Source: Physcia stellaris
Lineage: Eukaryota > Ascomycota > Lecanoromycetes > Caliciales > Physciaceae
Reading direction: 5' to 3'
DNA: 64,000 nucleotides
Assembly (NCBI GenBank): GCA_018902385.1
Contig: JABSSW010000003.1
Span: 558,001-622,000, forward strand
Positions within the stretch are counted from its first letter, which is position 1; every line of letters starts with the position of its first letter. The notes under the pieces were generated by a model, which was not told where the DNA came from, made no database searches, and saw only the letters and a program-made list of their open reading frames with translations. Shown piece after piece: positions 1 to 64,000 of the stretch. A program made the position numbers and the translations under genes.

Positions 1-428
1 AGACACTAAACCTGACTAGGGGCCAATGGAAAGTAACAGGAAGAAGAGCTGAACATCGACTGAAGGCAGGGAAGATCTGGGCGTCTCCAAGAGCCCTAAG
101 AAAGTCCAGCAACCCTAAAGCCCGAAAGCGGTAGTATCCTCGTGTCCTACCTACTAGTGCTCCGGACGGAGTCAACGTTCCTTAAACACTCACCACATGA
201 CACCAGGCACGACACTCTACACTTTTTCCATCTTCTTACGACACGCATCATGACCAGCCCATCCGCTGGTAAGTCGGGCGTGACATGAATTCGTTTCCAA
301 AAGAATCCTGTGCTCACAAGTATGCCTTGTGGGCCCACACGAAGTACGAGTCCCTGCAATGACGAGTTGCTTGAACTCGTGAGTCAAAGGATCGAGCCCA
401 GAAACGCACCTTGAGAAGTCCCATCATA
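1..428. other. Intergenic, upstream of ATG9
   Basis: I see no convincing coding sequence or RNA gene here. The stretch holds the presumed ATG9 promoter and 5' leader. A minus-strand open frame of 70 codons at 147-359 has no recognisable family features and is taken as chance. Confidence 0.6.
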
Positions 429-3263
429 ATGGCCTCTACCATCCTTTCCCGCTTTCTGCCGCCGGCAGCTGGAGAGCCATCCATCTACGAAACGCTGCGC
501 CAACACGACGAGTCTTCCGATTATTCAGATCTCGAAGAAAGAGCAGCCATGGCTTTGGACGAGGAGAACCTAGGAGCGGCGTTTCACGACCAAGAACTGG
601 ATGATGTTCTTGCGGCTGCTGTACCTAGCACAACTTCCACGTCTCGAGCTGGCAGCACGAATAGGAGAAGTAGCAGGCATCAAATAGCGGCTAAACAGAC
701 TAGAGTACCGACAGAAGCCGTCCGGACTGCGGTCAAATTGGACGACACTGACGATGATGTCCCTCCCTCGCTGTTGTTTGAAGGTAACCAGGACCCGGAT
801 CCAGCTTTCAGAGAGTATGAGCAACCTGGGCTCTCCCCAATTGTACGCGGCAAGATGTCTCGGAACAACCGCGCAAAGTGGAAAGCGACTCAGGAACAAC
901 AGCCATTATACGAAGAAACTGGCGACCGGCCATCAAGAGGTGGACTTCCAGTACGAAGGGGTCCTACAATAGATCCCAGAGAGCAAGCTATGTGGCGGTG
1001 GGCCAATGTTCAAAATCTCGACAACTTCCTCATGGAAGTCTACGATTATTTTCTTGGTAATGGGATCTGGTGCATCCTGCTCAGCCGTGGATTAAATCTC
1101 CTGTACGTATTTCGAAAAGAAAATTGTCTAGACAAGGTGACATCCACTGACTACGCACAGCACTTTGGCCTTCGTCGTAGGCTTTAGTACATTTCTCCTC
1201 TCCTGCATTCAGTATAAACAAATACCTTCGAGTAAAACGATGTCCGAGATTCTAGTACCAAAATGTACGAAGAACATGTCAGGTCTCACGAACTTGATGA
1301 TCTGGCTGGTAACTTTCCTTTGGGTCTGCAAAACGTTTCAGTATGTGCTCGACATCCGCAGGCTTCACAATATGCACAATTTCTATCAGTACCTACTTCG
1401 CATTCCAGATAGTGAGATACAGACCGTCTCATGGCAGGAAGTTGTCAAGCGGTTGATGTCGCTGAGGGATTCAAACCCAGCCACTGCCTCAGGAGTCTCG
1501 GAGCGGCACCGTCGCTTCATGGGAAGTCAATCGAAGCAACGTATGGATGCCCATGACATTGCAAATCGCTTAATGCGTCGGGACAATTACCTGATTGCAC
1601 TTATCAATAAAGATGTCCTGGACCTGACTTTGCCTTTACCACTGGTCAGAAACCGACAACTCTTCTCCAGAACAATGGAGTGGAACTTAAGTCTGTGCAT
1701 ACTAGATTTCGTATTCAACGAGCAAGGCCAAGTGCGACCATATTTCTTGAAAGACACTCACCGCCGAGCTCTTAGCGACAGCTTACGCCGGCGTTTTATG
1801 TTCGCTGGGATAATGAATGTGTTATGTGCTCCATTCATATTTGTTTATTTCCTTCTTTTATTCTTCTTTCGTTACTTCAATGAATATCAGAAGAATCCAT
1901 CGGAAATTGGATCCCGCCAATACACGCCCTTCGCTGAATGGAAATTTCGCGAATTCAACGAGTTATGGCATCTGTTCCAGCGCCGCATTAATATGTCGTA
2001 TCCTTACGCATCGCGATATCTTGATCAGTTTCCGAAAGACAAGACGGTCCAGCTGTCCAGATTTGTTGCGTTCGTTGCTGGAGCTCTGGCCTCCGTGCTC
2101 GCCCTGGCATCGGTTGTGGACCCAGAGCTATTTCTAGGCTTCGAAATCACACCTGACAGAACTGTCTTGTTCTATCTTGGAATCTTTGGAACAGTATGGG
2201 CTGTCGCCAGGGGGGGTGTTCCTGAAGAGAACCTTGTCTTTGACCCGGAATTTACGCTCGAAGGTGTGACCGGCTATACTCATTATCTTCCCAGTCACTG
2301 GCGGGGGCGATTGCACAGTGATGAAGTACGGTCGGAGTTTGCCGTTTTATACAAGATGAAGTTGATTATTTTCTTTGAGGAAATGCTCAGCATTATACTT
2401 ACCCCCTTCGTCCTCTGGTTCAGTCTTCCCAAGTCCAGCGACAAAATCATCGATTTCTTTCGTGAATTCACAGTCCATGTAGATGGATTGGGCTATGTCT
2501 GCTCATTTGCAGTATTTGATTTCAAAAAGGCGCCACCAATCAACTCGCACAAGACGAAGGCGGAGTAAAGGATCTCCGTCAAGATTACTATTCCACCAAA
2601 GATGGCAAGATGCTAGCATCATATTATGGCTTCATTGACAACTATGTCACTAACCAAGGGACGGGGCCTCCTTTCCCCCACCCGACAGGTAACCGCAAAT
2701 TTCATCCGCCGCCAGCTTTTCCCGGACTCATGTCACCAAGTTTAGCAGCCGATATGGGAGGAGGGAGCAGTCGAACGGACAGACAAGACCGTCAAAGACG
2801 AGTCACTAGCCAGCCGCGCCACTTGGGTACAGGCACGGGCCATCAATCTACATATCGAGCATCAAAATTCGCTCCATTTGGCGGCCATTCTTCCCCAATG
2901 GCATCAATTCTGTTGGACCCACAGCATCAGCCTTCTAGGTCAGCGATTCGCGCTGGACCCAATTTGGGCGCTCAATCTCGACTGAGGGCTTCCAGGATGA
3001 TATCTGCGGACCCGATCGAGAACGAAGAGGAGGGCCTGCCTGAAGGTTCTGGTCAACCAGGTGCTGGCGACGGTGAGGGTGGAGTAGTGGATGACAGTAT
3101 TTTGGATGACTCTTGGAAGACCACTAGGGCCGGAAATGCTGAGGATGATGGCGAGGAGAATACACAAGCCAGCAATGCGGATCGAGGAGCTGGTGTGTTG
3201 GGTTTAGTATACCAATTTTCGAAGGCCCAGAGAGACGGTAGAGGTACTGGTGTAAACATATAG
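429..3263 (+). CDS. ATG9: Autophagy-related protein 9 (lipid scramblase of Atg9 vesicles), one apparent frameshift
   Basis: Atg9 is the multispanning membrane protein of autophagy; it moves in small vesicles to the phagophore site and scrambles lipids there. Exon 1 (429-1102) and exon 2 (1161-3263) flank a 58-bp GTACGT..CAG intron that restores the family sequence [14 protein letters not shown]. The start [12 protein letters not shown] at 429 fits the family better than the in-frame ATG at 411. A disordered acidic N-tail of about 190 residues precedes the conserved [14 protein letters not shown] block, then several hydrophobic segments and the core blocks [13 protein letters not shown] and [12 protein letters not shown]. 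The C-tail from about residue 715 is low-complexity. After FDFKK the frame is lost: the conserved [14 protein letters not shown] peptide lies in another frame, reached if the A-run at about 2524-2528 were one base longer. Expected product about 925 residues. This is a sequencing error or a real truncation. Confidence 0.95.
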
Positions 3264-3896
3264 TACGCATGTTCTACCTGGCCTCTTTATCAATTATCGA
3301 GATCATTACTTTTGTCAGTGTGAACAGCATTGTGATCAATGCTTAGACTGCTACTGGCCCTCGATTCACTCCGAGATCTATCAATCCTTCATCCTCATCG
3401 AGTATATATACATGTATTTTTCGAACAGTACTTACAAATGATCGTTGTAAGTGTGTGCTAGCTTCAAAGAGTAGTGCTTGTAAAGAGCATTGCGTGTGCT
3501 TGTTGAGAGCACTGCTTGTGCTTTCATTGATCTTACCAGGCCAACATGCCATAGTTGATATAGATCGATGAATGCATGTGAAGATGATGAAGACATTTTT
3601 GATCCAGCTAAGATCAAAAGGAAAACTGCAGAATGGGAACTAGTGCTGCGTCAGAACCCCTGGTCAATGATGTCGTTGTTACCGACAAAAATATTTTGAC
3701 GAACAGCTCCCAAAATGTTTTGCGCTTTGAGCGCCTCCCCAGATAATATGCACATCTCTATTATCATGGACTTTCCCTAGGATATCCCAAGGTCTTGGGG
3801 TCTCCGGTCACCTCAAACTCTGTCTCCTCAGGAGCCCTCAGACACGTACAGAATCTTGAGGACGGCCCAACAGCTACCCAGGAGCTACCAGCATCT
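3264..3896. other. Intergenic between ATG9 and the mitoferrin gene
   Basis: The first part is the ATG9 3' region. The second part may include an untranslated or coding 5' exon of the carrier: the frame from about 3748 to 3896 stays open into the first assigned exon and reads like protein (for example EDGPTATQELPAS) but has no ATG. A CAG acceptor after a pyrimidine tract near 3832 could mark an upstream intron. Confidence 0.5.
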
Positions 3897-5212
3897 ATGG
3901 AGGGAGATGAGTATGAATCTTTTATGGGGTTCCTATTATGATGCAAGGCCGCTGAGGTTTATCAGTTTCGAGAGCCTTCCGCCCAATTATTCCCTTGGAG
4001 CCAACATGCTGGCGGGCGCATTCGCTGGCATAGCGGTGAGTTTACTCTGTTACTGGAAGGACTACTTTTCGCGGAGAGCTGACAACTACGAAGGAGCACT
4101 CCGTCATGTATCCAGTCGATCTCTTAAAGGTAGCGTAGTTGGACGTTCGGCACGGTCAGCATTCGCTAATATTCGCAGACTCGGTTACAAGTTATCAGTG
4201 CCAAATCAGCGCGACCACAAAATGGAGCATACAGATTGTTTCGGTCCATATTGAAAACCGATGGAGTCTTCTCTTTATGGCGTGGGCTTCCGAGTGTCAT
4301 CGTGGGCGCTGGTGGGTCGCATGGGACATCGCTCAACAGGGGAAATACTTATGGATTGATAACAGGTCCGGCTCACGCAATCTACTTCGCGACTTACGAA
4401 ACGGTGAAAGAAGCTCTGGGAGGAAACGACAAAGTCAAGCATCACCCCTTTGCTGCTGGTAAGAAATACGCATACTCCTATCGACACAATACCAACACTG
4501 ATCGATTTGTAGCCATAAGTGGGGCCTGCGCAACAACTGCTAGCGATGCTTTCATGAACCCTTTCGACGGTTGGAATCCTTCATCCTACCTCTTGGACAT
4601 TGCCTAACATTGAGGAAGTGGTTAAGCAGCGAATGCAAGTTAGAGGCTCCGCATATCGGTCAATGTTGGATTGCGTAAGAACTGTCTACACGAGGGAAGG
4701 TCTAACGGCCTTCTATCTGTCTTATCCCACGACGTTATTCATGACCGTACCATTTACTGCCATCCAAATAGCGGCCTATGATTCTATCTCTAGAGTTATT
4801 CGCCCCACGAAAGCGCCGCCGGGAAACCACACGCCTACGCATTGCACCGCAGGAGCCTTGGCAGGAGCCCTCGCAGCTGGCCTGACTACTCCACTGGACT
4901 GTATCAAGACTGTACTCCAAACTAGAGGAACGGCAGCTGAGGCGGAAATTCGATCTGTCAAAGGCATTGCTAAAGCTGCATCAATAATCAACCGTCGATA
5001 TGGCTATGGCGGATTTTTCCGTGGGTTAAGACCCAGAATACTGACGGCCATGCCAAGTACCGCAATCTGCTGGTGAGAGCATCAATGATATCCCCATAGT
5101 CTGACCAACCTCCTGACTTTTCGGCAGGGGCTGCTATGAATTGGCCAAAAGCTACTTCATCAAACACTCCAACGATTCAAGCTGGTTCATCAAACGTGCC
5201 GACGACAGGTAA
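3897..5212 (+). CDS. MRS3/4: Mitochondrial carrier, mitoferrin (iron import) type
   Basis: A mitochondrial inner-membrane solute carrier of the Mrs3/Mrs4 mitoferrin group, which brings ferrous iron into the matrix for haem and Fe-S synthesis. Eight exons: 3897-3910, 3966-4035, 4094-4129, 4179-4311, 4366-4458, 4513-4569, 4619-5072 and 5128-5212, giving 313 residues. Three carrier repeats are seen with the signature P-x-[DE]-x-x-[KR] in forms MYPVDLLKTR, MNPFDVVKQRMQ and TTPLDCIKTVLQ. Repeat 1 opens with the mitoferrin-like SLPPNYSLGANMLAGAFAGIAEH. Mitoferrin assignment rests on these flanks and on the MNPFDVVKQRMQ motif. The ATG at 3897 gives a short N-tail (MEGDDFESLPPN). An upstream coding exon is possible because the open frame extends about 150 bp further up. 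Intron 1 (55 bp) also carries an open frame, so retention would be hard to spot. Confidence 0.9.
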
Positions 5213-6137
5213 TCCTGCCAAGAGATTCAGTCTCGGCAACCCTACCCCTTCCATTTACATTCTGTTGTGGCATCCCATCTTGGTCAAAGATGTCTGCCAA
5301 TCATAATCTCCACGAGCAAATTCCAGGATTTATCATGTTCTTTAGCATGGAAACATGATCGCGGCGTTGGAAAGGTATGAAAGCATGTCGACTTTAGCGT
5401 GCATTTGCTCATGCCCATGTATCATGAATAGACAGTCATACGGGTTTAAAATTGTTCATCTAAGGGCCGGGGGAGGTATTGTACCCTGGGCATTATCGGG
5501 GCTTTGAAAGGAGGAAAGTCGGGGGAGTGGATACTTCCGGGAGGCTTAGTGATATATCGAAGGCCTCCAAAACTTGTACATACCTTACTGTTAATGCTTT
5601 TCTACATACCGCTGTAGCCGCATGAAGGCGTGCATCGACTTGCAAATACAACCGAAAGCTTATTGATGATCAGGGCACGAAGGGAGGCATTAAAAGTCAA
5701 CAGGCTTTGCTATGCCTACAAAAAACATGATTCCTTTAGCAAAACGATTGTAAGAGCAATTTCGATGTTTGGAGTCACTGACCACTGTTGAGGGTTAGGG
5801 TTTGTGTGGCTACCCCCTACGTACCTCAGCGTGGGCTGGGTTGAAGCACGAGATTCAGATAATGAGTCGTCACTTTAAAAAAGGTATACAACGTCGGATA
5901 CCGCTTCAATCGAAATCAGATCGGGCTTTCCATTCCAGGCTCTGTTTGTTAACCTTCTGGGCCTTTGTCCTGATCGCTCGTTGTTCGTGGGCATAGCTGC
6001 TCGATCACTCGCACCTTTCAAAACGTCACACGACAAGGCTTGGGCACTCGATGTCAATCTGCCGTCACTAATCTGAAAGCATAACTGGAAACAACGGAAG
6101 CCTCTCATGGGCGAGTGCAGGAGAGCTATTGCCGGTC
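5213..6137. other. Intergenic, 925 bp
   Basis: 3' region of the carrier gene and upstream region of the AAA ATPase. Only short frames without family features are present, for example plus-strand 5802-5996. I see no RNA gene or repeat. Confidence 0.6.
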
Positions 6138-8837
6138 ATGATGAGGAACAAGGCGCCTTCTGCAATGCAGAAGACTTACGATGAGTGCTATCTTGTTTGT
6201 TCCACAGCAGTATATTTTGAGGGCCAGGTACTATCACACATTCCCCATAGTTCTGCTAGCAGTATCTGACTGCGCCTGTCAATTAGAACAATGAAGCTGA
6301 AGCATTACGCTCATGGCGCTCGGCTCTCGATCAGATATACTACCACAACGCTTACAGGGTACCCCCGAATTACAAACCTAAAACCGAGACCGAAAAAGCC
6401 CTTCAGGACTCGTTAAAAGACATGGAGATGCAATGTAAAGAGCGAGTCGATCTACTGGAGGCATTACGGAAGAGCAGGGATGAGGCTAAGGACAGCAATC
6501 GTAAGCTGAGCAATGGCGGAATGCTGCGTGGTAGACCTCCGCCAGCGACGAATTCAGATTGGGGTACTGGGCAGACGTCGTCAAATCCGACTATTGGCGA
6601 GGGTACCGTACCTGCTGTGAATTATCCAGATCTGTCGAGACCGCCTCCACCACTGCCTCAGCGCCCTGCCATCCTTCAAAAGAAGAGTTCTGAGTTCTCG
6701 GCAGATAGATCATATAGCGCCACTCAAATTCCAACCTCTGCATCTCCCTTACCTTACCCACCGCCTTCACTCCCTGTGCCCCCGAAGCATTTGTCGCGAA
6801 CACCAAGCCCCGAGAAAAAAAGCCGAATGCTAACCACCTTGCGCACGAAAGACGGAAAGAGACCCTCGAAGTCCCCGAGATCTTCTAGTAGTCGTGGGTT
6901 CAATCCTCCGCAGGCATCATCAAAAGCAGCTGGACTTGCATGGGATTCCGTATCGAGAAGTTCGGGGCAAAGACTTGGGCAATTATCAGCGGGTCGGAAC
7001 TCTAGCACAGTGACTGTAGATTCTCTACGTCGCCTAAGCATGGAGGAAAGTCACCCAGTTTCAAATTGCGAATCAGGCACAAACACGGATAAGGAGGATG
7101 TATTATCGCCTACTAACAACTCCACAAGACCCCGCACTCCATCAGATCGGACTGCCAGCGACAATCTAGGGCTGCCGAATCATCGCAAAGCAATGGTTTC
7201 TCAAGGCCAGCACCATGTCAGCGAGCCTGTTGCCCATGCTCCTCGGTTTTCTCAAGCTGAAGGTGATCTCATTTCCTTGGAGCCACCAACACCTCCAGCG
7301 TACGATCCTCGCACAAATGGGTCGACTATCAAAAGTCCACAGGCAACGCTAACAGCAAAGAGTAAACCACCAGCGGACTACATGTCGTACAGAAATGAAT
7401 ATCCGCCCGCACCGCCTCCCAGTTCAAAGTTGGTGGCACAATTGAACGCTTCAGCTAACCACCGACCTAGCGATGGCTTCCGAACAGCCAGTCTTCCGAT
7501 GAGACAGCGGTCTCCCCAAAGAAAAAGTCGTCCTCTTGCACCTAGTGGCATTTCCCGGCGTCCTGTGCCTGGACTCTCATCGCCACAACCTGAGCATGGC
7601 GGCGAATTTGGTCAAGCTAAGTCCTCGGACAGTGGCGATGAGAACACAAGTAGTAGCCGTGAAAATGCCGCCAATGCTCGACGTGTACCGAGGAAACCTC
7701 GGAAAAAGGCTGTCTCCGCAAATAGGTTGGCGACATCATCCGAAGAACCCAAGGAGGAGGGGGAGCAGGAATCTTCAAGCTCAAGAACACCTTCAGCAGC
7801 TTGGGAAGAGCGTGTCAAATACATCAGAAAGCATTTGCCAAAGGGTGTAGACGCAGAAGCCGCCAAGCAGATATTCAATGAAATCGTGGTCCAAGGTGAC
7901 GAAGTCCATTGGGATGACGTAGCAGGATTGGAAATCGCAAAAAAAGCCCTCAAAGAGGCCGTCGTGTACCCCTTCCTCCGTCCTGACTTATTCATGGGCC
8001 TTCGCGAACCGGCCAGAGGCATGCTTCTCTTTGGGCCGCCCGGAACCGGCAAAACGATGCTGGCGCGGGCCGTAGCTACGGAGTCACGATCTACCTTTTT
8101 TGCCATATCCGCAAGCAGTCTGACATCGAAATGGCTGGGCGAGTCAGAGAAGCTAGTTCGGGCGCTTTTTTCGCTTGCCAAAGCACTTGCGCCGTCTATT
8201 ATCTTCGTTGACGAGATCGACTCCCTGCTCTCGTCGCGCGGTGGCTCAAGCGAACACGAATCAACACGTCGCATCAAGACCGAGTTCCTGATTCAATGGT
8301 CCGACTTGCAGAAGGCTGCCGCGGGGAAAGTGCAATCGGACAAGGAGAAGCAGGAAGGCGATGCGACTCGAGTGCTCGTATTAGCCGCCACGAATCTACC
8401 ATGGGCCATTGACGAGGCTGCTCGACGGAGATTCGTTAGGAGGCAGTATATCCCGTTGCCGGAGCCACATGTGCGGGCCGAGCAATTGAGGACGTTACTG
8501 GGCCATCAGAAGCACAATCTAGCGGAAGATGATATCAAAGTGCTAGTCCAGTTGACCGACGGTGAGATCCCATTTTATGCTCCTGTGATCGCGCGCGACC
8601 GCTGACTTTCCCGCAGGCTTCTCAGGCTCAGACATCACTGCCCTGGCCAAAGATGCAGCCATGGGTCCGCTGCGCAGCTTGGGAGAAGCTTTACTTTCCA
8701 TGTCGATGGACGACATCAGACCAATAGGGTTCAAAGACTTCGAAGCGAGTCTGATCAATATCCGACCGTCTGTTAGCAAGCAAGGTCTTCAAGAATTCGA
8801 GGACTGGGCCAAGGAGTTTGGTGAGCGCGGTGGTTAA
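6138..8837 (+). CDS. MIT-like domain AAA ATPase of the Sap1/Yta6-spastin-fidgetin (meiotic clade) type
   Basis: Three exons (6138-6227, 6287-8561, 8617-8837) encode 861 residues. Residues about 10-110 form a helical MIT-like region ([17 protein letters not shown], then [15 protein letters not shown]), a module that binds ESCRT-III-like tails. A long Ser/Pro-rich linker (about 115-560) follows. The AAA module begins at [16 protein letters not shown]. It shows Walker A GPPGTGKT, pore-loop residues [15 protein letters not shown], Walker [12 protein letters not shown], sensor-1 AATN and arginine finger region [17 protein letters not shown]. The last exon gives the Vps4-type C-terminal helix (GERGG end). 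The meiotic clade severs microtubules or disassembles ESCRT-III; which substrate applies here cannot be read from the sequence. An upstream stop and no other in-frame ATG support the start at 6138 (a second ATG follows immediately). Confidence 0.92.
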
Positions 8838-9614
8838 GCCAAGGATTCTGTCAGTTGTGATGAAGTGCCTTTAGCGAGCATTGTCAGCGCTGGTACGGGG
8901 TAAATGAGTTATGTCATGCATCATGAACGAGGTGGCCGAGGACAAGATGACGATTGGGGCTGGATTTTCTCGGTGAACGTTTCCTCACGTATGGAAGCGA
9001 GTCTTACCTACACTACACGAATACTTAAGGTTGATTTCGCTTTTTGTTTCTTGGCTGTCCGGATTGATGTCCAAACTGAGTTGGTATTGATTACTTCTGT
9101 GATCGAAGATTGTTATGGACATGCCAGCACTACTCTACGCATGAAATGCTACCTGCAAGTTTTCCGGAGTCGCGAGAACGTCGTACGATACATGAACCAA
9201 AGCATACCCAGCATGGACTGGAGAATTTGCCTCGATCTTGCTATTATTGTGTTTGTAGCGTCTTTTTGCATAATGCATTGGTCGACGAGGCACATGCCCT
9301 GATACACTATTACAACCGTTCTACATGCCTCTAGGCCTTCTAAGCAGCAAGACAAATGCCAAGGGGTAAAGTCACCGTACAGCTCCCTCTTGCCTTCGTC
9401 AGAGTGACCTTTCGCACACCCATGCTGGGACGACTGCCTATCGTGGCACAGAACGCCATAGAGCATGCCACGTTGCGCCTAGATGATGCTCCGCTAGTGG
9501 ATCTCCGTACCTATACTCCCACACATGCCCGCTCGCCCGATCGTCTAATATCACGCCTCCGTAACAGCCGGATCAAAGTCCCATTGCCCTGTGCTCCATA
9601 AGCAACCGCAACCC
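8838..9614. other. Convergent intergenic region, 777 bp
   Basis: Lies between the 3' ends of the AAA ATPase (plus) and the RBR ligase (minus). Plus-strand open frames at 8904-9302 and 9356-9601 have no domain features and sit in 3' flanks, so I treat them as noncoding. Confidence 0.6.
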
Positions 9615-11266
9615 CTAGTATCCTTCCCGAAAGAGCTGCTCACCTTTCTTGAGCTTGTCTGCCGCATCTTCTAATAATATCTCTCTTCGCTTGTTGCAGT
9701 ATGATGTCTTATCCAATATCTCCACCTTCAGAGGTTTCAGTTCCGTGACTGGCTTTTCGAACATCTCGCTCAGCGCCTCTACGGCCATTTGAAGATCTTT
9801 CTGATTGTCCTCGAACATTTCAGTCATGTTGTTTCGCTTGAGATAGTAAGCAAATGCATAGGTCCATTTGAGGCTCTGACGGCATTGCTGAAGGGCCTTC
9901 GACGCTGTGTCTAGGAACTGTACCTCGATCCATGACAGGCCGGAGGCCGTTTGGAGGTTGGTCATTTTCCTTTCTGTTTTGATGTAGAGGTCCTTGTCAA
10001 GCTTGGCTGACTGTTCGTGGGTAGCATATCGGTTATAATAATGGAGATAGCGATCCAACGCTGCTCTTGACTTCGCCTGCGCGTCCCGGCTATCGACGCC
10101 CGACTTTTCTTCAAATCGACTACAGTTGTACCAGCTTTGGCCATGTTCGGACCACAGTCCCATGCATATCCAGCAGAATTCGTGCTTGCACTTCCGACAT
10201 GTCATGTGATTGCAGCCACCATTCTTCTCGATACCAGAATTGCATTCGGGACATTCCTTTGTGTTTGCTGCTATCCAATTCGCTGTCTCCGAGTCGTCTT
10301 CGCACTTTTTCAGCCATTTCTTAATCAGTGAGCAAGGTGCAGGCTGGTGATCCTGCAGAGCGCAGCCGAAGCAGAAGCGGTGGTGACAATCGCATTCAAC
10401 CGTGGGTACTATCCGTAGGAGGTCGCGTGGCTTGACGCCGCACTCGACAGCGTACTCGCAATTGGGTGCAGGACACCACTTTAGCTTCTCTATGTCGTCG
10501 ACATAGGTGCGTGTCAGTAGGACCCGGTATCTGATTGCATAGCCGTTTAGTAAATTCCATGCTCATGTAGAAAACGTCGACAAACCTTGCTTTTAATTCG
10601 GCTGCAACAAGCAGGTCCATTGACTTTGAATCCACAATTTGGTGGCACTTTTCTGTGGGGCATTGGATTCTTGCAGCCTCGCCTTCATCTTTTATCTTCA
10701 TAGCAAGATACTGCCGGTAGCAGTCGACACAGTAGCGGTGTCCACACTTCAGAGCGTAAGTCTCGATACCCGACTCGTCATCGTAGCATATTGTACACGT
10801 AAAGCCCTTCATGAATTGTGTTTTAGGCACCTGCACACTGCCTGAGCCCAAGCCGGCAGCGTCGAGCAGTGTTTCTGGTCGTTCCATGTAGTCCAGGATT
10901 AGGCGCTCCTTGTTCCACCGCAAGTGCCGCAGTAGGATTGCAGAAGCTGCTGAAGGCTGGCCTAGAATCTGCGCTACCTCATCGATTTGCTTGTCCTGTT
11001 GGGCTTGTATGTCTGCCGGGCCATGTACAGAGTAATCAACCTCGTAAGACTTCTTTCTATGTTTGGCTATTTCCTTGTCTTGCGAAAAGCCGACATCGGG
11101 CTCGTCCTCGTCGTCGAAATCTGACCCTTGGAACAATCATCAGCTCTATGTCTCCTTTCCAAAAGATGGCGTGCATACCTTCCCCCAAGCTTCCGTCATC
11201 GCTATCCCGATCTTCGGGGAAATCGTCCTGGCTGGACAGGCCGCTCATTTCGTCATCCGAGTCCAT
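9615..11266 (-). CDS. HEL1: RBR-type E3 ubiquitin ligase, ariadne family
   Basis: Three exons (11266-11179, 11126-10586, 10530-9615) encode 514 residues. An acidic N-terminus (MDSDDEMSGLSSQDD) is followed by a helical UBA-like region (QILGQPSAASAILLRHLRWNKERL). RING1 is CTICYDDES..CGHRYCVDCY, the IBR is CPAPNCEYAVEC..CDCHHRFCFGC, and RING2/Rcat is ECPECNSGIEKNGGCNHMTC with the presumed catalytic Cys in GGCNHM. A long helical ariadne domain (about 345-514) closes the protein. RBR ligases take ubiquitin from E2 onto this cysteine before passing it to the substrate. Introns of 55 and 52 bp fit by phase and restore KARYRVLLT and GEGSDFDDE. The gene is divergent from GPI1. The ariadne assignment is firm; the link to yeast HEL1 is by family. 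Confidence 0.93.
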
Positions 11267-12229
11267 GGTGGTCAATGGTGGGGTGTTGAGGCTTGGTGGA
11301 GATAGTGTTCCAGCTATTGTGATTTTGTTCTGTTTCTTACTTGTAGTAGCACCGACAAGATCCTCGGAGGCCTTTCTCTTCCGCGTTTGAGGAGGCGTGG
11401 TGAAGGAGTTGCGGGGTCTTGATCTCGCGACGAGATCAAGACACGAGCTAAGTAAGGCAGCAACACGTCTTGTGAGTATTACACACAATTCATCGGGCTT
11501 TTCAATCCACCGTCAACTCTAAGAGGCGTGAATGAGAATGAGACTAAGGGGTTTGTCAGGGTTCATAGGCGGTTAAACAGTGGCAGGAGAGCATTGGCAA
11601 GTCATCACAAGGCGTTCCTGACTCCCAAACTCCGCCGCTAAGCCCGAAATAGCCCTATCTGGGGTACTGGAAAAGCTTGGCAATGGCGGCCTTGACAGAT
11701 GAAATATTTACCTGACGATGAAGATGCTTGGACTGTTAATGACCCTCGTGAAGCTTGCCATTCACATCACCCTTACTCCGGGTCCTTTTGTTCAGTCACT
11801 TGTACTGGCTGAAGCATACCCTATATACACCTTTGCTGATTGATGCACCCATTCTCTGTACTCACTGTTGTAATATTCGTCGCTGGATATATCACCGCTC
11901 GCTGGGACCTTGTCACTAGGTTGTACGAGCTTGCCATCTTCGCAGTTGACCACGGTGTCGTCGTACGTAGACTTTTCGAGCTTAAAAGTAAATTCTGAGA
12001 CTCGATAGACTAGGACAGCTAAAGGCTTCTGTATCCTCTCGCTTTTCTTCTTTCTACTTGTGCTTCCCTTTGAGCGCCTTGCCGCTCGCGAAACAAATCT
12101 GGTAGAAGCCAATCTTCTGTCAAGCTCATTCACAAAAACTAAGTTGATCACTAGCATCCGCGATCCTCCGTCGACGGCATTTCCGCGCGCGAACAGCTAA
12201 GACGGCGAGGCTCCTTCTAAATATGTATT
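11267..12229. promoter_or_regulatory. Shared upstream region of the RBR ligase and GPI1
   Basis: A 963-bp divergent intergenic region. A minus-strand open frame at 11792-12157 (121 codons, Lys/Ser-rich in its first half) is the only candidate for an extra gene. It has no recognisable motif and lies where two promoters are expected, so I do not call it. Confidence 0.5.
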
Positions 12230-14588
12230 ATGGTTGCGAACAATGGACTGCTCCGGATATTCTGGCCGTCCGATGTCCCAAGGGACAAAAAGCAAGGCAC
12301 CATAGTTGGATGGAAGAACTCCGACTTGGATATATTTGTCGTGTCTATCCTCCAGGGTGTTGAGGTACGGCTTCAACTGGAAGACGAAATGTTGCATTCC
12401 TGACGCCTGGTGTAGCCTCGAAAGGTGGAAAATGCCTTTAAGGTTGGAACTCTGTTTCGGAACAGCCCACACCCTATCCAACAGATATTGCACTTGTGCA
12501 ACACCTCTTCCATGCATGTACTGGGCATCGTCAACCCATCTGTCTCTCCCCAGGGTTTCGATCCGAAGCTGATCGTGGCGTACACCGAGCCGTCATCCCC
12601 ATTCCCGCAGGTCGCAAGTCCCAGTGACGGTGTCATCACAGTCCAGATAATCATATTCGAGCGACCTTCGCCGAGGCGCATGCAATACCTATCTCTGAAT
12701 CCAATATCACTCGTTCTAGGCGATAAGTTCCTTGTGGATGAATCTGTCTTTTCAATTTTCGATTCAGAAGGGGTTGAGACGGAGAATGCTAGAGAACAGC
12801 GACAGCGGTTGATCGATAAGCTTCAATTGCACACCGTGGTCAGGCATCCTCCTTCAAAAAAAGAGACTCTGCTTCCCATTATACTAAACCAAGTCAATTG
12901 TTCATGGGAGGTCGCGCAGCTTCTTGATAACAACCAGTACCTATTGGGTCCTCGGCAGAAGCGAAGCCTAAGCATGGGGGAAAGAGTTGTTGAATCAGCT
13001 ACGACACTATGGGACTTCATTATTGAGTCGATATGGCATGTTCTAACGGTGTGGCTATATCCGTTGTTGACAAGAGCCTTCGTGACTGGTCTCATATGCC
13101 ATCGATTTGTCGCTGAGATTGTGTTGCGAGTGCTTGAATGGCGCCCAGGCCCCGAAGCAGCAGCTTTGAAGGACGTTTCGGCCACAGCGCAGCAAGTAGA
13201 CATACGACTCCAACAATTCTGTTACTGGCCAATCCAATACTTGACCCTTCGGAAACGGAAGACCGACTGGGAGAGTATCACAGACCGGCACCCTGATTAC
13301 ATCCGCTTCTACAACAGCCTCTGGCTTGTTGCTAACGATGTAATTATAGGCATCGCTCTGGGTTCTTACATTATCGACAATGCTGATTGGGTAGCTTGGC
13401 AAATAAATTACGTTCTGAGTGGCTGGACTGTTGAGGGCTTACAGTCCATGATTGAGTGGCTCATGGACTGGCCTGCTGGTCTGAAGCTTAACAACGAATT
13501 AGCTCGATTTCTTGGTGACCTGTTCTTGTGGGTTATAGAGTATTGGGCTGGTGGGTTGGATCGCCTGCAGTGGAAAAGAGTATGTACGCTGATGCCTCTT
13601 AGAATGCGTCGCCAACCTACGCCCGTACTTGCCTCAAGTTATCTATTTCATCGGATTCTCAAGCTTCGCAGGAGCCACCATGCCGATATCGCTGTTTTCC
13701 GATCTCCTGTCGCTGTTGACAGTCCATATTTACTGCTTCTACACCGCCTCTGCTCGCATATTTCACTGGCAACTGACAATCATCGTCTCACTCTTTCACC
13801 TTTTCCGTGGAAAAAAGCACAATGTGCTGCGGAATCGTATTGACTCATGTGACTATGACCTCGATCAATTACTGCTCGGCACTATCTTGTTTACACTTTT
13901 GTTTTTTCTCCTACCCACCATACTTGTGTTCTATATTACATTTACATCGGCTAGACTGGCCATCATATCGCTCAAGGCGGCCTTGGATACACTACTGGCT
14001 TGTCTCAACCACTTTCCTCTGTTTGCATTAATGCTTCGCGTTAAGGATTCACGGCGTCTCCCTGGTTCGTTGCAGCCTTCAGCATCCCGCCCAAATTTTG
14101 ACTGACTGTTGCTAGGTGGCATACGTTTTGAGCTTCAAGATGCCCCCTCATTCGCAACGTCCTCTGTTATATTCGATAGCACACCTCCAACCTCGTACAT
14201 CATGCTTCAGGTAAAATGCGCCGATCCCGTCACTTGATTCTGATTTTCGGCAATCATCCCAGCTGTGATCGGGTGCTGACTAGAACGATAGTCCGTCCCA
14301 CTCTCACTCCGAGCCATGTTCGATCAGTACTTTCAGCTCGGTCATCGGATCCGCAAGCATTACCTATCACCAAGCGTCCTACTCTGCTTAGCCACGGGGC
14401 AATTTCTACCCCCCATTCATCGCAAAAGCCTTTACAGCTTACAGTACAGCATGCTACCCGCTCGCCGCGCCGGTATTTTAGAAGTCTGGGCATGGCTAAT
14501 TGAAGACTCGCCACCGTCATCTGCCATGAATGACAGCAAGACAAAGTCTCCATTCAAGATGGGGAATGGTCAAAGGAAATTCAGATAG
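12230..14588 (+). CDS. GPI1: GPI-GlcNAc transferase complex subunit Gpi1/PIG-Q
   Basis: Gpi1 is a membrane subunit of the ER complex that adds GlcNAc to phosphatidylinositol, the first step of GPI-anchor synthesis. Five exons (12230-12364, 12416-13550, 13603-14064, 14116-14210, 14292-14588) give 707 residues. The N-terminus (LLRIFWPSDVPRD, SVQII-like VQIIIFERPSPRRMQYLSL) matches fungal Gpi1. The C-terminal half holds several membrane segments and the highly conserved blocks HLFRGKKHNVLRNRIDSCDYD and LDQLLLGTILFTLLFFLLPT. The 52-bp intron 13551-13602 was chosen because a shorter 23-bp alternative is too small and out of phase; it yields EYWAECVANLRPYLP. Start at 12230 is the first ATG in frame with the RIFWPSDV block. 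Confidence 0.94.
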
Positions 14589-14642
14589 AAAAGTTCAAAG
14601 AAAAAGACGTTCATTCCGATCAGTTTCACTATGAAACATGCT

Positions 14643-16075
14643 CTAATGTGACACCACCGAAGTTATTGACGACGAGTCATTATCGTTAATCGCCTCCGGC
14701 TCATATTCCGAATCGCTGTCTTTCGTCCCCTGTGCAACATGCTCATTGCCCTCCGGCCTCAACCTGCTACCTTGCTGTTCGGACCGCGGCTCTGGCATAT
14801 TCTGAACGCCTAGCCCCCCGTTAGAACCACTGTCTGCTACCTTTGTTGCAGACTCCTCCTCACGGCGTCCTCTCTTATCAACCATCTGCCTTTCAGGATG
14901 CAGCCCTGACGACTCCCTGATCACTGATGTCTCACCGCCTGGGGATCCCTCTCCGTTTTCGCCTTCATTAGACTGCGGCTCCGGTGATCTTCTAATCCCT
15001 GCGCCCTGCTGGGTAGAATTGGACTCATTGCCGCGTCCGTTCATCTCGATATCTCCTGTCGCAGACGGCGGCTGTACGGCTTCTGTTGCATTCTCCACGG
15101 GGCCTTTGACACTTATACCTTCACAGCCCGGGCAAACGAAAAACCTCCGCAAGGCCTGCGTCCCCTCCTTTCCTTTCCAGTCCACGACATCAATCGAACA
15201 GCGACAGCATAGTCTCATAGGCCCGACCCTCTCTTCTTTCATTGAAGAGGGCATGTACCCGATCCTGAATTCCACTTCACCATCAAAGCGTGCCTTCGCT
15301 CTCATAAGGGCAGACTCCATGCAGTCAAAGCATAATACTTTCGCCTCCTTATGGTCCGACCCTGGACAAGAACAGCCGAGGATGAGTCTCTGCCCTCCGC
15401 GCCTCTCTTTTTGTTGCTCGAGGTGTCGTACTCCGCACGCTTCGCACAACGGGAGCCATTTCACCTTCAGCAAGCGGGGATTGGTGTCTTTGAAATGGTG
15501 CCAAGCGAGCCGGTGACACGTGTAACAGACGTAGTACGGTCCGCGAGGATGATTGGCACGGTTTTGGCAGATGGCGAGTTGGGGACTGTGGACCGGGCGC
15601 GGGAGCAGCCCGTCTTGTTGATCCTCCCAGGCGCCGACGATGTCCCTGTGTCCTGGGAAGAAGGCCGGGTTCTCGTCGCACTCGCGGATCTCGATGATAG
15701 GGGGAGTTTGACGCCGAATTCGACCGCGCTGCTCATCGTCCGGAGCGGTGGGTCCTGAGCTTCGATGGAGGGACGAGTTGGTGCTTGGTGTTGAGGAGGC
15801 AGGATTGCGTGCAGCCGTCTGGGAGTCGGCGTGGCGTATGAGCGGATCTGTGTCGCTGACTGGCGGTTCAGCATGCCTGGCCGGGCTGCGCTGACGTCTG
15901 CAGGGATGCGCGGATGCAGACCATTTGGGTGGAATCGCCGAGGTTTGCGTGATAGCAATCGCTCGGTCGAAGGCGATGGTTGTGGTTGCCCAGGTTGTGC
16001 TGGGGGTTGAGTTGGGGTGGGTGTTGATGGGGTTACCATCACCGCGAGAGGCGCGACCGGATTCTGTTGCGCCAT
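14643..16075 (-). CDS. Cys-rich protein of unknown function
   Basis: I do not recognise this family. The N-terminal third is Pro/Ser/Thr-rich and disordered. A central region of about 200 residues carries ordered Cys/His pairs that look like metal sites: YYVCYTCHRLAWHHF, LCEACGVRHLE, CSCPGSDH, CFDCMES, LCCRCSIDV and FFVCPGCEG. The C-terminal 130 residues are low-complexity and acidic. Two frames are open over 15467-16075. The Cys-rich frame has no ATG upstream, whereas the other starts MAQQNPVAPL. A 62-bp intron (15860-15921, weak GTCTGC donor, CAG acceptor, CTGAA branch-like site) joins them in phase and gives 456 residues. The Cys spacing suggests a zinc-binding module, possibly nuclear; that is inference. 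Confidence 0.7.
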
Positions 16076-16542
16076 CTTGATAGAGAGTCTAGGTCGTATG
16101 GTGGTCTGTCAGGTCAAGAGGATGTATTGGTTGGCTCATTCCATGAAGGTTTGGACATGGGAAAGGCATTGTTTGTCATTGAGGTGATGCCAAGGATTGA
16201 GGACAATGACTCTACCTGGCAAGCCCCCCTAGTGTTGATAGACGTGTTGTTTATACGGGAGGTGAAGTGTGTTGTACAACGCGTTGACTTGCTTTTATCC
16301 AAGGCGAGCCATGAACACATCTTGGGAGGTTTCAATATCTGCTTCCCTCTCACATCCTTTGACGTGGAGCATAATGGTTGTTTTGCTTAAAACATAACAA
16401 ATATCGTAGCCGCGAGCCATGCTGAATTATATGATTGCCATGTCGTTATACTTCGTCTTTGGGGTAAATATCAAAAATAAACTGGGTAGAATTATGCATT
16501 GCGGAAGGGGTATCACTTTTCGCTCCAAGCAGCCCTGAGATA
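16076..16542. other. Intergenic, 467 bp
   Basis: Upstream of the Cys-rich protein gene and downstream of MSH2, both minus strand. Open frames of about 80-107 codons exist on both strands but lack family features. No repeat or RNA gene seen. Confidence 0.55.
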
Positions 16543-19389
16543 TCACAACGCCTTGACTGACTGGAAGAAGGGATTATTGAGCAATTTCTCATTACCCATG
16601 ATGAGCGCCTTCATTTTAGCCACCTGATCCTCCTTGCTCATGTTTTGGTCGTTCGTCTCTTGTTTCCACTGGGCAAGTATCTCCTTTAACAGCACGTTTC
16701 CCTCCTCAACGTCCTGCTTCGAATGAGAGACATAATTCTCGTCGTGCTTGGTAGAGAAATCTTCTAGTTCATCTGCTTTGCGCTTGGCCATGTTAATGAC
16801 CTTTTGAGGGAACCTGACAAGCTCGGCGACATGAATGCCAAAGCTCTGGTCACAAACGCCATCTTCCACTTTGTACAGGAGCGTGACTTCTCGGCGCTCC
16901 TTGTTGGTGTCTCCGATGTGTGCAACGACGTGCAGGTTCTGGACTTGTGGATAGTCATTGACAAGCGCTGTCAGCTCGTGGAAGTGGGTGGCAAACATAG
17001 CGAAACATTTAATCTCCTTGATGATGTGCTCTGAGATAGCCCAGGCGAGTCCAAACCCATCATACGTACTGGTGCCACGACCTAGTTCATCGATGATGAT
17101 GAGAGACTCGGATGTTGCTGATTTGAGGATATTCGCCGTTTCCAACATCTCTGCCATGAACGTAGATACTCCCTTAAGCTGGGAATCACTAGCACCCACA
17201 CGTGCTAGGATGCTATCAAACAGGGTGATTTCGGCTTCTGAACAAGGCACAAAGCAGCCGATTTGGGCCATCAAAGCAATGACGCCTATTTGCCGGATGT
17301 ATGTAGACTTTCCACCCATATTTGGGCCTGTGATAATCAGAAACTCCGAGCTTCCTCGGATGAGAGAGACATCGTTGGTGATGAACTGAACATCATCTTG
17401 CATCTCCATGCATGGATGTCTTGCTTCTTTTAGTATGGTGTTACCTTCGCCACGAGGGTGCATTTTTGGTCGAACGTATGATGTTGGCGCATGTACCGAG
17501 ACATGAGCAAAGCTGACAATCACGTCGAGATGGGAAAGCACACCAGCAAGCTTTTCGAGGACTGGACAGTAGGATGCCGCGACGTTGACGACTTCGCTCA
17601 CAAGGCCGGTCTGCGTACGCTTGTAGTTTTCCGAAAGCTGATCATGTTCACGACGCATGGTCTGCATGGAGGACGTGGTAAAATAGACACCGTTCTTCTG
17701 GGTCGAACATTCTTGATATTGCTTCTTATTTCGTATGCAGCCCGCTTCAGTTCTTGTAAGGCGAAAGCACCAACCGTGAACTCTATGATTTTCAAGGAAT
17801 AGCTTTTTCTCGGTGTCCTGGTCAAGATCTTTACCTACTTTTGTGTGCTCTACGTCCATTTCATATTTCAATTTCTCCAATTTCTTCCGGATAATCCTTA
17901 AGCTCTCATCGAACTCTGGCTTGATGCTAAATTCGTGATGATCAAGGGCGTCTAGATCCACGGTTGTCTCTACCATTTCTTGCAATTTAGCCAGGCTATT
18001 TGAATAGTCAATGAGTTTCGAAGTGTATTCTGCTTCAAGCGGATCCTTGTATTTTTCGTCCATGATTCCCTCCAGTGTGCCGATGAAGCCTGGAATACGA
18101 ATGACTACCTGATATGCTCGAACAACATCTTCTAGATTAGCCATCTTTCGCTGAAATCTCTTCGACAGACGGTAGAGATCTGGTATCGAGCGCAGGTGCT
18201 CTTCTTGCATGGTCTGCCGCAGCTCAGTGTCCTCAACAAAAGCCTCTACAAGCTGTTGGCGCCTCTCGATTTCCTCGAGACTCATTAAGGGCTGTTTTAG
18301 CCACTGAGAAAGCAGACGACTGCCAACAGGTGTCTTGCAATGGTTCAATAGACCATAAAGACTCATGGTTTTCGATCCATCGCGCGGGCCTGGCATGAGA
18401 TTGAGCGCCTTTAGCGCCGAGGCGTCCAGTTTCATATATTGTGCTAGATCATGTTGGTATAGCTGATACTGGCCGAAATTAGATGGGTCTGAAAGTGCGC
18501 CGAGATACTTGATGAGGGCGGCCGCCGAGCCCATCGCCAATTTCAAATCAGTCTGCGGCAGTGTGCCTGCTGCACGTTCCTCTCTGAGAAGCCTCGTCAA
18601 GTCTTGCTCAATGTCTTTTGTACCGAAGTCGCCAACGGTCCGCTCTGACAAAGCAATGCCACAGTTATCGGCTATAGTTCTGAGCTTGGCTAATTCCGGA
18701 TCTTTTTTCTGCGCGTCTGCTGGCAACAGTAGCTCCTTCACTCTAACTGAATCAACAAGGATTCGAAGTTTGAATACAAGTCGTTGTCCAGAAACTCGCT
18801 AACGCCGAGCTCACGGACACTAGCATCTGCAAAGCAAACGCCAACATTACGAGCTTCCGATGCTTTCGCCGAAACCTTGACTGCTAGTATGATAGGAGCC
18901 GAGTCGACTTGGCCTCCCAGCTCATCCTCGACATCCTGAAGGTTTCCAGGAGACGCTTGTTTCCTCAGCTTCCACTGCATGCGGCCTGTAGTTTCCCAGA
19001 TCTCGATCCGCTTGCCTAACTTGAAGAGAGCCTCTCGTAGAAAATTGCGGTACACTGTCATCGTCATGGTCACAGAAGGCAGTCCGGTGTCGAGTTTGCC
19101 GAGCTGTCTGAGGACAGACATCGTCTTGTACATCTGCGTTCGTTGAATAAGAGGCGGGGCACAAAGATAAAGGTCCATACATACTGTACGAGCGATGAAA
19201 GCAGCATCATCCCCATGTGCTGTGTACCAGTCTCCTCGATCGAATATCCGAATAGTTTCGTCATCCTTGTGAGGTAATCCACGGAAGAATTTAATAAAGC
19301 CAACCTCGTCATCAACCTGATTACTGTCAGTCTAGCAGAGTACGGCTGTAGATGTCTCCTTGTACCTTAAGCTCCGGTCGTGAACCCAT
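16543..19389 (-). CDS. MSH2: DNA mismatch repair protein Msh2, one apparent frameshift
   Basis: Msh2 pairs with Msh3 or Msh6 to detect mispaired bases and small loops in the nucleus. Exons 19389-19366, 19316-19185 and 19133-16543 would give about 915 residues. The N-terminal mismatch-binding domain starts MGSRPELKVDDEVGFIKFF and includes IRIFDRGDWYTAHG. The core and lever domains follow. The MutS ATPase shows Walker A TGPNMGGKSTYIRQ, the switch FDSILARVGASDSQLKGVSTF, Walker B IIIDELGRGTSTYDG and the H-loop FATHFHELT. Near 18742-18747 the frame breaks: SNFESLLIQLE ends in a stop, while VKELLLPADAQKKDPELAKLR continues one frame over. The family runs straight through here (IQL-G-VKE) and no intron of realistic size fits, so one base appears missing. 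It is either a sequence error or a loss-of-function allele. Confidence 0.95.
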
Positions 19390-19902
19390 AGCTCCGTCTC
19401 CTCTTGCTGCTCTCTGCTGGACTCCAATGCAATGTATAATAGCCAAGAAGGACTTCGTGATGGCAAGTACTGCCTACCTCGAAACCGAATAGGGCTGTCG
19501 ACGCGACGCGTAGGAATCACGAGGTGCATAGACTAATTACAGTACTCGGGCCTAAGGTATCATATCTCCGATAAGGTCAAGGGGTCAGTACAGTACTCGT
19601 ACCTCCGACTCTAAGAATGAGTCTCCATATAATAATCATAAGTAGCACATTACATCAAGATCATCGCCGAAGATATCAGCGTATCTCATGCAGATGCACT
19701 CGATGGTCAATGCTACCAAGTGAGCATCGGTCCAGCCGAATGCAACTCTCCCCTTGCTTCCGTGTATAGGATACTGAATCTTTATCCTGCGAGGTTTCAA
19801 AGATTCTTTGACTGGTGAGACAACAAGGAATGTGTTCAATGTGTTCTCCTTATATCCCCTCGGCCTCCCCTGCTTCACTATGGCCTGGTTTACGACTACT
19901 GT
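19390..19902. promoter_or_regulatory. Divergent upstream region of MSH2 and the GT32 gene
   Basis: 513 bp between two divergent starts. Short open frames on both strands (for example minus 19636-19878) show no family features. No conserved site was identified with confidence. Confidence 0.5.
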
Positions 19903-21062
19903 ATGGAGATGGGGTGGTTATCGTCATCAGAAGCCAAGTCGATTCGCACGCTACTTGCTGTTTACTGCATTATATCCAGTCTTTTCTGTCTCTATTTCAT
20001 CGAACGCCTCAAGACCGATTCTTGCTCTCAAGAGATTCCTATAAGTCAAACCCTCTCACTCTCACAGATTGATTTTCCTCGTAAGATATGGCAGACTTCG
20101 AAGCTAGGTCCCGGCGGACTGGAAGAGGAGGACCGAAAGGCTATCCAGTCATGGGTGAAATTGAACCAGAAGCACAGATATGAAATCCTCACTCAACACA
20201 GCGCTGAGAGCTATGTGAGAAACACATTTCCGCATCGTTACGATATTCAAGAGACCTTCTTGGACATTGCAGATCCTATCCTTCGAGCGGACCTTGTTCG
20301 CTATCTGGTCTTGCTGTGAGTGCATTCGCGCAAACTGTTTGTTGAGTAGCCGCTTCGTTCATGGACATCCATCACAAGCATATTCTTCTCTCCCAACGGA
20401 CTGCGTACTATATTCTGATGGGAGAGATGCTGACTTCGTTTGCGTTCAGCGGGGACGGAGGCGTGTATAGCGACATCGACACGATGTCGTTAAAGCCTAT
20501 TGAGGATTGGATTCCTTCCAACTTCAAAGATCGTGCAAATTTAGTAATCGGAATCGAGTACGATCGACGCGACGGCAACCGCTGGGTCGACTGGACCATG
20601 GACTTACAATTCTGTACCTGGGCAATATTGGCGAAGCCCGGACATCCGCTGATGCAGATGACGGTAGACCAAGTTATTTCTCGTCTCAAACGACTTGCGC
20701 TTAGTCAGGGTACGACCGTATCCGACATCAAGGCTACAAGAGAAGAAGTTCTCGAAACAACAGGGCCTGCCCTGTTCACGAGGATGGTCTTCGAAGGTCT
20801 TTCGAAGGTTACTGGCTCGAATTTCACCTATCTAAATGTTACTCAGCTTACCGCACCGCGACTAGTCGGCGACGTTCTAATCTTGCCGATCAATGCATTC
20901 GGATGCGGTCAGGCTCATTCCAACAGTGGTAGTCCAGAGGATGATACTGCCCTTGTTCAGCATCTCTTCAAGGGCTCTTGGAAGAATGATCATCGATTTG
21001 AGCAGCTCGAAAAGCTTTTCTCACGCGATCACACGCAAGAAGAAGAAAAGCCTAGTGAATGA
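19903..21062 (+). CDS. GT32 family glycosyltransferase, Och1-like type II membrane protein
   Basis: Two exons (19903-20315, 20450-21062) encode 341 residues. A short cytosolic tail and a single membrane anchor (about 17-36, LLAVYCIISSLFCLYFIE) place it in the secretory pathway, probably Golgi. The GT32 core follows: FPRKIWQTSKL, DPILRADLVRYLVLL, and GDGGVYSDIDTMSLKPIEDW, which contains the metal- and sugar-nucleotide-binding DxD (DID). Two NxT sequons lie near residue 245. The family includes the alpha-1,6-mannosyltransferase Och1 and several relatives; the exact acceptor is not resolvable. The 134-bp intron (20316-20449) is more than twice the local norm and its 3' part is open in the downstream frame, so internal initiation could be mistaken for a separate gene. 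Start at 19903 is the first ATG giving the anchor. Confidence 0.88.
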
Positions 21063-21264
21063 GCATACTCACACGCAAGATCACGACAAAGACCAAATGT
21101 TCTGATGGCTTCACCATGGGTATCCTCTGTATCTGTATCTTGCAATCTGATTGGTGATTGTCCATGTAACATGCTTAGTTTAGGAGGAGAACTCTGATTG
21201 CAGTCGTGGGTCAGGACCTCACTAAATCTTGGGGCCTGTTAGGTTTGGAAGAATACCAACACAC

Positions 21265-21338
21265 GCTGCCGTCACTGGCACATTGAACTTATGTGGTGCA
21301 TGCTGCCGTCACCGGCACATTGACTTCATGTGGACAAT
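21265..21338. repeat. Two-copy 37-bp imperfect tandem repeat
   Basis: Copies at 21265-21301 and 21302-21338 both begin GCTGCCGTCA and share CGGCACATTGA-like and TTATGTGG/TTCATGTGG cores, with a handful of differences. It sits about 190-260 bp upstream of the chitinase ATG, so it could duplicate a regulatory site; that is inference. Confidence 0.8.
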
Positions 21339-21432
21339 GAGAGTATGAAGGTCTACGATGTATGTGTTCATCGAGCTTTCCAACTGGGGTGATAATTTTG
21401 TGAACGCTCCCATTCAACAGTAAATCGTCCTC

Positions 21433-21438
21433 TATAAA
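21433..21438 (+). promoter_or_regulatory. TATA box of the chitinase gene
   Basis: TATAAA in the context CCTCTATAAAAGCTC lies 90 bp before the chitinase start codon, a usual distance for a fungal core promoter with a short leader. Confidence 0.6.
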
Positions 21439-21527
21439 AGCTCGCCGAATTCCCCGTCAAAGGTGCTCTCTCCCTGCTCATCTTTAAAAAAGTCCTGGTG
21501 ACTCGACCCCTTTCCTTGTCTAATACG

Positions 21528-23213
21528 ATGATCTCCCTATTGTTATCTTTCTTTCTTATCTTTGTAGGCTGCTCGAGCTCCTCAATTCCTCATTTCATAC
21601 GTAGTCCCTCGAGTGCTACCCACGAGTTGCGACAATTGTCAAATCAAGCAAACACGACTGGCGGAGTGGGGAGTAGAGCCGTTGCTTATTTCGCGGACTG
21701 GTAAACTCAGACAAGGCTCGTGTAGAAGATGTCAGCACTGAACAGCACTCAGGGACATCTATAACAGAAGTTACAACGCGCAAGACCTGCCCGTTGACAA
21801 ACTCACCCACGTTCTTTTCGCCTTCGCAAATATTAGGAATGAGACTGGGGAGGTGTAAGTACTCCATCATCGTGCAACAGAGGTGGATGAACTCATGGTG
21901 GACCTTGCTAACTTCTGATACTTAGCTTTCTCAAAGACACATGGAGTGATACAGTAAGTACAGTAAAAAGTTTTACGAACCCAAGGCTAATACCTTCAAG
22001 GACAAGCACTATCCTAGCGACTCATTCAATGAAACAGGTGCGTATTATAGGACCAGCTGCTGGAATCTTATGCTGAATGAATTGAAGGTACAAACGTCTA
22101 TGGATCTATGAAGCAGTTGTACCTACTCAAGAAGAAGAATCGGCACCTGAAAGTCCAATTATCCATCGGAGGCTTCAGTTGGTCCTCAAACTTTGCTCAG
22201 CCAGCCTCGACCAAAGAAGGCAGAGCAAATTTCGCAAAGACTGCTGTGAAACTTGTTCAAGACTTGGGACTTGACGGTAAGGTTCCACAGGAAGACTTAG
22301 GTACTGTGTCGCAATGACAATTGACTGGGGTGTACTAAGGGATTGACATCGACTGGGAATACCCCAACGACGACAAAGAAGCTGGAAACATGGTTGATCT
22401 TTTGGAGGCCACTCGCAACGTAAGTCATACTAGTTGCCAAAATGCAACATCAAGGTGATTGACAGAGACTAGGAGCTCAGTGCTTCCCCCCATGGCAAGG
22501 ACATGCTCCTCTCATTAGCCTGCCCAGCAGGTCTCAAACACTATGAGAAATTGCACATTCAAGCCATGGACAAGTACTTAGACTTCTGGAACCTCATGGC
22601 CTATGACTACTCCGGCTCTTGGGACACCATCGCTGCGCACCAAGCCAACCTGTACCCCTCGAAATCCGATAACAAAACCACGCCTTTCGCAACCTCAACG
22701 GCCGTGGACTACTATAAATCTCAGGGCGTGTCTCCATCGAAGCTGGTTCTCGGTATGCCGCTATATGGACGATCTTTTCTGGCTACTGATGGACCCGGGA
22801 AACCGTTCAACGGTACTGATAAAGGTAGTTTTGAAAAAGGAGTATGGGATTTCAAGGCTTTACCTCAGGACGGAGCCAAGGAGATAGTCGACAAAGCCAT
22901 TGGAGCGAGCTGGAGCTATGATGCCGGTAAGAGAGTGATGATAAGCTACGATACTAAAGAAGTGGCAAAGATGAAGTTAGAATTCATTCAGCAGCAACGT
23001 CTTGGGGGTGCGATGTGGTGGGAGAGCAGTGGTGATAAGGCTGGTGACGAGGGTATCATATCAACAGTAAGTGAACCTTGATTACTTGTAAGAAGGATTG
23101 CTAAACTTGACTAGGTTGTAAATGGCTTACAAAATCTGGATCGGAGCCAGAATACACTCGAGTATCCGAACTCGAAGTACGACAATATTAGGCAAGGGAT
23201 CCCAAAAGAGTGA
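21528..23213 (+). CDS. Secreted GH18 chitinase
   Basis: Eight exons (21528-21700, 21753-21854, 21926-21953, 22001-22037, 22088-22276, 22340-22419, 22473-23066, 23115-23213) encode 433 residues. The N-terminus [19 protein letters not shown] is a signal peptide. GH18 landmarks in order: [16 protein letters not shown] (barrel strand 1), [24 protein letters not shown] (SxGG), [12 protein letters not shown] with the DxxDxDxE catalytic motif (Glu is the acid/base), [14 protein letters not shown] and [12 protein letters not shown] (strand 8 Trp). GMPLYGRSF is typical of the fungal class V group with a chitinase insertion domain. It should cleave beta-1,4-GlcNAc chains in the wall or outside the cell. 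No chitin-binding module is seen. All splice sites are GT-AG and in phase. Eight exons including pieces of 28 and 37 nt is more fragmented than its neighbours. Confidence 0.93.
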
Positions 23214-24231
23214 GAAGTGCGTGACAATGCAAGCTTCTAGGCCTGGAGCCCGATTATGAAGCTGATGTATAGCATATTGTAATATAAATAATCCCAGACT
23301 GGGGCAGTGTACTATAGCGACTCAACGGGGAGTATCAGTATTTCACTTGGAGAAAGGGTAGAAGACCTGACCTCTATACATTATTCTTCCTTTCCAAGCC
23401 AATCCACTGTGTCAGATTCCAGTTGGGTGTATCACTCATTCTCTGATTCAGGACGCCCAATTCTACGCTTGTAGCTCATTCCTCAACTTTGACAGCCGAG
23501 TTGCCCGTGAAGTAACACCAAGGATGATGTAGCTCATCTATCATAGCTCGTTGACTTCAAACGATCTCGGTCCTATCCTACGGGCTTATGTAGGTGCTGA
23601 CTTAGGCGTGTTCAGCTAACGAAGTCGAGGGACGAGCGGAAGACTGGTCAATTGGGAGGCTTGCCTCATGAAAAGGATTCGTAAATCGCTCAAAGGCGCC
23701 TAGGCGGGAGACTGCCAGTATGTTGCGTAAATGCAAGGCATCGTAGGCGTAGAGTTTGGGGGACCAGAGCGTATGGAGAGCTTTGATCTTTTCACGGACG
23801 GTCAATGGGAAGGCAATTCCACAATGATGATTGTGTGGAGATGGTGAAGTGTGATTGAGAGAATATGCAAGAAACCGTTAGATTAGAAGAAATAATCCAG
23901 TCCGAACCTGGTCTGTAAATCATAGTACTTCATATCAAATGACTAGTGAGGGAAAGGATATTATCCTGACATCACCACTAGTACCTTTGATTCTGTCGAA
24001 AAGGTGACTTCTGGAGTGGGGGACATGGGTTCTACAGTCAGTAAACGTATATTAATGTGGATATAATGATGTTTGAGCTAATAGTATCGGCTTCAGTATC
24101 AGACAAAGAAAATACACGCTGACCATATGCAGCTGCGTTGGAAATCAGGTCCGAAGTTGTATTGCTTATCTTCGATGATCTAGCATAAAGGTTGTACTGC
24201 ACGAGCTGACGATTGTCACACTACATTCCCT
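23214..24231. other. Convergent intergenic region, about 1 kb
   Basis: Between the 3' ends of the chitinase (plus) and the ubiquitin-eS31 gene (minus). One minus-strand frame at 23602-23805 (67 codons) has no family features. Nothing else recognised. Confidence 0.55.
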
Positions 24232-24818
24232 CTAGCTATCAAAGACATAAGTGAGATGGCAGCGTCCGCAGTATTGACGGTTGTGCATAGCAGCCATAAA
24301 GACACCAGCACCACACTACGCAAGCGTCAGTCTCGAAAATTTCATAGCTTGAAGAGCGAGTTGTTTACCTCGGGCGTAGGACACTCCCTCCTCAGGCGCT
24401 CGATCTTGCCATCACCATCGACCTTGTAGTATTTGAGGACGGCCAACTTGGTCTTCTTCCGCTTGTGCTTGATCTTCTTTGGTGTAGTGTAGACCTTCTT
24501 CTTGCGCTTCTTGGCACCACCACGCAGACGGAGGACGAGATGGAGGGTCGACTCCTTTTGGATGTTGTAGTCGCTCAGGGTACGTCCATCCTCCAATTGC
24601 TTGCCGGCGAAGATAAGGCGCTGTTGATCAGGAGGAATGCCCTCCTTGTCTGTGCAATTAGTGTGTGTGTCAGCGAGTGTGACTAAGGTCTTCGAGGCGC
24701 GCACATATAGAGAGGCACGTATACCTTGGATCTTCGACTTGACATTGTCAATGGTATCGGAGGACTCTACCTCGAGGGTAATAGTCTTGCCCGTTAGGGT
24801 CTTCACAAAGATCTGCAT
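24232..24818 (-). CDS. UBI3: Ubiquitin - 40S ribosomal protein eS31 (S27a) fusion
   Basis: Three exons (24818-24725, 24649-24369, 24315-24232) encode 152 residues. Residues 1-76 are ubiquitin, from [17 protein letters not shown] to LVLRLRGG, with an SS in place of the usual PS at residues 19-20 (EVESSDT). The S27a part follows with the basic linker [21 protein letters not shown] and a C4-type zinc site, CPTPEC..YCGRCH, ending YVFDS. The fusion is cleaved after Gly76 to give free ubiquitin and a small-subunit ribosomal protein. Intron 1 (75 bp) is open in frame, so an unspliced conceptual protein would wrongly insert about 25 residues. The last exon completes the zinc ribbon and was located by its phase-0 TAG acceptor. 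Confidence 0.97.
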
Positions 24819-25458
24819 GATGGTCTTGCATGTCTAATGTCAGTGCGGATCACAGAATGATGACTTGTGTGATATACCGACCTAGACAGTAATGTCTTCC
24901 TCAACCGCTTGCAGATGCACCTGATGATAGAGCAAAGCCAGAGGGTGTGGAAAACGATTTGTGGAAGCTCGCTTAGATCATGCTAGCGCTTGACTATATC
25001 GGAGTTAGCTCGATCGGATCCTCAAGCGTCTTGCCCTGCCGTAAGGTTGCCAAGGACTCGAGATAGTTCTAATCGTTGCTGCGACAACGCCGTCTCCAAA
25101 CAGTTTTCGGATCTGATTCAATCCCCGATTGAGCCTTTACACTCACTCAAACTCTCCGCTACGAACAAAACCCGTACCGACTGCTTCTCGTTCTCTAGGG
25201 GTAGGGTCCGGAATATCTACGTATAGAGTCAAACTAATTGTTGTGGTCTACAGGAAGCTCCGAGCCAACCTCTGAACGAAACATCCTAAACAGACCACAT
25301 AAAGCCAAGAAAAACTTCTAGCTGAGCAAGGGTCATTAAACACATTTTTGCCCGGCCGAGAGGCGCTCGTTGCGTGAGGTAGGTAAATCTAGGTTTAATC
25401 GCGATCTGACAGCTAAATGCTAGAACTTTAGTTCCGAACCACGAAGTATTCTCGTCAA
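24819..25458. promoter_or_regulatory. Divergent upstream region of UBI3 and the Ace2-type factor
   Basis: 640 bp between divergent starts; presumed promoters of a ribosomal fusion gene and a transcription factor. A plus-strand frame at 24990-25226 is considered chance. I cannot name individual sites with confidence. Confidence 0.5.
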
Positions 25459-27767
25459 ATGCTTCGACAATATCCAATTCGGACTCAACCTGTATACACA
25501 ATGCTGCCAAATCAAACTTCAGATATCCACCAAGGACACCACCAGCGACAAAACTCGACAGCCAAGGATTTCGACAACTTGAGGATATCGACTTCTCCCC
25601 GGCATACCGTGCATCATCGTGGGCTCAGCTATGATCAGATGATGCCATGCCACGGACTTCCAAAGCCATTCCAGGAGGACTCCATGATTACTACTAACCA
25701 AAAGCATATGCAGCATGCTATACCGGAAACGCAACCGCGACCAATGGCTCGACCGGGCCACCGACGAAACAATAGCGATGACGGCACCATAAGGCCGTCC
25801 AGGTTCGCACCAAACCCAACTACAGGCACAGGATGCTTTAGGAACAATCTTTCACTCGAACAAATCAACGCCATGACGGAAAAAGATCTTCTGGCTTTCT
25901 TATCAACGAAAGAGGATCGAAAAAGCGATACAGAAACCCTTTCTGTAGCAACATCCGCTGGTTGCCTCGACGGCGACGGAAACAAGCCTACTGCAGTCGC
26001 TGGGACGATGCAGCAAGAGGATGCGAAAAATAACGAAATACCAAATAGTGCAGAGACTTCCAGACGAAGCTCTGTGCAGTATTTGACTACAGGGCTTCAA
26101 CGGCCGTGTACGCCCCCTACACAATCAAATTATTGTAAGGAAAAACCTCTGCGTCGCTCCATACTCTAGTATCACATCTAACGATGGAAGGTGCTTTCCC
26201 AATGACGCCAGATCCGACACCTCATAGAACGGCTAAGCAGGAACGAAGGTCGCGGACTGCTTCTCCAACCAACTGTTCGAGTATCAGGGACCCGAACCAG
26301 ACAATAAAAGCCGCGCAATCGATGCACATGTCTTGTCAAGACATTTTTGTTGATGAGCAGAGGTTCAATGGGCCTTCTGATGTTCCATCTCCCCCCGCAT
26401 CAGCATCACTTGAGTTGCCGAGCTCTTTTGCGATTCCTGATTTCCCTCCACCTACGTTTCTGGAGCTTTCGGTCGTAGATGTAGACTTCAACCCCATCGA
26501 TTATACCTCCTCACATTGCTCGCCGATGTCCAGTACTTTGTCACCCACGATGTCGTCATTCCAACCATCACCAGAAATGGCGAATTTGCCCAAGCTCGAG
26601 ACGAATAACGAAAATCTGACGGACTTCGGCCTCTTCTCCGAGATATCATTACCGACCTCGCAGAGTGCGATGGATCTCGGGACATATTCTTCCCAAGGCC
26701 AAAAGGCCACTCATTCAAGGGCACAATCAACCTCAGGAATTGACGCTGGCTTTACAACTGTGGATACTGGCATTTCCTCAGAAGAAGTCAACGCTTTTAT
26801 CAGTGGGCCAAACGATGACCAAAAGTGGACCTGCATGTATCCAGACTGCGGGAAGAAGTTCGGCCGTAAAGAGAACATCAAGTCGCACGTCCAGACTCAC
26901 CTTGGCGACCGTCAATTTCTCTGTGTCCACTGTAACAAACGCTTCGTGCGACAACACGATCTGAAACGTCATGAGAAGATACATACGGGAGTGAAGCCCT
27001 ACCCGTGTGAATGTGGTCACAGCTTTGCCCGCATGGATGCACTTACACGACACAAGCAACGGAATACCTGTGTTGGTGGTATTGGCGGACCTGAAGCAGT
27101 CGAAAAGAAGGAAATCAGGCGAGGCAGGCCCCGAAAACATAGACCAGATACCGAGGAAAGGCTAAACAAAGCAAGCAGAACCCGACAGAGGGTGCTTGAG
27201 AAAAAAACGGCATCCTCAGTCTCTAGCTCATCCGTCTGCTCATTCTCCAGTCCCCCAGCAATGCCTGAGGATTACGAGACAGACGCCAGTGCAGCCTTTC
27301 CCAGCACGCCGCAAATGTTCTTGAACTATGACACTGACGCTAGCGTGCCAATGTCCAGAGAAACTTCCTCAAGTCACTATGGCACGCCGCCGGAATTGGA
27401 CATGTCTTCTTCATCTCCGATTGCTTCAAGGTTCTTTGATTTCGAAGAACTCGCCGAGACTAATCCTGACAATGGTAACGGCAGAAGCGATCAAATAACC
27501 AGCGAGCTCGCAAGTAGTCTAGTGCTAACGCAAGCTCAGCCGGACATTGACCAAATGCTACTCGAATTCAATAGCCAAGCGCAATCGCTTGGGAATGGAG
27601 ACAAAGACAATGAGATGGAAAAAAGTCAAGCTTACCTTTCTAGCGGCGACTTCAGCTTTCTTGACGATGATCCCTTCGGCCTTGGTCATGATTACTCATC
27701 CAGAATTGAGGAACTGACAAGACTTGAGACCATGAGCTGGCGCACGGGCAATGGCGAGAACTTGTAG
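25459..27767 (+). CDS. ACE2: C2H2 zinc-finger transcription factor, Ace2/Swi5 type
   Basis: Two exons (25459-26134, 26191-27767) encode 750 residues; the 56-bp intron has a TCTAAC branch site and restores NYCAFPMTPDP. Three zinc fingers lie at about residues 440-525: CMYPDCGKKFGRKENIKSHVQTH, then CVHCNKRFVRQHDLKRHEKIH, then CECGHSFARMDALTRHKQ ending in a final Cys. The string GRKENIKSHVQTHLGDRQFLC is diagnostic for the Ace2/Swi5 group. A basic segment EIRRGRPRKHR after the fingers resembles an AT-hook/NLS. The rest is Ser/Pro-rich with likely phosphosites. Homologues control cell separation, conidiation and wall genes; a direct link to the chitinase 2 kb away is only suggestive. In-frame ATG codons at 25459 and 25501 are both possible starts. 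Confidence 0.9.
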
Positions 27768-28907
27768 AATTATCATCATATCGGCATAGCGCTGGCGTAT
27801 GGAAGGGACTCGGGGTGGACATGAGAACAAGAAGGGATGAAATCAGGTCTGGCGCAAGCGGAACAGATTGGCACATAGGAGAAATGAGGACATAGGAACA
27901 TTTTTGGAACAAGAAGAGATATAGTACTGACCAATACATTCATTTGGCTGTCCGATTGCCTGCTATCCTTCTAACTTTGTAGAGATGATCCATTGGTGAT
28001 CTTGTATCTCGTACTGAGCACCCTTTCGATGCCAGCCACAATGGAAACGAAGCTCTTGTAAGCACAAGATGTACTGATGTCCAACGAGTAACGTTTTACC
28101 AGCTTGGTAGTCTCTCTAATACAAGTCAATGCTCGACTCAACATGCGATCAGAGGGATCGGCCCATCAGCTGGGTGGCTTGGACGTTTTATGCTGGTCGT
28201 GCCTGCATAAATAGGCGATGGATTTGTGCTCCGCCCACGTTATGACAAACCGCATTGAATGTCCAGTATCCACACTGGGAGGGATCTCGCGAGATTCGGA
28301 CTGAGAGTACGGATCTCGCATTACTAGGCTATTTTTTCCATTCTAGAGAGACTTGAGAGAGAAATAGTAATGACCGGAAGCGGGGAGATGTGAAGCTCCG
28401 AGAGAGATGAGTCATCTGCCAAGCGCTCGGATGGCGGCGTTTAGGGGATTGTAGGGGATGAGGTAAGCCGTAAGATGGGAAATGACGGGGATAATTGGAA
28501 ATTGCATTTTCATACGAGTGGCTGAGGATTACTGTACTACTTACTTTCATAATGCTCCCAATTCTGCCTCGCAGTCCGCAAACTTCCTCCCCCGATTCAC
28601 CTTTCACTCCCGCTTCAACATCCCGAACCTTTTCTCCGCCATATTCGCAACCTGGTGCTCATTAAGAACCAACGTCACTGCTCGTGTGCTCCTATCTGCA
28701 ACCACCTTCCGGCCCCTTCCCACTCAATCTCCGACTCCCAACACTTTTCCAGCTGCGACTGCGCCCTTAGCCAGAGCTGCTCGTTGGAGCTTCAACAAAA
28801 AACATCCCACTCCCTGCCACTACGAGAAATCCATAGCTTCGGCATCTACATCTGCAAAGGCGAGGGGGTCCCGTGGGCTCTCCGCCTTCTGCGCTTTCAG
28901 CTAGGCA
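27768..28907. other. Intergenic, 1.1 kb, including a probable long AUR1 leader
   Basis: 3' flank of the Ace2-type gene followed by the AUR1 upstream region. Overlapping plus-strand frames at 28482-28904 and 28655-28954 are Cys/Ser-rich translations of pyrimidine-rich DNA and look like leader sequence; any ATG there would be an upstream ORF. No RNA gene seen. Confidence 0.5.
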
Positions 28908-30275
28908 ATGACGAACAATTTCCCCTCGAGGAAGGATCACCAGAACACGTATAGTAAAGCAAAGCTACCATTCTCGTGGCCTGCCTCGATACCTACCATA
29001 ATACCTCATCGAATACGGCGGAAACTGAGGTCGAAGGTTCGGAGTAGACAGTCACCTTCATCTTCGCTCTCCGCTCTCCAGACATCTTGGTCGCCGGCCG
29101 ATAGTATTCAGGCACTGCACGAGCACCGTTGGTCCTATTATGATGGACAATACCTTCTCCTCCTGGTCATTGCGATTTACTCCCTGTGCATGATTCCCTC
29201 CCTGGGACCCTTAGTAAAGACCGTCATCTCAGCACTGTTTCTTACAGCACTAATACTGCCAATTACGCGCCAATTCTTCCTTCCATTCACGCCTATCGCG
29301 GGGTGGTTGATTCTGTACGATGCGTGCGGGTAAGCTAGCCACATGCCCTGGAATTTATGCAGAGGTGTGTTGCTAACAACTTATGCCTGCAGGTTTATGC
29401 CTACCGAATGGAGGATGCCTATTTGGGTGCGAGTTTTGCCAGCACTTGAGAACATATTTTACGGTGCAAACCTAAGCAACATTCTGTCCGCCCATACCAA
29501 CACCTTCCTCGATATCATGGGATGGCTTCCCTACGGTATAATACATTTCGGGGCACCATTTGTTTGTTCGGGTATAATCTTCCTATTTGCTTCCCCTGGC
29601 ACGTTGCCCGTGTTCGCCAGGAGCTTTGGATACATGAACTTGATCGGTGTCACAATACAGCTATTGTTTCCTTGCTCTCCTCCGTGGTACGAAAACCTTT
29701 ATGGACTTGCACCGGCCAACTACTCAATCAAGGGATCACCTGCAGGTCTAGCGGCAATTGACAAGCTTTTTGGATTTCGCCTTTACACATCAACATTCAC
29801 AGGTTCTCCCATGGTCTTTGGAGCATTTCCCTCCTTACACGCGGGTTGCGGTACTACCGAAGCGCTCTTTCTGTCATTCGTTTTTCCTCGTCTTCGGCCG
29901 GTCCTGATCGGATACGTCCTGTGGCTATGGTGGGCAACCATGTACCTGCGCCATCATTACGCCGTGGATCTGGTGGGCGGTAGTCTTCTTGCTGGAGTGG
30001 TATTTTACATCGCAAAGGCCAAGTTTCTTCCTCGTCAACAGCCAGACAAGATGTTCCGATGGGATTACGACTATGTGGAAGTTGGCGAAGATCCTTCGGA
30101 GAAAGGTTACGCTCTGGCAGACCTGCAAGGCGGTCCTCACGCTGATGCCGATGATTGGACTGTTGGATCCTCGTCCTCATATTCCTCTGGAGATCGGAGC
30201 CCGGAGGATGATCAACACTCCAATTGGGAAGGTGAAACGCTTGCTTCTCAATCTGACACTGAGCCTTTACGCTAG
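28908..30275 (+). CDS. AUR1: Inositol phosphorylceramide synthase catalytic subunit
   Basis: Aur1 moves phosphoinositol from phosphatidylinositol to ceramide in the Golgi; it is essential in fungi and is the target of aureobasidin A. Exons 28908-29329 and 29393-30275 encode 434 residues; the 63-bp intron has a TGCTAAC branch site. Several membrane segments are evident. Family blocks are WVRVLPALENIFYGANLSN, GWLPYGIIHFGAPF, FPCSPPWYENLYGLAPANYS, GAFPSLHAGC and MYLRHHYAVDLVGGS. The last two contain the two His residues and the Asp of the lipid-phosphatase-like catalytic centre. The C-tail is acidic and Ser-rich. The N-terminal 60 residues are basic and cytosolic. The start at 28908 is the first ATG in this frame after the open leader. 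Confidence 0.95.
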
Positions 30276-31479
30276 TGTTCGAATATCTCGCAGCAACCGA
30301 TTCGTTCACCTTGCTCCGTCCATACCACGACAACCTTCACTAACGACTGACGACCATACGCATAACGGCAGTTCAGACCACACTACATAATCCCACCACG
30401 CTCATCATTTGGATATAGACGTTTCTCGCATCCGCATAGACGCGTAATGGCTCATCGGGCTCTACCATAATCTTTGTACCGGCTTTCTTGCTTCTCTGCA
30501 TAGTTTTCGCCATGGATACCCCACATTCGCTTTTGATGTACATTCATTGCTCTGGCATAGTACAGTCGGCCAGATAGAAGACCATATAGAGGGGCTTCAT
30601 TGCATTCGCTTCAAGACGTTGGACTTCATTTGGATTTGGTTTGATGAAGGCTTTTTGTGCTGTTTTTAGAGCATGGCGCGGATGGAGTTTGGGAGAGAGG
30701 TTGGCGGATAGTGCACGCCGGTACGTGCTCCGGGCATGGAGGATCGAGAGCTTCTAATGTAATCGCTGTAATAGAGAGGATAGGGAAATCAAGATTACGT
30801 GGCGAACATTTCAGCCATGACCAATGTCTTCTGATTCTTTTTAAAACTGTAGGAGTATTTGATTTTGTCAAGTTGTTCTAACCTCTGTCACCTATTTTAC
30901 ATCTCCTTGAACTATACACAACAGATACTGTAAATAGAGGGGAGAAATAGCTTCAGAAAAGATGACCTGGATGATCGCTGTTTGAGGGCTCTCGTCAACC
31001 CTTTTTCTCTAAAAGGAGGTGCGGCCGTTTAAATCTCCATCGTATGATTCGGGACTACAAACACCTAACAGAAGAACATTCTCATAATTCAGCACATGCA
31101 GGTACAAAATGAATGGTCGCGTAAGTTCCTCTTGACTTATCATACATACCCCGCACCCGCTCTCCCAGTGGAAGCCCCTCCGCTCGCCCTGAACAGCTTC
31201 CCGATAAGGATCTTCTTATCAAATCGCATCCCAATCTCTTCTACTCCCCAGCTCAGCCGCCGAAAGCCAAAAATGCCTTCCCCAGATCTAGGCGTCGTGC
31301 GGGGCAATAATAAGGGGTTACATATCCCCCTCGGGGAGCCTCCTCTTCATATTTACCCCAGACGTTGGCCTGTCGGAAGATTAGCCATTGAATCCTCTCC
31401 AGGAAAGAGAAGAAAGACAATAAGAGGAAGGGATATCAGTAGCACTTCTTCCATCTATCATCCGTCGTCTTAGCAAGCA
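30276..31479. other. Intergenic, 1.2 kb
   Basis: AUR1 3' flank and formamidase upstream region. Open frames at 30657-30881 (plus), 30626-30871 (minus) and 31096-31473 (plus) have no family features; the last ends just before the formamidase ATG and is probably leader. No repeats noticed. Confidence 0.55.
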
Positions 31480-33014
31480 ATGGGTCTCACCGAAATCCGC
31501 ACGGCCATGAAGGTCGACCTCAAGAAACCGGCCGCAGAACAGCCGGGTCTTCATGTAAGTCATCTGGCATCCCAAACGCAGCGAGCTATGCAGCTCATAC
31601 TATGCAGAATAGATGGCATCCTGATGGTACCTCAAAGCGCTCTTTATCTGCAAGTATGAGGCCACTGATCCCATCCATCTAGTCCCCTTCAACGGCACCA
31701 TCAAGAACGGCGAAGTCGTCAAAATCGAATGCGTCGATTGGACTGGCGGCCAGATCGGGAATAACGATAGCGCCGACGACATGAAGAATATCGACCTCAC
31801 AAAGATCCACTACCTGACCGGTCCCTTTGAGGTCGAGAGCGCAGAGCCGGGCGATGTGCTCGTTGTGGAGATCCAAGATGTGCAGCCGTTCCAGGAACAG
31901 CCGTGGGGTTTCACTGGCGTATTTGATAAGAATAACGGCGGTGGTTTCCTCGATGAAATATATCCCAATGCGTAGGTCACTACCTTCTCGCTCGCGGCCC
32001 AGCTCGTGCATTTCGGGTAAGGCCCACGCTGAGTCGAAAATGTGTATAACAGCGCAAAAGCAATCTGGGATTTCGAAGGCATTTTCTGCTCCTCACGGCA
32101 CATCCCGCATGTTCGTTTCCCCGGCCTGATCCACCCTGGCATCTTAGGCTGTGCGCCATCGGCCGAGATCCTTGCTGAATGGAATCGCCGCGAGGGCGAG
32201 CTCATCAGCGCCAACACCGACTCAAGCCGCGTTGTGGCCCAGCCTCCGGAGCCACAGAACGTGCACGCCGGCAGCGCCTCCGAGGAGATAAAAGCGAAAG
32301 TCGGTAGGGAGGGCGCGCGGACCATCCCTGGTCGTCCTGAACACGGAGGGAACTGCGATATCAAGAACCTCAGCAGGGGCAGCAAGACGTATCTGCCTGT
32401 CCATGTGAAGGGTGCAAAATTCAGCGTCGGTGACTTGCACTTCTCGCAGGGTGACGGGGAGATTTCGTTCTGCGGCGCGATTGAGATAGCCGGGATCATC
32501 ACGTTGAAGTTGACGGTCATGAAGAATGGGATGAAGGATTTAGGGATGAAGAGCCCCATCTTCTTGCCGGGACCTGTGGAGCCGCATTATGGGCCCGGGC
32601 GGTATTTGACTTTTGAAGGCTTCAGCGTCGATCATAAGGGGAAGCAGCATTATCTCGATGCGACTGTTGCATATAGGGAGACGACGTTGAGGTGTATTGA
32701 GTATCTCAAACGCTTCGGTAGGTGGAGGGCTCTCAAGACGTTTGGCAATCCGCTGATAGACGCTAGGATATGACGACTACCAGATATACCTTCTTCTTAG
32801 CTGTGCTCCAATCCAAGGCCATGTTGCAGGCTTGGTCGATGTAAGCTGCTGTACCGACCGGAAGCCATTCGTGGATGTTGTCTAATCAGTCGTCTAGATA
32901 CCCAACGCCTGCATGACGCTCGGTCTACCGATGGACATCTTCGACTTCGATATCTCTCCATCCGGCCCGGCGAAGAAGATGGATATGGGCACTTGTGCCT
33001 ATACGAGCAAGTGA
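31480..33014 (+). CDS. Formamidase (FmdA/AmdA family)
   Basis: Formamidase hydrolyses formamide to formate and ammonia, in nitrogen scavenging. Six exons (31480-31554, 31608-31626, 31683-31971, 32053-32717, 32767-32840, 32898-33014) encode 412 residues, the usual fungal length. Conserved blocks include EQPGLHNRWHPD, DWTGGQIGNNDSADDM, QPWGFTGVFDKNNGGGFLDE, FPGLIHPGILGCAPS, GRPEHGGNCDIKNLSRGS and VGDLHFSQGDGEISFCGAIE, and the C-terminus has LGLPMDIFDFDISP. Exon 2 is a 19-nt microexon carrying only the RWHPD part, fixed by this conserved motif and by phase. No signal peptide is present, so a cytosolic enzyme is expected. Confidence 0.95.
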
Positions 33015-34592
33015 TTTGCCTCTATTTGAAGTCCAGTTGTACGTAGGTAGTGATTGAATCGTAGAGTCCTGGGTTCAGGTTTCCAGTGACGCAATGATTT
33101 CTTGATTCACGAATGCTTCGTAGTGTATTTAACATATCTTACGCGCTAATTCCAGGATGCTTCACATAAGATCAGTGCCTCTAACACTCACAGTAGCCAT
33201 TACGCTATCGAAGGTATCCTCCAGAGCATTGTGTACCCGCTTCTCTTGGAAGGCAGGGTCTGCTCAATCTCGCCGTGAAGAGATTGCCGACAGCCGGCAT
33301 CATGGAGGTCCTGCTATGCATATCCATAGCAATAGTAGTGAGGGCCCCTAAGATACCCCAGAAGTCCAAAACGTACCGCCGGATGTCGATATCAGTGAAA
33401 CTGAACTCTTCAACTGCTCCATAAAGCATCCGATCTCTCATTGGTATCCTGGAAATCGTAAGGTAACGAGGTCAGGAAGTCAAAAGTATCCCTAAGGCCT
33501 TTTGGGAAAGAGCGCCCCGAAAGCAATAGTGAACATGGAAATGCCCAAATGTGTAGCACTAGAACAAAGGAAGGACAGGAGATACGAGCAGCAAGAAATC
33601 GATCAAAGCTGTGCCAACAATAAAAGATACAAGAGCAGGTTCCTTCCTTGAAGAACGCTCAAGTACGAATCATCAAAGTAGTTGACATTGCCGATCCCAT
33701 GGATCATTTCCTCTTATCAACGGGAAAACGGGACTTTTGTATGGTTTTGAGGGCCAGCACCATGTGGCCCGGATTCCACATCCGTCACGATCGGATTGAT
33801 TTATTCCATGTATTGATATGAGATATGGGGCTGCGGGCAAGCTAGGCTAGTACCATCATGAGAAGGAGAAGCTGATGTGGCAGAGGTGGACGGAGGCTAG
33901 AGAGATGGGTGGTAATAGGTTTTGTGGTTGGTGGTGAGGACCTTGCTTTGGCGAACATTGCGCGCAGACTGGGTTCGAGACTGGGTAATTGACGAAAGGA
34001 CAGGAGCAAATCAAGCATGAATGAGTCTGAGAGGCAAGGAGGATCAAACATTCACATCTCTTCTTCAAAACATCGCATAAAGCGACAGCAATGATGAAAA
34101 GAAAATCAGACAGGGCCTCTGAGGTGAGGGCGGACCATCAAAAATTGCGCCAGCGAAGTACCCGAAGGTAATTCGATAACTCTTGCCTCCGCGATGTGCA
34201 ATGCAGGGCTCGAATCATAGCAGACCGTCTTTTTGATCACGGTTGCTCCAACAAGGTAAGTATGAAGAGAGAAAATCTGGTAAAGGTGGAGGTGGTGGGG
34301 AATAAGTACTTGGGGAGAAGTGCCGGGTAAACCTCGGTGAAACTGGTTTCGCGCTAGGGGACTTGGTCGTTTTTGGCTCTTTTGCCTGCCGTGAACCTAG
34401 CTAAAGTATTCTGCTTATCAAACGCAGCGATATTTGATAGGCATTGATTTTCGATAACAAATCTAGCTTCATTAGAAGTCTACACCATCACATCTCTTTT
34501 GATGCTTAATTTGTCCGTTCATGATTCGTTTCGGTTTTGCTCGAACAATCATATGCTCATCTAATGCTACAAGTTCAACCTGCCCGCCAGCG
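33015..34592. other. Convergent intergenic region, 1.6 kb
   Basis: Between the 3' ends of formamidase (plus) and OXR1 (minus). It is the second longest stretch outside the transposon to have no called gene-like content. Frames at 33157-33351, 33842-34068 and others are short and featureless. I see no repeat, tRNA or element end. Confidence 0.55.
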
Positions 34593-35610
34593 TCAATCGC
34601 CAATGCACCAGACCTCGACACCCACAATCTCAAATTTCTCTCCCTCTTCGCTTAACACCTCGTTCCCAAACGTCATCGATGAGCTGCTAATACCCTTTTC
34701 TAATACCCCATCAAGCCATAATCCATATTTTCCATCACCCCCTCCCACGCTCAAGAACCCTTGCTCACAGAAAATCAGATAGTCGTTAATCCCGCTGTAC
34801 GGAAATGCCTTGAATCGTATCCTTTCGGGCGTTGATGTGCCACTACGCATTGAATCATGGCCACCGGCCGCAGCTGACGGGTCAAGGTGGGAGGATTTTG
34901 TGGGTGACATTATGGTAGTACTTCGGCCAAGGGTATCGTCAGTCGGCGCAGATGGCGGAGGTGGAAGAGACGATAGGAGGGCAGAGGCTGGCAAGACCGA
35001 AGCACGCCAGAGGAAGCATTCACCTGTTCCGTAGTAAGAAGGGGATGGGTGAGGAGGGTCGGTCAGGTATGCGCCAAAGGTCTATGTCTGCACTTAGCGT
35101 GGTCCTAGCCAATGGTAAAGTGGAAAAGCTACTTACGCCGCCAGCGGCATCTCTTACTACGAGCACAAAGGAACCTCGCCTTGGTAATTCAGGAGCGGTG
35201 CATTTGTTGTACAGGGTCGCAAGGCTGACGCCATCGTTTTCGAGACTGTATACCAGGGACCAGGTCTCAGCTAATTGCAGTCTTGGAGGCACCAATAACC
35301 GTATCTCCTCAGCTAAGGCTCGCGACAGTATTTGCGCTGTTTCTGACGAGCCTGTCGGAATCCCAGCAAGGGAGAGCGGCGTGAGAGGAGGTGGTTGAAA
35401 AGGAGAAGCCGTTCTTTGCGGAGGCGTGTAAACGCCGTTCTGAGTGGTTATCGCAGAAGGAGGCTGCGATGTTCGGGTAGTTGTAGAGTTTGAGGGAGAG
35501 GGATCTGTCAGGCGTCTGTAAAGGCCAGAAACGACATGTGAGACGGGGTAAGAGAGGTAGGAGGAAGTCGAGTGGGTGGAGGAGGCCTGGGATTTGGGCG
35601 TTGATGTCAT
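34593..35610 (-). CDS. OXR1: OXR1 family TLDc-domain protein
   Basis: Exons 35610-35137 and 35081-34593 encode 320 residues. A Ser/Thr/Pro-rich N-terminus of about 90 residues precedes the TLDc domain, seen in LSRALAEEIRLLVPPRLQLA, WSLVYSLENDGVSLATLY, FVLVVRDAAGGTFGAYL, YYGTGECFLWRA, FKAFPYSGINDYLIFCEQGF and SVGGGDGKYGLWLDGVLEKG. TLDc proteins such as Oxr1 protect against oxidative stress, and yeast Oxr1 acts on V-ATPase assembly. The 55-bp intron restores GGTFGAYLTDPPHPSPSYYG. MTSTPKSQASS at 35610 is preferred as start because it matches the typical short, Ser-rich beginning; upstream in-frame ATGs (MAKHS, MFRG) would add unconserved residues. Confidence 0.92.
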
Positions 35611-36008
35611 GGGGCTCGCGGTTGAATCATAGCATGTACTTTGACGTGCAATAGTATCCGTTAGCAGGCTGTGGTGGTTCCGAGGGGCTTGAACAGCAGA
35701 AAGCAAAGAGTGATGTTGGTTGGTTACCGTTTTTGAGCTGACGGAATGCTTGGCCATGCCGCGCCGGGAGATCGCCGTTGCAGTGAGTAGAGCGAGAACT
35801 TGAGGCTCAAGGACCAAAAATCCACAACCACGAAACAACAGATCCTCCAGTCGACACTTCTATATGGAAACGGCCATGATAGTCGTCATCTAGATAAGTC
35901 TACAATAATGTCGTTACTCGCTAATGGGATATCATATACAATCAGCAGGAAACCAAGCGCCAAGTCATCCCTCAGCTTCTCATTCCATGCAATCGACCAC
36001 GTGTGAGA
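35611..36008. other. Intergenic between OXR1 and VID27
   Basis: 398 bp holding the OXR1 promoter and the VID27 3' flank. The OXR1 frame stays open to about 35838, so an earlier start is possible. Nothing else recognised. Confidence 0.55.
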
Positions 36009-38535
36009 TCAGTAAGCCTCCTCGACAATGCTCTCCCTGGCTAATCTACTACTCCTCCGCCCACTCGCCCGCCCGCCACTGATCCTCGCGCCTCCAGCAA
36101 TCGACTCGCGGGTCGGTTTTCTGAAGCTTTGTTTCGCTACCATATTGACTTCATTTGGCAGTGCCACGATAACGTTCTTATCGCTTCCGTATTTGAAGTC
36201 GTCTGCTTTGACTTCCTCTTCGTATCTCTTGATGGTATAAGGATCCTTCCTACCCTGCAGAACTTTCTTCATATTCCATGTGATGATGAAAGGACCCGTG
36301 GCTGTGATGATAGAGGTCTCTTTGTCGTCTACCCCGGTGTTAAATCGAGCGGGAGTAAAAGAAAGGGCTTCTTTTGTTTCGTATTGGAACTGTGCCACAT
36401 GGCTAGGTGACAGCCCCAAACGGCGAGGTTGCGGCTTGCTATCTTTAGCAAAAGACCGTTCAAAGCCGAGCTTGCCTTCGTTCTTGCCATCATGTTGAAG
36501 TGCATCTATGAGTAGCAGATAAGTTCGACAGGTCGCGAGCACCCAGTGGCCGTCAGCAGATACGTCGAGACCAATGATCGCTTCGCCAAGTGCCGGAATC
36601 TGTGTTTTCGCCCTTACACCAAGGCGATCGAAAAGTCGAATATCCCCTTTATCAGAGGCAACAGCAATGTAGCCTTTCTCCGTGGTTGCCGCGGTCGAGA
36701 AAGCGTTCTTCGAGGTGTACAGCTTCAACTCTGAGTCGACCAATTTGTTACCCGAGAGTCGTGGATCGACGCGATAGAGAGCATTGTCGGAGATGCCAAG
36801 GAAGGTTTGTTCGCCCGTCATTTGAGCGAATTTCTATCAAAGTCAATGAAATAAGTCTTAGACATAGTGGAAGGATAATAATTACCTTGTCCGGTACGAA
36901 TGCCTTCACGGGGATGTCGTCGTGCACCTTCCATTCGTCGACTACCTTGCCATACTCGAGATCCATCCGATACAATGAGTGAGGATCATTCTCGCTTTGC
37001 AGAATCATATTGGAATCTTCCTGATGCAGCATGACCTTCTTAGGGCTGAACAATTTTCCACCTGGTGTTTCAACTTTAGAAATGTTTGTTGAGAACTCCA
37101 GATTATTGTTCGGTGTGTGCTTGAATACGCCTATTTTGGATCCTCGCACGACGAAGGATCGATCATGCTTGTAGCCGACTGCAAGCTGCGAATTAACATT
37201 GCCATCCTCGTCCCGGACTACGACATCGTCCTCGGATTCATCCGAGTCATAGTGCTCGCTCTTTTGTCCGTCATCTTCAGTCTCTTCCTCTTCATCCTCA
37301 TCTTCTGGTGCGTCCTCCATAGCCAGGTCTTGGAAAGCGTCAAGAACATACTGCTGCTCGTCTTTGTCCGTCTTCTTCCACTTCGTCTCATTTAGCTGCT
37401 CCCATAGAGCTTGCATCAAACCCTCTTGGAAACGCTCTTCAGTCTCTTGGTCCTTGAAACGCAAAAGCCATGAATATGCTGAACCATCATCAGTGTAATG
37501 ATTGAAAATGAACGAAAGGTACTCGAAATTGAAGACAGGATTGATGTCTGCAACGACCTGTTGCCCGAGCCAATCTTTCTCGGTGCTCATGATCTGCAGC
37601 CAATACTGCCATGAACCAACCTCAGACACCGTAGCAATAACATCGGCATCTTGTAAGATAAAGGTGCCTGACTCGAAATCAAAGAGATGAAGCTCGGCGT
37701 GTTCTTTGGCCAAGGTTGCTGTACCTACTGGGTGTACAGCTGATTTTGGCGCTGTGGTTGGCGTGCTTTCTTTTTCTCTGACAGGAGGCTTCATCTTCGA
37801 ATTAGCCTTAGCTTTTCCTGCTAATTCGGTATGTTCTGATTCAGTGAATCCTTTATCTTTAGATGTAGTGCTCGAGATGGTCGACTTGACTGTAGGGCTA
37901 GCCAGTGGGCTTGCGCTTGGTATTGGTTGCTCGGTGAAATTGAATTGCTGTAGATCTGCCTCGGTTGCTGTTTCTTGATGCTTCCTGGTCTTTCGTTCGT
38001 ACTGGCACTTAATGGCGACCATCTCAAATGTCCCCACTTCACCAGCCTGCACTGAGCGGTCGCAGACAAACTCATAAAGGTCGCCAGGGTCACCGCTTAG
38101 GTCTCTCCATGCAAGGACTTTCTCACCACCCTCCCGTATCTCGGATCTGAAATGCAGAACCTCATCGAGTAAAAATGTCTTCTCGTCTTTCTCTGCTCCC
38201 AAGCTTTCCGCTACCCCATCTTCACCCTCGTCTTCAGCCAAGAGCTCCTCTTCGCCTTCTTCGTAGGCTCTCTGAACTACGAGCTGGTACTGAAATTCCT
38301 GACCTGTCCGTCGAATTGAGGCAGCTGCATCTTTGAAAATAAGTTCAGAATAACCCTTAGGTGAGAGTGGGCGGACAAGGTAAAGCTGCCCTTGGGTGAT
38401 CTCGACGATGGACTCTTTAGATGTGTCGCCGAAAAGGTATTTCGTTACTATATGCAGGCAAAGTTAGTCGCTACACCAGTGTGACAAAGATGCATGGCCG
38501 GCGGGGTCCTTCCTACCGTTGCGGAGCATAAACAT
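36009..38535 (-). CDS. VID27: Vacuolar import and degradation protein Vid27
   Basis: Exons 38535-38517, 38447-36886 and 36833-36009 encode 801 residues. The first exon is only 19 nt (MFMLRN); joining by phase gives MFMLRNVTKYLFGD, which matches the family start. The N-terminal domain (QGQLYLVRPLSPKGY) is followed by a PH-like middle region (AELHLFDFESGTFILQDADV, SWQYWLQIMSTEKDWL) and an acidic stretch near residues 395-430 (DAPEDEDEEEETEDD). The C-terminal beta-propeller holds SFVVRGSKIGVFKH, ASDKGDIRLFDRLG and SADGHWVLATCRTYLLL. In yeast, Vid27 is connected with vacuolar import and degradation of fructose-1,6-bisphosphatase; its biochemistry is poorly known. It shares a 317-bp promoter with the uS17m gene. 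Confidence 0.95.
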
Positions 38536-38852
38536 CTTTGCGGCAAGCGCTGTTTAGATCGAATAGGAGTGTAGCATCGACTTTGGATAGTATGGAAAGG
38601 AAACAGAGCTATGACACTCTGCTCCAACTTACGAGTGTGAGGATCTATTATGAACGGTGTTCTCTGAAGCTCTGCTTTTGAGCTTCCCAATGACGCTGCA
38701 AACAAAAGTCTTGGCTGCCACGGAATCTCCCCGCATGACAAGACTTGGCCGAGAGCCTTAATCATAATTCATCATGAGCTGGTATTTGATGCCCGCTCCG
38801 ACCATTTCTCTCATGTGACCTATCACAAGCCCTCTGGACTGAGTTTTTGACA
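38536..38852. promoter_or_regulatory. Bidirectional promoter between VID27 and uS17m
   Basis: The two ATGs are 317 bp apart and diverge, so both core promoters must lie here. I cannot identify individual elements with confidence. Confidence 0.55.
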
Positions 38853-39383
38853 ATGCAGGTCCAGCCCAAAGTCCTTTGCGGGGTGGTCGTCTCCGCTGGT
38901 AGGATGATGAAAGCGGTAAAAGTCCAAACGGCCAAACAGGTCTACAATTCCTTCCTAAAGAAAGTAGGTTCTCTCTCTGCCACAATGCACCAGTGTTTAT
39001 ACTGTCGTTCTCTTGAAAAAGCATACGAGGGCGACGACAACGATTGACGAGGAATTTAGCAATTCCAAACCTATGAGTCGCACCTTGTCTCTGATCCTAC
39101 CAACTCACTGCGAACTGGCGATGTAGTCCGCATAACCAGCGGCTGGCATGCAAGCAAGCATATTCGGCATAGAGTCACCGAAATAGTCGCACCTTGGGGC
39201 CCACCAATCGAGGAGAGACCGAAGATACCCAGTGACGAAGAGTTACTTGAAGTCAGGAAGGTGAAGAAAACGGCGAAGATGGAGCGGCGAGCACAGCGAA
39301 GAGAAGCTGGGGAAAGTGGAGAATCTAGTGGAGGGAAGAAATCGAGACCGGGAGGAGCAAAAGCACTGGACGTTGCGAAGTGA
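38853..39383 (+). CDS. MRPS17: Mitochondrial small-subunit ribosomal protein uS17m
   Basis: Exons 38853-38963 and 39060-39383 encode 144 residues. The S17 OB-fold signature is present: VLCGVVVSAGRMMKAVKVQT at the start, then YESHLVSDPTNSLRTGDVVR and HIRHRVTEIVAPWG. A Lys/Arg-rich C-terminal extension of about 50 residues is typical for fungal mitochondrial S17. There is no long N-terminal presequence; the basic N-terminus probably serves for import, as in relatives. The 96-bp intron is longer than the local average. The ATG at 38853 is the first in frame. Confidence 0.9.
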
Positions 39384-39510
39384 GAAATGGCATTAAACAT
39401 TTGTGAGCATTTAGCGAAATGGAGTGGAGGCGATTGGGACATGGGCCTGGCCAGGGAATAACACAATCTGCAATTCCTTGTGGATATTATGTTCTTATTG
39501 CCAGATGCAC

Positions 39511-41806
39511 TTAATCATCGCTATCTTCTTCATCCTCTTCATCAGACTCCTCCGGCGCGGTCCGCAAGTAAGTGATGAATTTTTCGGTCAAAGCTCTGAC
39601 CTTCTTCACGTCTCCGCTCTTACTTCTGTCACTTTCCCACCACTGCATAATTCCTTCTTCCTCCACAAGCTCAAGATCATAGAGCTCCTTCGCAATGAAT
39701 AAGAGCAAAGATTCCCCTTTCGATCTACCCGCCGCGTCTTTCTGGACCAGCATGAGAAAGTCGACCTGATCGGTCTTCGTCTCGACCGACTGGTCAAACA
39801 GAGTTCGTCGAACGACCTCCTTGTTCTTTGTGAATACTTCCTTAACGGCTTCATAAGGACTTAGTCCGGGCTGACTATCCTCACCCATGAGGTTCGCTAC
39901 TCTTTTCATGAAGGCCGCGACTACGGCTTGTCGAACCTGATGCTGGCTTGCATCTTCCTTCATGCGAAGACTGACAAGCTCGAGCGAGATGTTATCCGGC
40001 GATACCCCATTCTGTAGCGCGTCGAGGATGTCAGAAGTCGCTTCAATTTGGAAATCGCGATTCGGAGCGAAGTCACCAGATGGATCAGAACGCAGACTGC
40101 TGCGGCGAGACGTGTCTACTAGTGGCTCGAAGTCGGAGTCTGATTCGCTGAACTCAGACATCGAAGGCTCCGCAAGGACCTCCGAGTTTCGACGACTAGA
40201 TGAGGATCCCAATGTACTTGACGCATCTGAATCACCGTCGGAGCTGGAACTCCGCAAAACGACCTCGTTTTTATCTCCCTTCTGCGAAAAGTCTTTTAGA
40301 CTATCGTTGCCGTCGTCTTTTTGGTTCGCTCGGGTAACCTGATTCTTTCCAGATATACTGGTACCATCACCCAGGCACGCTCCGAATGAGATCAGTGCAC
40401 CTCGGCCTATCGCGCAATGGTTTCCTATGACCGCACCACTGGCGATGATGGCGCCCCTAATCTTCGTTCCATCGCCAATCCTAACATCATCCCAGATATA
40501 GGATCCAGATACCTCAACGTCGCTGCCAATCTGGCAATTCCTTCCAATGATGCTATTCACTATCAGGCTTCGATCCCGGATGCTCGTTTGGTGTCCCAAG
40601 ACAACTTTCCGCTTCAAAATGCTGGTCCTTGCAATTGACGTTGTGCCTTCCCTGTAAACGTTGCCTTTCTGAAACTGATAAGTCTGACTAGGAAGCAAAT
40701 TACTGTCGGGGCAGAGAGGATAAGTTCGTCGTCCAAGAACATCTCTACTGACAGTTTCATAAGCTTGTAGATTTTTCACCCTAGTAGCATATTGGTCGCT
40801 TGTAATAGCAGTGTAAATAGTCTTGCCATTCAATTCGTAGTCCTTGAGTACACCGTGCAAAAAGCTACGTCGTAGACTACTGTAATCGAAATTATCACTC
40901 CACAGTCCAAGGACATCAGGAGTGCAGATATCGATATGGCAATCGACAAGATCGCCTCGGACCTCAAGGTCCTGATGTTCTTTCAGAACAATAGGATCGA
41001 TACTTACGCGTTGACTACCACCGCTACCGAAGCCCGTTTCTTCATAATGTAGACATCGTTCGGTCTTTGGATCAACTACGAAAACAGGCTTTCGCCTTTT
41101 GCTTCTTAAGCGATCGTAAGGTCCGGCTTCTCGTAGAACCATTGTCATTATTGCATTTTTATCCGCTTCTCTGCGAGATCGGTGTCTGTTTAGGATCGGC
41201 TCAAGGGCGATGTTTGAGATCACATCACCGGAAATTAAGAGAAAGTCCCTGGTGATTAGATCTCGTCCGTCCAAATCGCGCATGACATCTCCAATGGAGG
41301 TTGCAGGCGACTTGAGAAGTAGTACAGTTCGAAAAGGGGATGAATCAGATTTCCATCTCGAATTACTTTACAAGCGAGCTTACAGTCAGTTTCGTGGGCG
41401 CAGCTAGGATGACAATAGAACTTATTACTTGATGTATTCTTCGACTTGATCCGTGTGAAGACCACAACAAATGATAACATCTTGAATACCCGCATTGGCC
41501 AGGAATTCCAGACTGTATTCAATCAGAGGAGTATTTGCAAGGGGAAGAAGACACTGTTTGATCGTCAGCCACGATGGTCGAGGTAAGATTCCAGTAGTTT
41601 GCTCTTACTCGAGGTCGTTCAAGGGTGAAGGGCGTAAAGCGAGTCTCGAATGTGTCAGCTAGGAGCTACAATAGTCAGGCCAATCAATCAAGGTAGGGTT
41701 GCCAATGCATGTATGTTTTACGAACAACAGCCTGCAAAGACTCCTCCCGTTGCTCGTCCTGCGGCTTCTGCTTCGACTTGGCACTTCTCAGAGGATTTGG
41801 GGCCAT
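39511..41806 (-). CDS. GCD6: eIF2B epsilon subunit (guanine nucleotide exchange factor)
   Basis: The catalytic subunit of eIF2B, which recharges eIF2 with GTP in translation initiation. Four exons (41806-41722, 41658-41609, 41553-41429, 41365-39511) give 704 residues. The N-terminal nucleotidyltransferase-like domain starts PLANTPLIEYSLEFLANAG; then ATSIGDVMRDLDGRDLI and ISGDVISN. Left-handed beta-helix repeats run through NSIIGRNCQIGSDVEVSGSY and GAIIASGAVIGNHCAIGRGA. The C-terminal W2/eIF5C domain ends with aromatic-acidic boxes LVEEEGIMQWWES and EESDEEDEEDSDD. The first intron (41659-41721) has alternative acceptors; the chosen one gives AVVPDTFETRF. The junction giving EEYINNSRWKSDSSPF is well supported. 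All introns cluster in the first 440 bp. Confidence 0.94.
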
Positions 41807-42361
41807 GTTGATTGTGATGAAGTGGTCCAGTAAAGTTTCCCTTACGGTCTGATTAGGTTTGGGCGTTAGTTGGCTGAGACAGGCTTCAGATCTAAGGTAT
41901 GTAGAGTTGGGGCGCAGACACGGGAAAGGGAATCGCTTTGCTGCTTCGCGTAGGGCTGAAGGTCGTATAAAAGTCTAGATTCAGAAGTCTAGATTCACAA
42001 GTCTAGAACAATAATAGACAGCCAAACAACCATAAATCAACCTCATCTCCCCCGTCATTCGCTTTCCACATGCCCTCGCTGCCCCACTCGTCAAAAAGCA
42101 TCAGAGTGCCAGAAAACAACGGCCTTCGCAGGTACATTTTGGTCATTAGGGCCCGATTGCCTCCTCGTTATTCAGCTGATGAGCTCAAATCCCACCGGTA
42201 AACGTACCCTCACCCTTCCCTACCCTAGCCGGAGAGCACACTTCCACTAGAAAGTCGTACGGAGATAAGAGGTGTGGGCAGTCATCCTGCTCTGTGACTG
42301 GTTACAGCGGAAAGAAAATAAAGATTACTCTTGACATTTGGTCCATTTTGTTTATCATTAA
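41807..42361. other. Intergenic between SKN7 and GCD6
   Basis: 555 bp: SKN7 3' flank and GCD6 upstream region. It contains a short tandem repeat at 41971-42010, listed separately. No coding sequence. Confidence 0.6.
41971..42010. repeat. Short tandem repeat, 14-bp unit, nearly three copies
   Basis: Units AAGTCTAGATTCAG, AAGTCTAGATTCAC and the partial AAGTCTAGAACA follow each other, about 165 bp upstream of the GCD6 start. Each holds the palindrome TCTAGA. A role in transcription is possible but unsupported. Confidence 0.8.
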
Positions 42362-44576
42362 TCATCCAGGTCTGCCTCGTGCTATCTGATTCATTGGTAT
42401 CGCGTTAGGTTGGGTATACATTCGTTGTCGCTTAGGATCGTTGGTGTATTCGTCAGGATTGGCTAATTCGGATATTTGCCTTCTGTGTTGGTTCTGTCGA
42501 GGAGCACCTAAAGGAGTCTGGGGTGGCTGGTATTGGACGGGGCTCTGGTCGATAGGATACGCCGCCTGCGGATGCATAGGCTGCATGAACTGATGAGGAT
42601 GAGGTGCAGCATGAGTCGTCGGAGAGATCCCAGGGAATTGTCCTGGCGATTGCCAATTCGATATCGTTGTTGGTGACTGGTTTGGAGAGCTCTCGTCTTT
42701 GAGAGACTGAGCTGCCGAACCCTGCGCCATGGATGATGCTGGGTGGTGCATCATGGCTTCCATTCCTTCGGGAAGTTTCTTCAGGTGACCTAGGTGCTTC
42801 TCAAGCATCTGTAGGAGGCCTTCCTTCGTGAAAGGTTTGGGCAGGACGTCATTCATACCTTCAGCCGTTAGCCTCAACATGACAAAAATTCAAGTCATGT
42901 GTTTACCATGATGGAAATACATCGAAATATCATCGCTACGAATATTCGAGGTCATGGCAATGATCGGGGTTTGGTCGAATTGCCGTATCAAGTGGCACGC
43001 CGAGACACCATCCAAGTTGGGCATGATGATATCCATCAGTACCAAGTCATACTTCGAACCCGCGTTCATCTTGTTAACTGCTTCCAGGCCGTCCAACTAC
43101 ATGTGTCAGCGGAGGGTAGCCAGCGATATGGAAATTTAACACTTACTGCGCTATCGATTGCACAGTGGAACGAGTACAAGAACTTTCCACCAATTCTCCG
43201 GCAAGTGGGGTCGTCCTCTACGAGCAATATTTGAGGCGCACGAACCCAGCCCGGGTCAACCTGGGTACTTTTCTTACGTCCGTCGATCGTGGGCCTCCGC
43301 TGCTCCGGAATCTCGTGATCGTTCGGAGGCATTGGGTACGGTATATTATTGATATGCTCGCTGTACATAGGATCGATGCCATTACTCTGGCCCACTGGAT
43401 ACACTACTGCATCTGGATCTGGATGATGCAGCTTTGCATATGGCATCGACGTACTTGATCTTGCCGACGTCGGCGCCCTTGCATGACCATTTCGAGAGGC
43501 AGAATCTGCCGGCGGAGTCGCTATCGAACCATTTACTCTCTGCAGATCAGACATCTGCTCAAGGTTTTTAAAGTTCAATTGAACGTCAGCGTTCAGGTCA
43601 TTCAAGAGTTTTGAGGCGTTCTGCAATGGAGAAGCAGGTTCGTCTTCTAGTGGCGAGAGTTGTTGTTGGCCTTGATCGACGTTTGCGGTTTGCGCATTGC
43701 TATCGACCGCATTTCCGAACGGACCTCCCATCTTACTGTCTCTTCTTTGCCTTGCATCTACTGAATGCAAGAAACTCATCACGTTCTGTATTACATGTTC
43801 ATGATTGACAACGGTCTTTTGTACCCCTATGATCTCTTGTAATAGCACCGTGTGATGCATGCTCAATTCATTGTATCTTTCTTGTAATTGCTGCAGCTGT
43901 TGTTGCGTGGCCACTAACTGACTATTGACCAGGTCCATCTGCTGGGTTGGGACGGCCTCATCCATCACCTGGTTTGGCTTTCGAGGGGCAGGCGCCTTGC
44001 GGCGGATGTTGTCGAGCGAGTCCTTGTTGTTCGCCTTGAATTCAGGGTGTTTGAATTCCCAGGCCTTTACAGCGTCAGAGACACATGATGGGCGGCGAAA
44101 GAAGGGATATGGCCTACCCCCGATCCATACGGCGACTGTCCGCTCTCTTCATTGTTATGCCGCACTTTGTGGAAGTCATATTTGTTCAGCTGTCGCACGA
44201 AGCTAGCAAAGTTGCTATGCTTAAAGTGTTTCGGAAGGATGGATTTGGTGAAGCGCTCATTCTGGCTGGAGTCAGTACCTTCAGGCTTGCGACTATGGAC
44301 TGGGGCGAAAGTCTGACCTCGAGGACCACGAAGCTATCACCTTCGTCACCCCACCGGACTACCTGCGAATATGTCGGGTCTTCGAGCATCCTTTAGGGTG
44401 TCAGAGGGCCTTCTACAAGCCAATGCCGAGAGCCTTACTTATAAAGTTTCCGAACCTGGGTACAATGAGCGCCATCTTTACGTCAAAGTGAACTTGGAAC
44501 TTACAAAATCACTAGAGCTGTTCGCGCTCGCGACGCCCAAGCCCATGCCTCCGTCCATGTTGTCGTCGTAACGCAT
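42362..44576 (-). CDS. SKN7: Response-regulator transcription factor Skn7 (HSF-type DNA-binding plus receiver domain)
   Basis: Skn7 is the nuclear output of the fungal two-component phosphorelay and acts in oxidative, osmotic and wall stress. Seven exons (44576-44505, 44455-44439, 44390-44318, 44261-44118, 44064-43147, 43096-42907, 42858-42362) encode 636 residues. The HSF-type domain (about 22-130) shows [40 protein letters not shown] and [13 protein letters not shown] Gln-rich coiled coil (about 140-200) includes [15 protein letters not shown]. The receiver domain (about 380-500) has [13 protein letters not shown], phospho-acceptor Asp near 430 in [22 protein letters not shown] and the Lys of LPKPFTKEG. 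Exon 2 is a 17-nt microexon (VRKLY). The tail is Pro/Gln-rich. Two in-frame ATGs (44576, 44558) could start the protein. Confidence 0.96.
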
Positions 44577-45568
44577 TTACACGACGGGGCAAATTGATGT
44601 TGAACGATGCGGTGCAGGGTAGCTGTGGAAGTAGTCGAATTGAGGGTCAAAAGGAGCGACGAATTCCACCCCAGACTCGAAACGGCAAGGATGCGCGGGG
44701 AGTGCAAATCGCGGAGTGTACGATCGCCCCTGCAACGAACAACCTTTTCTGTATTATCCCACGATGAGCGGATGTGAAATAAGTCGTAGTCGTACCAATC
44801 TTCAAAGGACTCGCGGGTGGGTAATCACAAAGGAATGCCTATTGTTGGGACAACTGTGCGGGCTCGCCACTGATTCTGGTGATGACCGCAAGACCTACCC
44901 TTCCCCCAATTTCCAGCGAATACATATACAAGTAGCATCCAGGATCTCGTAATTAGTACGATAGACGAGCGTTCCCGCTCAGCTGCATGTCTCCCAGCAA
45001 GAGGATTATGCTTCAGCCATCTCTCCTGAGGGGCTACTTAGATGCTCTGGGACGCATTGGTAGCACAAGAACATTGACAATTGATTGGGACCCGAAAGAG
45101 CGCGCATATGCATGCTTTGGCTTACTTTTCTGCAGGTGAAGCTACTAAGATCCGTATCTGCGCACTGCTGGACGATGGAGGGCGAAAGTGTGCATTACGA
45201 CCGTAACGACCAACCAGGAGGGCTCGCATCTGACAGGTCGCCGTTATGCGGCTTCTGATTTGAGAAAGCGAAGTCGAACTTGTCATTCTCCCAAATACAG
45301 CTGGTTGTGGGCAAGCCACATGCCTCGATCGGTAATGCGGTCGCAAGAAAAGCAAAGATCTTTGCCTATCATCGTTCAAGATTGGCGACGCTTCGTCACG
45401 GGGTCTAACCCTGATGCGTTACCCTAAGCTGATGGAAGCACGCCAAACCGGCTTCGGAAAGGAGGGTTGCCAGTGACGAGACTGCTCCCGATACCACCAT
45501 GCACACCGAACCTTTCCATCGGTACACACACTATCATTCTCGCCAACCGTCTGCGAAGTTCTCTCACG
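44577..45568. promoter_or_regulatory. Divergent upstream region of SKN7 and the peroxiredoxin
   Basis: 992 bp between divergent starts. Several short frames on both strands lack features. The pairing is of interest because Skn7 regulates peroxide-defence genes in yeast, but no Skn7 site can be named from sight. Confidence 0.5.
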
Positions 45569-46722
45569 ATGATGCACCTCACCACCCGGAGATCTCTCGC
45601 CCGCTTGTTGGTCACAGCGCCTGTCAAGAGCCGGGCATTTCATGCAACCAGCCCGGCATTGGTAGCAGTCAGCGACCGTATTCCCGATCTCGACTTAGTG
45701 GAGGACTCGCCAGGTAACAAGGTCAACCTGTCCAAAGAACTCGCCAAGGGCAGAGGTGTTATTATTGGCGTTCCTGCAGCATTCAGTAAGCCGTCCTGAC
45801 GCTGCCTGATCATCATATCGATCACTTCCTTTGAATCCCCACTCAAGCTGCATCAATATTCCATTTGTTTTTCTTTCTTTGGGTCTCACTACTTGTTCGC
45901 AACAAGAAAGCCTGTGGATCACCATGCGCAGATGTAAATTGAGTTCTCAGGGATATTCGAAGCCTGTAATCCATTCAAACATGTACTTCCACTCCATTTC
46001 ACGACGTAAATCGGATGTACCAGTTTCTTAGCATCGCTGTTTAGAGTCTAGCTCTAGGTTTTTAGCGGAAGGTGCCGTAAGTCATGAGGAAGCTTGGATG
46101 GCTTACCCGACACTAGGTCCAAGCTGTAGTGCAAACCATTTACCTGGTTATATCAATCATCCTAAGTTGAAGGATTCTGGCCGAGTGTTCGTTGTCGCGG
46201 TGAACGATCCTTTCGTGTATGTCATCTCATCACCCTGTCTCTGACTTGCATCTTTGCTAGCTAAAGTCAAAGTCAATGACAACGCTAATACAAAATATCC
46301 AGTATGAAAGCCTGGAAGTCGACTTTGGATCCAGCTGGTGAGACTGGGGTAAGCATCCATCACATTATTGTTTATTCTTTCGGCCTCACGTCAGGGTGTT
46401 TGGCAAGCCTCATTCCATCGCTAAAGCGTAACGGATTGATCATGGATATATGAAGCTAAGATCTGCCCCAGATTCGCTTCCTTGGCGACCCAAGTGCCGC
46501 CTTTAACTCTGCTTTGGATCTTTTGTTCGATAGCGCGGCAATCTTCGGAAACGACAGAAGTAAGCGATATGCCCTCCTGACACAAGATGGCGAGATCACA
46601 AAGATTGCTATTGAGCCGGACAATACTGGCGTCAATGGTGCGTACATTATCCATGTAAATCTGGATCGCCGTCAACGTCTAATGGACGATTCACAGTGTC
46701 AAAAGCGGATAATGTGCTATAA
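45569..46722 (+). CDS. Mitochondrial 1-Cys-type peroxiredoxin (Prx5/Ahp1 family)
   Basis: A thiol peroxidase that reduces peroxides through one peroxidatic Cys. Five exons (45569-45785, 46117-46216, 46303-46348, 46472-46637, 46697-46722) encode 184 residues. A basic Ser/Arg-rich N-terminus (TTRRSLARLLVTAPVKSRAFHAT) is a mitochondrial presequence. The redoxin core is RGVIIGVPAAFSPSCSANHLPGYI with the peroxidatic Cys, then VFVVAVNDPFVMKAW, LDLLFDSAAIFGNDRSKRYAL and EPDNTGVN. The last exon adds only VSKADNVL. Intron 1 is 331 bp, five to six times the local norm; it was placed because the active-site peptide resumes exactly at 46117 in phase (AF-S-PSCS). Confidence 0.93.
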
Positions 46723-46868
46723 CGATCCAGATCTAAACATAAATCGCCGTAGCTGGTATCTCTGTACTTACATGGGAACAACAACTTCCCAATGGAAAAA
46801 GAATCGCGATTAAACAGATATTACTAGAAGATGCAGATCCAATGAACCACCATCCAGCCCTTCTCCCC

Positions 46869-48394
46869 TCAGCTCAGCGGTTTCCCAACCTGCTGGGACG
46901 ATTGAAGGATCACTATTCCAAAGGGATCTCTGTCTCGTTCACTAACCTCCACTAGTACATCCTCATCTTTCACCGCGTCCTCCCACTCCGGCGTTAGTAT
47001 CCCGTCCTCTTCTCTTTCTCTCTCGACCACTTCTCTTACCGTTTTCCATTCCTTCTGAAGAATCTCTGTCAGTTTCCCTTTGAGTACACTACTCAGGAAC
47101 CCCCTCTCGGTATTGCTGTGGAAAAGCGTGACGACACACTGCCCTTTCTCGGTCGCTTTCAAAGCATCATGGTGAGACAGTTCTCCGGTGAATAACAGGT
47201 CAGCTTCAACGTCCTTCAGTACGCTATGACCAGAACCAGCGCATATGCCCACGGAGCTGATCTGGATATCTTCCACTTGGCGATTTTGCGGTATGGCAAC
47301 GGGAAACCCTTTAGGATTCCCGACACCACGAGCTATGCGTTCGATGAGGTGGGTTAGAGGCTGTGGATTGGAGAACTTGACTATGCGGCCCATCCCGGCA
47401 GACTCAAAGCCTGTAAAAATCGTCTGTCGTCAGATAAGTGATGATAAATGTTGGGCTAAGCTACTTACCTTCGACGTGAGTGATAGAATGGATGACAGAG
47501 CGAGTATGGTCAGCAGTGGACCTACATGCTGCATCAGCGGCGCAAGAGACAATGTCTTGGGAATGCAACGTACGGTGCGAGCTCGGTCTGTTTGAGATTT
47601 TCTATCGAAGGATGATGGGACGGATACGTTGGCTTAGAATACGTGCGCTGTAGTGCCATTCGGCCCGGCCGTTGTCTCTTGTCATCTTTCGAAGGCTCTT
47701 CGGATTTGGCCTCGGGGACCTCCTTTTCTGGTTCTGCTGTCTTGGTCTCGGGTTCGGGCTCGGACAAGGTGCCTGTCACTATGTCTGCTAGCCAGTCGCC
47801 CAAACCTCCAGGCGCTGCATCGACAGCTGTGTGGGGGCTGTAAACCTAGGATTCAAAGTGAGCGGAGCTGACTGCTACAACCTCGATTGGGTAGAAATAC
47901 GCTTATGCCTTCAAGAGCAAGGCGTAGCAATGACTGCTGCTGCGAGTCGGCTAAGGTCAAGGACTTCAAGTCTCTGAAGATTATGGGATCTACAACCCAT
48001 CAGCAAGGATACCTACATATCCGTGTGACAGTCTACTGGCATACGATATGAGACTACTACACAGTCTTTGCGCTCAATAGCTTCATCTGCAACGGCTTTC
48101 GTAAGGTCAATGGTCAGAAGCACGGAGTTCATCTGCCGGCGTATAGGATCAAAGGGCGCTTCCAATAGCACTTGGATCTTCGGATTAGTCAGGGACTCGG
48201 AATTCTAGCTGAATTCGCCATCGGAGACCCACAGCCAGTGTTGTCAAAGCCTTCTGCCAGAGCTTCTGGGTATCTGACAGATGAATTTAGCTTTCGCCTT
48301 GCACCTTCTCGTGAGCTCTAGCCTACAATTTCCTCATAGAGCTCACCACCGCTCTGGTGAAGGGGCTCGCCTTATCGGTGGTGTAGGTACTCAT
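46869..48394 (-). CDS. NIF3: NIF3 family protein (NGG1-interacting factor 3 / YbgI/DUF34 type)
   Basis: Seven exons (48394-48327, 48273-48233, 48170-48045, 47989-47901, 47845-47574, 47521-47469, 47410-46869) encode 396 residues. Hallmarks are FDNTGLLLEAPFDPIRRQMN, the metal-site CVVVSYHPIIFRDLKSLT, VYSPHTAVDAAPGGLGDWLAD, and the C-terminal ADLLFTGELSHHDALKA and LFHSNTERGFLSSVL with further metal-binding His and Glu. The family is widespread, forms toroidal hexamers in bacteria and binds two metals; its physiological reaction is unsettled. About 50 low-complexity residues (EPEPETKTAEPEKEVPEAKS) split the conserved halves, as in other fungi. The GGCT|gtgggt junction was chosen because it restores NTGLLLEAP. 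Divergent from the BolA gene. Confidence 0.93.
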
Positions 48395-48879
48395 CTTCGC
48401 GATTGGACCAAAACAGGCTCTGCGAAGCATGGGATGACCAGCGGAGGCCGTTGAAGACTTTCCCTTTACGGATGCATGCCAGCCTCAGCCCGGGGAGTTG
48501 CTGCACAATTCTATCGACAGGCAAAGCCACTCAACGGGTTCAGGGAGCTAGAGCTAGCTGTCTGCTGGAGCTGGAAGATTATCAAAGTGATCAACAGAGA
48601 AGTTGGAGTGCTAAACATCATTGGCTAAGGCAGGAAAACCCTGCTGGCGAATGCCGGGAATTAGGCTCGAAAAAACGCAAGCTAGCCCAGCTGGCGGTAT
48701 TCCCCACCGCCAGGTCTAGAATTGCCAGGGGTTGCTAGGTAAGTTCCAAGGCCTATTTCTAAGATTAGCTCCCGCCAACCCTGCCATTGACAAATACTTT
48801 ACTGTACCTTCACCCTCCACGACTCCCTACCTACGTCACTCTCTACCTCGCAAAGACCCCAGTTCCCTCAACGGCTCCA
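48395..48879. promoter_or_regulatory. Divergent upstream region of NIF3 and the BolA gene
   Basis: 485 bp between divergent starts. A plus-strand frame at 48403-48738 has no family features. The BolA frame stays open upstream to about 48787 but without ATG. Confidence 0.5.
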
Positions 48880-49409
48880 ATGCCCACTCTGTTCCGGCCA
48901 CTCATCCTCAGGCAAGCAGCGCGCTCCCTCACAGCCCCTCACTGGCCCAAACCCTATGCAACCATGACCACCCCAGGCGCCGCAGAGACCGACACCGGAG
49001 CCGCAGCCATCGCCAACAGCTCGGGCATAACGCCGCAAACGCTGAGCGCGACGCTGAAGGAGAAGCTGGACGCTAGTCACGTTGATATCAATGACATCTC
49101 CGGTATACACATATCCTCTGTCCCCATCCTCCAGAGACCCAAAGCAGAGTCGGGACACGAGTCATCTACTTTAGATTGCGGGGTTGCTGACCCTTTTTCA
49201 ATTGCGTGACTGTAGGCGGCTGTGGTCAGGCCTTTGAGGCCATGATCGTCTCCCCCCAGTTCGTCAAGAAGAACACCCTCGCTCGCCACCGTCTCGTCAA
49301 TTCGGCGCTCAAGGCCGAGATCGCCGCTATCCATGCTTGGACGCCGAAGTGCATGACGCCCGAGGAGTGGGAGAAGAAGCAGGCGGAGACTGGGCCAGGT
49401 GGGTCGTAG
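48880..49409 (+). CDS. BolA-like protein, probably mitochondrial (Bol3 type)
   Basis: Exons 48880-49102 and 49216-49409 encode 138 residues. The N-terminus ([19 protein letters not shown]) is a plausible mitochondrial presequence. The BolA fold follows: [39 protein letters not shown] with the conserved Cys of the ligand loop, and [27 protein letters not shown] with the helix-turn-helix-like motif and invariant RHRLV His. BolA proteins partner with monothiol glutaredoxins in Fe-S cluster delivery. The Bol3 assignment rests on the presequence and the GGCGQAFE motif. The 113-bp intron is long for this window. A second ATG (MTTPGAAE) could make a cytosolic form. Confidence 0.9.
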
Positions 49410-49597
49410 CGGTGGGTTATATCGGTCGATGCATTCACGGAGGAGGCATATTCATGGGCATAGCAATGGAGTTTTGGGAATTCTTTGGATTGTGAAGAAA
49501 AGTGTAGCCATAATGCTCGCTAAATCGCTATCAAGCGTGAACATTTCGAAGCAAAAGAAACCAAAAAGCATCCGGTGACTCGCTTGAATGTTCATCG

Positions 49598-50578
49598 CTA
49601 TAAAAAAGCAGAAGTCTCCGGCTTCTTCTTCGACTGTCTCAGTTTCGCAAGGTCTGCCTCCATCCAGGCATCGTACTGCTTGATCTGGGCCTCCAACTCA
49701 GCTACGCGGTGGTTCGTGTTCGCCGTCCGCTCCATCGCCTTGTCCCTTCGCACCAAGTATTCCTTCATCAAACCCTGATACTCGGCATCCTCATTGAAAT
49801 CCTCCGGTCTCTCGTCCTCGATGGCGCATTTCCGATCAGAGATCCTCCTGACCTGTTTGATGTATCCGTCATGGTAGCAGTCTTGAGCCGATTCGAGCTC
49901 TTTCATGGTGACTCTGGTGCTGTCCATGACGCAAAGGAGGCAGAGGTCCGACACCATGCGGTAGACCGTGTTATCGCAGTTAGGGCAATGCTTCTCCCCT
50001 TCTGCTTGCTCCGGTTTCCGGATACTGAGGGGTGTTGGCCGGAAGACGGTCTCTTTGCGACGGGGCTCCAATTTGTTGCGCCGTTCAGGGTACAGGGCGC
50101 GAAGTGCAAGGTACCGCTGAGCGCGGAGTATTTCGTGCTCTTGGAGGATTGAAGAGAACGAGTCGGAGGACTCTGTTTCATTGCCGGATTCGGATCCGGA
50201 TTCGGATTGGGTGGAGTCGGAGTCGGAGTCGGAGCTGGAGAGGGAGGTGACATCGAGCTGTGGAGCTAGAGAATCTGGTTGGTAAGATTTTGGGTGCGGT
50301 CCCAGGTGTTCCAATTGCTCCCAGTCCTCTCTGTCTTCTGAGCTTTCTACGATATGGACTGCCAGGTATGGGGCCTCACTTGGAGATGGAGAGTTGTGAA
50401 TCTCCTCGGTGGGAATGTTAAAATCATCTTCACCTCCCCATATGTCATCGAATTGATCCCAATTTCCAACGGTGAAGCTTTTCAGTGCATTAGTCTTTAC
50501 GGAAGAGTCTGTTTGACTTTCCGACTTTCCTGGGTCAACGTTGCGGGCTTGTGACCATGGGTTTTGGGAACAGTCCAT
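49598..50578 (-). CDS. Unknown acidic protein with a putative Cys4 site
   Basis: A single exon of 326 residues; I do not recognise the family. The N-terminal half is disordered and acidic, with a Ser/Asp/Glu repeat region at about residues 115-145 (SSSDSDSDSTQSES) from a GAxTCx-type DNA repeat. A CPNCDNTVYRM..LCLLCVMD motif at about 200-220 looks like a zinc ribbon or knuckle. The C-terminal 110 residues are charged and helical, with a likely coiled coil (RRDKAMERTANTNHRVAELE). The start is the ATG at 50578; the open frame extends 19 codons further but without ATG. Confidence 0.65.
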   Translation of the reverse strand: MDCSQNPWSQARNVDPGKSESQTDSSVKTNALKSFTVGNWDQFDDIWGGEDDFNIPTEEIHNSPSPSEAPYLAVHIVESSEDREDWEQLEHLGPHPKSYQPDSLAPQLDVTSLSSSDSDSDSTQSESGSESGNETESSDSFSSILQEHEILRAQRYLALRALYPERRNKLEPRRKETVFRPTPLSIRKPEQAEGEKHCPNCDNTVYRMVSDLCLLCVMDSTRVTMKELESAQDCYHDGYIKQVRRISDRKCAIEDERPEDFNEDAEYQGLMKEYLVRRDKAMERTANTNHRVAELEAQIKQYDAWMEADLAKLRQSKKKPETSAFL

Positions 50579-51999
50579 CTCTGGAAGATGGTGTTTAATT
50601 CTGCTTCGAATATTGTAAGTAGCCGTTCTGGTCAAGTTGGTAAATCTCCTTTTGTATGAGTCTGCACACAGTACTAGAACAGGCCAGGTATTCTTGATTG
50701 ATCAAGTATAATAGGCTTGTTTGCTCCGTTTTCTTAGTGTATCGTTGAGACAAAGACTATTGTCAACACTGGTCTCGAAATTCTGACGCTGATTCCTGCG
50801 TCACTGTAATTGGACTCTGATGTCTTTTGTTGAGGGCGATGTGAGACTACTTGTGTAATGCAAGTCGGTGTGAGACGGAGGAAAGAAAGAAGCACACTTG
50901 GTGGACCGGGTCAGTTTGAAAGATCTGACTCATTCGATTTTTTGTTTGGTTATCTGGCGTTTGGGAGTGAGAAGTTATGATTCACCACGAGATAAGGTTC
51001 CTGAAAAGCCTCAAAGCACCCAACGGTTGAAAAAACGGAAGTTTGTGCGCCCCACCTTTTCGCTTGAACTACGAGTGTTGAAGTTATTTATGGGAGAGGC
51101 AGGTAGATACACGGGTGGGAAGAAAAGTTGTGTTGTACACCAGAATGGTCATTTTCCACCCTTTCGACTCCCTGCGCTATGAGCAAAAACAGTGCTATCG
51201 CCTGCGTCGTAGTGGCAGGAGACTTATGAAACTCATGGTAATCATTAGTCCTAGACATTGTTATCAGCCGATGGTTCTGGGGTATCAACACCTTGGAATT
51301 ATCCCATGGTCTGGTGTGGTGCTATCTTGCCTCCCATGCATCGCCATCGATACACCCAATATGATAACACGCTTACCCGTGTTTGGCACAAAGCATATGC
51401 AGACGACCTGAAGACGATATGAAATTAGTATGAAGACAACAAAGACGTTGTGGGTTCGAATCCAACGAGCAACCCGCAAGGCGCTGTCAAGACCTGAACT
51501 AAGACGCCTTAATCGTAAACCGGAGAGCAGCAGTCATGTCGCATATGACTACAGCTCGAGGATGTTGGTCTATCTTCCATCCCAAGAAGCCCCGCCGGCT
51601 CTTGGTTTGGGAGGAGACTTGTTTTATGGTTCCTACTCATACTTTGTCTTGTGGCTTCGAAAAAAGTTTGTGGCATGTTTGATGTTAGTATCCTCAGACA
51701 TATGTAGCTTTCTCGTATCACCGTCATCGTCATACGAATGCTGGTCTTTCGTTATGCTCGTAGTAGATAATTATCCACTCATTGCGGAGAAGTACTTGAT
51801 GGGCTACACGAGTAGTTGCTGACTTTTCTTAGCATGTTGATTTCTTTAACCCATCTCAAAGCTAGACACCCTAGCAAGCTGTATAACATATGGATACCAT
51901 TTTCAAAGACTAGCAGAATAGAAATGGGATGCTCCTCCAAGGCTCCTCCAAGCGGACTAGATCCAGACTTGGGTTAGCTTTACTTTCCCCTGCAGAGTA
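50579..51999. other. Intergenic, 1.4 kb, left flank of the transposon
   Basis: Upstream of the acidic protein gene. A plus-strand frame at 51430-51822 (130 codons) shows no domain. A tRNA T-arm-like string near 51446-51466 is discussed under rejected items. The last bases before the transposon are CTGCAGAG then the duplicated TA at 51998-51999. Confidence 0.55.
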
Positions 52000-52089
52000 T
52001 CGTGGATTGCAAATGTTTGTTCCAACTGCCGAAAATGCCAAGGTTTGGGTGCGGACCCCACCAAAGTATCGGAAAATCGAGCGATTTTG
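52000..52089 (+). repeat. Left terminal inverted repeat of the transposon
   Basis: Begins TCGTGGATTGCAAATG and runs to the CGAGCGATTTTG block. It matches the reverse complement of 56305-56394 with about three mismatches in 90 bp. Weaker similarity continues inward to a shared CTCGCTTAG block (about 52138). The repeat contains ordinary CC, GG, CT and AG steps, unlike the interior. Confidence 0.95.
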
Positions 52090-52149
52090 GTAAATCGTCA
52101 ATATCATCAATTGAGCACCTCAATAAAGCTCTGAATATCTCGCTTAGAA

Positions 52150-55100
52150 TAATTCATGATGTTGTGATTCGTGTGAATGATCAATTCATGCGTTTCGTCG
52201 AAATCATCGCTTTCATGATGCATAATGCATCAAAACAGCGATGTAATCGACGTTCACGAAAAATTTTCTTTTTTTCGTAAAAATTTTTTGCAATGATTTT
52301 CAATTGATGTAATATTTTTATTTCTCGTTTTTATTGTTGTTTTGAATGTTTCGTTTGTTTCGTTCGTTTTATATCATCGTCGATATGATTTTTTTCGTGA
52401 AAAAAAATTCACAGCGACAGCAATTGAAATCGTTGTTGTTTTCAAAATCAAAAAAATCAAAAAAATCAAAAAAATCAAATCGAAAACGAAATTCAAATTC
52501 AAATTCAAATTTCAAATCATATTCAATGTGAAATTCGTTTCGTCGAAATCGAAAAAAAAATTCGTTTTCGAAAAAATTCAATTCGAATTCAACAAAAAAC
52601 ATTGAACGCGAAAAATGACGTTATCGAAAACGTCGAAAATAATGAAACGAAAAAAACAAAAAAAATTGTCGATTTGAACGAAAAAATGAAAAAAACGAAA
52701 AAAAAAAAAAAAAAAAAAACGAAATTTCAAAAATCGAAATTTCGAAATTTCGAACAAAAATGATCAAATTTAATCGTCAACTTGATAAAAAAATCGATAA
52801 AAACAAACAAAAAATCATATTCATCGATTTTGAAAAAAAAAAAATTTTTATTCAATTTGTTTTTCGTCAAATCAAAAAACGAATTAAATCAAAAATTTTG
52901 AATAATGAAAACGAACTTCGCAAAAAAATGAAAAAAAAAAAAAAATCAACAAAAAACTGAAAAAACGATTGATCGAAATAAAATATATCGTTCATTGAAA
53001 AATGTTTTTCGAAAATGTTGTTGTTGATCAAAATATTGTCATTTTTCGCATTATTGATATAAATCGTTTCGATTTTTTGAAAATTTCGAACGTTATGCAA
53101 CATGTCGCGAAAAATCACGTCGTCGTCAATAATTTGACGATATTTCATTTATTTATCATTGAAACGCTTATTTGATTTGCACAAACGAAAAACGAAAAAA
53201 ATTTTACTATTTTCGCTAAATGAATCGATTTCGATTCGAAAATGATGTTTCAATTGCGAATGAAAATGTTACAAAAATTTTCGAAAAAACAATTCATCGT
53301 GCGTATTGAAACTCGATATTACAAAAATGTCAACGACATCATTTTCGAAATTCAACGATTTTTTTTCGTCGTTTCAGTATCGATCATGATCGAATTGAAA
53401 ACTCAACAAATAAAACAGAAAATGAACATTCAAAAAAAAAAACGAACAAAACAAATCGAAAACAAAAAATTACAATTTATCGTCGATTATAATTGCACGA
53501 AATTTAAATGTTTCAACAACAAATTTCAAAATGAAAATGTTGAAAATCAATGCGTTGTTCATAACAATCATCATTATATTTTTATTAAAAACGTCATTAA
53601 CAAATGACATGATTTAATTACACAAATCAAAGTCATCGTCGTTAAATGTTTTGAGCACATTCGAAAAACGCTCAAATCAACGTTTTTAATTAAGAAATTT
53701 TTCGATGAAAACAAAAACGATACGTCAACGAACGTTTATTTGAATGTATTGAACGTCAAAACGTTGAATTTTTTAACTCGTTCAAAAAAACGAGTTTCGA
53801 GACGTCATAATCATAAACGTCGAAAAAATAACAAAAAAATCGAAAAAAATCACAAAATTTCAAATTTTTTTTTTTTTCGTCGTTTTTTTCTTTTGAATTC
53901 AGTTCGAAATTCTATTTTAACGAAAAAAAATCTCATTCTCGTTCGAAATTCAAACGAAAATCGAAACGTTCGCGTTCGATCAGCAAATTCAAACGCACAA
54001 CGTCGATCAAACGATCAAAAATGCGATTTTTGTTAACAAATCGCGTGCGTATTCTGCTTTTTCTGATGTTTTTTTTTTATGAATAATTTCGTCAAATTCA
54101 AAAAAAGCGTCGTGAATATAATTGATGATTTCATTCGTTGAAAAATTGACGTCAATCGAAAATTACGTTTCGATAGTGAATTGAAAATTTATTTGCATGT
54201 TGAACGAATATTCATCGACAAAAAATTCGATTTTCGCATTGTACAAAAAAAAAAAACATCATGCAAATCGAAAAATGATGAAAAAAGTACGACATCGAAT
54301 CGAATATCGATTTAACGCTCGCTCGTGATGCGAAAAAATTTGAAATCTATTTTGCAAAAACGTATGAGCATGATATGATTTCATTCAACGAAATTTCAAA
54401 AAAAGTGAAATATCAAGAAAAAATAAAATCAAAAAAAATGAATTCAAAAAAATGAATCAATCATGACTCGTGAAATACGTGATGAATGCATTTATTTCAT
54501 TAATCGCGTTAATTTCATACAAGTAATAAAAACGTGTATTTTATTCGATCAAATTAAATTTCAATTTCTTTTGATAAAATATTACGTATTTTATGTCTCA
54601 TTACGTGTATTATATCGTCGATCATTCGCTGAGTCTCATTATCACAATAAATTACATCTTCGCAATTGCGAAAATTTTTAATTTTTCGAGTTTGATCGCT
54701 AATTCGATTTCAAACATGTTTATTGATATATTTTCGTCATCGTCAAATTCACGATACGCATCATTCGTTGAAATTGAAACGATTCGATTGATTGAACGTC
54801 AAACGATTACATCGTCACGACGATTTTTTTTTTCAACATCACGACGATTTTTTTCACGAGTCGAAAGACTCGAATCGTTACTGTTTTTCTTTTTGATGAA
54901 GTCTTTTTCTATGTCGCTCGAATTGAATATTCAAAATTACGATATGAAATTTTTGAAAAAACAAAACGTGTTCGAAATTCGCTTGATCAAGCAGCAAAAT
55001 AATACGAAAAACGAAAACATTGACGAGAATCGACAAATTTCGAAAATCACGACTACTGATGACGAAAAATAAATAAAATTACATAAAAATTTTCAACAAA

Positions 55101-55150
55101 TTTGAATCAATTTAATCGTTTTAATTCGATTTATTTACATACATTCAATC
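52150..55150. other. Unexplained AT-rich interior of the transposon
   Basis: No family is recognised. Low-complexity stretches include repeated TCAAAAAAA (52450-52480) and TTCAAA units and an A-run near 52700. Plus-strand frames at 53242-53607 and 53740-54036 read basic, Asn/Lys-rich protein, and one part has clustered Cys and His (CTKFKCFNNK..ENQCVVHNNHHY). Another frame runs 54463-55072. These may be decayed remains of a second gene or cargo, or simply artefacts of base composition. Confidence 0.4.
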
Positions 55151-55151
55151 G

Positions 55152-56178
55152 TTAAAAATAATCGTATTTCGTTGTTCGAAACAATTTGTCAAAATCATTT
55201 CGTTGATTTTGCGCAAACATCGCATTTGCGAAAAATCGTTCGAAATTTTCAAAATGTAATTCATACGACTCAACAATGTAATCATTACGTTTGATTCATC
55301 GCTTGAATACAGCGAAAAATGTTTTTATTGAATTAAAATTCGATAAATAAAAAAATAAAAACGTCAATTTCACATCAATCGTTGCGCACATTTTTTTAAA
55401 TCGATCAGATTTGTGAGCAAAAACATTATCGCAAATAATAATCGAGTTAAATTTTTCGAGTGTTGCAAATGTGCATAAAGAAAAAATTTGTTCATACACA
55501 AACGCATCGAACAACTTTTGCGTTATCGAGTCATGATGTATCGTTCAAGCGATGTATTTTTTGATTGTGTATGCAAAAAATATTGATCATTTTTTTGATT
55601 TTTTAAACAAAACGTTGACAATTTTTTTTCGATTCACATGCGTTCATGCATATTTTCGATTTTTTGTACGTTCGCAAATCGCGATCTCGTCAAAAAACAT
55701 TAATTGATGAAATTTTCAATCGAATATTTTCAATTTTCAAACGTTTCGCTGACATTGATTTCGTTGAAAAACACGATAAACGATTTTGCAAATGATCAAT
55801 TAAAACATCAAAACGATCGAAAACGTTGATTTTTTTATGAAATCATTCAAATTTTTTCAAAATTCGACAAATAATCGTTTCGCTGACAACAACATCATAC
55901 ATATCGAAAATAAATCAGCACATTTCGTTCAAATATTTGATGAAATGCAAATCGATATAATCGAATAAATGCAATTTCATCGTTTCGATCAATTTTCGTA
56001 ATCGTTTCATGATTGCATATGAAACGATCACAACATCATATTTGATCAGATTTCGTTTCATTTTATTTATTTGTTTCACAGTAACGTTTGTGATCACTGA
56101 AATTCGCGAAAAAAATTCGTCATATCGAATCATGATTTCAATTTCATCGCGAATTTTTTGAGTGAACGACGACGACAT
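55152..56178 (-). pseudogene. Decayed Tc1/mariner-like transposase
   Basis: Reading from 56178, MSSSFTQKIRDEIEIM begins an N-terminal helix-turn-helix region that goes on to a second one (VVVSETIICRILKKFE). The DDE domain is recognisable near 55430-55296: IIICDNVFAHKSDRFKKMC is the second catalytic Asp region, followed by the LTFLFFYLSNFNSIK block that corresponds to the family LPPYSPxxNPIE. Spacing between the Asp and the final catalytic position is 34 residues (DD34E type), but that position is now Lys (codon at 55325-55323), a change expected from G to A. The C-terminal tail runs to a stop at 55152. Several in-frame stops, mostly at positions expected to be Trp, interrupt it. Confidence 0.85.
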
Positions 56179-56304
56179 AGTGAGCGATGATAAAATCTCA
56201 AAACGATAAAAAAAAAAATAAACATCAAAATCAATAACTAAGCGAGTTATACTGATGCTCAATAGAAATTACAATGCTTTATTACTGAGTTCTACGAAAT
56301 TTAT

Positions 56305-56394
56305 CAAAATCGCTCGATTTTCCGATACTTTGGTGGGGTCCGCACCCAAATCTTGGCACTTTCGGCGGTTGGAACAAACATTTGCAATCCACGA
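56305..56394 (-). repeat. Right terminal inverted repeat of the transposon
   Basis: Mirror of 52000-52089, ending TGCAATCCACGA before the TA at 56395. It is unmutated in composition, as is the sequence down to about 56255. Confidence 0.95.
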
Positions 56395-56521
56395 TAGCGC
56401 ATCGCTTGGCGGGGAACACCCCACGCTCCGCGTCTTAAGGCCAGCGCGTCTGTTACTTCTACCTGACTCGCTCCAACTGCGGGTTGCACAACTGCCTACT
56501 CACCAAAGCGAACCCATCAGC

Positions 56522-57616
56522 ATGTCGCACTCCTCTTCGCTCTCGCCTTTTATTCCCTCTCATCCTGCACTGGAGGACGCTCTTCGCAATGCTGTTCGAC
56601 GCGTCTACAAAAGTGGTGCTTTAGAAAACCTTACTGTCAAAAGGATACGGAAGGCGGCCGAAGAGGTATTGGATTTGGATGAAGATTACTTCAAGAATGA
56701 TTCGGTCTGGAAGGAGAAGAGTAAAAGCATTATACAATCGGAAGTTGTACGTACCCTGATTACATAGGTTTCATCGTTCCTTTACCAGCGATATTAATAT
56801 TCTTTTCAGGAAGCCCACGCCGAGCCCTCTTCATCGCAAATCTCTCCGCGAAAAGAGCCTAGTCCTAAAGTGTCACGAAAGAAGGCCAATATTAAAACAA
56901 ATGGCGAGACTCGACGGCCTAGCGCAAACCGGCGGCGGAAAAAGGGAGCAGACAATGACCCATTATCAGGTAGCGATATGGAGAAGAAGCGCGAGAGCCC
57001 TGAAACAGAGATCATCGATGCCAAAGCGGTCTCACCTGCACCAATGGCAGACGCTAGCGAGGAGGATGAAGCTGGGGAGCCGCCAAGCAAAGTGGTAAAA
57101 GCAAGTGGCAATGCTGGCGCAGACGGCTCAGAGAGTGAAATGTCTGAGGTATTAGACGAGGCACCGAAGCCCAGACGTAAGAGGAAGAGTTCGGAAGTCG
57201 AGAAAGGAAACCCGAAAAAGAAGCCGAAGACGTCAAAAGCACCCAAAGCAGAGCAACCTACGGATCCAGACACTGAGGAGATCAAACGGCTTCAATCATG
57301 GCTTGTTAAGTGCGGCATCCGGAAAATGTGGTATAAAGAATTACAGCCGTACGCCACGCCAAACGCCAAGATTCGCCACCTCAAGGACATGCTTGCCGAA
57401 GCAGGAATGACTGGTAGATACTCGGCGGAAAAAGCGAGCCAGATTAGGGAAGAGCGGGAACTGAAGGCTGACCTTGACGCTGTTCAAGCCGGTAACAAGC
57501 AATGGGGCATGGATGAGCCCGAGGAAGACGGTAACATTAGACCGAAAAGGAGGCTGGCCAAAGGTCTGAAGGAGCTTGATTTCCTCAATGACGACGATGG
57601 AGAGGAATCAAGCTAA
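56522..57616 (+). CDS. DEK C-terminal domain nuclear protein
   Basis: Exons 56522-56746 and 56810-57616 encode 343 residues. Residues about 13-75 form a DEK_C-like helical domain (LEDALRNAVRRVYKSGALEN, LTVKRIRKAAEEVLDL). A long Lys/Arg/Ser/Glu-rich middle with several nuclear-localisation-like clusters (RKRKSSEVEKGNPKKKPK) follows. The C-terminal part has a compact helical block LQSWLVKCGIRKMWYKELQ, HLKDMLAEAGMTGRYSAEKA, and a basic tail. DEK_C domains bind DNA or histones; fungal members are annotated as transcriptional regulators, and a histone-chaperone role is possible. The 63-bp intron fits phase 0 with a GTACGT donor. The transposon ends 127 bp before the ATG, so its promoter has been displaced or interrupted. 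Confidence 0.85.
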
Positions 57617-58443
57617 GCGAGATAAGAGGTCTGTAGGACGCTTCGAGTTTGCCGCTAGAGACTCTGAGGTTCGACCTATGGATACAATCTATTCCCTGAA
57701 GAGTCGTTAAGTACATTTTTTGTACTCCTATGATGTACAACTTGAGATTGTGGTTAATCAGTGTAGGGATTAGCGGTTGAGAGTGCTCTTATGCATATGT
57801 TGAGCAACGAGGCTGAAAGCAGCGACCGAGGACATGAACAGCACAAGATTGTAGAACTGGTGGTAATCAGTACATCATGTCTGACGATCATGGTTTTTCT
57901 GAAAGCATACAGCGTTTCTGGAGTAAGCACTCTCCTCTGTTTCGGTCCTCGATTCCACAAAAAGGCGGCGGAGATTAGGTAGATTAGCCTGCAAGAAGTT
58001 AAATATTGTCTTCAGGTGGAAAAATTGAATACGATGTATTGAAGGCATACCATGTTATTAACTTGTATCCCAGACATGGACCATGCAACGTGAAGTAGCA
58101 GCGATCATGGAGGGAGTAGATCGAACGGATTTTGAATAATGCCCGCTGAAAGGGTGGCGGAGGGAGGTATTCTGCTTAGGGTTGATAAGTGGTATGATAC
58201 AACCCTAATGCCTAACATGTGCTTTCACTCGTGTGGACGAGCAAAGCATCAACCGAGGAGCTGGGTCCGACAAGCTTTCAATATACTACAACTCGATGTC
58301 CAAGATGGGAATTATGCGAGCACAATGACGCTACCAGGATATCTACACCCGCCTCACATGCTTCTATTGGCCAATCTTCGTGCTAAGAAGGACAGTGAAA
58401 GCTCGTGATTGTTGTCCAGACTCCGACTTCGAGATCATAGAGA
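57617..58443. other. Intergenic, 827 bp
   Basis: DEK_C gene 3' flank and AP-1 beta upstream region. Plus-strand frames at 57791-57982 and 58139-58408 show no family features. No RNA gene recognised. Confidence 0.55.
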
Positions 58444-61000
58444 ATGGCAGTCAACAGAATCAAGGGGGCGTTCGCTGCCCCAAAAAAGGGAGAAACGTTT
58501 GAGCTTCGGGCTGGGCTAGTGTATGGCTTCTTAGGATAGCATTAATGCTGTAGAGAACCGATGACTGACCTACTGGCCGCGCAGATCTCAATATGCCTAT
58601 GAGAGGTATTCCATACGCTGGTGTTCCCAAAAAGGTCTTGCTCATCAAGTTCTAGAAAAGAAGCCATTCAAAAAACAATCATGTCAATGACCTTAGGCAA
58701 AGACGTCTCGGCGCTGTTTCCAGACGTTTTAAAGAATATAGCGACGGCAGATCTTGATCAGAAGAAGCTTGTATATCTATACCTCATGTGCGTCAGGCTT
58801 GGCCGACCAATACCTACGAGGAAACCGCTGACACTAGCTTAGGAATTACGCAAAATCGCATCCTGACCTCTGCATTCTCGCTGTAAACACATTTGTCCAA
58901 GACTCCGAAGATCCAAACCCCCTCGTGAGAGCATTAGCAATAAGAACAATGGGTTGCATACGGGTGGAGAAGATGGTTGATTACATGGAGGAGCCTTTAA
59001 GGAAAACCTTGCGGGATGAATCGCCCTACGTCCGAAAGACTGCCGCCATCTGTGTAGCAAAGCTCTTTGATCTCAACCCGTCATTGTGTCTCGAGAACGG
59101 ATTTTTGGAAACATTACAGGAGATGATGGGTGATCCAAACCCAATGGTAGTTGCGAACTCTGTCACGGCCTTGGCCGAAATAAACGAGGCCGCCCCGGAG
59201 ACGAAAGCACTTCAAATATCAGCGACATCACTCAAAAAGATGCTTATGGCACTCAATGAATGCACGGAATGGGGTCGCGTCACAATTCTGACGACATTGG
59301 CAGACTATCGAGCCTCTGATGTCAAAGAAGCAGAGCATATTTGCGAGCGAGTGTCTCCGCAATTTCAACACGTCAATCCAAGCGTTGTCCTTGCAGCAGT
59401 AAAGGTGGTCTTTCTACATATGAGATACGTCAATGCTGAGGCGGCAAAGTCTTATTTGAGGAAGATGGCACCGCCTTTAGGTGAGTAGAAAATCCGGAAA
59501 AATAGGGCGTGCAGCTAAATTGTGCTGCAGTGACCCTTGTTGCATCTCCGCCTGAGGTTCAATATGTGGCTCTACGCAACATCGATCTTCTACTTCAGAA
59601 GCAGCCCGATATACTCAGTAAAGAACTGCGCGTTTTCTTTTGCAAGTACAACGATCCTTCGTACATTAAATTTCAAAAGTTAGAGATCATGGTCCGCATA
59701 GCGAATGACAAGAACGTCGACCAGCTCCTTGCTGAACTCAAGGAATACGCGCTCGAGGTTGACATGGATATAGTGAAGCGAGCAGTAAAAGCGATAGGAC
59801 AGGTTGCGATAAAAATCGAGAGTGCGAGCGAGAAGTGTGTAAACACTCTGCTCGACCTTATAAATACCAAGGTAAATTATGTCGTCCAGGAAGCCATCGT
59901 GGTTATTAAAGACATCTTCCGGAAATATCCCGGCTATGAGGGCATAATACCCACTTTATGCAAGTGCATAGACGAGCTGGACGAACCTAACGCAAGAGGA
60001 TCTCTGATATGGATAGTCGGAGAGTACGCAGAAAAGATTAGCAACGCGGGAGACATCTTAGCTAGCTTCGTGGATGGATTTATGGAAGAGTTCACTCAAG
60101 TACGTAAAGTTGGGAACCAGCTTTGGTTGATTCTGACAAAAGGTAGACTCAATTACAGATTCTTACGGCTGTCGTCAAATTCTTCTTGAAGAAGCCTGAT
60201 CAACCTCAGGCACAAAGCCTAGTGCAAAGAATATTCCAAGCGGCAACTGCAGAGAACGATAACCCGGATGTCCGGGATCGAGCGTACGTTTACTGGCGAT
60301 TGCTGTCAAGCAATCCTCAAGTAGCACAGAGCATTGTGCTATCCGACAAACCTCCTATCACGACCACCATCCAGTCTCTCCCAACCGCACTTCTCGATCG
60401 CCTTCTCAATGAGCTCTCAACTCTAGCTTCCGTCTACCACAAACCCCCAGAGTCATTCATTGGCCAGGGTCGTTATGGCGCAGATGCAGTTCAGAAGGCT
60501 GCTATCGAGTATGTCACTCTCGTTCAATGGATCCTCTTCGTAGACAATCCTAATACTTCCTTAGGGAACAAATGCAGAACGCCCGTGAAAACCCTCTTGC
60601 GGCGGCGGCAGCAGCAGCCGCAGTGTCTGGCGCACCACCACCACAAACAAATGCCGAGAACCTTCTGGACATTGACTTCGACGGCGCCGCACCAGCATCT
60701 ACCCAGAAGTCACCAGCTTCTGGCTTGTCGGGCCTAGAAGGTTTAGCTGGAACACCACAGCGTATCGCCTCACCTTCAGTAGCAGATGCGCCAACTTCGG
60801 GCTCGTTCGCTGGCGCAGGCAATCTGGATGACCTTATGGGTTTATCGAATGGCATGGCACAAACTAATGGAAATCACTCGGACGTTATGAGCGGCTTCGC
60901 GGGTTTGGATCTGAGTGCCACGAGCCAGCCGCCGCCTCCACAACAGCAGCTCGCCAGTGGTGGTCAAAAAACAAATCAAGATTTGCTGGACCTTTTCTGA
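58444..61000 (+). CDS. APL2: AP-1 adaptor complex beta subunit
   Basis: The large beta subunit of the clathrin adaptor AP-1, acting at the trans-Golgi network and endosomes. Seven exons (58444-58520, 58585-58605, 58656-58787, 58843-59480, 59531-60099, 60159-60508, 60565-61000) give 740 residues. The adaptin trunk is highly conserved: [79 protein letters not shown] and IRKYPGYEG-like [14 protein letters not shown]. The hinge holds clathrin-box-like LLDIDF and the C-terminal DLLDLF. As in other fungal beta-1 subunits no ear domain follows. Exon 2 is a 21-nt microexon coding SQYAYER, fixed by conservation. [18 protein letters not shown] is the family poly-Ala segment. Confidence 0.95.
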
Positions 61001-61409
61001 GTACTCGAGTGATCGTTCAAATGTAAATCTAGGCGTGTGCATGCGTTGAATTGGTGGTTTATGCATAGCGAAAGGCGTTCACCAGATCCTGAAGTTATGA
61101 AGACATGCCTCTGGGTGGAATTAGAGCTATTATTGAAGCCTTTGTTTCTTGATTGGGTGACTAAGCACCTAGGCACCGCTCTAAGTACCCATGAGGTCCA
61201 GAAGTGGAAGAGCATGTCCAGATAACATTCCAATCGCAAGAATCCTGGCCACGTATTTAGCACGACGAAGTCCAGATCAAAGTATTCATCTTTCCCAGGT
61301 TCCTTCGCTAGGCACAAGGAATCACGGCTTCTGCTTCCATACATCATAGAACACCGAAAGGACCGATACCTCCTATTGCTTCCAGATCGATGAGATCGAG
61401 CCTGTCACT
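61001..61409. other. Convergent intergenic region, 409 bp
   Basis: Between the 3' ends of APL2 (plus) and the membrane protein gene (minus). Small frames only; nothing recognised. Confidence 0.6.
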
Positions 61410-62163
61410 TCAATGCTTCTTCGAGGAGCATTCACCATCTCCCTCAAACCAACCTGGTCGCATCTTCCAGACCCAGACTCTCCACAGCAAAGGCGGTAAT
61501 AGATTGAATGCAGAAGTCAAAGCAGCCCGTCTTGAAAAGCCATCTGCTCCGAGGAGCTTCTCTGTATCTGTAGCCCGGAATGCTTCCCAAAGCAACAACG
61601 GGATCAAGCAGGCTTCTTCCACTCCTAGGTTAATATATGCAAGCTTCCTCTTTGCAGCAGGGTCAGAAGAGCTGGGTGTGGCGAGGAGCAGTTGTGGAGT
61701 TAGAACAAGCACGAAGATGCCGATGACGCGGACGAGCAATGTTGTGGTGGAACTGATTTCTGAGGGGTTCACCGATGGAACAAGGAAATACGACACACTA
61801 AGTCCCGGGTAAAACAAAAGAAGAATGGCTGCTAATACGTTGACACACGCCTCGATGATCAAAGCTCTTTGAATGGCCGAAAGGATCCTCTCATTGAGGT
61901 GCAGACTGGGTTCAAATCAGTGAGTAACTTTCACATTGATCACGTATGATAACTGAAAGTTATGCAAGCCTGTCTAGGGGTTCTGTAAAAGTGTATATTG
62001 GCTCTAAAGGAGGGCCTTCCATTGTTATACCGTAGTACTTCCAAGCGTTCAAGTTGTGAAATGGGGGACGAGGGGGAGTCGAGATCTGATAGTTGTAGGG
62101 CTTGACCCTATTTTCTATTTCCGTCTTAGCGGCCCACGCGAAATCCCGCCTACGCACGCCCAT
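61410..62163 (-). CDS. Small multi-pass membrane protein of unknown function, 5' structure uncertain
   Basis: The 61905-61410 exon encodes about 165 residues with four likely membrane spans: IIEACVNVLAAILLLFYPGL, LLVRVIGIFVLVLTPQLLLA, LAYINLGVEEACLIPLLLWE and AALTSAFNLLPPLLWRVWV. It has no internal start, so an upstream exon is required. The CAG acceptor at 61906-61908 is clear. An open frame at 62163-61970 starting MGVRRRDFAWAAKTEIENR joins it in phase through a 64-bp intron with a GC donor (GACAG|GCTTGC), giving 229 residues. An alternative GTACTA donor inside WKYYG also fits the phase. Against this start, its ATG is only 56 bp from the divergent RPL28 start. I do not recognise the family. 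Confidence 0.5.
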
Positions 62164-62219
62164 ATTGAAGCTCAGTGCCAATACCAATAACAATTACACT
62201 CGACATCACAGCAAACACA

Positions 62220-62906
62220 ATGCCTACTCGTTCGACAAAGACCCGCAAACTGTACGTCCAAATCCGCAAGCATCCTCTACTCAGACTCCCCCAGCTATCC
62301 TACCTTGCACTCGCTGACACGAGACTCTAGCCGCGGCCACGTCTCGGCCGGCCATGGACGTATTGGCAAGCATCGAAAGCATCCTGGTGGACGTGGTATG
62401 GCCGGTGGACAGCATCATCACCGAACAAATCTCGATAAATACCATCCCGGTTACTTTGGGAAAGTTGGCATGCGATATTTCCACAAGCTGCAGAATCAAT
62501 TCTGGAAGCCAGTCATCAATTTAGACAAGGTACGTTGAAATATCCAGAGGACAAAGCTCTGGGTGAAGGTCATAGGCGATCGTATATGATTGTCCATGGA
62601 CGGCATGAGGCGAACGTGATGGCTCGAGATGGTTCTGAGGGGCTTGGTGAAAGTTCCAAGTGCCAATGCTGACAGACCTTCATCTAGCTGTGGTCGTTGG
62701 TTCCTCAAGAAAAGCGCGACGAATACCTCGCCGGAAAGAAGAAAGACACTGCCCCAGTACTCGACTTATTACCGTTAGGCTATGCAAAGGTGTTGGGCAA
62801 AGGACGGCTTCCGGAGATACCACTTGTGGTGAGAGCGAGATATGTTAGCGCGTTGGCAGAGAAGAAGATTAAGGACGCTGGCGGAGTTGTGGAGCTGGTG
62901 GCATAA
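62220..62906 (+). CDS. RPL28: 60S ribosomal protein uL15 (L28/L27a)
   Basis: Three exons (62220-62251, 62331-62529, 62688-62906) encode 149 residues. The sequence starts [20 protein letters not shown] and includes the Gly/His-rich [19 protein letters not shown] segment and [15 protein letters not shown], then [18 protein letters not shown] and ends GGVVELVA. It sits near the peptide exit tunnel of the large subunit. An intron right after the first 11 codons and a longer second intron (158 bp) are common in fungal ribosomal protein genes. Confidence 0.97.
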
Positions 62907-63125
62907 GGTCATGGGATTCTAAACAAGAAAGCGATAACGACACAGTCATTGCATGAGGGATAGCTCAAAATGCAATGGAGTTGCTCAGTAATCACACCTT
63001 TCTTCGAAGGGACACTATCATCTTCAATTCCTGAACTTCATCTGACATGCAGAACCTCGCTAGAACACATTTTTACAGAAAAGCTGACGCTTGAACTGGG
63101 TATCATACTAAACAATAAGCTAATT

Positions 63126-64000
63126 TTACTCCACCATCTGGAGCTCGTCAACGTCTGACTCCAACTTGACTTGCTCGGCTAAGAAGTCGCTCGCCAAAGC
63201 CGCCTTTGCTGATATTCTTTTCTTAGGATCTAAATCGAGGCAGCGCTCCAGGAATTTGACACACTCTTTTGTCTCTAGGTCTAGATCATCACCTTCGTCT
63301 GGCCTGGTGCTGGAAACGGACCATTGTACGATCTGTTCCAACGAGTATCCTTTCTCACCGATAGTTGGGATGTTGGTGTCGAAAGTTACCCCATGCAATT
63401 GGGCGCAATGCTTCATCCTTCGTTGCCCGAATATTGAAGCAATTTCAATCATAGCTTCGATGTCATCTGCTGAGTTGAAGAATGGAAAGCGTTGCGCTAG
63501 AATCGTCAGAAGGATGACTCCTGCGGACCATATATCGATTTTGGTGGTTTGAGAAGTACACTTGAGAAGTACCTCAGGGGCTCGGAATCCTCTTGTGCCG
63601 GCGCGATTCGCTCTCCTTGAGCCTCGTTGGTCATTTTTAGGATACCCAGTAGGTGCTGGTTGACCCCACGCTCTGCTTGCCCTGATTTTCTGCTTTTGGA
63701 TTGCCGGAACATCTTGACATATGCAGTGCGAACAATCGGTACCTTCACGCTCGGCAAGTCCGAAGTCTACTAGCACCCCTCGCTTCCTCTCTATATCATA
63801 TAAAAAGTTTGTTGGTTTGATATCTCGGTGTATGATCCCATGCTTGTGCACTGCAGCGAGGGCAGCGAACAAAGATCGGAAGTAGATTTTTATGTGAGAT
63901 GGTGTCAGTTGGCGGTAGAAGGTACGAAAGTCCTGATGCCGGAAGTGAGGAAGGATGGCAACGACCTGGTCCTGGTGTCTGAAAGCCGTGATTAGAGGGC
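63126..64000 (-). CDS. CDC7: Cdc7 (DDK) protein kinase, C-terminal part, runs off the window
   Basis: At least 291 C-terminal residues, open to base 64000. Cdc7 with Dbf4 phosphorylates MCM helicase to fire replication origins. Kinase motifs in order are FRHQDQVVAILPHFRHQDF (a Cdc7-typical segment before the catalytic loop), HRDIKPTNFLYD (catalytic loop), DFGLAE (metal-binding), then a Cys/His-containing insert (SHCICQDVPAIQ), GTRGFRAPEVLLKCTSQ (activation-loop end) and DIWSAGVILLTILAQRFPFF. The tail ends LDLDPKKRISAKAALASDFL. The N-terminal lobe with the ATP-binding loop is outside the window. Confidence 0.93.
   Translation of the reverse strand, partial: PLITAFRHQDQVVAILPHFRHQDFRTFYRQLTPSHIKIYFRSLFAALAAVHKHGIIHRDIKPTNFLYDIERKRGVLVDFGLAEREGTDCSHCICQDVPAIQKQKIRASRAWGQPAPTGYPKNDQRGSRRANRAGTRGFRAPEVLLKCTSQTTKIDIWSAGVILLTILAQRFPFFNSADDIEAMIEIASIFGQRRMKHCAQLHGVTFDTNIPTIGEKGYSLEQIVQWSVSSTRPDEGDDLDLETKECVKFLERCLDLDPKKRISAKAALASDFLAEQVKLESDVDELQMVE

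Follow-up and report, generated by a model that had tools for sequence, protein, structure and literature searches.

A dead Tc1/mariner-superfamily transposon in a filamentous fungus, probably hypermutated by a RIP-like process at cytosines followed by a pyrimidine

In Neurospora, RIP acts on cytosines in the order CpA>CpT>CpG>CpC (PMC5496416), and the preference for CpA is reported to vary between species (PMC4014442, PMC4352252, PMC5496416). CpT is described as a main target, and sometimes as the chief one, in Botrytis, Sclerotinia, Magnaporthe, Colletotrichum truncatum and Anisogramma, and in a survey of the Ascomycota (PMC4352252, PMC6180176, PMC10998396, PMC7882544), while raised CpT change is also reported for the Tad1 repeats and rDNA of Neurospora (PMC2621366, PMC5555474). 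Published index thresholds for RIP are 0.89 for TpA/ApT and 1.03 for (CpA+TpG)/(ApC+GpT) (PMC6180176). According to a 2026 review, DIM-2 places 5mC in all CpN contexts with a preference for CpT (PMC13297926). The passages returned by a literature search limited to open-licence PMC papers describe no process that acts on CpC plus CpT and spares CpA.

The locus analyzed here is probably a dead DNA transposon of the Tc1/mariner superfamily in a filamentous fungus, the interior 4 kb of which was hypermutated by a DNA-level, RIP-like change of C to T at CpY (C followed by a pyrimidine). This 4.4 kb Tc1/mariner-type element occurs once in the window (the whole 64-kb stretch of DNA that was analyzed) and is surrounded by gene-dense, apparently fungal DNA. 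The window encodes members of the ATG9, GPI1, MSH2, VID27, eIF2B epsilon, AP-1/2 beta and formamidase families, which as a set we take to indicate a fungus, and the best structure match of its eIF2B epsilon is entry 5b04, presumably from fission yeast; the ATG9 protein makes Pezizomycotina the probable group; searches of the window for tRNAs and for Rfam families found none. As in the Tc1/mariner (IS630) superfamily members with a DDE_3 transposase, the element has a TA target-site duplication, terminal inverted repeats (TIRs) and a DDE/D transposase recognized by PF13358 (Table 1), but much of its interior is without a Pfam match, and 4.4 kb is long for a member of this superfamily. The TIR arms are 96% complementary, with 4 differences in 98 positions, 3 of which are transitions at CpY, and an exact search of viral contigs for a 25-nt pattern from the TIR found none.

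Table 1. Features of the transposon, with positions in the window
Feature	Position	Strand	Remarks
TA target-site duplication, left copy	51998..51999		TA|TCGTGG at left end
Left terminal inverted repeat, 98 nt including TA	51998..52095	+	unhypermutated, 18 CpY sites intact
Interior with CpC and CpT hypermutated (C to T), both strands	52155..56232		change-point fit and composition
Possible second mutated reading frame	52906..54033	+	376 codons without TAA/TAG, 5 TGA
Broken transposase, C-terminal frame	55155..55799	-	PF13358 DDE_3 at about 55275-55706
Probable N-terminal portion of that broken transposase	55606..56268	-	different minus-strand frame; assigned as likely
Right terminal inverted repeat, 98 nt	56299..56396	-	unhypermutated, 17 CpY sites intact
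TA target-site duplication, right copy	56395..56396		CCACGA|TA at right end

The PF13358 match of the broken transposase (E 4e-10; 40.2 bits against a cut-off of 28.6, with stops read as X) lies in a frame of 215 codons that contains 6 in-frame TGA and zero TAA or TAG, and a bacterial IS630 profile of 78 sequences scores 32.1 bits for the domain. The likely N-terminal frame, which an intron or a frameshift would separate from the first, has 221 codons with 3 TGA and neither TAA nor TAG, and gave no Pfam match. The frame on the plus strand also gave no Pfam match and is a weak candidate for a second gene, because 3.3% of 300 first-order Markov simulations produced a TAA/TAG-free run of at least 376 codons; 62% of 300 produced one of at least 215 codons, and TAA/TAG-free runs taken alone are poor evidence for a gene. 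Searches with a 176-aa stretch of the broken transposase confirmed none of 6 pattern matches in viral contigs, none of 68 in a first scan of genome contigs and no relative among phages, and found no relative in the PDB; among plasmids there was one weak match, from Sinorhizobium, at 21% identity. The protein of this plasmid match was the query for a bacterial IS630 set made of the best 80 of at least 548 confirmed relatives; with one more locus added, translations could be used for 78 of the 81 loci, and the other 3 were left out.

A sequence-only reading had placed a CpY-depleted segment by eye at 52150-56160, and a change-point fit put it at 52155-56232, with its left limit within 52147-52161 and its right limit within 56174-56238, for a gain of 559 nats in log-likelihood. 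The depletion is confirmed and is more marked than that reading had described. Its counts for 54061-54240 were reproduced exactly, with 8 CA, 12 CG, 1 CT and 0 CC, and with 25 G after a pyrimidine and 2 after a purine. With both strands scored over windows of 300 bp, the fraction of C that precedes a pyrimidine has a mean of 0.077 inside the element (37 windows, highest 0.167) versus 0.503 outside it (592 windows, sd 0.043). None of the outside windows falls below 0.388, so the 64-kb window holds no second CpY-depleted patch on the scale of these 592 windows of 300 bp.

Composition was compared between positions 52155-56174 (4,020 bp) and 26 partly overlapping host segments of equal length. 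The element segment contains 0 CC+GG, where its own base composition predicts 152 and the host mean is 458, and 85 CT+AG, where the corresponding values are 398 and 538. CpA and CpG, by comparison with the numbers predicted from the segment's own composition, are as plentiful as had been claimed (CA+TG, 478 versus 402; CG, 270 versus 75), while TA is scarce (180 versus 526). The GC content is 0.274 versus a host mean of 0.494, and CCR trinucleotides number 0 versus 235 in the host segments, with 570 versus 298 for TCR. Surviving CpT sites, read on the plus strand, are 46 CT and 39 AG, so the strands were hit equally, and they form no strand runs (40 runs; null 43.1±4.5).

Both limits of the mutated segment lie inside the element. 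On the left, the last CC or GG is at 52118 and CT/AG is dense until 52146; on the right, CT/AG is back at 56161 and CC/GG at 56322, so that the right limits of the two classes differ. The TIRs are spared, as are about 50-65 bp beside the left one and 60-125 bp beside the right one. Such sparing may speak against a repeat-triggered process, in which damage would normally extend to the ends of the repeat or beyond, although the part that is repeated in the genome may be shorter than the element.

Because the element is known from one copy, the target rule was assessed with its ancestor represented by host DNA or by bacterial relatives. On this basis, a four-parameter fit to host-like ancestors (18 taken from 103 overlapping host segments) gave C to T rates of 1.00 for CpC, 0.826-0.846 for CpT, a mean of 0.027 for CpA (0-0.105) and 0.000 for CpG, the last of which is held at the lower limit of the fit, CpG being commoner in the element than in the host. 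Eight fixed models were also compared by KL over 26 element-free host segments. Change at CpG (0.633), equal loss at all C (0.188), CpC alone (0.167), CpT alone (0.138) and CpA plus CpT (0.339) were rejected against a KL of 0.011 for the CpY model, the lowest of the eight; no change gave 0.382 and CpA-type RIP 0.380. The misfit of the CpY model is that AA is left 0.038 low and TT 0.030 high, with slight deviations in TT and CA contexts (p 0.007-0.015). Surviving CpT sites are enriched in CTC (29 versus 12.2 expected) and GCT (27 versus 12.7 expected) and show mild clustering, with a variance/mean of 1.54 per 200 bp. They are therefore non-random, and CpY alone is an incomplete rule.

The transposase offers a separate view of these changes through 62 columns that are at least 80% conserved among 78 bacterial relatives. 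The element differs at 45 of the 62, and C to T or G to A alone is sufficient to reach 21 of these 45, compared with 8.2±2.5 and a maximum of 18 in 2000 shuffles; the other 24 differ beyond such changes. With path ties resolved toward CpY in data and null alike, CpY changes alone account for 17 columns (null 6.0, maximum 14), and 4 include a CpR step (null about 2.2). This excess favours mutation over ancestry as the source of the composition, as judged from conserved columns, and the columns and the fits agree with the earlier proposal that C was mutated when its 3' base was a pyrimidine. In the aligned stretch, 3 TGA codons are aligned with T, P and L of the bacterial relatives rather than with tryptophan, so an origin of TGA from TGG is unconfirmed there.

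Like RID-dependent RIP in Neurospora crassa, the process that acted on this locus appears to have hit both strands of a transposon with C to T changes at a density that destroys genes; the C:G to T:A change on both strands is seen here in the composition and conserved columns of a single copy. However, the target order is nearly inverted relative to that published for Neurospora (CpC>CpT, CpA at most about 10%, CpG none), and the rise in TpA is absent. As the sequence-only reading held, the signature of classic CpA-directed RIP is lacking, since TpA/ApT is 0.36 and (CpA+TpG)/(ApC+GpT) is 1.37, both outside the RIP range, and neither a CpA preference (fitted rate 0-0.105) nor a raised TpA/ApT is found. 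Species reported to target CpT also carry a CpA signature, and the accounts cited for them do not name CpC as a target; the C. truncatum families scored as CpT have a TpA/ApT of about 1.6 (PMC6180176), versus 0.36 here. In Basidiomycota (Microbotryum, Rhizoctonia), RIP-like C to T hypermutation also has a non-CpA target (PMC4014442, PMC12730594), but the CpG or TpCpG favoured in those reports is left untouched in this element (270 CpG in 4,020 bp). The cited review of DIM-2 does not, in the part relevant here, describe the exclusion of CpA and CpG (PMC13297926). The nearest precedent found for CpA sparing comes from Stagonospora nodorum, whose short rDNA repeats are reported to have high CpT to TpT change without CpA RIP (PMC2621366). 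That account, as cited, does not name CpC, and its authors doubt that RIP is the cause, whereas the present element is a transposon in which loss of CpC is the most complete.

We lean towards the view that the host possesses a genome defence that mutates cytosine at CpY, carried out either by a relative of RID or DIM-2 that has come to recognize a pyrimidine instead of the purine (A) at the 3' base, or by an unrelated enzyme. Such a RIP-like process would act at the DNA level and convert C to T on both strands wherever the next base is a pyrimidine, changing CpC essentially always and CpT about five times in six while leaving CpA and CpG alone. Repetition of the element would be the trigger, and the enzyme may be a RID/Masc1-type or DIM-2-type C5-methyltransferase whose target has shifted, because enzymes of that kind read the base 3' of C. 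The damage is probably recent relative to background mutation, because 4 kb shows zero newly arisen CC or GG.

The alternative that best survives, although we consider it unlikely, is that two successive processes acted, one directed at CpT (of the RID or DIM-2 kind) and a separate one directed at CpC. Reports name CpT as a RIP or RIP-like target (PMC4352252, PMC2621366, PMC7882544) and as the preference of DIM-2 (PMC13297926), the completeness of change differs between CpC (1.00) and CpT (0.83), and the CpT sites that survive show a context bias of their own; against this, the single rule of a 3' pyrimidine accounts for both targets, and the left limits are similar for CC/GG (52118) and CT/AG (52146).

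It is improbable that the composition is ancestral, that is, brought by an element from an AT-rich source, a genome or virus in which CC, GG, CT and AG are avoided, with no hypermutation at all. The single copy in the window is compatible with such an origin, but the element's own termini retain 17-18 CpY sites per arm, the transition at the edge of the segment is abrupt, the conserved transposase columns are shifted from C to T at CpY beyond the shuffle null, and the loss of CCR is balanced by the gain of TCR. We know of no natural genome with zero CC or GG over 4 kb of coding and non-coding DNA.

Slightly less probable again is a single-stranded DNA deaminase (APOBEC/AID-like) or deaminase toxin that acted during transposition or replication. 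Full conversion of CpC resembles the activity of CC-preferring deaminases, and surviving CpT sites are biased towards a 5' G, which allows a minor 5' effect. However, APOBEC/AID-like deaminases read the 5' neighbour of C, whereas the 3' neighbour decides here and the 5' contexts of surviving CG match the CpY model (p 0.97); the strands are hit equally, without the strand bias expected of a deaminase, and a 5'-reading CC enzyme would give CTA and CTG from CCA and CCG, whereas the gain seen is in TCA and TCG. Ordinary CpA-directed RIP of the RID type, with the CpY pattern as a by-product of AT-richness, is scarcely credible even though a low-GC transposon (0.274 versus 0.494) is the usual setting for RIP, since its KL of 0.380 is no better than that of an unmutated sequence (0.382; CpA plus CpT, 0.339), the CpA index of 2.66 is inside the host range of 2.34-4.09, TpA/ApT of 0.36 is under the host minimum of 0.53, and CpC, given as the weakest target in Neurospora (PMC5496416), is the one that is fully lost.

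If a CpY-directed RIP-like process is indeed responsible, there are consequences for how such systems are sought and studied. Standard RIP indices score CpA loss plus TpA gain, and this mutation-saturated element fails both, so index-based surveys would miss a CpY process. A strict C to T change keeps the purine/pyrimidine pattern of a gene, which could aid the finding of dead elements, though the attempt made here to find a second gene with a purine/pyrimidine code failed, as wrong frames of host genes scored equal to the right ones. An enzyme that cleanly reads a 3' pyrimidine, if real, would pair naturally with RID in mapping the residues that read the base after C, and its existence would ask whether transposon pressure drives the evolution of target choice.

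The hypermutated block forms the inner part of a 4.4 kb DNA transposon (positions 51998-56396) bounded by terminal inverted repeats (TIRs) whose initial TA is the target duplication typical of the Tc1/mariner superfamily. On both strands, the share of C followed by a pyrimidine averages 0.077 inside the block (37 windows) versus 0.503, with a minimum of 0.388, outside it (592 windows). A two-state change-point fit gives 52155-56232 for the block; its left limit is well constrained (52147-52161), its right one less so (56174-56238). An earlier, sequence-only reading had described a pattern bounded at both ends (52150-56160); the change-point limits lie near these positions, only one such block is present in the window, and the dinucleotide counts reported for 54061-54240 were exact on recount. 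At the right limit, CT/AG return at ~56161 and CC/GG only from 56322, and the two targets may end apart (56161-56322). The mutated interior also holds four copies of the 9-mer AAAATCAAA in perfect tandem (52444-52479) and further A-rich arrays (TRF).

Terminal and putative coding features of the transposon
Feature	Positions	Strand	Properties
Left TIR	51998-52095		98 nt, starts with TA; 96% complementary to right TIR
Right TIR	56299-56396		98 nt, starts with TA; 96% complementary to left TIR
PF13358 DDE_3 match	~55275-55706	minus	E 4e-10; 40.2 bits vs cut-off 28.6
Broken transposase, DDE_3 frame	55155-55799	minus	215 codons; six in-frame TGA, no TAA/TAG
Second transposase frame (probable)	55606-56268	minus	221 codons; three TGA, no TAA/TAG
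TAA/TAG-free run	52906-54033	plus	376 codons

The PF13358 match was obtained with translated frames of the element in which each stop was written as X, and the same frame also scores 32.1 bits against a profile of 78 related bacterial IS630 sequences. The second minus-strand frame, in which no Pfam match was found, is probably the N-terminal part of the transposase; the transposase thus seems split across two frames (55155-56268), in which case they would be separated by an intron or by a change in length. The plus-strand run, also with no Pfam match, may be a second gene, but the statistical case for this is weak: 3.3% of 300 simulations gave a run as long. The surrounding window is gene-dense (ATG9, GPI1, MSH2, VID27, eIF2B epsilon, AP-1/2 beta adaptin, formamidase) and reads as fungal, probably Pezizomycotina to judge from ATG9; its mismatch-repair gene, MSH2 (16543-18741, minus strand), lies 33 kb from the element, and no link between them was seen.

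Composition was counted over 52155-56174 (4,020 bp) and compared with 26 host segments of equal length, taken from window DNA outside the element. CC plus GG is absent, versus a mean of 458 in host segments and 152 expected from the block's own composition, and CT plus AG occurs 85 times, versus 538 and 398, respectively. The counts of CA plus TG (478) and of CG (270) both exceed the own-composition expectation, and TA (180) falls far below its expectation of 526. RIPCAL-style ratios, with formulae from the accessible text of PMC2621366 and host ranges from 103 overlapping host segments, are 0 for CpC (host 0.59-0.94), 0.057 for CpT (0.89-1.22), 2.66 for CpA (2.34-4.09) and 0.565 for CpG (0.28-0.47). 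Since neither of the last two is depleted relative to the host, CpA and CpG were not consumed, in agreement with the earlier proposal that both were spared.

That proposal also held that cytosine mutation was set by a 3' pyrimidine (CpY, that is, CpC or CpT), a rule which the rate fits bear out. Host segments stood in for the ancestor, C-to-T change was applied to both strands, and its probability was fitted separately for each 3' neighbour; every sixth of the 103 segments was used, and the 18 fits gave 1.00 for CpC, 0.826-0.846 for CpT, 0.00-0.105 (mean 0.027) for CpA and 0.000, a value sitting at its bound, for CpG, leaving a divergence of 0.005-0.028. When fixed models were compared over 26 element-free host segments, CpY was the best fit (divergence 0.011), followed by CpT only (0.138), CpC only (0.167), all C equally (0.188) and CpA plus CpT (0.339). 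Repeat-induced point mutation (RIP) of the CpA type (0.380) hardly improved on no change (0.382) and was rejected; CpG gave 0.633. The CpY fit is close, if imperfect: AA in the block exceeds the model by 0.038 and TT falls short of it by 0.030. Trinucleotide counts agree with the rule: CCR (R, purine) falls from ~235 per host segment to 0 and TCR rises from ~298 to 570. CpC is a direct target, because, unless CpA or CpG is also hit, the only way for CCA or CCG to lose CC is a change at the first C. By the rule of three (0 survivors among ~458 sites), change at CpC exceeded the highest fitted CpA rate by a factor of about 45 or more.

Surviving CpT sites are nearly strand-equal (46 CT, 39 AG), form no strand tracts (40 runs versus a null of 43.1+-4.5) and show mild clustering by position, with a variance/mean of 1.54 per 200 bp. 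The CpY model accounts for the contexts of surviving CG (p 0.97) and almost for those of CA (5' p 0.015, +2 p 0.91); the contexts of TT depart from it slightly (p 0.01 and 0.007). In 52155-56174, survivors are enriched for a preceding G (GCT, 27 versus 12.7 expected under the plain CpY model) and a following C (CTC, 29 versus 12.2), suggesting either a second-order preference or that some CTC were CCC in which the middle C changed first.

Whether this composition is mutational or ancestral was addressed with 62 transposase columns at least 80% conserved among bacterial relatives (78 usable IS630-type sequences out of 81 loci, these being the best 80 of at least 548 confirmed and one further locus). 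The element agrees at 17 and differs at 45, of which C-to-T/G-to-A change alone reaches 21 (shuffle null 8.2+-2.5, highest 18 in 2000); we take the remaining 24 to be ordinary divergence. For 17 of the 21 every step falls at CpY (null 6.0, highest 14) and four require a CpR (C before purine) step (null about 2.2), an excess of about 11 and about 2 columns, respectively. A CpY share of 17 in 21 is not much greater than under the null (about 0.73); the weight therefore rests on the column excess and not on this ratio. The wholly CpY columns number 18 of 23 at a 60% threshold (60 differing) and 12 of 14 at 95% (28 differing), the null having been run for 80% only. None of the three TGA codons in the aligned stretch falls at a column where these distant bacterial relatives have tryptophan, and an origin of these codons from TGG is not borne out there.

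The ends of the same element (51998-52146 and 56239-56396), comprising the TIRs plus adjoining sequence, escaped mutation. The left and right TIRs retain 18 and 17 CpY sites and differ at four positions, all transitions, three of them at CpY; damage starts about 50-65 bp inward of the left TIR and stops about 60-125 bp short of the right. RIP normally spans the whole duplicated stretch, so the interior alone may have been duplicated, the termini may have been protected, or the TIRs may have been renewed via exchange with other copies.

Known systems differ in target, as far as the accessible portions of the cited papers indicate. The Neurospora crassa preference is CpA>CpT>CpG>CpC; in T. reesei, CpT and CpC rank below CpA and CpG (PMC5496416). 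CpT is a well-documented second target: it accompanies CpA in Botrytis, Sclerotinia and Magnaporthe and predominates in two genomes (PMC4352252), was scored for some C. truncatum families, yet with TpA/ApT near 1.6 (PMC6180176), is targeted with CpA in Anisogramma (PMC10998396), dominates as CpT to TpT in the alignments of an Ascomycota survey (PMC7882544), and shows raised change in N. crassa Tad1 and rDNA (PMC2621366, PMC5555474). In Monilinia, the classical CpA target occurs together with double changes from CpC to TpT (PMC8959702), and Basidiomycota target CpG or TpCpG (PMC4014442, PMC12730594). The nearest precedent found for the sparing of CpA comes from Stagonospora nodorum, whose short rDNA repeats show high CpT change and no CpA RIP; the authors doubt that this is RIP (PMC2621366). 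No process combining loss of CpC and CpT with sparing of CpA was found in the accessible text of the open-licence papers searched.

Composition and conserved columns show, as far as such evidence can, a process that turned C into T on both strands of the element interior according to the 3' pyrimidine and left the neighbouring DNA untouched. This process is RIP-like in its working; its membership in RIP is unproven because the usual target preference of RIP was not found in the element. It may be a RIP-type genome defence that responds to repetition, and the enzyme could be a C5-methyltransferase resembling RID/Masc1 or DIM-2, since such enzymes act at CpN and a 2026 review describes DIM-2 as favouring CpT (PMC13297926). 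The event would be recent, because background mutation has since made no CC/GG. The case is that of one element, not yet of a genome, and within it a mutation pattern that is real, extreme and unusual is well supported.
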